Of a stretch of 64,000 nucleotides of DNA, positions 1 to 64,000 are shown piece after piece (within the stretch, counting starts at the first letter, position 1; each line of letters starts with the position of its first letter). A program made the translations under genes and the position numbers. The notes under the pieces are model-generated. The model did not search any database, had not been told where the DNA came from, and saw only the letters and a program-made list of their open reading frames with translations. The stretch spans positions 168,916,853 through 168,980,852 of the forward strand of contig NC_134950.1 in assembly GCF_965638725.1 (NCBI RefSeq). The letters run 5' to 3'. This DNA comes from Aptenodytes patagonicus (lineage: Eukaryota; Chordata; Aves; Sphenisciformes; Spheniscidae).

Positions 1-98
1 CCAGGACATAGCACCAGTAGGAGCCAAAGAGACAGATCTGTTCCCTACCTGGGCCATACACGTCACCCTGAGGAAGGGACTCCATCTGCCTGCACCCA

Positions 99-138
99 TA
101 ATTGCTGTTAGGCAATTAGGAATTCGTCTTTGCAATTA
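99..138. promoter_or_regulatory. Intronic cluster of homeodomain-type sites in HHATL
   Basis: TAATTG (99-104), CAATTA (113-118) and CAATTA (133-138) lie within 40 bp in the HHATL intron. Three such hexamers this close are unlikely in the surrounding GC-moderate sequence. A role as an intronic enhancer is inference only. Confidence 0.3.
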
Positions 139-345
139 GCTGCAGCTCCAGCAGTGCAGGGGGGCATCTAGCCAGGAGATGGCAGTGGTGGCCAGGCCAA
201 GACAGGACCCCTGGCTGGGGCATGGGAAAGGGGTTGGGGACTTACTCCCTGTGCCTTTGATGTAAGACTTTTAAGCAACAGAGGCGGGGGGGAGGATTGC
301 TCATTAAGTGGCTATAATCATCATGGTTTGGGGCTGTGCAAAAAG

Positions 346-2130
346 AACAGGACCCTCCAGATCAAGTCTTGTAGGGGTGGTGGGAGTTCAGGTCTTGGAG
401 ACACCAGCGGTTTAATGCCCTGATTTATAGATACCTGACTGCAGTGTTAGAAGAAGCCAGGGCTGCCCATCTCACAGGAAAGACTGATGGAACCCGGGGA
501 TTGAAGAGGAACATGGGGTTACGAGGGCACCCCAGGACACTGCACCCCCTCTGGAGGGGCTTGGACAGTGGGGCTGCTGGAGCCATGCTCGCCTCTACTT
601 CAGCCTGACAGATGAGACACAACTGGAAAGATGAAGCCTTAGGATGAAACATTTCTTCCAGCAGCCTGGGGAGAAGAGCCCAGCTGGGGCCTGATGTGCC
701 TGGTGCTTGTCTGCTGAGAACGGACTGCTGGTGGACTCAGTGCACCCTCATGGGAGACACCAGAGCTGACCTTATGGTCTTCAGGGTCAAATGCTATAAA
801 AGTCCTTTTAAATAGTTCCTGCAAGACCCAAGGGATCTCAGTCCTGCACTCTCAACCTTTCAGCATGCAGCATGAGGTTGTTAATGACCCAGGTGAACGA
901 ACTAGCAAGGAGTAGGACTTGGATCAGGGCTCATCCTGCTCACTGGAGGAAACAAGACCAGTGTAGACCCTTTCTTAGGCAACCACTACCAGCCCAACAT
1001 TGGAGAGAAGGTGCTGGGCTGGGTGGGTCTTTGGTCTCCTCCTCACCAAGGAGGCTCTGGCTGCTCTCCCCTGCCCTGGGCTGTTTTTTCTTCTGAATTC
1101 ACAAATGTTTTTCCCAAATGCTCTTGCACCCAGATGTCAACTGGGGTCCAAAAATTCAATGTAGCTGTTCTTCTTTAAAAGGAAACAAAGGGGTGGTGGC
1201 AACCCTTCCCAGCACCATTGCTGACCAAGCAAGAGGTCCCTCCCTTAGCAAGAAGTACCATTTTGCTTTGATGACCAAGGTTGATCATTGGTGTAAAAGG
1301 ACGTTGGGATGGGAAGAGTGAGGAGGGAGAGAGCACTGCCGTTTTGCTTGATCTTTGGATGTGAAACAGCCCCAGAGCTCGGCTGGTCCCAGCCCAGGCT
1401 TCTGCTGATGTTTTCCGGTGCTGTTTGGAGTCTGCTCTTCAAAAAGTCCCCTTGGTTGTGTGCGATACAGGCAAAGACTTGGGGCACAAGGGTATTTCAT
1501 GGGGAACAGAGGAAGCCCCTGGTTGCTGAAACACAGCCTTCCACCCAATCTTACTTATTTCTAGAGAAATAACTTCATCTGAAGAAACACAGACCATCTC
1601 CAGAAATTCATGCTCCTTGGGCGAACCAGATGGATGGGAACATGAGACTTCCCTTGCTCTCACAGCCACCAGCATGCAGAGGTCCCATGGATGAGCACCG
1701 CATGTCTGGCTCTCACCGTGGCCTCCCAGCACCGCAGAGTGGGGCAGCATGGAGCTGCTGGGGTGACAGTGCATGGAAACCGAGGCACTGAGCAGTGCAG
1801 GTGCCCAGCGAGCAAGGACATGAGCTGAACCCTCCGCTCCTCATCCCAGCATGGTGTTTTCACCACAGCGATGTCTTCCCTCCTGCATTAATCAGTGGAA
1901 ATGGCCAAAAACCCAAAAGGGAAGGTTAAAACCCCATCAGTTTATGCCCCTCCCCCCAAAAATCATGGCATCGTTGTGCAGCCCAGACTATGGCCACAGA
2001 CTTTACATGACCATGAGGAGCTCTACAACTGTTTGCACCTTCACAGTGGCAAACAGTGTTTTTTTGTAGGCATTAAATCCAAGCAAATAAATACAGGGAG
2101 AGGTCCTCCTCCAGCCCGGCCTCAGGAGCA
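346..2130. other. HHATL intron, no exon recognised
   Basis: Both strands were read for the exon that should follow HFHAQ-type sequence in HHATL and none was found. Open frames here are short and show no recognisable homology. No repeat was recognised. Confidence 0.6.
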
Positions 2131-2135
2131 CTCAC

Positions 2136-2345
2136 CTGGGCATGGAACTGGTCAAACGTCATGACAGGCCCAAAGAAGAAGAAGGGGAGGTAGAAGTTGT
2201 ACTTGAGGAGGTCGAAGATGGAGTAGATGCCCTCTTTCCTCTCAGAGCTCTCAAGTGCAAAGCTCATGCAGCGCATGATGGTGAAGCTGCTTCCTCCATA
2301 GAAGAGGACATCTTGAAGATCAAAAGCTCCTGTTACAAACCCACT
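2136..2345 (-). CDS. HHATL: HHATL coding exon 5 (last one inside the window)
   Basis: 210 bp (70 codons), phase 0 on both sides, CATCCAG acceptor and GTGAGT donor. It starts [15 protein letters not shown] and ends [16 protein letters not shown], a highly conserved MBOAT-region signature of this family. Confidence 0.93.
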
Positions 2346-4760
2346 CTGGATGAGAAACAAAGAGTTACCACCAGGAATGTGGTGCCACTTCTGTACTCCC
2401 TTGCTTTGTGGAGGACATCACTCCCAGGGCAGTAGGCGAAGCTCCAATTGTCCCTGGAGCTAATGAGCCTTGCTGTTGGAAGGAGAAAACTGGGGCTCGA
2501 TTTCCTAGCTGGCTCCTGCATCCCAGAGGAGCCGGGAAGTGGTGGATCCTCTTGGCCATGTCTTCACCAAGCAGCTATGGGCCATGCAGGCTTTGGTCTG
2601 GGGTGGGAATGTCACTCTGTCACAGGGACATAACCCTCCCCAGGACGTGAAGGAAAGCCAGCACAAGCCTGATGGAGAGAGGGGAATGCCTTTCAGGAGG
2701 TAAGCAGCAGGCAAGGACAGGCAGCACTGTCCTTCAGAGGGACTGAATAGCTTTATAAGGTCCTTCCTGGGCTTCTCTCCACCCACCAGTGAGAGAAAAT
2801 CTTAACTGGGCAGAGACCTAAGAGATAGGCATAGGCGTCACTGAACCCATCCAAGCACTGTGTTACAGGTGGGGAAACTGAGACACGGGGTAGGAACACA
2901 TCTTGCCTGGCTGACAAGCTGTTGCCTGAGCAGCAAGAAGGACTTGGGTGTCCTGAGCTCTGGCTCAGCATGAAGCCACCAAAACACAAAATAACCCCTG
3001 TGGGATTATTCCCAAGCTCAGCAGCACAACAGTCCCCTCCCTCTCAAACCCTGTGGGAGCTCTGACATAGCCAGGAGAAGTGCCCAGGGTTTGGGGGTGC
3101 CCCAGGAGCCCTCCCTGGAGATAAACCCAAGGAGAGGGACACAAGTGGGCTGGAAATGAGGCAGACAGGTAGTCCGAGACAGCACCTACCTGCCAGGAGC
3201 TGAATGGCTCCACCTTGAAGGAGGCAAGACAGCAAAGCCCGGCCACATAGCAGAGCCACTTCTGCTTGGCCAGCGCAACGGAGTAGAGGACAAGGCAGTG
3301 GGAGAGGATGATCATCAGGTAGACAAGCCCCATGCTGCCCAGCACGGCCAGGACCCCATACAGCATGTACACCACAGCCCGGTGCTGCGAGAAGAGAGCG
3401 GCCCCGACCTGTTGTCAGCTTGATGAAAGCCCCAGCCCTGCTCCCCCTATCCTAGAACATCCCTCAAGCGCCCTTCACGGATCCCAGGTCACCCTGGTGC
3501 TTTCAAATCCATCCCACCATGTCCCTGACTCACCTGTGGCACCGTCATGGAGCAGATCTTGCCGAAGAGGACATGTCCCGAGAGGGCGAAGATGATGACG
3601 TTCCTGAACGAGGTGAACCACATCATCCACTCGAAATCGGCCACGTCCTGTGGGAGCAGCACCGGGTGCCTTACTGCCCCCAGCCCTCACACCCCACCCC
3701 GACACCCGTCTGGAGGGGAAACCACACAACTTTCAAAGCCTTTTCTTCCCCTTTTCCACCCAAGGGCTCCCGAGCACTTTAGCTTGGTCATAAAACCCCA
3801 GAAGAGATGTGCAGAGGTTGCTCGTCTTGGTGCACATAAAGAAGAGCATCCACGGTGCTGCAGGGCTGATTATTTTCCTGACTAGTTCTTTAGGGAGGAA
3901 AATACAAGTCACGTGGACTTTGCAAAAGTGTGTCAGCAGCAGAAAAACCAGCTCTGCTTCTCCAGGGGTCAGCACCGATCATGTCGCCGGTAGCTAGAAA
4001 AGACTTTGAGTCCTTCCTCCGCTTACCATCTTCCTGCCGAAGTAGTGCCAGCCCGGCTTTATGCCGTCCCGAAAGGCCTTTCTGTTCATGCTGTCTGCAA
4101 AAGAATCAGAGGTACAGGGAGAGGAACAGCTCTGGGAAATGGGGCCCGGGTTTTGGCAAGGCAGGGAGCCTTCCTCACCGCGGTGATGAGCCATCAGGGC
4201 TCAAACACCCCGTCCCAAAAGTGCCTAATTCCCATGGACAACCATAGGAGTCAGGTACCTCAACCATTTCTGCAAGAATTTCCAGCAAAGCCTTTTTGCA
4301 GTGCACATCCCAGGGACCCCCGGCTGATCCCATGAAATTTTCAGTTTTTTGGGCTTCCAGACAAAAAAATTGGGAACCAGCCTTTTGTAGGCGGGGTGGT
4401 TGCCTGTTCCGGGCACCGGCTGGAGAGCTGTGACATGCCACAGGCTCTTGCTCTGAGCCATGGAAATGGGGACAAGGGCAACGAGGCAAAAAGGCAAAAA
4501 TCCTTTTTGAACCTTGCAAAGGATTCCCAAGCTGTTCTCTGCAAAGATTAAAGCCAGGGATCTGCTGCTGGTATCGACAGCTGTAAAAGCAGCCACGTTA
4601 CATCCATCCTCCCTCCCAAGGCCCCCTCCGGGGGGATGCGATGGGGAGCATTACCTCTGGATGCTTCAAAGATCCCGCTGCTGCTGTACACCACAGCGGA
4701 TGTCACGACGAGAGCGTAGAACCCCAGTTCGTAGCTGGGGAGCATCGTTTTAACCCCCAT
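2136..4760 (-). CDS. HHATL: HHATL (hedgehog acyltransferase-like), 5' part of gene, five coding exons
   Basis: HHATL is a multi-pass endoplasmic-reticulum protein of the MBOAT family, related to hedgehog acyltransferase. The family is described as lacking acyltransferase activity, dampening hedgehog palmitoylation, and being enriched in heart and skeletal muscle. Five minus-strand exons join in frame: 4655-4760, 4027-4094, 3534-3647, 3190-3384 and 2136-2345, encoding about 231 residues of a protein of roughly 500. Recognisable stretches are the start [42 protein letters not shown] and [12 protein letters not shown]. Every junction has GT/AG. Hydrophobic helices are visible in exons 1, 3, 4 and 5. 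The MBOAT catalytic-position residues lie in exons to the left of the window, so loss of activity cannot be judged here. Nothing in 1-2135 resembles the next exon, so the last donor at 2135 opens an intron that runs off the window. Identity rests on remembered human HHATL. Confidence 0.93.
3190..3384 (-). CDS. HHATL: HHATL coding exon 4
   Basis: 195 bp (65 codons), phase 0 on both sides, CTCGCAG acceptor and GTAGGT donor. It starts [10 protein letters not shown], carries two membrane segments and ends [10 protein letters not shown]. Confidence 0.92.
3534..3647 (-). CDS. HHATL: HHATL coding exon 3
   Basis: 114 bp (38 codons), phase 0 on both sides, CCACAG acceptor and GTGAGT donor. It encodes [16 protein letters not shown] followed by a hydrophobic segment ending SMTVPQ. 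Confidence 0.93.
4027..4094 (-). CDS. HHATL: HHATL coding exon 2
   Basis: 68 bp between a TTTTGCAG acceptor and a GTAAGC donor. It encodes the soluble stretch [20 protein letters not shown] then RKM, and leaves phase 0. Confidence 0.92.
4655..4760 (-). CDS. HHATL: HHATL coding exon 1 (start codon)
   Basis: ATG at 4760-4758 opens [19 protein letters not shown], a first membrane segment, and ends with EAS-R plus one base (phase 1) at a GTAATG donor. The first residues match the family start, which fixes this ATG. Confidence 0.92.
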
Positions 4761-5186
4761 GGCAGCCGGTTACCGCCCCGGCCGGTGCAGGGGGATCCAG
4801 ATCTGGGAAAGGGGAGGAGGAGAGGGGAAAAAAAAACCAGGGGTGAGGGTTCACCTGCCCTCCTACCCCTCAAACACCCTAAATTGCTGCCGGTCCTCAG
4901 CAGCTCTGCTTTGTGGGCTTGCTTGAAGGCTGGTAGCTGAAGAGAAGGAGAAGACGGTATCAGCTGGGGCTGAACCCCGGGACACAACTCAGGTGTGGGG
5001 AGCCAGGCTGCTGCTGAGTCCTGCTGCAAAACCCACCCAGGAGCCAGGCTTTGGGGGCAGCTCAGCCGGGTGGTCCCGATAAAGGGCTCTTCCCAGCAAG
5101 TTGCGTCCATCCCAACGTTCAGAGATGCCCCGGGGCGCCAGCCGCCCGGGATGGGGGTCCTCCAGCGCGCCTCTGGTGTTCCCCCC

Positions 5187-5287
5187 TAATTCCTAATTGG
5201 ATACCGGCATCGGCAAGGGCTCGGGGGATGCCGACGTTCAACCCCCGCAATTAGCCCTGGGCTAATTACTCCTGCCAAAGCTAATTA
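5187..5287. promoter_or_regulatory. Homeodomain-site cluster upstream of HHATL
   Basis: CTAATT (5187), TAATTG (5194-5199), CAATTA (5248-5253), TAATTA (5263-5268) and TAATTA (5282-5287) sit about 430-530 bp upstream of the HHATL ATG, at the edge of a CpG island. AT-rich hexamers in otherwise GC-rich DNA suggest a conserved binding platform. The binding factors are unknown. Confidence 0.4.
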
Positions 5288-6830
5288 ACCCCGGCGCGAC
5301 GTGCCTTTCAGCCCGCCCGGAGCTCTGCAGCCTCCCCGCTGCGTCTCCGGCAGCTGCTAAAAACGCAATTTAGGGCTGGAGCGGGCGGTGTGCGGGGCGG
5401 GCAGAGGGCAGCCCCGCCGGCGGGCACCCTCCTCCGGCGCTGCCACCCACCCGCGAACATCCCCCGCGGGTGGGGAAGGGGGGGGGGGGACCCCGCGAGT
5501 GGCGGGGCGCAGCCCCTGCGACGGCGCGGGGAGCTTTGAAGGGAATGAGGAGCGTAACTCTGCTTTTAGGCAGCAGTAAAAGGCCCCCCCGGTCACCCTC
5601 TGCTCTCGCATCTGCACCGCAAAGCTTTTGCCGTGGGTGCTTATTTAATTTCTATTTTTTACTAATTTTTTTTTTTTTTTTTGGTCACAATTTTTTTAAG
5701 AGCTGGGGGGGGGTGGTGGGGGGGTGTCGTTGGCAGCGATGCGGGGCGACCCCATCTCCCCAGCGCTGGAGGAAACGCTTTTCCCGGCGGGAAGGGCTCT
5801 TCCCCGGGCTGGGCACAGCCCCGGGGGGTGCGGGGGTCGCCCCGCGGCCGCTCCCCCGTGCGGGGCCGCTGCGGGCGGGCGCGCTGCCACCACCCTGCGG
5901 TCCCCCTGCGGCGGGAGGGCACTGGCGGAGGTGGCTTTCAAGAGCTTCTTTTTCCTCCTCCTTTCCACGCTTTGCAAGGTGGTTTTTTTTTTTTTTGGGG
6001 GGGGGGCCAAGGCCCCCCCCCCCCCCCCCCCCCCGCGAATGAGCCGGGCGGGAGGCGGTTAACGGCCCCCGGTTGCCGCTGGGGACCCTGCGGTGGGCGA
6101 GGGGTGCTGGCGGGGGACCCCTCGGACAATTTTAGCTCTGATTGCTCCCGGGCTGCCGAGTCGGGTGCAACGGGGGGCCCCCAGCACAGGTTCGTGCGTC
6201 GTCCCCCCCCCGCCCCCAAGCTCCGAGCCGTCGCGGGGCAGCAGCATCTTCATCCCCCCGCTCCCCTCCGTCACCCCCGGCCGGGCGGTGGGAGCAGGCG
6301 GAGGTGACAAAAAGCCCTGGAGCTGTGGGAGCAGCGTGTCACCACCCCCGGCGTGTCCCCCCCCCCCCCCCCCCAGGCCCGCATCGCTCCCCGCTACTGA
6401 CCTTGAGCCCCGGGGCCGCGGGTGGAGGCGGGCGAGGGTGCGGGGATCCAGCGTCCGGCACCGCGACGGGGGGGACGGCAGGAGGGGGGAAAGTGTTGGG
6501 GGGGGGGGGGAAGCGACGGAGGGTTTGGGGGGCCGTTGGCCTGCCCTACAGCATCTCTCAGCCCGGCTTGGGGGGGGGGGGCGGCCGGGTGTATTTTTGG
6601 GCTGCCGTCCCCCACCTTGCCCCTGGAGGAAGTTTGGCCGGGAGTGGAGTGGAGCAGGCAGGAGGTATTTTTATTTTAGAGCAGCACTGCAGAGGGGGGC
6701 TGGTTCAGGAGCTGTCTGTCACGGCAGCTGCTGGAGAGGACCCGTGCTGGCTGCCAAAGCTCACCCCGGGCCAGGGAGCACGGCCCGGGGACAGCCACGG
6801 GAGCCCCGGGGCACGGCAGCCCCCACGCAG
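5280..6830. promoter_or_regulatory. CpG island upstream of HHATL
   Basis: Very GC-rich, CpG-dense sequence with a C homopolymer at about 6015-6034, another at about 6358-6374, G runs near 5480, 5705 and 6500, and a T run near 5666-5682. It is the only CpG island near the HHATL 5' end, so it is the likely promoter region. The start site is not determinable by eye. Long open frames across it reflect low stop-codon density in GC-rich DNA, not genes. Confidence 0.55.
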
Positions 6831-8334
6831 GGACCGGTTCCCTCCCAGGGGTGTCTCGGTGCCCCGCTTTGGGCCCTGCAAGAGAGGGGGAGGCATCACT
6901 TTGTGCAGGAGGGGAGGCAGCTATCATTGCATAGGGATGGGGAAACTGAGGCACGGAGCCAAAAGGTGCAATTCCTCCCCGGCTCAGGCAGCGTTTAAAT
7001 CGGCGCGGGGCTCGGAGGTTGCAACATCTCTACAAACCATCTCTACCCCCACCTTCGGGGTCTCCTTCTCAGCTTTCAGCATCTGCAACCAAAACGGGGG
7101 ATAGGACGGGGCTGGGATGGGTTGTGGTCTCCGTTCTTGCGGGGTATGCAAATACAAGTCAGCCAAGAACAAGTCAACGCAGCGTCAGGCTCGTCTCCGT
7201 GTCCTGCGCCAAGCTCCTTCTACCAAACCCCTATGAGATTTGGGGAGAGCTCACGCTGGGGCCGACGTCCCCGAGCATCTCCTGGGCTGCCTGTAGGGTC
7301 AGGGGAGAGAAACAAGGCAGACGAGCCTGGGTTTTATAAATACCTCTGTGGGTTGTCTGCTTTGGGGTGAGACGAGTCCTGTTCTGGGCTTAGGAGGGAG
7401 GATCTCCAGGATCGGCACCCTTCGGGTCAGCCCAGCTTTGCTGTTGCACTGGCCACGAACAAAAAGGCTTTTTAGCAGCATTTTTAACTTGGTGTGCACA
7501 GAGAGAGGCTTTCCATAGAGAGCCTTGGCGATGGCTCCGTGGCCAACACTTTCAGCACCTAACGAGCCACCTTAATTTGCAGCAGCCAGGCAGGATTCGC
7601 CTGCCTGCCCCTCGGATCTCCTGGAGCCCCAGCCTTCACCCTGCTGCCGCAGCTTGGTCCCTGCCCAGGGACTTCAGCTCTTCAGACCTTGGCATAATTG
7701 ACTGGGTGCTTAGAGGCGAAGTAATTAAGAGATCGGTGCAGATAAGCACAGCGACACAATTCATCATGCTCCATGCGCCTGTGGAGGGCAGGGGTTTATG
7801 GCCAGCCACGGCCATGTATCAAGGAGCCTCAGCAGGAGGGAAAATCGCGTCTGTCCCCCCCGCCAGCGGGTGCAGACGGACATCAGCTCGCTGCAGTGGC
7901 AGGGTAGTAGAGGAAGGCAACGAGCAAAGGGGCACCGGGGGACCGGCAGGTCCCTGTCACCCTCCCTGGCTCCCAAACCCACTCACCCCCCGTCCTGCCC
8001 CAGGCAGAAACCAAAACTAGCCCCAAAATCCTTCTCTCCAGGCGTCTGCTGCGTTGGAGGCACAAGGGGCCCCATTGTGTGGCCACGGGACTGGAGACGA
8101 TGGGGATCTTGCGAGGGCTGCCGGGGGGGGCTCCAGGGAGTGGATCCCAGAGGGCAGGAGGGTCACAGCCCCATCGCACTGCTCTCCCTGGGCATTGGCA
8201 TCCGGAGAGTTTCGGGCCGATGATAGATTTTTATTTTCTTTCTTTTTTTTTTTTTTTTAATCCTGAGTAATTTGTGATCTTGCTGGATTGAAAGCGCAAC
8301 ATAGGTGGAGGGCTGTGCGGCGGTTTTTCATGAG

Positions 8335-8560
8335 GCTCTGGGAACTGTGGTGATGAAAATCATTTAGCTTTAATTTATAGATATTGTTAAAATTAAAAAA
8401 AAACCAACCCGCTCTTGATTTCTAATATAATAAGATTTATTTTTAATGTGACCAGCGCACCTTCCTCGGCACAGGGGACGCCCCTGTGTTTTATTGCCCC
8501 AGTGCTGCTGCTTTATGACGAAGGGCTGTTTATGGCTTCAAGCTGATTTTAATGATGTTT
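8335..8560. promoter_or_regulatory. AT-rich island in GC-rich intergenic DNA, possible conserved element
   Basis: A sharply bounded AT-rich block (GATGAAAATCATTTAGC, TAATTTATAGATATTG, TTTATTTTTAATG) lies inside GC-rich flanks without matching a repeat I know. Compositional islands like this are often conserved enhancers, but conservation cannot be tested here. Confidence 0.25.
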
Positions 8561-8806
8561 TTTTCAAACATCTGGTGGGTTGCTGGAAGCTGTGGCACAC
8601 CAGCTGAGGCCAGGCCCCTCTTTAGTGTCCGAAAAAGTGAGTGGGAAGGCGGTGGTGTTCAACGAAAGGCTCTCAGCTCCGTCCCAGCGAGGCACGGCAC
8701 AAATGGGAGATGTTTGATGGGGACATCAAAGGATGGGGAGCCCTCCTCCTGGCTGTTTGCTCCTGCCTTATGCTGCTGTCTCCCTGCTGCTGGAGCAGCT
8801 CTTTAT

Positions 8807-9070
8807 CATAGAACCATAGAATCATGGAATAGTTTGGGTTGGAAGGGACCTCTAAAGGTCATCTAGTCCAACCCCCCTGCCGTGGGCAGGGACATCTTCA
8901 ACTACATCAGGTTGCTCAGAGCCCCGTCCAACCTGACCTGGAATGTTTCCAGGGATGGGGCAGCCACCACCTCTCTGGGCAACCTGTGCCAGTGTTTCAC
9001 CACCCGCAGCGTAAAAAATGTGTTCCTTCTATCTAGTCTAAATCTACCCTTCTTTAATTTAAAGCCATTT
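8807..9070 (-). mobile_element. CR1 LINE fragment, 3' end
   Basis: The block starts with CATAGAACCATAGAATCATG, the reverse complement of the CR1 3' octamer repeats. It continues with the typical 'GTTTGGGTTGGAAGGGACCT' and 'GTCCAACC' tail, so the element lies on the minus strand. It is 5'-truncated, with about 260 bp left, and fairly diverged. Confidence 0.9.
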
Positions 9071-9235
9071 ATGGGGTGAACTGGAAAGACAGAGGGTTAT
9101 AATAACCCACGTGGGTTGTTTTATACTGCCTTGGGTTGCCCCACCGGGTTCCCTATGCAAACGTATCACTGGGAACATGCCACCCCACCAGGACCTCACC
9201 CTGCTAGCGGGACGGCTCATGAGAGGGGGATGTGT

Positions 9236-9274
9236 GCCCCATCCATCCATCCATCCATCCATCCATCCATCCAA
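9236..9274. repeat. (ATCC)n microsatellite
   Basis: About nine uninterrupted copies of the tetranucleotide ATCC/CATC, a likely length-variable locus. Confidence 0.95.
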
Positions 9275-9599
9275 GGTCACCCCCAGGACCCCTCTCAGCA
9301 CCCCCAGAATGGCTCTGCCTGTCCCCCATGGCACACACCAACCCCATCAAAGGTCCCAGGACCTCCTGGTGCCCTGGGGAAGAAGCCTGAAGAAGGGTCC
9401 CACCACCTGGCAGGGACAACCCAGCGTCAGGTCAAAGCTGACTGCCTTCAGCTCCTCTCCTCACGATCCCTTCCCGTTCCTGAGAAAATGCCCCAATTAG
9501 GTCAATGACACGGTGGGATGACCCCCCCCCCCCCTCCTCTCGCTGCCACGCTGCGCCCTGCAGATAACTATTCTTGCTGACAAACGAGCTGCTGTAAAG

Positions 9600-12500
9600 C
9601 CCAGGACTTCACCCCCCCCCCCTGCAGATGGGTTTCGGAGCTGTAAGCGGAGACGCGTGGGGATTGAGGTGGCATTTGTTGAGCGAGGCCACCCTGTCCC
9701 ATGGGAGCAGCCGGCTCGGAACTGGGCTCAGAGGGGAGAGGATGAGGGGAGAAACCCAATACCCCTCTTGGCTCGCTCGTGGCTTAATTTAGAGCATGGG
9801 GGCTCTGCTAGAGTGTTTTTTCCATTTAAAGCCGAACCTCATTCCTTTTGCCATGCACGGGGCGAGGGCCCTGCGGCTTGCAGGGCAGTAGCAGCTGCTG
9901 GCTGCGGCTGCCGGGGACGCTGGCAAAGCTGTTTCCAGCCTAGTTCCCCTTTGCCACCAGCTTCCTCCCCACTTCACCCACATGAAGGACTGAAAATCTG
10001 TCTCCTCCTCGCTCCTCTGTCCCGCCTTGGAGCCCCAGGGAGAGCGCAAGGCACCCGCAGCCCCGATCTACGGTTCTAAATTGGAGCCGTGACAGTGGGA
10101 TCGGCTTTGACCTGCTGGCTGATCCTCTGCCACTTGGCCGAGCAGAGCCCAGGGCAGGGAGAGCTTGCCTGTGTCGATACTGCCTATAGTTAACCACGCT
10201 AATGCAACTTAATTCATGTTACGGCCAGTTTGGAAAGCTGCACTCTTGCGATGTCCGCTCTTCGCAGGTAGACGCCTTGCAACAGGCCGAAAGGAAAACG
10301 ATGACAATTCATCAAAGGTCATTTATTCCCAGCGGTTCAGCTGTACTTTTAAAATTGGATGCATCCGTCAGGCACTTTCTGGCTGCTTCGTGGAAGCGCT
10401 CTGCCCAGCTCCAGGGTAGGAGACAACCTTTGGCTCGGCCCAAGTGTTTGGAGGACTCGTATTCTTAGCATACGTTGGCTAAAAGCTGGCCAAATCCTAA
10501 CGCGGAGCGTCCATAGCCTTAAACACTTGCAGCAAAATCAACCTTACGCTGTTCTTCGCAGTTTAACTGTATCCACCAGCCTGTGCCAGCGATGCCGGGC
10601 CTTGTCACTGCTAGCTTGTCACCACCATTAGCTACAATGAGAGACTGAAAAAACTCGGAGCTTATCAAAAAGCGGCCTGTGACATGGCTTTACGCTGGAT
10701 GAAGGCTGTCCCAGCGAGGAAATGCTGGGTACTCACACCGCTTTTATCTAGCGAAGAAAGGCGTAACGATGACTGGCTGCAAACTGAAGCCAGAGAAACT
10801 CGGATGAGAATTGAAGCATGGGATTTTTAATGGGTTGGTAATTATCCACAAGGACAAACTTCCAAGGAAAGCAGGGGGTTGGGGAGGTTTCAGATCAAGC
10901 TCAGCTACATCCCTGAAAGAAATGTTGTAGCTCAAACAGCACATCAAGCGTGCTGGAGAGATTCTGTGCCTGAGGACCGGCGTATGGGTTTTTGCAGGCA
11001 GTGAGAAAAATATTTTCACTGTTTTTATTCTGAGTGATGGGTTGGGGGACGTGGGGCTGCTGCAGCCAGCTGAACTAGGGCTGCTGCTTCCAAGATCTGT
11101 CAGGGTTTCTTACATTCAGCAACAAAACGACATGCACTGCAAGAAAATCGGTATCATACCTTGAAAACTGGGAATCAGTTGCTGCAAGAGTCTGCAGCAG
11201 CAGAGATTTCGAACGCAGATCAACTCTGTGGAAGCGCAGAGGGAATTTATTTCAAAACTAAGGTGAAAATTGAGAAGATCTGGACAATTTGGCTTGTGTT
11301 CAGACCTTGCCACTACTCTGTGACAGGAGACAGATTGCACATTTCCATGCGAAACAGTTACTTACAGGTATGGGCTCTCTAGATAAACTATTTTATAGTG
11401 TCTTAGTTCCTTCTTTGTCAAGGCGTGCTTGTGTGTGTGTGGTGTGTGTGTGTGTTTGTGCAGAAAAAAAGAGAAAATGCTTCTGTGCAACCCCAAACAA
11501 GCATATGTTTAAAGAAATGAGTGTTGCAGCACTTGAGAAGAGGTTTGCACCATGTGCTAGCGAGCCATATGTGTTCTGTAACATAGAGCATTCCCAGTTT
11601 CTTATCTGCATTTCATGGGTTGATTCACAGCCACCCCAGGAAGAATTCTGCTGGAGAGCGGTATGATCTTCACTGCTTCATCACGGGACGGGAGACAAAT
11701 GCTGACTGTGTATTAGAAAGGACGGCAGATTGCCTCTCCCGTACTTAAGTGAAAATATTATGGGTTCACACCTCTGTGTAAGCGAAATCAGAATCTCCAG
11801 CGGCAAGCTACCAGCCTGAATTTAGCAGCCACCGCATAGCAAAATCTCCACACCTCTGCCGCAGCTCAGGCAGCTTTTCAAAGGGATCCGCTCACTACCG
11901 CAGGTCCTTAAAATATCTGTCAGAGGTGGGCTGATCAATTTGGTCTGCTCACTCTATCCCATGCTACATAATCATCGAGACGGAGTTGAACAGAAACGAA
12001 CCGCAGCTCACTTGAATGAGACTCTGTCTCTCGAGCAAGGATTTACGATTCCTCGAGTTGTCGGGAGGAGAGGATTGTGGGTTGCAAGATGCCTTTTCCT
12101 CTGATGCTACCAGCAAGGTGAGCAGGAGGAATTTGTCAATGAACCGTTTTGGTCCCGGTTTTTGCGAGAGAGACACTGACAGCTTTGCTGAGCTATAGGC
12201 CAGTGCTGGGGGAGCGGAGCAGGGCTCTTAAGTACAGGGAGGGTTAACTCTCAGGCGCTGAGCTTCTTCTCGACTAGTGGCCTCCTCCATCAGGGACTCC
12301 GTGAGCTGTTTGAAGAGAGACATCTCTGAACCTAAGCAGGAAAAAGACAGGGATGACACCACCCTCACCGCATCTGGAGTAACTCCCGCTCTGCTCTCTT
12401 TTTCACTCTGCCTTATCGCAGGGCAAGTGGAGTCAGGATGCAATCCCTGTTCCGGGGAAGGGAGCAGCAGCTTGCCTGTCCACAAATCCACTTTGCACTG

Positions 12501-12650
12501 GTGGTGGCTGGGGTTAAAGTCTGACAAACTTCACAGTCACAAAAGGAGGCTGACAAAGCAACGCAGAAAAAGAAGAGCTTTCAAGACTTTCAACCGAGAA
12601 ACAAAGCAGCACTATACAAAAATGACTAGCTCTCCATTTGCTTTTAATCC
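9600..12650. other. Intergenic, no gene recognised
   Basis: Between HHATL and the CCDC13 3' end. Open frames are short, overlap on both strands and match no family I recognise. A (GT)n tract lies near 11429-11460. The right end probably contains the CCDC13 3' UTR. Confidence 0.5.
11429..11460. repeat. (GT)n microsatellite
   Basis: Interrupted run of GT dinucleotides, about 32 bp, with a single GG interruption. Confidence 0.9.
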
Positions 12651-13596
12651 CCAAGGCTAGCTCTCTGCTGGCAGGCTGCATGTTAATGCCTTATTAGCTT
12701 GCGCTTGGTATTCTCACCATGCTGCAAGAGAAAAGGACAGAGATGCAAGGGTTTTCAGCATCTCCAAAAGTCCCGTCGCTACCGCAGTGAGGACCTGCCT
12801 GTGTTTTGTTAGCATTTCTTCCTAGCGAGAACAAGCCCTGCCTGAGGGATGAATGCAGAGACCCAGGAATAGGGAATTCATAGCCTGGATGGCAAGTTTC
12901 GCATGGAATGAGCTGAACGTACGGTGGGTCTGACTGACTGCAGGGGCAATCTGCACAGTCTACCTTTTCAGTGGAAACTCCACCGAGTTTCAGAAAACTC
13001 TGCTTGGCAGCAGAGTTCAATGCAAAGAAACAGGTCGGAATGGTGAGTGGAGCCCCCCCCGCAGAGTTCACTTGCAGATATTCACAGGCCAGGCTAATCC
13101 ACTCCCTCAGCACTTAAGTACTACAGAAAGCCTGAGACAGACAGGTATCGGTGTGCTGATAAAAACAGAACTCAGTTTGTTCCTGGCACGATTTTGGAAG
13201 GGGGCTGGCATAACTTTTGTATAGCAAATTCCTTCATGAGCTGATAAAGGCAGCAGCATATTGAATATCGAGGCCTCTTGAGGAAAATTCTATTGAAACT
13301 AGGGAGGGTTTGCCCAAAATCACACTGCAGAATTGCAGCTTCCTAAACTGCACCAACTTATGGCATGTGCAGTCTGAGAGCCAGCTGCTGGCTAACTCGT
13401 ACAGACAGAATTTGCTGACATGCAATACCTTCACCCTTTTTGTATTTCATCTCCATTTCTCATCCTCTTCTGCAAATGCTAAAGAAATGACATGATCCAA
13501 GGCTGCAAAACGGCACTGCCACTGCATTTCAATTCATGGGCACGATGCCTGGGCTCTCTCCCTGCTTTGCAGTCCAAAGGACTCTGAATATCTTGC

Positions 13597-13756
13597 TTAA
13601 CTCTTCTCTTGTTTCTGCTGCCGAATGGCCTGTACAAAGATATCCTTCACTTGGTCCATTGTGTCTTGATACAGTTTAAAGTCTTCCTCTTTCTTTCTCA
13701 CAGTAGTCTCCAAAGCGGCCTTCAGAGCTTCGTTCTCATCCAGCTGGATCACAAGC
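13597..13756 (-). CDS. CCDC13: CCDC13 coding exon 15 (stop codon)
   Basis: 160 bp encoding [20 protein letters not shown], then [16 protein letters not shown] and the terminus [10 protein letters not shown], ending in TAA at 13599-13597. It matches the conserved family C-terminus. Confidence 0.95.
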
Positions 13757-16700
13757 CTATGAGGAAACAAAAGGAAAACTTTCATGTGAGCTGTGGAGCT
13801 TCAAAGCAAATTAGAACAGCTCTGGGGAAGAAAACACTGAAACGCATGCTCTCTGGTAATTTTATGACAGGCGTGAGAAAGAGCAGACTTAACACTTGTT
13901 CCTTCTCTCTGAGATAGAAAAGAGTATTAGATGACCAAGATACTTTTCAAATCTGTTTTGTTAAAGATTATAATTTTATTTTCATTAGTAAGTTTGCAAT
14001 CAACGCATAAGGAAAGAAAAAAAAAAAGGTGTCTTCCTTGTATGTGTTTTGTGTTGCTTAACATTTGCGTTAGCTTAACATTTCTGGGTATCTGTATAAT
14101 TATTAGGAAATTTGTGTAAGAGTGACATAGACAAGCTCAAACCAGAGGATCTGTGATTTCTACAGAGTTTGCTAGATTTTGTCTTCTGAGGAGCGGGTGC
14201 AGGTAATATCACTGCTAAGAGGACAGCAATGAATTTTAGCTCTTGCGAGTAACACAGCGTGGAAGAAGGGAAACCATACCTTGTGCTCAGCTCCTCTATC
14301 TGCGATTCCAGAGGCAACTTGGAAAGCTGGGCTGCAGAGAGCTCCTTCCTATCACTCACATTCGAGGTGAGTCTTGAGTGACTTGCAGACTGGCCTGTAG
14401 ATTTAATCACAAAATGGAGTTTTAGTAAAACAAGCAACCATTTTCTCTTAGTAGCACACAGAGTAAATCTCAGGAAACGGTGAATAAATACTAAGGAATC
14501 TGTTAAGTTCTATGCATACCCATGAAGATACTGCAAATATATAGGACAGACTTTTATTTTAGTCTCCTTTCAGCAAAATGAAAACATGATGAGTTTGCAT
14601 TTCTGGGCTAAATGCAGCAATATGTGTGCCTACCTATTTAGAGAAAAAAAAAAAAGTCCAAAATATTTAAGTGGCCAAAACAATAGGTGATAGAAACAGT
14701 TGAAAAGGATTATTTTGATGTTTATCTTGTCATTGTGCTTCACTTAACATTATGGCAACTCTTGCTTCCTGAATGCCTGTGATAATGCTTGTGCATGGCA
14801 CACACTGAAACAGCTTTTGTAAAGCTGTTAAGCACTTTGCTTTATTGTGTTTAACCTATGTTGTGTTTATGCTGAGGATCACTTAAACATGTACTTCAAA
14901 CTAAGGTTCTAAATCAGGAACGCTTTCCTAAATAAAGGCCTACCCAAAACATGCAGCATTGCTCCTGTCATTTCAGAGGGACACAAAAGCTTTTTTCAGG
15001 GTTATAGAGAAAATATAATTCACATTTACTACTGGGACTGGAAAAGCAAAAAGCTGTGACCGACCAGTGAGTCCCTACAATGGAAGAAGACTCAGAGAAG
15101 ACAGGCAAGTATGATGTGCTCAAGAAGCTCAGAAAGGAATGTAGGAAGTGACCACAGCTATTGTAGAAGATGCTGAACTTATCCCAACACCAAGGGGACT
15201 GGAGGGTGGTCTTTGCTGTAGATGAACAGCTGAATCAGTTGAGTAAATGTAAATGGCCTTCTCTAAAATAATCAATGGAAAGTACTACCTACCTTGAGCC
15301 AGCTAGACCTACATGAGGGAAGTGTATATGTGGTTCGGCCCAACATAGAGTATAAAAATCAAACAGCCAGCAAAATGAACTTTGAGGAGAACAGGTTTGA
15401 CCTGGCTTCAACCCATGTATTCCTTTCCGGCAACTGGGGACACCCAGCATCGTGACAGTGAACATCGAGGCTGGTAATAGGAATCATATTTGTGTTGTGA
15501 TTCAACTGTACATTGCAATTGCTATATTGTGCTTGTGTTGTGATTTCACTACATTGCTGTATCACTTTTCCAAATTAGAATCCCACATAACATCAAATAT
15601 CTTCAAATAAGTAAATTTGGTGTTAAACTACTAAATCCTCCTCGTGTGGAATATCTAAAAGAACCTGGTCAGGGAGTATTGGACTCTGACAAAAACACAC
15701 GAGAAGAAAAGGCTATGTTGTATAACCAAGAAATGCTTTTGATCTTGAGATTGTGTTTTACAGGACTGAGGAAAACCTGCTGTTACTTACCTATTCTCCT
15801 TTGGGATTATTCTTTGCTAATTAGAAATTTGGATAAGACAGAAAAAAACCAAAAAGCATGAATAATTTTAAAACACAACTGGGTTGTTTCTAGCTACTCA
15901 GCATCATTATCTACTTCCCTTGAATTGAAGAGACTAGAAACATTAGATTAGCAATTAGATCAGCTCTCTCCAATTTTGCACTTTCAGAAAGAAAAGAAAA
16001 TATTATGTTAATTAGCGGGTTCTCTAGTCTCTATTTTATATTCAAGCTTTTCATTCCTTCTTATTTCCTCAACTATCTGGCATGAAAGCATTTAGATAAC
16101 CTACATGCTCTGCTGAAGAGGTATATTACAGACTTGTAGACTCGTTTCTTGTACAAACTCCAGAGAGTTTTGGCACATCACAAGGGGCTGAGCTGTCTTC
16201 ACAGAAGGGTGGTGAAATAGATTGTTACCTACTCATCTTACGGACTTAGGGAGGATTTCTTCTTATTAGTCTTACTGCCAATCCTTTCCTACATTTGCTT
16301 TTAGTCCTTAAGCAGACAAGACTAATTAACTAAGTACTTAGTAAGAAGGAACCTGTCACACTGGTAAGAACGCCCTGCTTCCTCTGGCTATCAAATGCCA
16401 ATCTCCCGGAGGTGAGTTACCAAACCATTACTACAGCACAACAACTTGACCAAAATGGCTCAGGACCTGGAGAGTTTATCACTGTATCTCTCTTTGAGGT
16501 TGCAAGGGAAATCTAAGGGGAGCACATGTATGATAACAGAACAACACATCAACACTTTACACTACCAGGTTGTAGAAAAGTCTAAGTGCTCAAAAATTCA
16601 GTTAAACTATCCTCTAGAAGACAGCACCAAAATGCTCCCATACTATTTAAGGCATGGAGTCAGTAAAAAGTGTACCATTGAGAGCTGTATTCCCACAACT

Positions 16701-19700
16701 CTCACCTGGCTACTACCTGTCCCTACACACCCCCTGATTTCTTCCTCTGGGCACCTGCAGAACGGTACTGAAGGCTCCAAGACCTCTCACCTCCAAACCC
16801 CCCTGGGAATCACAAAGGGCATCCCACGATACCACTCCTGTGAGGCCCAGCACTGCTCTCTTATCAGGATGAATGTCCTATATCCTAAAGGCCAAAAGCT
16901 GCAGCACTTTGTTTCTGAGCACTAGGTTGCTATTAGGATCTAACTTTTTCTGCTGTCAGGCTCTCGGTTAATACAGGTAAGACAGCTCTGAAAATCAGCG
17001 CTCGCAGAAAAACACGAGTCAGTGTTGGCTGGAGCCCTTTCTAAGGACACAACAGTTCTGCTCTAAGGAACGGATCCGTATTTTACAGAGCTGTTTGAAG
17101 CAATCATTCAGTCCCCATTCAGGATAAAGACTCCTCTGAATCCTGTTCCCGTATACCCAATTCTCTCTATATGCTGGATGGGTGAATGGCAGTGCTTCCC
17201 TTGAGGTCCTGAACACCATGTAGATGTTACACTGGAGACCCTAGCTCTCCTGTATGAATCAAGATCATAGCGAACAACGACGTGATTTCTTGCATCACGG
17301 TCCTGCTCCAGAGAGAACTTATTGTCAAACATGCATATGACCAAGAGCACTACGACAGGAGATGCAAAGAAATGCAATGCATTTACAGTAGCGTTTCTTA
17401 CCTCGGTCTGACCCACGCCTAAGGAGAAACAAGACACCAGTGCAGGTGGAAAAGGAGGTGACTGCTTATACAGGTCATAGTGCTCAGTACAGGTCAGTTC
17501 TAAGGTGATGCGGTAGCGTTAGTACACACCGTAGTGCTGGATGGAGTCACGATGGAAAGCCACGCCATGCATCTGCTGAGCTGCAGGGCAGTCCCACCAC
17601 GGCCCAAGATCATGTGTTTCAGTGTGGGGCAGGCCAAGAGCTTGTACAAGGTCTCTGATGAGGCTTGTGACCTCTAATCACCGTAATTCAGGCTGACGGC
17701 ATCCTAGTATTTGCCAAATTGAAATTCCTATTCCTACTGTTCATATCCTGGCATTTAAAGTCTTTTTACTTTATGAAAATACATATAAAAAGGGAAACCA
17801 CTGGAAAAGTTTCCTTAAGAATATGTGCCATTTTATTGGTTTAGATGCTTTACAGAATCAGGGTCCTTAAGCAATAAAAGGATCTGATCAGGGAAATAAA
17901 AATTTAACATCCGCCATGAATTCTTCTCCTTTAACTATGCTAGTGAGGCTTTCATATTTATAGCAGGAGATTATCATGTTCATGGGATAATAAATTACAC
18001 CAGATCTAATTACTTCATCACCAGCAATAGTTTTTCATAGACACTGACAGGCCTTAAATTGGGATGCGTCCTTTAATTCTGCTCTTAACCTTCAGATGAA
18101 TCTCTCAGGCAGAAGTGCAAAGGGAACACAGCAGTGGGCATGGTGGCAACACACAGCAGCGTCAAGTTTTTACTGTAGACTGTCATCCCATGAAAACAAC
18201 ATATTGCAAAAGTCCTGGTCCCACTTAAATCTGTGGCAAAATCCTCTTGAATTAAGCGGGGCCAGGATTTCACCTTCCATATCGGTCCACTGGTCTGAGT
18301 AGGTCCAAATCTCCGTGTGTAAGGTCAAGCACTTGTGTAGGTTTGATAGATAAGAGTCCAAATGTTGTTGCTATTAACCACAGAGGTGGGACGGGGGACA
18401 TAGTTGTAGATAAGTGCTCCACCTCACCTGTTTTGCTCCTCAGGGGAGGTTTCTGTGTACTTGTGTTCCTCCCCGGATCCATCTGCAGTTTTTCAAGCTG
18501 CTGTTCCAAAATGACACATCGACGCCGCTCTTCCTGAAGCCTCTTCTCAGCTTCCAGGACTTTATCGCTGCCTTCCTCCACCCTGATAGGCAAAAAAAGG
18601 TAGTTCAGCTTATGTATATCATGACTATTAAGGATCAGTCAGTCTTGATACGGAATCCTGCTTCATGCTGCATAGCTCCCAACAGAAGGAAAAGGAGAAT
18701 CTTCCATGCATCCAAAGGCAGAAATCCTAGTGCAATTGTTCCAGATGACATCCTCAAAATTTGCAAAACAGAATTAACTAATGAGTACAGTTGGAAATAA
18801 TGGGTTCATTAATGGAGGTTGCCTGGATCCCTTAACGCTGGCTACTTGTGTGAATTTACCACTCAGATAGGCAGGCAAGCTGCAGATTGCTGAGGAGAGA
18901 TCTTTTATTACAAGAATAATAAAATGCATTTTTTTAAAACACACTGGGAAAATTTGGAAGGAAAATTGTTTATAAAAACACTGCCTAGCATTTAGCTGTT
19001 TTGCGTCAGTTATCTGCAAGTAAGAAAAGAAACTTGATGTTACTTTTAATAAACTTGGCCATTAGACAGCGAGTGGAAAAGAAAGTGACGGTTCACTCTG
19101 CAGTACAGAACGGAAGAGCAAACTGCCTCTCTATTCACCCCACACAACATCTTAGAAATTTAACTACAAAAATCTGATGTGCGCCCACAGATGCAGTCAG
19201 TGATGCATCTCGTGTGGGGCAGCGCCCGATACCTAATGATTTAAAGGAGTTTAAAGCTAGAGAGAAACCTGAATTGACTCACTGTATTGTATAGTGCAGA
19301 ATAAAAGAATGTCCATCTTGACCCCACGGGTGACAGCTGATTACTCCCTGAATCAAGAGACTTGATTAGTCTTATTTCCCTCCTAGCTGGCATAACTAAA
19401 AAAATATTACAACTATAATAAAATTATATCACTGTCTTAAAAATCTAGCTACAGGCGAGACTCTGACCTCCTGTGGCAGTGAATTACCAGGCTGGTGACA
19501 TGCTATGAGAAATTATATTTATCTCAGTGGTTCTGAATTCACTAAATTTTCATTCGACCAGGTGTTCCCCTAGCATCCACATTAGACAAACAGCGGAGGA
19601 AAAATGACAAGACTAGTTGATTTTTATTAAATCTTCTGCCAATATGAATAACTTAAACTAAAATGTTCCTCTAGCTCTTCCCCTTCCCCCAGCAGGGCCC

Positions 19701-22700
19701 AATCCTACAAACCGTTTACAACGGACTGTCTTCTGACAGTATATTCTGTTCTGCAGTAAGTGATTGTGAAACACAGCCCTAAATTCTGGCAGCTGCTGTA
19801 GCAAAATCCCGCTCATGTAACCATTCCCAGCGCTCTTCTCTTGACTTAAGCATTATATGTGTTACTTGAGCTTTGCTGACCCACGCTCCAACAGGGGAAG
19901 GGAAGAGGAGGAATACCCGATTTTTTTACATATATTCATGTTGAAATATGACTGGATGCTATATTATCCTGAGGTCTTCCAAGAGTTATTGCACAGAATC
20001 TCACAGAATTTACTTTACCTGCAGGAGCTCTTGATAAATGTGTGATAACTGTGGAGCTGCTGAATCATCAGTCTATGGTACATTTTACAAGCAACTGTGC
20101 ATTTCATTGACTCCGTGTTCTTCATTATCCCATATTTGTGATGGCCCCATTTCAGCTATCACTCACACCTCCATATCCTTATCTAATTGCACAGCTCTAT
20201 TAAAGTCACTGGGCTTACAAACACAAATAAGATTCTCCCAGCGTGTATTTCCAGGAGTTAGCCCTTAAAAGCACCTTTACCACAGTTACAAAAAAATGTA
20301 TTTTTCTGACTGCGATTAATTGTACGGGACAAAAGTTAGACAAGTGAGAAATGATAACTATTGTAAAATAAAGCAAGCAAGCAAGCAGACAGTGTGTATT
20401 GTATTCAAAAGCACACAGACAAAAGTATATCTTCCTACAAGCTGGAACACAGATTTAGGAATCAAACAATATACATCCTGTAACTGGGAAAAAAAGCAGC
20501 AGCTGACAGGTGTCCAAAGAGAAAAGACTTTGCTTTCCCTGCCTTCCTAAAACATAGCTGGCTTTTAACATCATCTTAAATTGAATTGAATAATAGAAGA
20601 AAAAAAAATCACCACTATGCGATTTAAACCAGAAGAAATTAATTTAGAAGAGGACACAGTGAAACTTAAAAGAATGTGAAAAGCTTTTGGAACAGAAGTC
20701 AGATTATAACTATAATTACAGTATTTACTACTGATGAATAATATTGCTGCCTAAATAACACGACGCATATATAAATACATGAATTGTAGTTTTATCTAGG
20801 TGCAACAAGCTTGAAGATGACTCCATTTTTTCTGCCCTTTGTTCCAAAAGAATAATAAAAAAAAAGAATCATCAACTAGGCAGGGAAATGGAGCAGAAAA
20901 AATTTAAAAGCCCCTATTTAAGGAAAGGATCACACTGGCAGCGTATGGTGTACTGTACTGCATGCTATAGACTCTCACACGTCTCAAGCACTCCTTAATT
21001 GCAGCATCCCACAAAGGATACTGGCAGAATCAGCCGCTACCTTTTCTGCAGCACAGTGACCAGTTCCAGGAGCCTGTCTCTTTCCACTTCAGCAGCCTGG
21101 CAGAGAGCCTTGTGCTCTGTGATTTGTGTCTGCAGCACTTTCAAATCCAGGCTGTCAGTGCCAGCAAGCCTAAAAGCAGCAGAAGCGTAGAGAGTCTGTT
21201 TCCCATTTCACAAATGAAAGAAATGAAACAAAGACAGGATTTGAAAAACATATCAAAATACACTTGTCTGAAGACTAAGCCAGAATGCAGAGCCAGGCTC
21301 GCTACCTCCCCCCAGCATCAATCTCTATACTGCAATAAATGGAATAGAAATGTGTGGAAATAAAGCCACCGTCAGTTTCATGAGAAAGGTCTTTTCCTTC
21401 GCAAGGATGCTCTCCCTTCTCATCACCCCCGAAAAAAAAACTTCCACCTCTGATCAGTTCACTGTCACTGACTCTCCTCCCATTGCTACGGCCAAAGTAG
21501 CAAAGAAGCCTATACGTGGATTCTCCAAAGTGCTACGCTATTAAATGGCATGCTATGGATTTTCTCCCACTGAAAGGCTTCAGGCAACATTAGTACAATG
21601 GCAGTTCTCGTGTCTAATATGTGATGAAAGGAAGGGGCAGTTTTCCCATGCATCCCATTGTTATGTACTTCATTACTTCTCCGACCTCTCTGCACAGGAG
21701 TATTCAGGAATATCTCCTTTAGAGCAAAAAGCAGGAGAAATCTTGGTGATTGGGGGTGAAAAGGATAAAATGGGATTTATGGGGTATATAAAGAAGCTGT
21801 TCGTTACAGAAACAAGGCAGACAAGGATAAGGCTTGCCAGCAGCTTGCGGAGCGTGGCAGGAAACATCCCTTGTTTATGATGAAGTTTATATACATACCT
21901 TCCAGGTGTGATGTTATTACTGAGAAGGGAAGGCTTAGTAGCTGCAGACTCTACAAGCGTATGGCCCATCTTGGACACTGTCCTGAGAGGAAGAAAGCTT
22001 TGTTAAGCACTGAGCTCTACAGAGGGCAGTCCTCCAAGAACTCCGGTCATTTTCCAATGTCTGTGTTTATTGCTGCCTTGTAGGGAAGAGACTCCCAGAG
22101 CCTTCTAAGTGGGTATCACACAGGCTCTGCACACACAATAGCTCAGCTTGCTCCCCGGCTCCAAAACACGCTGCAAAAACACCTTGTGTCTCCGTTATGC
22201 AAAAACTATAGCTCAGTTGTTTGATCTCTGTGCTTCTGGGGATACTTTGCTGGCACTCCAGACCAGCACTGTGGCGCTCCATGTCACAGAGTAGCCACAC
22301 AGCAACTCGTGAGCAGGAATAGCTCTCGACCCTGCTTGGCTCAAGCTGAGCACGCAGCCACATAAGCAGCCACTGCTTCTCTGTTTCCTCGCAGACACTG
22401 CCTTGGACCCTTGCACAGAGCACTCTCATCTTACACCTTCACCCACTAGGCTGAAAGACAAGCACAGGTTACTGCGCTTGTTTGATGGTCTTGGCATGTT
22501 GCATGCTTTCCTAACCAAATGAACCCCTGTTCTACAACAAGGTGCACAACTTTTAATTCCAAATGCCTTTTAAAAATATACTTTATATAGTTTTCTGAAC
22601 CCTTCTACTTTGTGGAGACCCTCAGGAAGATCTGTCAGGCTTACTGTTGTAAGAGGAGGAGTCAACTGATAACACTAGAGTATCACTTCCAGTCTGGATG

Positions 22701-25700
22701 AGTTTTATGCATAATGATATATGTGCTTGGGACATAAACTTCTAGTGTGTGTTTGTTTTCCGAACTTGAGCTCAGCTGCCTAAAGCAAGTCCCTGTAGAC
22801 TTAGCCCATGTTTCCTTGTCTTCAGGCTGCAGCTAACAGAGGATAAAGCCTTAATGCTGTGGAACAGGCAGAGCTGCCTTCTAGGCTAGGAGTGGTTAAT
22901 CCTAAAATCAAGTTAAGGTTGATAATGACAGAAGTGGCCCAGTCTACCAATGCAGAATTTGACTTCGACATCTCCAAGGGGCTTTCGTTCCTATTTATAG
23001 CATTTTTCATTTCATCTTTCCTGATAGGAAGAGATGATTCACTAAAGTAAAACGGAATAGAGAGTTCATCAACATATTAAAGTTAATGGAATGAGTGAGC
23101 TCTGCTGACCAAGTCATTAACTGCTCCTGTAGTTTTCAGACTCATCCATCGCCCACCTGACATGTCAGCTATTTTCATGACGGAGCTATGTTAGCCACAT
23201 ATACAAGCAATAATTTATGCATTGCACTCAGTGGCTTCTACAAAGCCATTACCCAACCTCGCCTTCCTGCTTGCCTTCCTGCTTACCATCAGCATGCATA
23301 TGAAGTGAAAAAGTGGATAAAATATAGATTTGCTCCATGAGAGCACAACTTCTGCAGAATTAGAGGTGGGAGAATAAAGTCAGTCAGAAAGGTATAACAA
23401 TGGAGATGCGGAAGCTTTCAAATCAAGGATGTTTTAACCCTAACTTGAAAACACTGAGAAGAACTTTTCTTAAATTTTGTAGTAATGCCCTACTTAGACT
23501 CAGGGATACATCTGACAATTTTAAAGCCAAATTCAGCGTCTAAAGTAATGTGGTAGGCAAGTTAAAATTACACAGAAGAAATCAGTTGCAACTTTAACTT
23601 GATGAAAAATTTCCTCCTTCCTCAGAAGACCAGTCTCAAATCCTCATTGTCACTTAGATCATGAACTCTTTAGCAACAAAACCAGCATTTTAACAGGAAA
23701 GGATATAACTTGCTTTGGTATTGTGTTCCCTTTACACAGTCAGAGTGACCCAGAGTCACAATGGTGTAAATAAAAATCAGATTTACTGCTGTATTAAGAT
23801 TAGTGTAACTTACATCGTCCTCAGTGAGGCTTTAAAAAGCGTGTTTGTTAAGAACAAATGATGTGGTGTGTTTTCAACATTTCTGCAAGTAAATCCTCTC
23901 AAAGCGTATTTATTGATTTAAATAATGCGCCAGTGATTTAGTGCTTACCTAAAATGGCATTTTATATTAATTCGCCACCCTGCTTTCAGAAGTCTGCTCA
24001 TTAGAAGCCCCGTTTCTCACAAGAGAGAAGAATCACAGGCACTTAAGCTAACCACATAAACATTATCTGAGCTGGAGAAAGAGAATTAGCTGCGCTACCA
24101 TCATGCCAAATGTAGTAATGTCTGCAAGTCTGTATATCTTTCTCTGTTCCAGGACGAAAGTCCAAGAGATAATGTGATTAGAGATTCCCATATACTGTAA
24201 ACAGGCTGCCACAGCTGTTGGCACATACCACTTGTGGTTTGATACAATTGTCTGGGAAAACCATGCTTTTGAATAACTCACAACAATTTTAAACATTGAC
24301 ATTAGGGTCTTCTTACCGAGCAGATCCAGTCCTTCCAACCTGATTGCTGCCTGATGCCAGAGGCTTAAGCAGAGTAAAACCTGGGTTTTCTGAGTGCTCA
24401 GAAGGTGGTGTATCAGCAGCTCCTGAACCGTCCCCTTGATGGGCAGATTTCTTCTGTTAATGTTGGAGCAGGTTATAAAACCAATTACACAGTTCAAAGG
24501 AAAATAGCTGCTTCAATGCCTAATCAGCAGCTTATGACTGTTGCTACAAGCATGCCAGAACTTTTGATTTACAGGACCTCCTCAGAAACTTTTCTTTAGT
24601 TTCCCTCCATTGCAGGATGGAAACAAAGCAAAAGTTAGTAAAAAGCGCAGTTTCTTATGAAATCATAGGGTGCACACAGCGTTGCTAGAGATCCGACAGC
24701 GCAGCACCATCACTACCAGTGCCAGCATGGTTAATTTGTGTCCCTAACCCAAGTTTTATCTTGGGTTCAATGCTCTAGCCCCCATTACTGAGGTATCTGA
24801 CAGATTCACAATCTCACCATAACATAATTTGTGTCCCTAACCCAAGTTTTATCTTGGGTTCAATGCTCTAGCCCCCATTACTGAGGTATCTGACAGATTC
24901 ATAATCTCACCATAATCTCAAAATATGAGGGTTTTGTATCAATGGGAATTGGATGTCTAAATACTCTAACAAAACCTGACTGTAAGATACCAGACCACAC
25001 AAGAAGCCTTTGGCAGGTTAGTGGACTGCCTCTCAATTCCCATGCCTGTGCTCTGGCAATAGTACCACTTTGCTTATGTTAGTTTGCAACACTAGACCAT
25101 AAAAGTTGAAAACATTTTTAACATACTAGTCACAAGTGGCCAGCCTTCCCAATTCTTTCATCTGTACAATGAAATTTCCATATGCCTGAGACCCATCAGG
25201 CTCGTATCAATAGCTTGGAGATCTGAGGGAGAGGAATTTTCTGAAGTGATTTACAGTGGGAGATGAGAATAACTTACTAGGGGTCCCATCACTCCATGAG
25301 GGGATGTAGCTGGGTACCATGGCAGCCTGCTGATGTTGGCCTCACCTATGTTTGCTTGCTTGCTTGCTTCCTTCAGCAGCCAAGGATGCTGAATACTGAG
25401 AAGTCCCTATTGCAGCCCAACCCTTGCTGTCAGTCATGTGGCACAGTCTTGGCACGAAGCCACATGTGGATGTGATTGCTATTTCTATGTTTTCTGTTGC
25501 TTAAACAGCTTGAAGAAAAGTTACACACAAACAGGAAAGAAACTTAAGAGTCACAAGAGAGAATTCCTGCTTTATCCTTCCATCAGGAAAGTCTGTCAGT
25601 AGGACAGGTATTAGTGTCTCGAGCTAGCAACCATCTCAGATAACAAGGGAGAAGGAAGTGGAAGAGCAGATCTAAAATGATTACAAAGTGTGCTCCTCTA

Positions 25701-28700
25701 GTTAATTTCTTCTGACTGCCTACCTGAAGTGTGAGTCGCTCAATCTCCTCTTCCAGCTCTTTAACCTTTGCTTCTCGTTCAGCCACCATCTGTCTGAGCT
25801 GCTCTATAAGGCAGTTTTGTTTCTGAACCTCACTGTTCAAGTGCTGCCCTAGCATCTGCTGGGACTCCTTGTTCTTCTCGTCCTGCTGGCTCAGGTGCTT
25901 TAAGATCTCCTGCATTTGCTTCTGCTGGCTCTGATAAAATAAAAACAACGAGGGAGATACTAACTTTTGTACACAATGATTATTAAGACTCCCTGGGTGT
26001 TTTACACCCTCCAAGACATATACCCATTTAGGAATGCTAGGGCAAGGCACTGCCCTGCCAAACCCATTCCCTGGTGTAAGCCCACTGGTGTCACTAGTGC
26101 TACTCCAAGAATTTGGTCCGTTACGTTTTAAGCGTGAGACCACCTTGTCTTGCTCTCAGCATCTACCCCTTGAAAAGACTGCCCAGCACATCTACTTGCA
26201 ATGCCCAGACACATGCGGCTGGGTAAGGACAGTCTGTCCCCACCGGCCCCTGCTGGTCACATCAAGACTTCAGTGACTGGATGGTGCAAGTAGAAAAGAC
26301 CTGAGCAACTGAGAGATTCAGTTTGCTGGCAGCTTTGCTACTCAGTGTAGCGGAAAAGAGACCAAGAAAGGCAGGCCTTTCACAAAGAAGATGACTTTTT
26401 CATAAGTTGGATAAAAGTAAAGATTTCAATGCGCTTTTTGTGAAATTAGAACACGATCAGATCGTGTGACAGTGACACTAAAAGATGAGGGTAGTATGAG
26501 ATGACAGCTATGAGACTAGGCTGTTTTACCAGCGGGTTTTGGAGTTTTTCTCACACTGACAAATCTAATACTTGTCGGACAGCTTGCTCTGTCGGGCCAA
26601 CAAACTGCAAGCAAGGTGTTTCTTTGATGTAAGGGATAAAACAAGTTAACCATTCCTTCCCAAGTACACTCACGTCTTTCTGTAATAATTTTAGTGAGAA
26701 TGCTCAGACCTAGCAAAAGTGACAACTGTTACTTGGCTCCTCTGTAATCTGCCTAATCTGCTGGTCAGTACTCATATTCCCCACGGCTGCCTGGTGTGCA
26801 GAAAGGTGAATGCCAGCTTAGTCATAAGCATGTCTTAGCTAAAACCTGCGTGCAGAAGCAAGGAAATGTAAGTGATTTGGAACTTGTGAGGAGCTGGATC
26901 AGGAAACACAGAACTAACCCTACTAAGAAGTGGCATATTTTCTAATAATTTTTTTTTTTATTATTGTAATTGGGGAAGACTATTTATAACCAAGGCAGGA
27001 CAAAAGGATCCTGCAGGACCATGACAGCAGCCATTTATTTCAGCATAACTGCATCTTGAGTCTCTGCTAATACTCTTGGTTTTGAAGGGGCCAAATCCTC
27101 TCAGCTCCAGCTACTGCAAGTGAGTGTGCACATGGCTTAGTACTCATGGTTCAGCTTGTGTGTTTTGGGCTGTGTAACACAACAGATTAAAGTGCAAGAT
27201 TGCAGGCATTCTAAGAAAAAAAATCTACCAATGGAGCTGAAAGCAGAATAGAGAATACAGTCCAGCTTCATGGGTCAGGAATGAAGCCCTTCTACCTACT
27301 AGACAATCCTATTTCAACCCTTCTGCAAAACGTTCCTTCCAATACTCGCAGCTTAGAGCCACTTGACTGCAACGCCTGGTGCTGTCTTGCAGCCTTTACA
27401 TGATCTGATCCAACATGCAGAAGGGCTTTAGCTGACTAGGAAGCCTCTGGCTGTCACAGTTTGATTCATCAGGCTTCTGTATACCCTAAGGTTGTCTGTG
27501 TCACCGTGTCATTAAATTACATCATGTTTCATCACATATAGAAAGAAGGCTGATGTGCAGGAGCTGGGACCAACAGTAATAGTCAGACTGTACCAGTAAG
27601 GCGTCTATGAGCTCATCGTCGTGTTTTCCTTTCTCCAGCAAGGTTACGATCTGTCCCTTCAGGGTTTTCACTTCGCTGCACAGTACTTTGTTCCTGGCTT
27701 TTGATGCATCAAGTTTTTTTTTCACTTCCTCATGACTTTTTTGGAGAGCATCATGTTCCCCAGTGAGTTTCTGCAGTGATGCAAACACATCATAGGAAAT
27801 GACAGTTATAGCCTATCACCAAGCCCCAGGTGCTTTGGTGAGCTAAAGGAATCACACATCGCCTGGTAGAATCTAAAAAATGGAACTGGCATATCACATC
27901 ATCCCTAAATAAGTAGAAATTATAAATGCTACTACTCACTGCCTGCTTGCCAGCATCAAAAAAGGTCTATCCGCTCAGGAATACAAGTGGACTAGGTTGA
28001 TTCAGTATGTGCCAGGAAGCAAATGATAATTTTGTGTTAAAACCTAATTCTGTATGCTCCTTTTTTCATTTGCCTCACCATTCTCTACAGGGAAACTCCC
28101 TTCCTTCCAGATACAGGGTGGTGATGCCACACTATCTACTAGAAGCTGTCCTCGGCATACACTGCCTCCTGCACCATGCCTTTACCTAGATGAAACTGTC
28201 CAGGAAGCACGCTAGCAGTTTAGTAGTAATGGACAAGTACAGGGGAAGTTATCGTGAATGGAGCCTGAAACACAAAGGCAGAAGTGGAACCATGCAGGTT
28301 ACAGTTATTGAGGAATGCCTTCCCTGTGCTGTGTGCCTGTACCTGTAAATCTTCTCTTTCGTTCTCACGGCCAAGAGTGAAAGGTGTGTATCACCCCATT
28401 GCTCATCCTGTTGCACGGTTAAATTGTGGTGGGAAAAGCAGAGCTAACCAAGCTCTGGGATGGTGCCAGATGGCTACAGAAGCAAATATAGGAAAGGAGC
28501 ACAGGGAGATGTGCTTTGCTAACCTGAATACGTGTAGCTGACCTGCACTACCCATGTTTCTTGTGGACACAGGCCTATGTATCCTTTCCACCTCAGGGTT
28601 TACTACATGTGCCACTAGCTATAGTCTCTCTCAACCCCTAAACGCTGGATGCCTGTTTATTTTTGTAGCAACTACATGTGATAGAGGGAGGGTAAGACCC

Positions 28701-31700
28701 ATTTTAGGAATGGCCCTTAGAGGATGTCTGGTATAATTCTTAACTTTATTCTGTTCAAATGTAGAAGCCCATAGCCATACAGATATATGAGGTGTGAGGG
28801 GGATGCTTGTATTTAACCATGCATGAAGAATGCACATCTGGCCAAAGGGTGAGGAGGATGCTACAGAGCTTGGATGCAGCTGTAGCAGGGCTTCTTTCTA
28901 CATATGCCTTCAATATAAAGCCAGCACCAGCTGCAATTGCAACCCAGGGCCTCTCTCCCTCTTTCTAACATCACATATCAAGCACAGCTGTCAGGTGGCC
29001 ACATTTCAGGCCAAGTAGATGCATCCGACACATGAATCATAAAGCAGAGGGGAAGACCAAATCTTGTACTGCAGAGGTATGCCTGGCCACGCAAGAGTGC
29101 AATACAGACAAGAAGCGTGGAAGCCTTTTGCTCAGTCTGTGAAGTGTGGCAGAACTTCCTCCAGCAGATCAGGTGGGTTTCTGAAGTGGTCTCTGGGTAC
29201 AGTGTAACATACACCCCGAAGGTAAGGCAAGTTATTACACACTATATACCCAAATAGGACTCTGTCAGCTCACAGGTTTTTACCTCCAAAGTTTCTTTCT
29301 TTTCTTTTTCCAAGCTGCGAATCTTCAGCAAGTTCTTCTCTTGGGCTGACAATTTCCTTGGATCCATAAGGGCCAGCAGTTCCTCATCAATCTCACTCAG
29401 TGATGTTCTGGTCTTGTTTTGACCCAACTGATTCTCCAGCTCTCGAACCTAGAGGACAACAATGACAACTCATCTAGAGCCTTTACCAGGAGTACAGTGG
29501 TCCAGCATCAAAGATCACATAACCTAAGGGAACTCAGAGCGTAGCATTGTATTACTTACTTCTTGACATTATCATGGTTAACTAACACAGAGCAGTGTCT
29601 GTTCTTTCAAATTTAAATTTGCTAGCTGCTAACAAATATGCAGATGTCTAGGGCATCTGTGCAGGGAGGAGATATGACACAAGACCTACAAGAGACTCAA
29701 GACACATGGGAGATCTGTACCTTATTGGAGCCACGTGTGGAGGCCAGGCAGACACTCCAAAGCATCTTGAATGCCACTAAAGACACGTGTAGGCAACAGA
29801 ATAATACTTTAGATCTCCTCTAAAAGGCCAGACACCCACTCAGCTATATACATTTAAGCATCTCGGTCTTTAGCAGAATCACCATCCAGAATGTCCACAA
29901 AGTAAACACCTAAGGCACAGTTCACTAGCCTGAACGTAGGTACCTAGGACTGTTTGAGATGCCCTGGGATACTGGAGACACATATGACGCAGGATCTGCA
30001 AGACATCCATACTCCTCTGGAGAGATGACCAGAGGTCAGAGGGACACCCTATGGCTGGCACTAGACACCTACGTGTGGTCAAGTGAACTCAGCCCCCGCA
30101 TCTCAGCTATTCACTATAGACTTCTTTTATAGTCAGTAGAAGGAAATGGGCACTGCTACAGCACAGTTCCTCTGCCCTGTTCTGGAGGTGTCTTCTAAGA
30201 TAAGATGCACCTACCTCACTTTTGATCCAGTGACTGTATTTACAAGATCCCCACTGACTACAGAAGGGGCCCAAGGAGACTGGCTCAGAAAAGAAATCTC
30301 TACATTACAGTAGAGTACAGTACGTACAGTCTTCAGATGAATCCCAGCCAGGGGGTCTAACGGAAGGAAAATGTAATTTGCTCAAGGGAAACTAGAGGTT
30401 AACAATTTCAGTCAATCAGAGTGCAAAAATCACAGTTTGTTGGCATATAACTATACAGCAGAAAAACAGGAAAAACAGGAAAAATATGCATCAAATTGCC
30501 TGAGAGCAGTTTTATTTAAGATGCAGACAAAACTGCCTCCCTGTCTCAAGCTGACGTTTCAGTTAGACTGTGCCCTTCAAAAGATTCAAGAGTTAAAGAT
30601 CATAGAATCATAGAATTGTTTAGGTTGGAAAAGACCTTTAAGGTCATCAAGTCCAACTGTTAACCTAACACTGCCAAGTCCACCACTAAACCATGTCCCT
30701 AAGCACCTCATCTACATGTCGTTTAAATACCTCCAGGGATGGTCACTCCACCACTTCCCTGGGCAGCCTGGTCCAATGTTTAACCACTCTTTCAGTAAAG
30801 ACATTTTTCCTCATGTCCAATCTAAACCTCCCCTGGCACAACTTGAGGCCATTTCCTCTCGTCCTATCGCTTGTTCCTTGGGAGAAGAGACCGACCCCAC
30901 CTCGCTACAACCTCCTTTCAGGTAGCTGTAGAGAGCGATGAGGTCTCCCCTCAGCCTCCTCTTCTCCAGGCTAAACAACCCCAGTTCCCTCAGCCACTCC
31001 TTGTAAGACTTGTTCTCACCTTAAACTGAGGTAATATCTATACTTAGAAAGAGCATCCCAGCACCCAGCTTACATGGCACCATGCAGGGTCTTAACTCAC
31101 CTTGCTTTGGAGAACAAGAATTTGCTGGGCTCGTCCACGCCAGCTGCCAGAATTGGTCAAGAGACTTTGAACATTCACATCTTCACCAACTTCATTTGCT
31201 AAAAGCTATGAAAAAGGGATTAACATCAACAATAAGGCTAGGCTTAAATACATGTGTTGGGGAAAGGGGAGGAAAAGCCGCTCTCTCTAGCGGTAAACAC
31301 AAAACACTGTATCTATACACAGCAGCCTTTATCACCTGTATCATATATCCTGTATTCCATGTGATGCAAGCTCTTTCAGATCATTATTGCAATACAGAGT
31401 GTTGGTGCTTAGGAGGGGTTTGGCTAACATGAATTATTTCACTTTGTGAGGGGGGTAATTCAGTATTTTGATGTTTGACTAATATTCTTTGATTTTTTAA
31501 AAATGTGAATCTGTTTTTTGCTGCCGGCCTTGAGAGTGTGAAATTGTACTATCTAGCTGTGTAGCTGGGTGTCAAATTGTGCTACTTTTGTAAAAAGAGG
31601 ATTTAAAATTCATCACCAAGGTTTACTAAGCATTACTAACAGTTTTCAAGATACGCAATTATTTTTGATATAATGAATACTTAACCAGAACTAAACAGGA

Positions 31701-34700
31701 ACAGCGTAAAGAAATTGTCTTAATACACACCTTTGCAATCAGGAATTGAGCCAATCTCTCTTGCACAATTCCAACACAGCCACATTAATGAGAGCTACAG
31801 TTAGTATGAAGAGCATTTAAATTATTTATAAAAAGGTCAGCAGAGTTCTATTTTTAGGACCATATTCTCTACTCTGATCTGCATTGCAGGTCTCTTATGC
31901 AAAGTAATGAAACCAAAGGAAATAGAGCACATAGTAACACATTAAAATCCATCATGAATCAAAGAGGAAAAGGTTACTCCGGATGTCACTCCAACAAACT
32001 GTTTAAACATGTGCTTTAGTTCAAGCATGGCCTTTAACCTCATTGACTTCCATGGGACTGAAGCCTACATTAAAAGTAAATACATAATTAAATGTTTTGG
32101 AAAGGAGGAATGGGCCTGAACGTATGCTTCAAGTCAATCACAAACCTATTTTGCTGAACTGGGACTTTCAAACCTTAAAGAATCTGTACCCATCATAGCA
32201 ATAGAAATAACGGATACAGTCATCCAGCTATGGTGGCAGAGCATGAAATCTGTGTGTCCACGTGCATATCTTTCCAATTCAGCCACTACGCCTGTGTCTT
32301 TTCTTATCGCTGGAATACTTCACGGAGGCTAATCAAAGCTCAAAAGAAAAGAAGCCTCCTTCTGATTTCACAAGAATATACCTCTTGCACAGGATCCCAG
32401 CCACAGACTGCATCCTGCAACGGTACCTTTTGGGTCATCTTCAGTTCCTGTTTTGCAGATTGGAGTTGGTTACGATACTCCATCACTTTAAAGTTGGCTG
32501 TGGTTAATTTTTCTTGCAACGCTTTCACCTCTGAACTTTCAGCCTTTGAAGAGAAGAATATACTCGGTAAGAACACAATCCTCAGGTTAAAACTGAAGTG
32601 ATTAAGATCCACAGATCCATCAGGATCACAGAATCTTGTTTTCCCAGACCCATGCAAATGCCTTCCCTAATTTTTTGGGGTCATAGAGAAGGTACAAACA
32701 GAGCAATTTGGTCACAAAACTAGTGACAGGGATACATCCTTGTCATAAGGAAAGGACTGCACAGTAGGAGAGAACTAAGTATCAGCTTCTGATTTCCTCT
32801 CTTCAATTATAATTCGTACCAAGTTTCCTTCTATCGTCTTCAGAGTTGATTGCTTGATTCCTGCATCACCACCACCAAGAGAATGTATTTTTTCTACGGC
32901 TGTCTGTAGCTGGAAAAGAATGCATTGTTATTATAGAATGAATACAGTGAAGAGCATACCTCCATGAAATATTAATTAGCAAAAAAGTACAACATGGATG
33001 TTTATTTACTCTAGAAAAAAAATTACTTCATTTTCCCTTGTTTTTTAAACACAATCAGTGAGAAAACATATAATTTTTTCCTGAAAAGCTTCCCAAAGAA
33101 GCATGGGTTATTTTACTGTGGAATAACTTCAGTGAAAATGTCTCTGACTTGCTGAGATGGGATCAGTTATCAAGTATGGAGACTTCTGGGGGATTTTATC
33201 ACCATAGGTTCATAAAATAAGTGTTTACATACATAAATGCAAATCCAGTACAGTACAGATCAAGATGTTGTCTCTAGATTCTGGATGCCAGTTTACCCAC
33301 TTTTCAAGAGTATCACAGGATATTTCATAAAAAGCACATAGTCCTACTCACCAGAGGAATTTGAAAAGAGAAATGACTACCTAATGCCCTGTAGCTGAGA
33401 TTTAGTAACGGTGTTAAGGCTCTTTTTCTTTAGCTGGTAGCTCTAAGGTAGCATTTCTCAACTCGTGAAGAATATGTCTCCTTTTGCTTGCCACAGCAAA
33501 GGCAGGCAGACATATAGCCCCTCCTGCTCTGAATCATGTCCTATGCTGAGGTTGCAAAGACTTCTTACTGGACACTGAATTTAGAGCTGGAAAGGCCAGG
33601 AAGTGTTGCTTTAAAGGGCTGAGACTTCATTCTTTGAGGTGGGTGGAAAATCTTGATAATTTGCCTGAATAAAAGACAGCTCTAAGGAATGGCTTCTTCA
33701 TTAAAGTGATATCCAGAGAAACATGGAGTGTAACTCATAGCCGGCTCTAATGTCAACCCTTCTCTGCAAGTAAATCAACGGTTAGGCCACCCGTTCTATC
33801 CAGTTCATAAACTCTTTTAGTCAATGGACTGAGAATGAGAAATTTCAGCTAGTGTTGGCAGCTGCTAGGTCAGGTTCTAAGGAAATTTTCTGCAAACATC
33901 CGTTTGCAGTCTTTGTTTACACATACCACCCTTTGCTAAGTGATTGCTCAATGGCCACACCTTCCATTTTGTTTGTGGGAACATAGTCATGTTAAAACAC
34001 TTATGACTTACATATTTTTCAGTTTTCATACAAGCAAAGAGATAACAATTATGTAAAATAAGAGTGGTTTCCACTGGTGAAAGTATATATTGTGATGCAT
34101 TTGTAAGGTACCACCACCACAATTCATTTTGAAGAGCTTAAGGCATCTGGAAGTAGGCATAGGTGATGAGATTCAACTCACAAATTAACACATTCCTTGT
34201 TTTCAGTGTGGGGGTCTCTATAAAGAACGGAGTCTAGTCAATACAATCACGCAAGCCTAGCCTTCAGATCAGTTTACAGTAGACACCTACATTACATCAA
34301 GTGGATGCACTGATTGTGGATTCAGCTTTGTTGCCCACCCACAGCTGTCTGGTCCCATTTGAGGCATCCAAGGGTATCCAGCAGGCCTTCAGCTGCTGCA
34401 CCAGGACTACAAGTCCTGTCACGTCTAACAGCCCTGCGGGGATGTCTGAGAGGTCAAGTGGCATCTCAGATTGTACTTTTACGCTTATGTGTGGGCAACT
34501 AAATTGCACTTTAGTTGTCTTGGTTCTTTCTACAATCAATGGAAAAAGGTGAGTTCATCTAGACAGTGATCCAGCTTAGCTTAAGAGTTACTAAAGAGAT
34601 GTGAATCACTGCAGGTTCCTATCTATGACAGCTCTTCTCTTTCATCACTCAACATTTTTCATAGATCATAGGATCATAGAATCATTAAGGTTGGAAAAGA

Positions 34701-37700
34701 CCTCTAAGATCATCGAGTCCAACTGTCGACCCAACACCACCATGCCCACTAAACCATGTCCCTAAGCACCTCATCTACACGTCTTTTAAATACCTCCAGG
34801 GATGGTCACTCCACCACTTCCCTGGGCAGCCTGGTCCAATGTTTCACCACTCTTTCAGTAAAGACATTTTTCCTCATGTCCAATCTAAACCTCCCCTGGC
34901 ACAACCTGAGGCCATTTCCTCTTGTCCTATTGCTATTTACTTGGGAGAAGAGACCGACACCCACCTCGCTACAACCTCCTAGTTGTAGAGAGCGATGAGG
35001 TCTCCCCTCAGCCTCCTTTTCTCCAGGCTAAACAACCCCAGTTCCCTCAGCCGCTCCTCATCAGGCTTGTTCTCCAGACCCCTCACCAGCCTCGTTGCCC
35101 TTCTCTGGACAGGCTCCTTCTTGTAGTGAGGGGCCCAAACTGAACACAGTATTCGAGGTGCGGCCTCACCAGGGCCGAGTAGAGGGGGACAATCACTTCC
35201 CTCCTCCTGCTGGCCACACTATTTCTGATACAGGCCAGGATGCCATTGGCCTTCTTGGCCGCCTGGGCACACTGCCGGCTCATGTTCAGCCGGCTGTCGA
35301 CCAGCACCCCCAGGTCCTTTTCCGCCAGGCAGATACCTCCCACTGTCAAACATTGCTTTAATTTTACCCAACTTCTACATCTTCATATAGTTCTACTGAA
35401 CAAGTACAATCCACAAACTCAGCCAGTGACCATTAGTTTAGAGAAGAGCCATCTCAAATGAGGCTGTGAGAAAATACAGGCCATTGACCAGGGCATGGTT
35501 TCAGTGGGGTTCACGTTGTGGTTCATCTTTACCTCAGATGAGACAGGTTGCTGTGTTTGGTTTTGATTTTGATGGTGCTGGTGTCTAAGGCCAGATTAGT
35601 TCACATCTAAAGCGTCCATCTCTGCTTTGACCAGCAATTATTGTTTCTTGAAAATTTCTGTTTGCTTTGAGTTTGATTTCCTTTCCTGAAATATCTGTGG
35701 TCCTTTCTTTTCGGTCAATATCTGACAATATTTTAAATTTCTGTTTGAATAATGGTCACTACACTTCTGCAGCAGGGGATTATAACCAAGTTCATTTTTC
35801 TTGAAATTATTCATGGCTTGCTCCCCTACTTGTGTGATTTTGTAGGCCCACAGCTACACCTGATATTTCTTAGCCAGCCTGCCAACTGTTTGACAAGACC
35901 CCTCTGACCAGATGGCTCTGGATTTACGCAGGAGTTCTCAAAAATTTAATCTAATCTACCATTTCTTGATCTTTCAGGTAACGAGGGTACAATTCAGATA
36001 GATGCATGATTCATGATAATAAGGGACTGTGAAAGATGGAGTCAAAATGCATTTGTCAGCACGATAAATGTTATCGATCCATTTAAATGATGTCTTCTGA
36101 GGAAGCAAAGCATTAAAAATCATCCAAAATTTTACCAGTATTGTGTAAGGGAGTGCAGTAGTAGCCAATGAACAAAGTAAACATTGACATGAAATTTTCA
36201 TTTCAGAAGTCACCTGAGTAAAATTATTCCTGTGAAAGGTTATCACAGATAAAAAAGTCACAAAAATAAATTTGACTGAGTGAAGATTTGCTGTCTTAAG
36301 TGATATAGTTTGTTACTGTCTCAGTTCTGGAAGTACTTATGCCAGAAAACAGCTTTCATCATGTGCATGAATAAAGCTTAGAAGAATAGAGTACTAATTC
36401 ATGACTGGTATTAACAAGGTGGGAATGGAAGACATAATAGTATGAAATTTGCTCCTCCTCACACAAAAAAAATCAGAAAAATATCATTGCCATACTGCTA
36501 GAAGGACCTCTGTGCTTCAAATACAACTGAACATCCCTAATTGGTATTTCATAAATCTTTCTCTCATTATAACTTACTGATATCCTTTCTTATCTGCTCC
36601 TTTCTGCAAAGGTGGAAACAGCTGAGGGCACACATCCCTCTCTCCTATCATGGACAGAAATTACAAGAACTCAAAGCAAGCGGGGACGCAAGAGCAAATT
36701 CAAAATGGGAACATGAATTAAACCCAGCTTCTACAGCTCCTCTATCCCACAAGCTGGATTTCTGTGTTTTAGCATGCAAAAAGAGAACCATAAAAATGCC
36801 TCACTTCTTTCTCCAGCTCTTTGACTTTGTTATTCAGTTGCTTCACTTTGGCTTTTTCACTCTCAGTCTCGGCAGTTATCTCACGATTCTTCTTGGCCAA
36901 TTCAACTATTTTAGTTGCTGCAACATCTCCAGCTAAACCAGACGCCCCTGAAAAGTATACATAAAAGCAAAGGACATATCTTACAGGCAAGATTCAGAAT
37001 AGATGATGCTTTTGTTCTCTGTTCAGTGCACAGTGTACTTTTATTGTCTAATCCATTTCTCTCAGAGCTGTGCCAGGCACTTAAATGAACAAGTGAGGGA
37101 AAAGAGGCGTCAGTGATTCCAGCTGGGTTGCTTGGTCCTTTGAGTCAGCATCACATTGGGTCTAGCAAAGCCACGTTTCACACTTCAGCAACAGCCACAT
37201 GTCAGAAGGCCACAACAGTGGTCGTAGCAACATTACTATGTAGAAAGGGTAGAGGTGTTTCTGCTCACCGCTGTGAAGGACTGTTATGAACAGGTTTTTG
37301 CGGCGTATTACAGAAAAAGACGACACTACTTTGCAGTGGTTGTTTACTACCGGAGGAGTTGCTGAAACAGAGGTGCGAACTTTTCTAGACATCTGTCCTA
37401 AAAGGTCAGGCACACTATTACAGCTGGGTCCTGGATACCGTCCAGGAAATTTCATTGTGCCTATTTATAAGTCCCTTGTGATTCTACATGGATTCTTACT
37501 GTATTACTCTTTTAATTGCTCTTTTAAACAGATACCTCATTCACCTTCTCATCAGAGAGGGCCTGAGTAGTGTCACGAATAAAGTAATCCCCAGAACTGT
37601 CTTGTGTGCCACTTGGCTTTCGTTAACATCATTTATGTGAAGAAAAGTTCTCGCACAAGTGCAAAATCAATATGCTTGCATACAATGTCCACGGAAACCT

Positions 37701-40700
37701 CTAGCTCCGCAATGAATACAAGCCTGCGATAACAAATCCTTGGTGGGGTATATGAAGATTGAACTTGGCTGTTGTCATTCTTTTTAACTCTTTCATCCTC
37801 CTCCAGTGCTCTGAAGTAATGACTTTTCTACTGACATCTGTGAAGATTATATTCAAGAACCGGGGTGGTGCAAGGATGAGAGATCACTCAAGTGAATTCT
37901 GAGTCCCATAAAACCCCTAGAGACATTAAAGGGGCTATGCGGAATATAGGCGAGAACAAAATATGACCTCATGTAACTATTTAAAATGTAGAGAAAATAA
38001 TAATTATTTTTAAAAGTGTTTCCACTGTTCTTACTCCCTTATCTGACTTGTGTTTCCCCTCTCATCTAGAAGCTATTATTTCCTTACTTTTCATAATAAA
38101 TAACGGGTGCTAAAGATCACAGTAAGTACTAAACTAACCAAAAGCCAGGCTGGTGCTTCCATGTAATGGTCTTCAAATGCATTGCACACATTTAATCAAA
38201 GCTTTTAATTTCCATGCAATGTGGGTGAGTTTCTTGCCACAATGTAGATAGGGAAGACAGAGGAATGGGGCAAACTGCCACAAGCTGGCGTGTGAGTCAG
38301 CCGAAGGAGCAGCAACAGCTCATCTGCCTCCTAGTCCTGACCCAATAATAGCTTATCGTTTCTCCTACATACAAGCTACAGACCGTTTTTAAGAATGAAG
38401 GTGTAATTTAAGTGTTATTTAGTTCTGCTTATTGCTGGTTTCCCCCTTCTCTGCTACCCTGGTCATCACTGCTGCCCTGAGCAACAGTGGCACCCAGTGG
38501 AGGAGGTGCAGCCTGCACAGTTCAGTTTTCAAAGGACACCCAAGCCACTTTAGAAGCTGGACTTTGCATTCAGCCAGCATCCTGCATGTGCCCTATTCAG
38601 GCATTCAGACAGAAGGAGCCTGAATAAGGGATTTAACACTACATAGCAGAGAAAGCTGCAACACTGCTCTTTGACACCAACAGAAGTTTTCTAAACTATG
38701 ATTTCTGAGAGTCATCATTTTTTGTGCCAATAATAGCAAGTCTGCAGAAGATCTGTGAGGAACAGCGATCGCTGTGTACCCCCAAAGAGCACTATACTTA
38801 TATTAAGGGACATATAATTATCCATAACAATATTTTGCACCTTAGGTGTGACCTGACTACCTCAGATGTCATTTGGCCCTTTCAATAGCTCTCTAAAATG
38901 GGGAGTAGCAGTATTTATATTTTGCAGCTCATGAAACTGAAGGAGAGAGTAAGGCACAGATCTTTAAGCATACATGCCATTCCACATGTAAGTGTTATCA
39001 TGTCAAACCACTGCGAGGAAGTTCCCTCTGCAAATAAGGCAACGAGACTCCTTACATGGGAGAGACATCGATGTTTAGTAAACTCTGCAAATGCCAAACA
39101 GTGTCAGCTTAGACCCTTGCAAGTTTAGGCAGCAACTCTAAGCGTTGGCTAAATCTACACCTAAGTGTCCAAGCATTTTCAAAGTTCAAGCCAAGTGTTT
39201 TCAGTGCTACTGCAAATTACTGCAAGCTCAACAGAAAACGAGTCTCTCTCAGCTGAGAGCTGAATTTTGGTTCTTCCTAGCAGAAGCTTATTACAGGAGT
39301 GGAAACGGAGGCAACCACAATATGACTGAAATACTCCTTTTTAGCATAAAGCAGGTAAAGAGATGTCACATGAATATTTCACTGCCAGGAGCCCACAATG
39401 AATCTGTTATCCTACCTCTATTGTCATCAGCATCAAGCAAACACTGGAACCAACATAGTGAGAATACAAAGTTACTGTGTTTACCCGACAAAGCCAATCT
39501 GTCCTCCTGTATTTTTTTCTGGAGTTGCTTTATTTCAAAATCTTTCTCTGTCACAAGTTTGTATAGTCTGCAGTTCTCATCTCGGACCTCTCGAAGCTGG
39601 TCCTGGAGCTGCTCGTTCTCAGCCTCAAGCAACCTGTGAAAAAATAAGCTATAATGGCAAATGTCACTGTAATGTGCTTCAAATAGATGCTTCCAGAAAT
39701 AAAATAATGAAACGACTGTATGCTGGGTGAGCTGAGCTTACCAGGACTGAGTTTACTGAATTAAGCAGAACACCCTGAACCACAGATCAGAACACAGGCT
39801 AATGATCCGATCTATTCAGTTAATTATTTCTTCTTCAAAAATTCTGCACCTCCTTGTGTTGTCTGGGGCAAAACATCACAGAACAGGTATCTTTTCAGGG
39901 CTCCTGAGGTTACTAAATCGTTGCATCTCACTGAGTCTTACTTATCCGGTTCTTCAGAGGAAACCAGGCAGGCTCACCATTCAGCATCCGTGACATTCAG
40001 GCTTTATTTTCTGTACTTACTGAAGCTAATAGAAGCCAACAGAGCATCAACTACAAAAGCTGCTACTGAGGTTCTTTCTTTAAAAAGGAATGCTTCATAG
40101 CAATTCACAAAAGACCAATTTCCTATGTCCTCATCTGATTTTCTTGAAAACCCACCAGGATGGACTGGCATCAGTTTGTATTGTTAATGTTGCTTTTTGG
40201 AATTCATTTAGAAACAAAGAATATCAAAAAGCCCTCTGAACGGGAGGAAATAGCCTTGCTTCTCCTATTCTTCAGTACATTTAGTAACATTTATGGGTTT
40301 CATCTCTCTAAGACATCCAGAGAATTAGTAACTTTAATCTCTTTGCTGTCCTTACACAATGGTTCCTCCGAGTGTAAAATCTAGAAGCTAAGGCCTTGGG
40401 GGCTCAATTCAACTGTGGGCACTCAGGCATCTCTTCGAGATGCCCCAGGATTATCTGAGCTCCCCACGTGAGGCCAGCAGCCATGAAGCAGGGTTCTTGG
40501 GAAAACTTCTAGGGCCCAGAAAACCGACAGCATCTCAGAGAGCACTTGCCACCCATGTGTGTACATATGAGCCAGCCCTGAGAATTACTAACATCCTCCA
40601 ACTTTAGACACACCTTTTAGCCAGACTCCTCCAGACAGCAGCATTTCAGAATAGAAATGAATCTGTCTCCATTCCCCAGAGAGGAAACCAAATGTGCTAA

Positions 40701-43700
40701 GAGAAGCTGTACTGACACTGCCTTTGGTAAATACGTTTGTGGTAGATACCCTGCTGGCTCAAGTCAGTGGTTCCCATTCTGCCTGCCTCTCTCTTCCCAG
40801 CTGAGTTTCCTCACCTCCTCCCATCTGAGTTTCAGGGTGGGGTCCCACTCAGTACCCAAGACACGGGTGTGTCTCTACGAGCAGCAAGCCAAAACACACG
40901 CAAAAGTCAAAGGGGGTCTAAGTCAATACGACCAGTGCTGCCTACAGACTAGCTGCCACTGTAGGGTGACCTGAATCGCTCTCTAACTGCCACCAAGGGC
41001 TCTGATGAGGGGACTCAATTCAGTTACCGACACACAGGTGCCATTTGGGCTGCCCACCCATCCCCTAGCTGCTGCTGCTGAAGGGTGCAGGTCTCCTGTG
41101 TCCTGTCTATCATTCCCATGTGGAAGTTCCCGATACCCTCCAGCACCTCAGATGTCATTAGACACCTAAGCCAGGCAGATGAATTGACCCCTAGGTTCTC
41201 ATTATCTACAGCGTGACCCTGAATGTCTACATTTTGGTGACTTAATCTGGAATAGTGTCCCACCCCTTTGGCCTATAGACTGATTGCTCCAGACTACAAC
41301 AGAAGTAGGTAGCTTGGATGATCACAGAGATTTGGACAAAGCCCAGTTGTTACAGTATATACCTGTGGCTATAGACATATCCACAGTCAGACAAGTCAGC
41401 TATCTCAATAGTCACCTAAATCTTTTCTATTCAAAAGTTTTAGCAAGCTTTTTGCTCCACCTGGACTTTGGAGCTTTTAAATGCACACTCCATATGTACA
41501 TGTCAGAGTAAATGACCCCTTAAAGCACTGCCATAAACAGCACAGTCAATTTATGAGATAATTCACAATCCATAATTAAGAAATGCACTTCTGTTTCAAA
41601 GCTGCAAATCAAAGTGAGATCAAAGGCAGCTGTTTACAAAGGAGAAGAAAGCAAGCAGCGATCTGAGCAGAGAAAAGGCAAAACTTAGTTATTCCCACGT
41701 GTACCACGCATAGAAGTGAGCAAGAAAAACGTGCAGATCTAATTAGCGACACATGGACAAAAAGATTTTTAACAGTTAGGGAATTAACATGAAAAAAAGG
41801 TTCTAAGCTCTTAGCACACCTGATCAGTGATGTCTTCCACAGAGCTGGCTTCCAAGTCTTGACAAAAAGCACTTACAGTAGGATGGACAGAAATCCCAAC
41901 TGCACAGAGCTGGAGTCTCCTCTGAGAAACCTCTCCATCCCATTCCATCGTGACTTTACATGTTACAAAGGAGGGAGCAGGTTCCACCCAAGTGGCTCAG
42001 CTACGGAAAGTCAGCCAAAAGAAACAGGCTGCAGAAAGGTAACCCTTTTCGCTCTAGTTCAAGGAAACAGAGCCAGGTGAAGCTTATGAGCAGGGCCTGT
42101 GACTGAAATTGAGATAAGTGTCTTTCCCAACTCTGTTACAGACTCTCCACATGATGGGGAGAATCACTTAATCTTAAATACACCAAACAGAGCAGGGAGG
42201 ATAAAGTTACAGAAAGAACAAAACAGACAGACAGAAATGTCAGCTAAACAAAATTTGGGAGTAGGACGGGGGGAAGGAAAAACAAACTCCCAAGGCTCAG
42301 AGGAAGGGAGACTTCTGAGAAGAGAATGTTTTCCAAGGGCTGCTATAAACAACACTGACGTGCTGAAATCACTGCCACTGCAGACCATATGGAGTCCTGT
42401 TATTCTGGAACAAGTTTCTAACGTGTTGTCATGGGAATACTGCAAAGTACATCCTGGTGAATCCCTTCCAGAAGCAAATCCTGCCCGGATTTGATACACT
42501 CCTAACCACTCTTTTGCTGAACGCAGATGTACATAAGCAAAGGACAATCCAGATAAATCTGCTACACCTGCCATGTCAAATGGGGACTTTTACCAGTCAG
42601 TGCCACTGAAAACGGAGGTAAGTAATAGCTCTTGAATTACTCAGACCTAAACTACTGAACCGTAAATGGCAGAGAACTGCTGGGACTCTCCTGTACTCTG
42701 CACCTCAGAGCATGCACACTGCACCAGGATGTGCTAGGGGAGCGCCTAGGCCCCTCTCCTCCACCAGACAAATCCACATCTGAACCGTGGGAATCAGTCT
42801 CCCTCTCCATTAAAGAAAAAAAAAAAAAGAATCAGATCTCCATCGTAATCTTCTATATACTATCAGAACAAAATGCTGAAGGGAAGAGGACAGCTGGTAG
42901 AGGTCAGATCAGAAGCATAACTCGGCAAATCAGACAGCCATGGTGAGGGACCTATGTGTGAAGAAGACAATGTATGATGCGACAGTGAGAATGTTAGTTT
43001 CTAGAAGGTCAGCTCCCTGTTTCCACACAGACTTCCTTTGCAGCATGAAGACATTCCCAGAAGCACCTGAAAGTTTCAGTGGTTCACTCCTGGGTTCCCC
43101 GCATCTTCACAGAAGCTCTGCTGCAGCTTATGCACTTGGGCGTTTAAGGAAGCAATCTTCAGAAACAAGCTGAGCAGGGAGTTGCCCAGAGTAATGCAGA
43201 GGGGACATCAGCATTTAGGGCCTAATAAACCTTGATTAGTGGCTTGATAAACTTTGGTAGAGGTGCCCTTCCCCACTCCGGATTCTGGGAAGGGAAACTG
43301 TCTCATCTGTGGGTTTCCACCCATGATCTGCTGGCTTTGGCAGAGCTGCCAGCTCCTCCTTCCTGCCCCCGTATCACAGTACATCAACCCATCATGGTGC
43401 CAATAAAACAGTCTGTGGGGCTAAAGCTGTAAACTGGATCACTGAAGTGACTTGAGAATAAAAGCACCCTTCCCCCAGAAAGTGAATCCAGTTTCCAGCA
43501 AACAGCTGTATCAGCACAGTTGCAAGTGGGGAGCAGAAGCAGGAATTTCTTCAGCTGGCTTCACCACTAACATGGAGCAAATCCCTGAATGGCCAACACT
43601 GTAGTAACTGCAGACATCACTGGGATGTGTCCAACTTTAGACCTGGTCTAGTCTGTAAAAAAAATATTAATTGGGTCAGAAAGAGAGACTGACTATATCC

Positions 43701-44655
43701 TAGGAGGAAGATGAATGATCTCAGCTGGGGTTTCAAATCTCTGCTCCAGTAAATTGAATTATGCACTCAGCTCCAAAAACAAGATCGAGGGAGATCCACA
43801 CCAGCATGTCCAATGTCCTGGTAACCCAGATACTACCCCAATGGGTGAAGTAAGACCCAAACCCCTGTCCCCAGTAAGATTTAAAACCCTACCTTGTATA
43901 ACCCTGTCAAGTATCTTAACCATGAGGCAGCTCCGTCTATGAGACCCTCCTACGTAGCTGGCTGCCTTTTGATCTACTAAACCAGGTTATATTGCAAAGA
44001 TAGCCAGGGGAACACTTTTCTGCGCTGCAGGCCTTTGGCTTGCACCCATTAGTTGCTTTACCCTTATCTGTCTTTGGAAATTATTCATGTAGGGAACGTG
44101 TATGTTTACAAGGCTAGGCAGGAACTAACCAACAGTTCAGAGGATGTTAGTCATCCTGAATGACTGGATTTCGTCAGATAGTACCTAGCTGCCCCCAGCA
44201 CGTCACCCTTAACCCCTCTGTTCTTCCACTCCTCATTTGTGAAACACTGATAATAAAAAGCACATCACAATGCTCCGAGGATAAACATGTTAGGGACAGC
44301 GAGAGTCTTCTCGGGATAACGGAAGCCCAATATGTGAAGACAGAAAGTGCTCTGACAACTTAATATGAGTTTCGTAAGATCATATGCAAAATACACTTCT
44401 GTGACTTCCTGAAGGAACGGTGCTGCTACACCTTTACCTTTTGCCGTCATCTTCATTTACAGGTTGTTCTGTTTCAAACAGGTTTAGATCATTTGGGATT
44501 CTGAAAGCCTCCTTTGCGTTGCCATTATCACCTTTCTGACTGTTCTGCTTTTCCTTCTTCCTCTCCATTAGATTTTGCAGCCGCCTTTGCTGTTGTTCTT
44601 GATAAGCCTTAAACTGGCTTTTAAAATGTTCATTCCCTTCTATGTCTGACTCCAT
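13597..44655 (-). CDS. CCDC13: CCDC13 (coiled-coil domain containing 13), complete, 15 coding exons
   Basis: CCDC13 is a centrosome/centriolar-satellite protein implicated in ciliogenesis and genome stability. Exons in transcript order: 44438-44655, 39485-39633, 36805-36947, 32820-32909, 32427-32543, 31101-31205, 29284-29448, 27594-27770, 25724-25930, 24317-24453, 21899-21982, 21041-21169, 18428-18582, 14280-14394, 13597-13756. They total 2151 bp, exactly 717 codons with the stop, giving 716 residues (human about 715). Phases agree at every junction. Nearly the whole protein is charged heptad-type coiled coil. Diagnostic segments are [57 protein letters not shown] and [11 protein letters not shown] 5' UTR exon joins at a TTTTAG acceptor at 44662-44663. 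ATTAAA on the minus strand at 12653-12658 is a possible poly(A) signal. Introns hold two CR1s and a 93-bp duplication; I saw no nested gene in them. Confidence 0.95.
14280..14394 (-). CDS. CCDC13: CCDC13 coding exon 14
   Basis: 115 bp encoding [18 protein letters not shown]. Acceptor TCTACAG, donor GTATGG, phase 2 out. Confidence 0.93.
18428..18582 (-). CDS. CCDC13: CCDC13 coding exon 13
   Basis: 155 bp encoding [20 protein letters not shown] and a basic Ser/Thr-rich tail ending SKTG. Acceptor CTATCAG, donor GTGAGG, phase 1 out. Confidence 0.94.
21041..21169 (-). CDS. CCDC13: CCDC13 coding exon 12
   Basis: 129 bp encoding a coiled coil with [19 protein letters not shown]. Acceptor CTTTTAG, donor GTAGCG, phase 2 out. 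Confidence 0.94.
21899..21982 (-). CDS. CCDC13: CCDC13 coding exon 11
   Basis: 84 bp encoding [20 protein letters not shown] and then NNITPG. The MGHTLVES signature is diagnostic. Acceptor CTCTCAG, donor GTATGT. Confidence 0.93.
24317..24453 (-). CDS. CCDC13: CCDC13 coding exon 10
   Basis: 45 codons plus two bases (residues 458-502), a low-complexity linker rich in G, S and P ([16 protein letters not shown]). It was recognised by frame, the TTAACAG acceptor, the GTAAGA donor and weak linker similarity. The surrounding longer open frame is a shadow in another frame. Confidence 0.85.
24733..24915. repeat. Two-copy 93-bp tandem duplication in a CCDC13 intron
   Basis: Copy 1 is 24733-24825 and copy 2 is 24826-24915. 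Both begin AATTTGTGTCCCTAACCC and end near AATCTCACCATAA. I see a single base difference (CACAATC versus CATAATC), so the duplication is recent, or an assembly or allelic artefact. Confidence 0.95.
25724..25930 (-). CDS. CCDC13: CCDC13 coding exon 9
   Basis: 69 codons (residues 389-457) of glutamine-rich coiled coil with [16 protein letters not shown] and [19 protein letters not shown]. Acceptor TTATCAG, donor GTAGGC. Confidence 0.95.
27594..27770 (-). CDS. CCDC13: CCDC13 coding exon 8
   Basis: 59 codons (residues 330-388) with [10 protein letters not shown] and [16 protein letters not shown]. The acceptor is CACTGCAG just before KLTGEH. The frame stays open upstream of it, but homology supports this site. 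Donor GTACAG. Confidence 0.93.
29284..29448 (-). CDS. CCDC13: CCDC13 coding exon 7
   Basis: 55 codons (residues 275-329) with the signature [20 protein letters not shown]. Acceptor TCCTCTAG, donor GTAAAA. Confidence 0.95.
30599..31018 (-). mobile_element. CR1 LINE fragment in CCDC13 intron
   Basis: Starts ATCATAGAATCATAGAATTG (3' octamers, reverse orientation) and runs through the usual 'GGTTGGAAAAGACCTTTAAG' and 'CTCCAGGCTAAACAACCCC' stretches. About 420 bp, 5'-truncated. It lies about 80 bp downstream, on the transcript strand, of the donor of CCDC13 exon 6. Confidence 0.95.
31101..31205 (-). CDS. CCDC13: CCDC13 coding exon 6
   Basis: 35 codons (residues 240-274), [16 protein letters not shown] to [14 protein letters not shown]. 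Acceptor TTCATAG, donor GTGAGT. Confidence 0.93.
32427..32543 (-). CDS. CCDC13: CCDC13 coding exon 5
   Basis: 39 codons (residues 201-239), [11 protein letters not shown] to QELKMTQK. I chose donor GTACCG because the human protein continues without insertion. A GTATAT donor at 32381-32376 would add 15 in-frame codons. Confidence 0.88.
32820..32909 (-). CDS. CCDC13: CCDC13 coding exon 4
   Basis: 30 codons (residues 171-200), [20 protein letters not shown] onward. Phase 0 on both sides. The less conserved linker is supported by the CTTTTCCAG acceptor, the GTACGA donor and frame continuity with its neighbours. Confidence 0.85.
34660..35332 (-). mobile_element. CR1 LINE fragment with end of ORF2, CCDC13 intron
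   Basis: About 670 bp in reverse orientation. Its minus strand still encodes the CR1 ORF2 C-terminus ([32 protein letters not shown]) before a frameshift. It is 5'-truncated and inactive. Confidence 0.96.
36805..36947 (-). CDS. CCDC13: CCDC13 coding exon 3
   Basis: Residues about 123-170, with [19 protein letters not shown] and then [15 protein letters not shown]. Acceptor TTTTCAG, donor GTGAGG, leaves phase 0. Confidence 0.94.
39485..39633 (-). CDS. CCDC13: CCDC13 coding exon 2
   Basis: Residues about 73-122, coiled coil with [20 protein letters not shown]. Acceptor TTCACAG, donor GTAAAC, leaves phase 1. Confidence 0.93.
44438..44655 (-). CDS. CCDC13: CCDC13 coding exon 1 (start codon)
   Basis: Residues 1-72 plus two bases. 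It starts [20 protein letters not shown], followed by a Q/R/K-rich helix. The start is chosen because it aligns with the family N-terminus and lies six bases after the TTTTAG acceptor. Donor GTAAAG. Confidence 0.92.
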
Positions 44656-45540
44656 TGTTTACTAAAAGCATAACAAGAAGAAAATAAAAAGGGACAGAGA
44701 GCAGAGATCAACATCGCTTTGAAAAACATCCTCTTCTAGCAGCTGCTTCGCAGTTTTTTCTCACTGACCTCTGCACGGTCTCCCTGCCACCTCCTCCCCT
44801 CAGCCACTGTGCTCTTCAGCCCCTCGCTGAAGGCCTTGCTTCAAGGGCCTTTTTCCATAAACGGCTTTCAAACAGTCTTCAGAAAAGTTTGTGGGTCTTC
44901 TTCACCGTAGCATTCAAAAAGCAATGTTTTAAAATGTTTTTTAAATGGATCTGTTTAAATAAATATTTTTACAGAAGAGCAAGTTGGGGTCAAATCCAAG
45001 CGAATGTGGCAACCACATTATACTGACTAAAGGGAACACAGACTGTTTGCGACCCAGGTCCATCCAGCCTTCCCTCCCGTGTCTCAAAGAAAGGTGCAGA
45101 TCCCCCCATTTTTGGGTTAATGTGGGACTGACAGAGGAAGAAAGATCTCTGTTTATCCTAACGCTCCCTTTGGGCACTAGACACCAAGAGCGTGGCTTAC
45201 GTCTTTCCCCCAAATTTCTAAGCATTAGGTGACAACATTAAAGTGATAATATTGCTACCCATTTAAAAGTCTAGAGCTTTACTTAGTATGACTAAAGATG
45301 ATCAGTTTTCCGTGTATTCCAGCCCCCTCTCCTTCTGTTTGACATTTGCTGTCAGCAAAAAAATCCAGCGGACCTTTGGTCTAGCAAAAGCAACCAGTAA
45401 AAACTTTCAAAGGCGCACCCTCCACTGAGTAATTAACGCAGGCCCTTTCTCACACTAAGGCAGCAATCATCCTGATAAAGTGCCAAAACACAGGCCATGT
45501 CCCTGTATGTACCGTATGGGCAGAGACGCATTGCGAGCAG

Positions 45541-46350
45541 CTTTACCTCTGCGCCTGCCTCCGGCTGTGGACAAGGTGTATTAAGGATTGACAAGTGCAA
45601 AGAGCGGGGTCCGGTGCCTCCGCGCAGCCCCAGGCCGCGCGGGTAGGAGTGATGGCCTGGGGGCAACCTTTAGCCCTCCAGCCTACCTGGGTACCGACCC
45701 CACACCTGGCGCAGAGGGATCTGCCGCAGAGCTGCTGCGTGGGGAGAGGGGGTTCCCTCTCTTCCCCGCCCAACGCCCGCCTTGTCCCGCGGCCTGACAG
45801 GGCCTGACAGAGCCGCGCTGCCTCCCCCACCCTCCAGCCTACCGCAACCGCCTCCCCGGCCCCGAGAGCAGCGGGAGGGTCCCCCCGGCCGCCCTCTCCC
45901 GCCGGCTGCCCGCCTCGGCAGGGCAGGGCCGGGCCCGGCCGCTCCGGCTCCGGCTCCGGCTCCGGCTCCCGCTCCCGACCCGGCCGCGGCCCCACGCGGT
46001 TCCCATAGCAACGGCGCCCCGGCCGGCCGCGGCGCCAAGGGCAGGGGAAGGGCAGGGCCGCGCATGCGCCGAGCACGGGACGTCGCCGCCGGAGGGGCGG
46101 GGCTCGCCGCCTTCGCCTCAGCCCGGCCGCCATGACAGCTGCCCTCAGGCGCCCGCTCGCCGCTGGCGGCTCCCGGCCGCAGGGCCTCCGCTTCCCGCAG
46201 AGAGCCCGTCCCCTCGGGATTACGGCGGCGGCGGGAAGGGAGCCGCTCCTTATCCCGCCCCGTGCTGGGGAGGAGGAGGGCAGTTACAGGAAAAGGCCTC
46301 TGCGCCGCGGAGGGGCGTCTCCTCACGACCCCTCCCACCTCCACGCCGGT
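45541..46350. promoter_or_regulatory. CpG island, CCDC13 promoter and 5' UTR region
   Basis: Dense CpG sequence at the 5' end of CCDC13. Candidate minus-strand donors for a noncoding first exon are CAGAG|GTAAAG at 45547/45546 and CCCAG|GTAGGC at 45687/45686; either would splice to the acceptor at 44662. A hexamer repeat (CCGGCT)n lies at about 45944-45969. The exact start site is unknown. Confidence 0.65.
45944..45969. repeat. (CCGGCT)n hexanucleotide repeat
   Basis: About four to five copies inside the CCDC13 CpG island. On the minus strand it would lie in or next to the 5' UTR. Confidence 0.8.
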
Positions 46351-46439
46351 GAGGGAGACCTGTGAGAGCAAGCAGTCAAGGGCGGCAGGATTGTAAGGGC
46401 TGGGAGTGCCCTTCCCAGCAGCACTGCACCCGCTCAGGT

Positions 46440-47634
46440 GATTTTTATTCACGTATATAAGCTCACCCCATCCCTCTGCAGGAGGCTGCATGCGCAGGGA
46501 AGGCCCCCCCCCAACAAATTCATAGCCAAGCACTTGTTCTCTCCAGTGCTCACACATTTATTCATATTTCACCTCCCACTGCTCTGTACAATATGTCACA
46601 GAGGCGCAGTATGTACCTTGCAGTATTTATTACAAAGAGACATCATACTGTCACCATGGAATGTAAGCTAATAGGAGAAAATGAGGTTTTTACAAATTGG
46701 CATTATCAACACATTTATTTTTGTGACTGCTGTTGGAGATACAAGGGGTTCGAGTGTAAAACAGCATTGGCAATTCACAGAGAAGGGTTTTAACACCTCG
46801 TCGAGGATGATGGGGGCTTTTCAGATTTAAATGTTTTAAATTTCTATAGGGAATGATACTGCAGAAATCAGAGCTAAATCATACGCTTTAATTAAAAGCA
46901 TTAGAACACCAAATCAAGGTTTAGTTTTCACAATATGTATTTTAAATGTTACATTTAAATGTTATTCAGAAGAACACTGTAAATAAAGTTACAAAATATA
47001 GTAATCCAAGAGTCTGAAAATCTATAGTAAAAATAGGGAGCCTGTGTCTTCATTAAAAATGAATAAATAGAACATTTAAATAGCTGCAACATACCAAATA
47101 CTTATCTCATGCCTTAAATAAAAAAAATAGATGTTTATATCTCTCTCAATATTTTAGAAGTCATTTAGTGCTACTGGAAGCTTCTAAATTACAAAGCTGG
47201 AGGCTGACAAATACACAGGGTAGAAAATGACAGCAAAGCATTCACGACACTACCTTACAGACGTGGCCTCCATTCTGCCTGAGGCCTTACAGAAACTAGT
47301 TCAGACTTTGTCATTTTGGGCAACGGCAGGAAAAAGAAGTCACCAATTTTAGGACTGAGTTGACAGTCGAGGGGAAGATAAAGGGACTGTATTATATCCC
47401 CTAAAAACTGGGATACGATAGCATCAATCAGAAAGAACCAGACCCTGATACCCACTCCCCCAGCGTGCAATCATTTAGGCTGCCAGCTTCAAGACAGTGT
47501 ACCATACACAAAATAGATATAGGGCAATTCTCTAATACCACGTATTATTTTTTTCCTCAAGAACCCCTCGATATGAGGTTTGTAGCTGCAGTACACAGGC
47601 CACCACCAGGACAGAGATTTCAGTTATCTTTCCA
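46440..47634 (-). other. HIGD1A: Probable HIGD1A 3' UTR and CCDC13-HIGD1A spacer
   Basis: AT-rich sequence follows the HIGD1A stop. Minus-strand AATAAA signals lie at 46714-46719, 46626-46631 and 46557-46562, consistent with a 3' UTR of about 1 kb ending close to the CCDC13 CpG island. Which signal is used is not decidable here. Confidence 0.45.
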
Positions 47635-50821
<3,187 letters not shown>

Positions 50822-52289
50822 GGTGGCTGCGAAGACAAAGAGTCTCTCTTCAGGTTTGAGAAACACCACGTTAACAGAACTTTTAGAAAGAAGAAAAAAA
50901 AAAAGGTCCCTCGAGTATTCCGCCAGTCACAAGTGTCCAAGCAGTCAGTCACAAGCACAGGAGCTAGACTCGAGCCGACGAGCTACATACAGGTGATTTA
51001 ATTCAAGTGAAGTCTTGGGAAGCAAGGTCCTTGCATACTAGAACAGGTAAGGACAGGGGAAAAAAAAGAAAAAAGAAAGAAAGTAGCAAAGCAACAAGTT
51101 TCTGCCATCCCTTTTCACACCGTTACAGATCCCAGCGGCCCCCCGCACGCTCACGGGCAGCGAGAAGCTGCTGAAAGCTTTGGTCCCTGCCTGCGTTTCC
51201 TTTTAGGACTTCCATCCTCCGCCGCACTGCTTTGCTGTCACAGGCTGTTCCTTAATAGCAGCTCTGACCTCAGAAAAGTTCATTCCTCCTCTTTCACTCC
51301 CTGCCAAGAACAGGAACCGAAGCACTCACGGTTGGAAAGCACAAGCCGCTGCGGAAGGTCAGCCCTACCTGGCAGCTCGTCAGTCACTACTGCGGCCTGC
51401 CCCACCTCGTTCACCACTTCAAGAGAGTTTCAAACTCCTGCTGGAGAACGCAGAGTGTAAAGTGGCAGCTGCCGAGGAGCCGGAGCGAGTCCTGGAGCCC
51501 TCGATAGGCACAGACTGATGTGGGGACGCATCGGGAAGGTGAGCAGAGTTTCCGTTGCAGCACAGGTGGTTTCTCACCCAAAGCAGCAGCGGCAGGGAGA
51601 AGGGCTCTACTCCCTGAGCCACCATCACCCAACCAGTGAGAGCACCCGCCAAAACTTGCCAAGAAACTTGCCAGCTTGTCGTGCTGTCCCCATCACAGAT
51701 TACGCCAAGACCTGTTCTTTCTTCAGTGCCCGGCATGAGCATCGTTCTTCAGTCAGTGCCCATTTCTGCTAGCACAATTAGCTCAGCAACGTCACAAAGG
51801 TCTCTGCTAGAAAAAATCTCTACCGGTGGCGTTCCCGTTTTGCCGGCAACGCGCCTAGCGGCAAAATACAGCTCGGCCTCACGTGGAAGTGCTCCAAGCT
51901 CTTGAAATAAGCCAACAGGAATTTAATTTAAGCACGGGCTAGTAAACACAGGCAAACGATACATTTCAAACGTGGCTGTGCCCCCTGGTTACGCAGCATT
52001 TTGTGTGCATCCATTTCAGCAGGCTGACTGTTCTTCAAACTAAACGTGCAAACCATTTCCTCTGCAGGCCGAAGGGTTTGGTCTCTCTGCACCTGCTACA
52101 ATTACCCTTATCTGCTAAATATATAAGTGTTATACTTTAGCGTGACCCATTGGGAGAAGGAAACAGGAGAGCACCCCGTCACTCGGGAGAGGTGGAGACA
52201 GCCGGGGGTGAGATTTACACGAGAAAAGGATATCGAGAAGTGAATTAATCTGCCCAGCGTAAGAGGTTTCCGCGACCTTCAGCTCATGC

Positions 52290-53110
52290 AGAGGCCCGGG
52301 TGGGCGTGGGGCAGGGGAAGCCGGGTGAAACGCGCGCCCCGGCTGCCCTGACCTTGCCGACACCCGCAGCAGGGAGGCGCGGGGCGCCGGCACGGCCACC
52401 CGCGGGGGACAGCTCTGACACGGGTGGAAGAAGACGGGTGGGAAAGCGACAGGTCCCAGCGCCCCTCCTGGCAAGGGGGCGGCCCTGGGCACCACCAAGC
52501 TGCCTTCCCCCTGCCCAGACCCACACGGGGCCCCTGCCCTGCCCCTGCCCCGGGGCCCCGCAACCCACACCGGGCTTCTGCCCTACTCCAGGCCCAGGCG
52601 CCTCCACCCACACAGGGCCTCCGCCCCGAGATCTGCCCCAGATGGTACCCCCACACCCCAGCTTGCCCCCCCCTACCTCCCCGTGGTCCCGGTTCCCCCA
52701 CCCCGATCCTCCCCCGGAGGCCCCGGCCCTCACCACCACGCCGCCGCTTCCCCTCGCTGATCCCGATACCGGCCGGCGTCTGCTGCGCCTGGCCCCGCCC
52801 CCCGGCTCTTATTGGTCGGCTTCGCCCCGCCCCCTCCGCCCTTGGCGCCCGAGAACCACAGCTCCCAGCGTGCCGCGCGGCAAGCCCGCCCGCCGCCAGC
52901 CAATCCAGAGCGCGGCCGCTGACGCCGCGCGTGTCGCCACCCGGCCGGGGCGGGAGGAAGGGGCGCGTGCCCAGTCCTTACGGGCGGGGAGGCGGGGCAG
53001 GCCGTGACGTCGCCGCGGGGGCTCTCCGCATTGCGGCGGGAGCGGAGTCACGGGGGGGAGGAGGCGGCGGCTCCTGGCCCGCCGCTAGGGGGCGCTGTGG
53101 GGCAGGGCCG
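52290..53110. promoter_or_regulatory. HIGD1A: CpG island, probable HIGD1A promoter
   Basis: GC-rich, CpG-dense DNA about 1.5-2.3 kb upstream of the HIGD1A ATG. A minus-strand donor candidate GTGGTG|GTGAGG lies at 52734/52733 for a noncoding first exon. A motif of the form ATTGG (CCAAT box, minus strand CCAAT) occurs near 52811 and 52900. The island's right end runs straight into the minisatellite. Confidence 0.6.
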
Positions 53111-53114
53111 CGGT

Positions 53115-54940
53115 AGCCCCTGCCCGCCCCTGCCCACAGCCCCCGCCCGCCGCTGCCCGCCCCTGCCCGCAGCCCCTGCCCACAGCCCCCGCCCGCCTCT
53201 GCCCGCCCCTGCCCACAGCCCCTGCCCGCCGCTGCCCGCCCCCCCGCCCGCTCCCTCTGTCCGCCGCTGCCCGCCCCTGCCCACAGCCCCCGCCCGCCTC
53301 TGCCCGCCCCTGCCCGCAGCCCCTGCCCACAGCCTCTGCCCGCCCCTGCCCGCCCCTGCCCACAGCCCCTGCCCACAGCCCCTGCCCGCAGCCCCTGCCG
53401 ACAGCCCCTGCCCGCCTCTGCCCAAAGCCTCTGCCCACAGCCCCTGCCCACAGCCTCTGCCCGCCCCTGCCGACAGCCCCTGCCCGCCTCTGCCCGCCCC
53501 GGCCGACAGCCCCTGCCCACAGCCTCTGCCCGCCCCTGCCCACAGCCCCCGCCCGCCTCTGCCCGCCCCTGCCCGCAGCCCCTGCCCACAGCCCCCGCCC
53601 GCCTCTGCCCGCCCCTGCCCACAGCCCCTGCCCGCCGCTGCCCGCCCCCCCGCCCGCTCCCTCTGTCCGCCGCTGCCCGCCCCTGCCCACAGCCCCCGCC
53701 CGCCTCTGCCCGCCCCTGCCCGCAGCCCCTGCCCACAGCCTCTGCCCGCCCCTGCCCGCCCCTGCCCACAGCCCCTGCCCACAGCCCCTGCCCGCAGCCC
53801 CTGCCGACAGCCCCTGCCCGCCTCTGCCCAAAGCCTCTGCCCACAGCCCCTGCCCACAGCCTCTGCCCGCCCCTGCCGACAGCCCCTGCCCGCCTCTGCC
53901 CGCCCCGGCCGACAGCCCCTGCCCACAGCCTCTGCCCGCCCCTGCCGACAGCCCCTGCCCGCCTCTGCCCGCCCCGGCCGACAGCCCCTGCCCACAGCCT
54001 CTGCCCGCCCCTGCCGACAGCCCCTGCCCGCAGCCCCTGCCCGCCCCTGCCCACAGCCTCTGCCCACAGCCCCTGCCCGCAGCCTCTGCCCGCCCCTGCC
54101 CGCAGCCCCTGCCGACAGCCCCTGCCCGCCTCTGCCCGCAGCCCCTGCCGACAGCCCCTGCCCGCCTCTGCCCGCAGCCCCTGCCCGCCGCTGCCCGCTC
54201 CCTCTGTCCGCCGCTGCCCGCCCCTGCCCGCAGCCCCTGCCCACAGTCCCCGCCCGCCTCTGCCCGCCCCTGCCCGCAGCCCCTGCCCACAGCCCCCGCC
54301 CGCCTCTGCCCGCCTCTGCCCGCAGCCCCTGCCCGCCGCTGCCCGCCCCCCCGCCCGCTCCCTCTGTCCGCCGCTGCCCGCCCCTGCCCACAGCCCCCGC
54401 CCGCCTCTGCCCGCCCCTGCCCGCAGCCCCTGCCCACAGCCTCTGCCCGCCCCTGCCCGCAGCCCCTGCCCGCCTCTGCCCGTCTCTGCCCGCAGCCCCT
54501 GCCGACAGCCCCTGCCCGCCTCTGCCCACAGCCCCTGCCCGCAGCCCCTGCCCGCCCCTGCCCACAGCCCCTGCCCACAGCCCCTGCCCGCCCCTGCCCA
54601 CAGCCCCCGCCCGCCTCTGCCCGCCCCTGCCCGCAGCCCCTGCCGACAGCCCCTGCCCGCCTCTGCCCGCAGCCCCTGCCCGCCGCTGCCCGCTCCCTCT
54701 GTCCGCCGCTGCCCGCCCCTGCCCACAGCCCCCGCCCGCCTCTGCCCGCCCCTGCCCACAGCCTCTGCCCGCCCCTGCCCGCAGCCCCTGCCCGCAGCCC
54801 CTGCCCACAGCCTCTGCCCGCCCCTGCCCGCAGCCCCTGCCCGCAGCCCCTGCCCACAGCCCCTGCCCGCCCCTGCCCGCAGCCCCTGCCCCTGCCCGCC
54901 CCTGCCTGCCCGTGCCCACAGCCCCCCTGCCCGCAGCCCC
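53115..54940. repeat. 1.8-kb C-rich hierarchical minisatellite
   Basis: Built from short units such as CCCCTGCCCGCAG, CCCCTGCCCACAG, CCTCTGCCCGC and CCCCTGCCGACAG. These are organised in larger repeats: a 406-bp block (about 53185-53540) recurs at about 53591-53946 without a difference I could see, and a 70-bp unit is tandem at about 53858-54025. The marker string CTCCCTCTGTCCGCC recurs at 53251, 53657, 54198, 54358 and 54693. The minus strand is rich in GGGG and GGG runs and could form G-quadruplexes. Almost no stop codons occur, so frames of 650-690 codons are open on both strands; these are not genes. Confidence 0.97.
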
Positions 54941-57229
54941 TGGAACCTGCGAAACGGGCAGCTGGGCGCCGCCCTGCCCGAAACTGGGTGCGTTTCCCCG
55001 TGCCCCGAGCACGGCTGGGCAGGAATAGTTGGGGTTTGCAAAACATGGAGACTTTGGGTTGAACCTGGCGACTTGTTTCACCCCAAAAAGTGGGGGTTTA
55101 GGCCGCCGGTTTTAGGATGGAAAAGCAGGCTGCAGCTTTTCCTGCAACTTGGGGGCTTTTCGCTTTGAAAGCTTCTCATGTCAGTGTAAACCCACGCTTC
55201 GACATCAAGTGGAAGCTTTGCTAAAGCAAAGGGCAAAGACAGAGCCCGGCTTTCCCTCGGTCTGATTTTCTTTTTCCTGCCAGTGAATTGACTTATTGAC
55301 TATTTTTTCCTGAATTTCAGCTTTCAAGCAGAGCTCACTCTGCCCCCGCTGTGTGCCGGGCAGTGGATTTTGAAGCCCAAAGGCAACCTAGAAATTGCTC
55401 CTGACTTCAACTGAACCGAACTCTGGAGCAGGAGGAAAAATCCCCTGGGATCCTGAAGACGCCTAAAACCCTCCCCTAAACCCGGGGGCAGCTTGTCAGA
55501 GCAAAACAGCAAAGAAAAGTCCTTTTCTCCAAAAACCCTGCCCGGTTTTGTAGTGCTCCGGTGGCGGTGTTCGTGATTCCCCATCTCCGAGCGCGGGGGG
55601 AAGCAGAGCTGCTGCTCCTGCAAGGCCACCCCGCAGCTGACACACGGCATTTTCGGCAGCACAAAAGAAAGCGGCTCGGATAACTGTTTGTTAGTACCGC
55701 TGCGTCTCTCTAAATGTGCTTCCCATTATGGGTAATCTGGTTACTTTAATTGCCAAAGCCATTAAGGCTCTGCAGAGTCTGGAAAAAAAAAAAGCAAGCT
55801 ATGCAATTACCAGCTCCCGAATTGAGTTAAAACCTTGTAATGAATTACAGTGAAGGCTACTTTCTCCGGTGACTCTCCGAGGCACATTTCATTCCTTGCA
55901 GCTCTGCGCGATATGTGCTTCAGGGGAGAAACTCAATTAAAAACAAAAACTTATTTCATTTTAATTTCTGGGCTAAAGAAACTGCTGTCACCTGTAGCGT
56001 CCCTGCGTGCGTGCCTGGTGCCTCGGCTTTGCGAGCGGCTTCTTGCTCTGTCCTAATGTGTGTGTTACCCATATATAGTGATTATAGGATATCTTTTAAA
56101 TGCAAGCACGCGTGTACACCAGCTGATGGTGGCGAACATGGAAATGGGTAAAAATAACCTATTTCTCTCTGTGGATCCACCTGCCACGGGGCAGGTTGGG
56201 TGCGGAGCTGTGGCCATCGCTGCTGCTCCGTTCTCCCGTTTTTACCGGGGTGGTTTGGGGTTTATAAAGCGCAACCGGGATTGGTACGGGGAATGGCCTT
56301 GGCACGGTCAGGGTGTTCCCCATGGCCCCGTTCGGTAGTGAGACGAGGGAAATGAGCCGGAGGGTGACCACTCACCGACTGTGGTGCTCTAAAACCTCTC
56401 CGATAAACCAGTTTATCAGAGACACCTTTGACAGGCGAGCGAAGGGTCATGCCGTGAAGCTGTCGCCAAAACGTCCCCGTGGCAGTGCCAGGAGCCTGGC
56501 ACATCTCTGCTGTGGCCGATCTCTGTTTGCACGTTCAACCACGGCAATAAGCTCTTTATCCCAGTACCACTTGCAAGGCTTCGCTGCTGCCTGCAAAGAC
56601 ATGTGATTGTCCCCACGGAGCTGCCAGCGCCCGCCGGCCCCGGCCGTGTCCCCGCCGGTAGCCGTTTCTGCTCTTGCAGGGGATGAGGATCCTGCAGCAT
56701 CCAAGTAGCACGTGGCTTATTCAGATTTACTGGAAAAAATGCAGATTTCTGCGCTGAGGTCTCAGCCCCAGGAGCCTCTCAGTGCAGAGACCAAGCGAGT
56801 CCAATCCTGCCTGCGGGAGCTGGGAGGTGGGCAGGGTGGACATCATCTTAATATCCATCTGTCAGGCAGCGGCAGATGTTTCCACTAACTAAAGCTTTCA
56901 GAAAACAAAATAACAAGAGGGAGCTTGTTGCCACATCTGGGGTTGGGATGCAGCAAACCCAGGACCAACAGGGGAAAAGGCATTAGGGACAAATTGCTTG
57001 TGTGGGAGGAGATGGGGTGGAGAAAAGGGGAGGATCGAGATGGACAGGGGAAAAGCACGCATGGAAAAAGGGAGAGACGAAGGGCAAAAGGAACTGGTTA
57101 TATTTAAGCAAGTGGCTGGTCTGTGTGCTCCTCCAGGTGACCCTGGTCTAGCACATCCCAGAAAAACCTGCTTCAGACTATTTTGTGGGTGGTCTCACCA
57201 CCCAGCCTGTGCACGCTGGGGTGCGCGGG
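54941..57229. other. Intergenic, no gene recognised
   Basis: Single-copy-looking sequence between the minisatellite and the LTR. I looked here for exons that would precede the kinase exon at 57850 (glycine loop, VAIK lysine) and saw none. No repeat was recognised. Confidence 0.5.
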
Positions 57230-57786
57230 TGTCGTGGTTTAACCTCAGTCGGCAACTGAGCACCACGCAGCTGCTCACTCACTCCCCCCCCACCCGGTGG
57301 GATGGGGGAGAGAATTGGAAGAGCACAAGTGAGAAAAACTTGTGGGTTGAGATAAAAACAGTTTAGTAATTGAAACAAAATGATAATATTAATAATATAA
57401 TAATAATAATACACAAAGCAAGTGATGCACAGTGCAATTGCTCACCACCCGCCGACCGATGCCCAGCCAGTCCCTGAGCAGTGGCCCCCCTGGCCAGCTT
57501 TCCCCAGTTGATGTACTGAGCATGACGTCCCATGGTATGGAATGTCCCTTTGGCCAGTTGGGGTCAGCTGTCCTGGCCGTGCCCCCTCCCAGCTTCTTGT
57601 GCACTTTCAGCCTGCTCAGTCGGTAGAGCATGGAAAACTAAAAAGTCCTTGGCTCGTGTAAGCATTACCTAGCAACAACTAAAACATCGGTGTGTTATCA
57701 ACATTGTTCTCATCCTAAATCCAAAACACAGCACTGTACCAGCTACTAGGAAGGAAATTAACTCTATCCCTGCTGAAACCAGGACA
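57230..57786 (+). mobile_element. Endogenous retrovirus LTR, avian family
   Basis: 557 bp starting TGTCGTGGTTTAACC and ending AAACCAGGACA, that is TG...CA termini. The internal (TAATAA)-rich stretch and the ATGACGTCCCATGGTATGGAA block are ones I recall from common bird ERV LTRs. No duplication of the five flanking bases is seen directly (GCGGG before, AGAAT after). Four bases after the end is TGGTGCCC (57791-57798), which resembles the start of a tRNA primer-binding site, so this may be a 5' LTR rather than a solo LTR. I see no retroviral gene. Confidence 0.85.
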
Positions 57787-57790
57787 AGAA

Positions 57791-57798
57791 TGGTGCCC
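57791..57798 (+). promoter_or_regulatory. Primer-binding-site-like octamer after the LTR
   Basis: TGGTGCCC, four bases after the LTR terminus, matches the usual TGG-initial form and position of a retroviral PBS. The following bases do not obviously continue a tRNA complement, so this is weak. Confidence 0.25.
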
Positions 57799-57849
57799 TT
57801 GGGCATGCAGATAGGACGCCTCTGGTTTCTATCCCCTTTCTTCTACCAG

Positions 57850-58073
57850 GACATCGTACTCAGAAGTGGAGGTTCGAGATTACCTGTGGCAGATCCTCAG
57901 TGCCATTGAGTATCTCCACACACACAGCATCCTGCACTTGGATCTCAGATCTGAAAACATGATCGTCACCGAGCCCAACCTGCTGAAACTCCTGGATTTT
58001 GGCAATGCACAGTTCTACACACAAGACAAAGTCATTACCATGGACAAGTGCACAGACTATGTTGAAACCATGG
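57850..58073 (+). CDS. Orphan protein-kinase exon, SPEG/obscurin type
   Basis: A 224-bp exon with an excellent acceptor (CCCCTTTCTTCTACCAG) and a consensus donor (GTGAGT). It encodes 74 codons with one-base overhangs: SYSEVEVRDYLWQILSAIEY, then LHTHSILHLDLRSENMIVTE and LLKLLDFGNAQF, ending CTDYVETM plus G. This is the kinase catalytic core: the HRD motif appears as HLD with the catalytic aspartate kept, SEN replaces the usual PEN with the Asn kept, and DFG is intact. The ETM-G end would continue as the APE-motif Ala in the next exon. The wording is closest to my memory of the second kinase domain of SPEG and of obscurin. I found neither the upstream lobe exons nor the APE exon nearby. It is either a surviving exon of a lost or dispersed gene, an exon of a gene with distant partners, or a segment carried by the flanking retroelement. 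Confidence 0.7.
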
Positions 58074-58125
58074 GTGAGTACAGAGTTCAGTCACAGCAAC
58101 CTTGGCCTTGTATGCAATCTGTGGT

Positions 58126-58149
58126 AGACAGACAGACAGACAGACAGAG
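58126..58149. repeat. (ACAG)n microsatellite
   Basis: About six copies of the tetranucleotide, 50 bp downstream of the orphan kinase exon. Confidence 0.9.
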
Positions 58150-58216
58150 CCATTGGTCAAAGCAGCAGTTGGCCCCAGCAAGCAAATTCTCCCAGGTGCT
58201 GCCCTCCAGGGGCAGC

Positions 58217-58243
58217 AACTCTATCCCTGCCGAAATCAGGACA
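58217..58243 (+). mobile_element. 27-bp copy of the LTR 3' terminus
   Basis: This stretch matches the last 27 bases of the LTR at 57760-57786 in 25 of 27 positions, also ending AGGACA. Upstream similarity stops abruptly. The next bases are GCGTG, which resemble the GCGGG before the LTR start (4 of 5). It may be the remnant of a 3' LTR. Confidence 0.5.
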
Positions 58244-58249
58244 GCGTGA

Positions 58250-60239
58250 CCCACCAGCAATCTTCACGTGGTGCTGACGCAGATCCTCAGTCCCAGCGGC
58301 TCTGGCTGTCCCTAGCATGGTGCCTGACTTGAGCTATACAAGAGCAGGTCGTACTTCTCAAGGAGGGGTGCTGGGTCCCCACAGCACCCGTGGCAGGAGG
58401 CACTGCGGTCCTGATGGGTACCTCAGATGCCAAAGCCCAGCTCTGGGTGCAGGCGCCAGTTGTAGATGTTGTGGAGGGACACGGCGCGGAGATGATTCCT
58501 CCAGTGCTGTCACCCGCTGATCGACACCAGGAAAGGCAAAACAAAACCAGGGAGGTCACACTGAGCTCACGTTTCCTGCCCACGCTCTTACACAAGCAAA
58601 AGACGTTCCTAAAAGCCTGATTCAAGCCTCTGGCAGGATGGGAACTGCCTGCGGTGGAGAAGAAGCTCCTGTAAGTGCATTTTCTGCTTCTTGCTTGTAG
58701 ACAAAGCTGCATGAGAAACCTGGAGAGGTTCTCTTTGCTTCTTGAAAGTTAGCCAGCTCGTAAGCACTGAAGTTCCGGCAGACTTAGGATTAATTTCTGG
58801 GCTCAGCCCATGTTGCATCCGTTAGTTCTCCGCTACGAGCTATGGGATGGGGATGTGAACGTCACTGCCAGCGTGATACGGAGGAGGGAAGACGTGGCAG
58901 AGGGAGAAAAGGCATCTTGGTGGGCTGGAAGAGACCCAGAAATGGAAATTTTGGGGATGGCTCGTCCTGATGTGAGTGCAGAGGGTGTGTGTGTGGGAGG
59001 TGTTTAGGCGTCTCGCTGGGTATTGCTGCGACCAGAAGGGTGGGCAGCTTTCATTTTCTCTTGAAGGCATACAGTCAGAACTGCATATGGCTACGGATGA
59101 ATTTCTTCCAAAACATGAAACAGAAAAAAAACCCGCTCATTCCCAGAAAAGTCTTTTTCTGGCACTCTTCCGTGGCAGACCTCTGCTCTCCGCAGCTGCT
59201 CTGTCTGAAGTGTCCCGCAGCACTCATGAAAGAACTGCGAGACAGCAAGAAAACATTTCAATCCAGCTCAAACCAGATTTTCTTTTCTTTTCAGCCACCT
59301 GGAATTGCCTGGAATGGATATTTAAGCAATTTTAGACATGGGACCGCAACAGGTACGTCCACAGCTTCACCCCTTACGGCTGCACACCCACAGGCATCCT
59401 CAGCACCCCGCTCCAAGCCTTGAGTGCTTTGCTTAACCCGCTTGGGGTGCAGGGGCTCCCCTTTCCCGGGGTGTTTGTGGGGAGGGAGCCGTCCCTAGAA
59501 GGTGCAGAACCACCGTGGGGTATGTCCTCCTCAGGATGTGTAGCACAACCAGGGACCAACAGCTTCATTGCAGGTCTCTTGGGCTATGGGAGAAACAGGT
59601 CCTTGGGGAGAGCAAGTCAAGAGTGGCTGAAGCAGGGAACTACACAACCATGCCTGTTTTGGGATTGCTGGAAAAATGAGTCCCGGGGGGGATGGTGGGC
59701 AGCTTTGGCCATGGCTGAAAACCGGTGTGTTTTAGGGCTGGAGGAGTATTTGCGCTGTTCTTCCCTGTGACAGCCCTGGTTTGCTGCCAGAGCCTGGAGA
59801 TTAGTCTTGGTTTTTAAAACTCACATTAACCTTCATGGCACTGACGGGAGGTGGTTCAGGCAGATCCCATCTTCCACCATGGGCGATGGGCTCTTCAGCG
59901 ACGGCCGTTGCCCAGTTTGGGTGGCTTTTGGAAGATGAAACCCCCATAGTGTTCTTGTGTGGGGTTTTTATTCTGAAAATCAGACTCCAGAAATAGGAAG
60001 CTCTCCAAATCAGTCACCGTTTCCTGAAATCTGGGCTGCAGCTGTCTAAACACTGACGCCAGCCTGCAGTCCACACAGCCCTTGCCCTCCTTGGTCAGCA
60101 GGGTTTCAACCCATGCTTCACCTCACGCAGGATCGACTCCAGCAACATCCTTCCAGCTAAATCTAACCTCTACCTCTAACCTGGATTCAGGAGTTGATTC
60201 TGGTACCTACGTGTCCTTACCGTGGATGAGGCTTTGAGC
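58250..60239. other. ACKR2 upstream region, no further gene recognised
   Basis: Searched for the kinase APE exon and for upstream ACKR2 exons. One exon-like segment is listed separately at 59295-59352. Open frames such as the one at 58390-58620 show no family similarity I trust. Confidence 0.45.
59295..59352 (+). other. ACKR2: Candidate 5' exon of ACKR2
   Basis: 58 bp bounded by a strong acceptor (TCTTTTCTTTTCAG) and donor (CAACAG|GTACGT). It contains ATG at 59338 followed by GGACCGCAACAG (M-G-P-Q-Q, phase 0). Joined to the main exon at 60902 the frame is wrong. Joined at the weaker AAAG acceptor ending at 60930 it reads in frame into VATATTTATLLDAAN, giving about 367 residues. It may instead be 5' UTR. 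Confidence 0.3.
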
Positions 60240-60345
60240 AACCTGGTCTAGTGGAAGGTGTCCCTGCCCATGGCAGGGGGGTTGGAACTAGGTGATCTTT
60301 AAGGTCCCTTCGAACCCAAACCATCCTATGATTCTGTGGTTCTGT
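60240..60345 (+). mobile_element. CR1 LINE short 3' fragment
   Basis: About 105 bp: 'CATGGCAGGGGGGTTGGAAC' through CCTATGATTCTGTGGTTCTG octamers. Forward orientation, heavily 5'-truncated, about 550 bp upstream of the ACKR2 main exon. Confidence 0.93.
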
Positions 60346-60901
60346 ATTTTCCACTTACTAATATCTTTTACAAGAATCCATGGCTTTGTGTCCTCGAGTT
60401 GGCACGGAGAGGGGTCAGTGTCCTACCAGGAGCAGTAGGCTGGGAGCAGCCCCATCAACATAAAGGTGCCGGTGGCAGGTTCTGCTTCACCGAGAACTGA
60501 GATGCCGCTTTCTCAGTAGCGACCCGGGTGAATCTAAAGCAGCTCACAGCGAGGTGTGGTGGTGGATTTCCCATAATTTAGAGCAGAAACTTCCTCAAAG
60601 CTTGCAGTGGTGTCAGGAGGAAGTGGTGAGTTATGTCAGAGGAGACCGTGCTCATTTACTTTCAAGTTTTAATGTGTCAGACTAAGGAAACCAGAATGAT
60701 GGTTTTTTTATATGTATGTGTAGACAGCTGTCCCCATGCCGTAGGCAAAGGCCAAAGAGTGCAGGACACAAAATACTTATCAGAAGGTGGCAGAAATTTA
60801 AACCTACGAACTAGAGGAAAACCCTCCGCGGTGTGATATTTGTCTTTCTTGAGTGGATTGGAACAACATTTTGATCCCCTTCACTTGTCTTTTGTTCCTA
60901 G

Positions 60902-62019
60902 GCAGCCACTTGTCAAACGCAACTTCAAAGGTGGCAACAGCAACCACCACTGCCACCTTGCTGGATGCTGCCAATTCGAGCGACTACCCGTACGAGTACT
61001 TGGACGAGGAGGATTACATGCAGCATGGCCCCTGCACAAAAGAAGAGGTACTCTCCTTTAGCAGAGTATTCTTGCCATCTTTTTACACCGTGGTCTTCCT
61101 GGTTGGGTTGGCCGGGAATGTCCTCCTGTTTATTGTCCTCATTATGTACATCAAGAAGAAAAAGAAGATGACCGAGGTGTATCTGCTGAACCTGGTGGTT
61201 TCAGACTTCTTCTTGCTACTAACCCTTCCTTTTTGGGCTCTGCACATTGCTCAGTGGGTGACCTGGGACATATTGTGCCCAGCCTTAAATGCCATGTACA
61301 CTATGAATTTCTACAGTGGTATCTTTTTTGTGAGCTGCATGAGTCTGGACATGTATCTGCAGATAGTTCATGCTTGCTCTCCTCGCAGCTCCATGACACG
61401 GAGGAAGTCCATCTTTGTCTTGGTGGTGGTATGGGTCCTTTCCATACTTCTCTCCATTCCTGATGGCCTCTTCACCAGCACAAGGCAAATCCACAACAAA
61501 ACCATCATGTGTGCCCATGATTATGGCCAGAAACACTTATTTTGGAAAGTTGTCTTCCGGGTCATTCAAAACATCCTGGGTTTCCTTTTTCCCTTCCTCT
61601 TCATGGTGTTCTGCTATTCCCGCATAGCGTGTGTCCTCACCATGTCTCGGATGCCTGGCTCAAGGAGAGCACTCTGCTTAGTCTTTACTCTGGTGGGTGT
61701 CTTCTTTGTCCTGTGGTCCCCTTACAACATTGTCCTCATCCTTCACTCCCTGCAAGATGTTGGTGTGATCAGGACCTGTGAAAGCAGTAGGCAATTGGAC
61801 TATGCCATGCAGATCACAGAGAGTTTGTCCTTTGTCCACTGCTGTCTCAACCCCTTGCTCTATGCTTTTGTGAAAAAACGATTCAGGTTATATTTATGGA
61901 AGATCCCCCGGGCCATTTTCAGGAGAAGCGCTTTCTTTGACATCCAGCCTTCAGAGACAAGCCAGTCTTGCAGCAGATACGCAGCTGAGATAGAAATGTT
62001 GAGTATCACAAACGCATGA
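60902..62019 (+). CDS. ACKR2: ACKR2 (atypical chemokine receptor 2, D6), main coding exon
   Basis: ACKR2 is a seven-helix scavenger that internalises and degrades inflammatory CC chemokines without G-protein signalling. Seen here: an acidic Tyr-rich N-terminus (Tyr codons at 60985, 60991, 60997 and 61015; likely sulfated), helix 1 with GN, helix 2 (LLNLVVSDFF, TLPFW), helix 3 with NFYSGIFFVSCMSLD, helix 6 FVLWSPYN and helix 7 NPLLYAF. The DRY box is DMY followed by LQIV at 61348-61368, like the altered DKYLEIV of mammalian ACKR2. The tail is short and Ser-rich, ending SITNA before TGA at 62017. The frame has a TGA at 60850-60852 and no ATG before 61018, so the N-terminus must come from an upstream exon. 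The TTGTTCCTAG acceptor at 60901 fits, with phase 1 needed. AATAAA at 63112 or 63291 could end the mRNA. Confidence 0.92.
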
Positions 62020-63117
62020 TAAATATTTACATTATTTGCATTATGTGTATGCCCTCTATGCTGTATTTTACTGGTCCTGGCCACGGAATGGAGTTGCTGT
62101 GAGCCCACAGCACTGCGTAACCAGATATTTCATCCTACCGCCAGCATCGAGATGAGGATTTTCCACGTTGGGATTGGAAAAGTACACGAGATTCGTTTCT
62201 GTTATAACTGGAATTATTATAAAAGGATTGCCCTGGGTTTATGCTTGTGGAAGAAGCCCAGCTCCTGTCTGGAGTATGGGAGGCATTAGTGGAGGAAGGA
62301 GCAGCTTATCCAGACGTTGTGCCCTTAAAAATGCAAACTGAAACTTGTGCAGAACTTCTCCCCCATAGATCCCAAAGGGTCTGATGGAGGAGAGTGATCC
62401 CGTTATTCCTCCAGCTCGTGGTGTGGGCTGGGGAATGGATTTGCCACGCTCATCCATCAGGCCGGACACAGATGGCCAGAAGCCCAGCGTGGGGGGTGGC
62501 TTTGCTTCTCCTGGCTTTTGCCATGGGCCAGGTAGATGTCTTCAACTGGGCTCATCTCTGTGTCTACCAGGAGAGACAACGGGAGGAATTAGGCACCTTT
62601 AAACTGGGTTGTCTGACCAGCGATGGGTTTCTCCGTTATGATGAGCTGTGCCACACTCGCGTCTGCTGAGCAGGAAACTGTGTCTTTCCGAGGGACAGAT
62701 CATTGGTTAGAGATCAGTTCGATCATCAACTGAGCTGAGATCAGTTCGATCAGCAAAAAAGTTCAAACCAGTAACAACCAGTGAGAAAGAGAAAATAATG
62801 GGCTCAGCAGAACAGTGGTGGAGGTATTTGCCTTCCCGACGATCCGTTTTGACAAGATAAAAAAGATCCATGGATACCATCTTTAACATAAATATTGGCT
62901 TTGCAGTACCACAGAGGGGGAGCATGGCCTTCAACAGAAGAGCACGGATAGGCCAATCCTTATTACCCAGTGTAGCTTTAAAGTTATTAGTTTGCTGACC
63001 TTTATTTAAAAGTACTATTCACCCCAAATACTCTTGAAACTTAAATGGGCCCTTTCCAGCCTGGAAACCTATTGAGCATGGGAGTTGCCTGGAATTGTAC
63101 AAATAAAATTAATAATT
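62020..63117 (+). other. ACKR2: Probable ACKR2 3' UTR
   Basis: Sequence after the ACKR2 stop up to the first AATAAA (63112-63117). A second AATAAA lies at 63291-63296. It contains the small ORF listed separately. Confidence 0.4.
62472..62669 (+). CDS. Candidate small secreted protein, Kazal-like, 65 residues
   Basis: ATG opens MARSPAWGVALLLLAFAMGQ, a textbook signal peptide, then a short mature part with Cys at 30, 47, 60 and 65 and the stretch GCLTSDGFLRYDELCHTRVC, which resembles the CGSDGxTYxNEC core of Kazal inhibitor domains but with altered spacing. A possible donor (CCAG|GTAGAT) directly follows Gln20 in phase 0, so the signal peptide could also be a separate first exon. It lies 450 bp after the ACKR2 stop, so it may be chance coding in the 3' UTR. 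I do not recognise an orthologue. Confidence 0.25.
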   Translation: MARSPAWGVALLLLAFAMGQVDVFNWAHLCVYQERQREELGTFKLGCLTSDGFLRYDELCHTRVC

Positions 63118-63299
63118 TAAAAGAAAACACTAATTGCCTTAATTTTATTGCTAGACAAGGTTACTGGACCAAGAAGGGCTTTGAGTTGATCTGGAAGGGT
63201 GTTTTCACTGCTGTTATTTTTCTTGCCGACATTGCTACAGCGTGTTTCCAAAATAGTAAGGCCGGGAGCTTTCCTTAAAAAAAAAGCCAGAATAAATAT

Positions 63300-64000
63300 T
63301 TAGCTGATGTTATGATGTGGCCTTCACTCCACGGGTCAGGTCACTGGGAGGGAATGTGGAAGGGGAGAGCAGGAGAGATCGAGAAGCAGAAGAGAAAATG
63401 GGTAAAACTGTCGGGTACAGGGGCGGGAGCAGGAGGGCAGAGGGTCGGACGTGCTCCGCTGGCTGGAGGGGACACAACTGATTTGGAGCTGCCGAGCATC
63501 GGGTGTGCATGCATCGGCAGAGAAGAAAGTGCTGTCGTCCATCTGGGTGCCGCTGCTCTCCAGCCGGGAGGTGGGCTTGGCCATTTGTAGACTCCGGACT
63601 CATCTGGTGCAAAGCAAATGCAACTGATTCAAACCCTCATTGCTCACGGGGGGAGCAGACCTGCTTTGCTTTGCCCTCGTACGGGTTAGCAGTGCTTGTA
63701 CTGTTCGTTGGCAAAGCACTTATGGGGCACTGTGCGTTGGAGAACATCAAGATGTTGGAGACCTTTCCTTCTCTTGCCTTTTGAGACCAAATTAGCTCAG
63801 CTGTAACCCCCTTCCCTTGGTCCTGAGCAAATTTCCAGTAGCATTTCCAACATCCACTCTTCCTCTCATTTTTTCAGCCTGCAGCACGTGTCCATAGCCT
63901 GATCTTAAAGGCAGAAATTACTGAGTGAAATTCTCTGAACCCTCTTTTTTTTTTCAAAAACTGGGCTCCATGCAGCCTAGAAAAGGGAATTTGCTTGAGC
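63300..64000. other. Downstream of ACKR2, nothing recognised
   Basis: No exon of the expected next gene (CYP8B1 in the mammalian order) is visible before the window ends. Open frames are short and overlapping. Confidence 0.5.

Follow-up and report, generated by a model that had tools for sequence, protein, structure and literature searches.

A lone kinase exon upstream of the ACKR2 main exon in Aptenodytes patagonicus is probably a recent inverted copy from the neighbouring obscurin gene

Among templated sequence insertions, those of Class 2 are attributed to DNA-patch repair, and Onozawa and Aplan (2016, PMC5110952) give a size of 73-414 bp for experimental insertions which, according to one section heading, derive from RNA. 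Two further papers describe short-range template switching, in which a polymerase switches transiently to a nearby template (PMC7954356), and microhomology-mediated break-induced replication (PMC2621351), a related known process.

We analysed a 64,000-nt stretch of the A. patagonicus genome (the window, C2:168916853-168980852) together with a further 200 kb numbered in the same frame (264 kb in total), and searched the whole assembly (1.35 Gb, 618 contigs). A sequence-only reading of the window had pointed out a clean kinase exon with strong splice sites, no stop codon and a preserved catalytic Asp and DFG, and both the sequence and Pfam bear this out. The exon is uninterrupted, with exact limits at the acceptor TACCAG and the donor GTGAGT, and consists of a single open frame encoding TSYSEVEVRDYLWQ...HLDLRSENM...LLDFGNAQ...DYVETM, which includes the catalytic-loop Asp as well as the DFG. 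The Pfam Pkinase profile matches it over positions 94-157 of 263 (59.4 bits, E 4.6e-16). A search of a large protein database returned 27 relatives at 62-96% identity: 14 at 84-96%, one at 70% and 12 of the obscurin type at 62-68%, with one member of the last group bearing the name obscurin-RhoGEF (residue letters were inspected for 24 of the 27). Judged by these similarities, the exon is assigned to the obscurin kinase-2 type. A scan of viral contigs gave no relative.

Within the window this exon stands alone. The human obscurin C-terminus, used as a tblastn probe against the whole window at E up to 1, matched nothing else; in a second run the next match after it, among the matches listed, appeared only at E 1.3. 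Pfam searches of the three plus-strand frames of 54001-64000 gave, above the cut-offs, only two kinase models, both on the exon, and 7tm_1. The earlier statement that neighbouring lobe exons are missing thus extends to the entire window for this probe and threshold, and the kinase lobe exons found downstream of the window are minus-strand exons of the parental obscurin described below. Because no N-lobe or C-lobe exons accompany it, the window copy cannot encode a kinase.

The exon is not an orphan, as had been supposed: an identical copy, within an intact obscurin gene, lies beyond the window (Table 1). A genome-wide protein search with the exon yielded 30 matches (150 of 174 candidates scored), two of them full-length at 100% identity, namely the exon itself and C2:168991755-168991973 on the minus strand. 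The next match by E-value reaches 45% over residues 2-56; of the 28 matches beyond the perfect pair, 26 are at 34-43% and one shorter match is at 51%. At the DNA level, identity extends through flanking intron sequence to a block of 423 bp, inverted relative to its counterpart 17 kb away and identical at 423 of 423 positions, introns included; it stops sharply at both block edges. A genome-wide DNA search with these 423 bp, which skips very common words, found two candidates, both at 100% over 423. Of the repeats listed for the 264 kb, 108 rows with the block counted and minisatellite rows left out, none but the block is at 100%. The same sequence elsewhere in the genome, which had been proposed, together with absence of the exon from sister species, as the sign of a recent copy, is thus found by protein and DNA searches alike, and the suggestion that the exon arrived recently gains support from the perfect identity of the block to obscurin at this short distance.

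Table 1. Features of the window and of the adjoining obscurin region; positions are in the frame of the window and continue beyond its end at 64,000.
Feature	Position	Strand	Basis
Match to ACKR2 5′ exon of the Pelecanus crispus model (P0038), E 6e-22	56144-56278	plus	Gene-model homology
Old LTR, 557 bp; 3′ edge is left edge of copied block	57230-57786	plus	Genome search
Copied block, made up of obscurin intron (63 bp), kinase exon (224 bp) and the following obscurin intron (136 bp)	57787-58209	plus	423/423 identity
Window copy of the kinase-2 middle exon of obscurin, with catalytic loop and DFG	57850-58073	plus	Splice phase as in parent
Filler GGGCAGC, 7 bp, at right junction	58210-58216	plus	Junction comparison
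Second LTR tail, same family, 27 bp, 2 mismatches to left LTR tail	58217-58243	plus	Repeat comparison
ACKR2 start exon, 3′ of the copy; ATG at 58638	58597-58670	plus	Left limit inferred from Pelecanus model
ACKR2 second coding exon	59295-59352	plus	Homology to gene models
ACKR2 main coding exon, 7-transmembrane domain	60902-62016	plus	Pfam 7tm_1, named relatives
Parental block	75188-74766 (C2:168991618-168992040)	minus	Genome DNA search
Obscurin (OBSCN) kinase-2 exons	76823-76703, 76028-75789, 75125-74902, 74435-74360, 73875-73726, 71724-71547	minus	In order, canonical splice sites

The second copy is held by an intact obscurin kinase-2 domain. Its six exons, the C-terminal ones to which the gene as built here corresponds, join into an open stretch of 328 residues that ends in a stop codon and matches the Pfam Pkinase profile over positions 2-263 of 263 (170.5 bits). 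Further minus-strand matches of Ig type extend upstream to 218 kb in the window's frame (E 2.4e-5), and weaker ones to 249 kb (E 0.02). The acceptor, donor and phase of the window exon are those of the corresponding parental exon. Of the earlier assignment to a SPEG/obscurin-type kinase, the obscurin half therefore stands on a perfect genomic match, while SPEG is rejected as the parent, the next place by E-value being 45% identical. Nor is there support for the other exons of the gene having been moved away, as was also suggested: the parental obscurin is intact, downstream and on the other strand. It converges on ACKR2 tail to tail, with about 9.5 kb between its stop codon and the ACKR2 main exon. 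The obscurin region also contains repeats that are 96-98% identical over about 215-2095 bp (221991-236095 in the window's frame; top 25 of 108 rows) and are possibly recently duplicated Ig-exon units.

The two genes named earlier as flanking the exon, HIGD1A and ACKR2, are both confirmed. HIGD1A is recognized by its HIG_1_N domain on the minus strand at about 48489-48629, and ACKR2 by its main coding exon and its named relatives, with Aquila chrysaetos the closest at 92% (best 120 of 144 relatives). Upstream of the copied block, in addition to the Pelecanus match, ACKR2 models of other birds match at 56.5-56.8 kb (Leptosomus, a low-quality model, E 5e-15; Merops, E 2e-8; Pipra, E 0.011). Going by these gene models, the block would sit in the 5′ intron of ACKR2, on the sense strand. 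A possible alternative ACKR2 start exon at 58810-58971 matches models of Apus apus and Ara ararauna (P0036, P0102), and ACKR2 models therefore differ in their N-termini among birds. Between HIGD1A and ACKR2, 53115-54942 is a GC-rich minisatellite with a period of 406 and 4.3 copies at 85%, inside which smaller units of 13 and 23 bp recur; the open stretches of 657-701 codons that it presents in all six frames are a tandem-repeat artefact of ORF finding.

When the copied exon is joined to the ACKR2 acceptor at 58597 (ACACAAG, which looks weak and is placed from the Pelecanus model), the frame stays open through the ACKR2 start methionine. By our estimate, an open in-frame junction is expected about 1 time in 6 by chance (1/3 for phase, roughly 1/2 for the lack of a stop), and it is therefore no evidence of use. 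We consider it highly improbable that the copied exon would be spliced into ACKR2 transcripts. Were it so, the chemokine-scavenging receptor could gain an N-terminal extension consisting of a kinase fragment, or its translation could be altered by the new 5′ leader, and new-born exon sharing would have been caught in the act. Most likely the copied block does nothing.

The junctions of the block involve a long terminal repeat. A genome search with the LTR on the left gave 6303 first-look candidates, and the 40 that were scored comprise the LTR itself and 39 others at 93-95% identity. In 39 of these 40 rows, counting the window copy, the alignment runs to the very end of the query, and in one it stops 5 bases before it; the block therefore begins exactly at the LTR 3′ edge. 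No microhomology was seen at this left junction. On the right, the filler can alternatively be read as a 6-bp insertion plus a short microhomology with the parental CAAC, and beyond it follows the second LTR tail. The block lies between one full LTR on the left and a 27-bp tail on the right. GCGGG precedes the left LTR and GCGTG follows the second tail, a possible decayed target-site duplication. We do not accept that the insertion itself created the 27-bp tails as its target-site duplication, as they differ at 2 of 27 positions against 0 of 423 in the block. Neither end of the block carries a poly(A), and intron sequence is kept. By eye, the sequence between the LTR pieces contains no primer-binding site, polypurine tract or internal element sequence, and the parental edge of the block has no LTR in this assembly. 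The exact left edge at the LTR and the duplicated LTR tail would not be predicted by a random break, and hint at LTR involvement.

We compared all 27 protein relatives of the exon with both places and their flanks. Five score higher on the obscurin flanks than on those of the copy: on the left side, P0004 (208 vs 195 bits), P0005 (181 vs 166) and P0006 (183 vs 170); on the right side, P0009 (198 vs 189 bits) and, marginally, the second piece of P0027 (43.5 vs 41.2, a difference of 2.3 bits). For the remaining 22, the best matches score equally on both places and are uninformative. As these five favour the obscurin flanks, the parental arrangement is, from this comparison, taken to be the older one, with obscurin as the ancestral home of the block. 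The 14 relatives at 84-96% identity might be read as conservation of the window exon across birds; we reject this, since the discriminating relatives side with obscurin. These five, like the identity of the blocks, lend indirect support to a recent origin of the copy in this lineage. Avian substitution rates are 1.5-3e-9 per site and year, and at these assumed rates an insertion with 0 differences in 423 positions would be at most about 1.5-3 million years old, a figure that is void under gene conversion. Because the blocks are identical throughout, the intact splice sites and frame of the copy need no selection, and neither does its lack of decay if the copy is too young to show any. The intact look of the window copy is probably a matter of youth, not of selection.

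Taken together, these observations lead us to explain the lone exon as a part of obscurin that was recently duplicated, locally and in inverted orientation, into the edge of an old LTR in the ACKR2 5′ intron, with a probability of roughly 0.87. This reading draws on the two identical inverted copies, the retained introns, the absence of poly(A), the intact parent, and junctions that show an LTR edge and a filler. Repair of a break at this edge, or else replication template switching, would have copied 423 bp into ACKR2, the convergent neighbour of obscurin, with the nearby obscurin as template, and rejoining would have run through an LTR tail, possibly that of a different LTR. The template was most likely DNA, though the patch may instead have been made from unspliced obscurin RNA. 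An mRNA retrocopy or Class 1 (LINE-mediated) insertion is rejected: intron sequence is retained, poly(A) is absent, and the flanking 27-bp repeat differs at 2 bases.

An LTR element could have been directly involved, for example an LTR once resident in the obscurin intron on another haplotype or a retroviral read-through product, so that LTR and obscurin sequence travelled together or were united by LTR-LTR recombination. The exact coincidence of the left block edge with the LTR 3′ end, the recurrence of the LTR tail on the right and the resemblance of the GCGGG/GCGTG flanks to a decayed target-site duplication all speak for such a capture, but the parental edge lacks an LTR in this assembly, the family looks old (best other copy 95%; 40 scored of 6303 candidates) and the parts of an internal element were absent by eye, so that we regard it as unlikely. 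It is improbable that gene conversion between the inverted copies has kept an older insertion from diverging from obscurin. The copies share a chromosome, with only 17 kb between them, and the LTR tails around the block have diverged at 2 of 27 positions, as an older insertion would allow; conversion tracts, however, usually leave diverged ends, whereas here identity runs to the very edges and no diverged flanking homology is present.

The copied block is known from this one assembly alone, and a perfect inverted duplicate at such a distance in a single assembly is also what an assembly or read artefact could look like. A mis-join would not readily create an LTR edge, a filler and a second LTR tail that are not contiguous in the parent, and the block is bracketed by ACKR2 exons on one side and a match to other birds' ACKR2 5′ exon on the other; we therefore hold an artefact to be quite unlikely. 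Almost no weight falls on the idea that the exon is a remnant or part of a separate, unknown kinase gene between HIGD1A and ACKR2. The human locus is not known to have a kinase gene there, and an intact lone exon in such a place is what first makes the idea attractive, but the exon is obscurin base for base across 423 of 423 positions, and a complete parental kinase-2 domain lies nearby.

Explaining the apparent orphan as a fresh copy of a neighbouring gene means that there is no missing kinase to seek. It also cautions against reading function into a lack of decay where a perfect parent lies nearby. More broadly, a copying accident can plant an intact exon together with its splice sites in an intron of another gene, providing raw material for exon shuffling.

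Compared with the second kinase domain of obscurin, the window exon is the same in sequence, splice phases and exon limits; it differs in being one of six C-terminal exons, on the opposite strand and inside another gene. Our literature search found no published description of an obscurin-exon copy in ACKR2. Set against the Class 2 insertions as characterized in PMC5110952, the block is alike in being a short copy of genomic sequence with junction filler, a mark of end joining, and no poly(A). Unlike them, it has its source 17 kb away rather than at a distant site, and on its left side it abuts the edge of an LTR exactly, while another LTR tail follows on its right. A transient switch to a nearby template, as outlined in PMC7954356, would fit the obscurin copy in a comparison made by junction anatomy only. 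Short templated insertions are already known (PMC5110952), and the obscurin-exon copy is an ordinary case of this kind.
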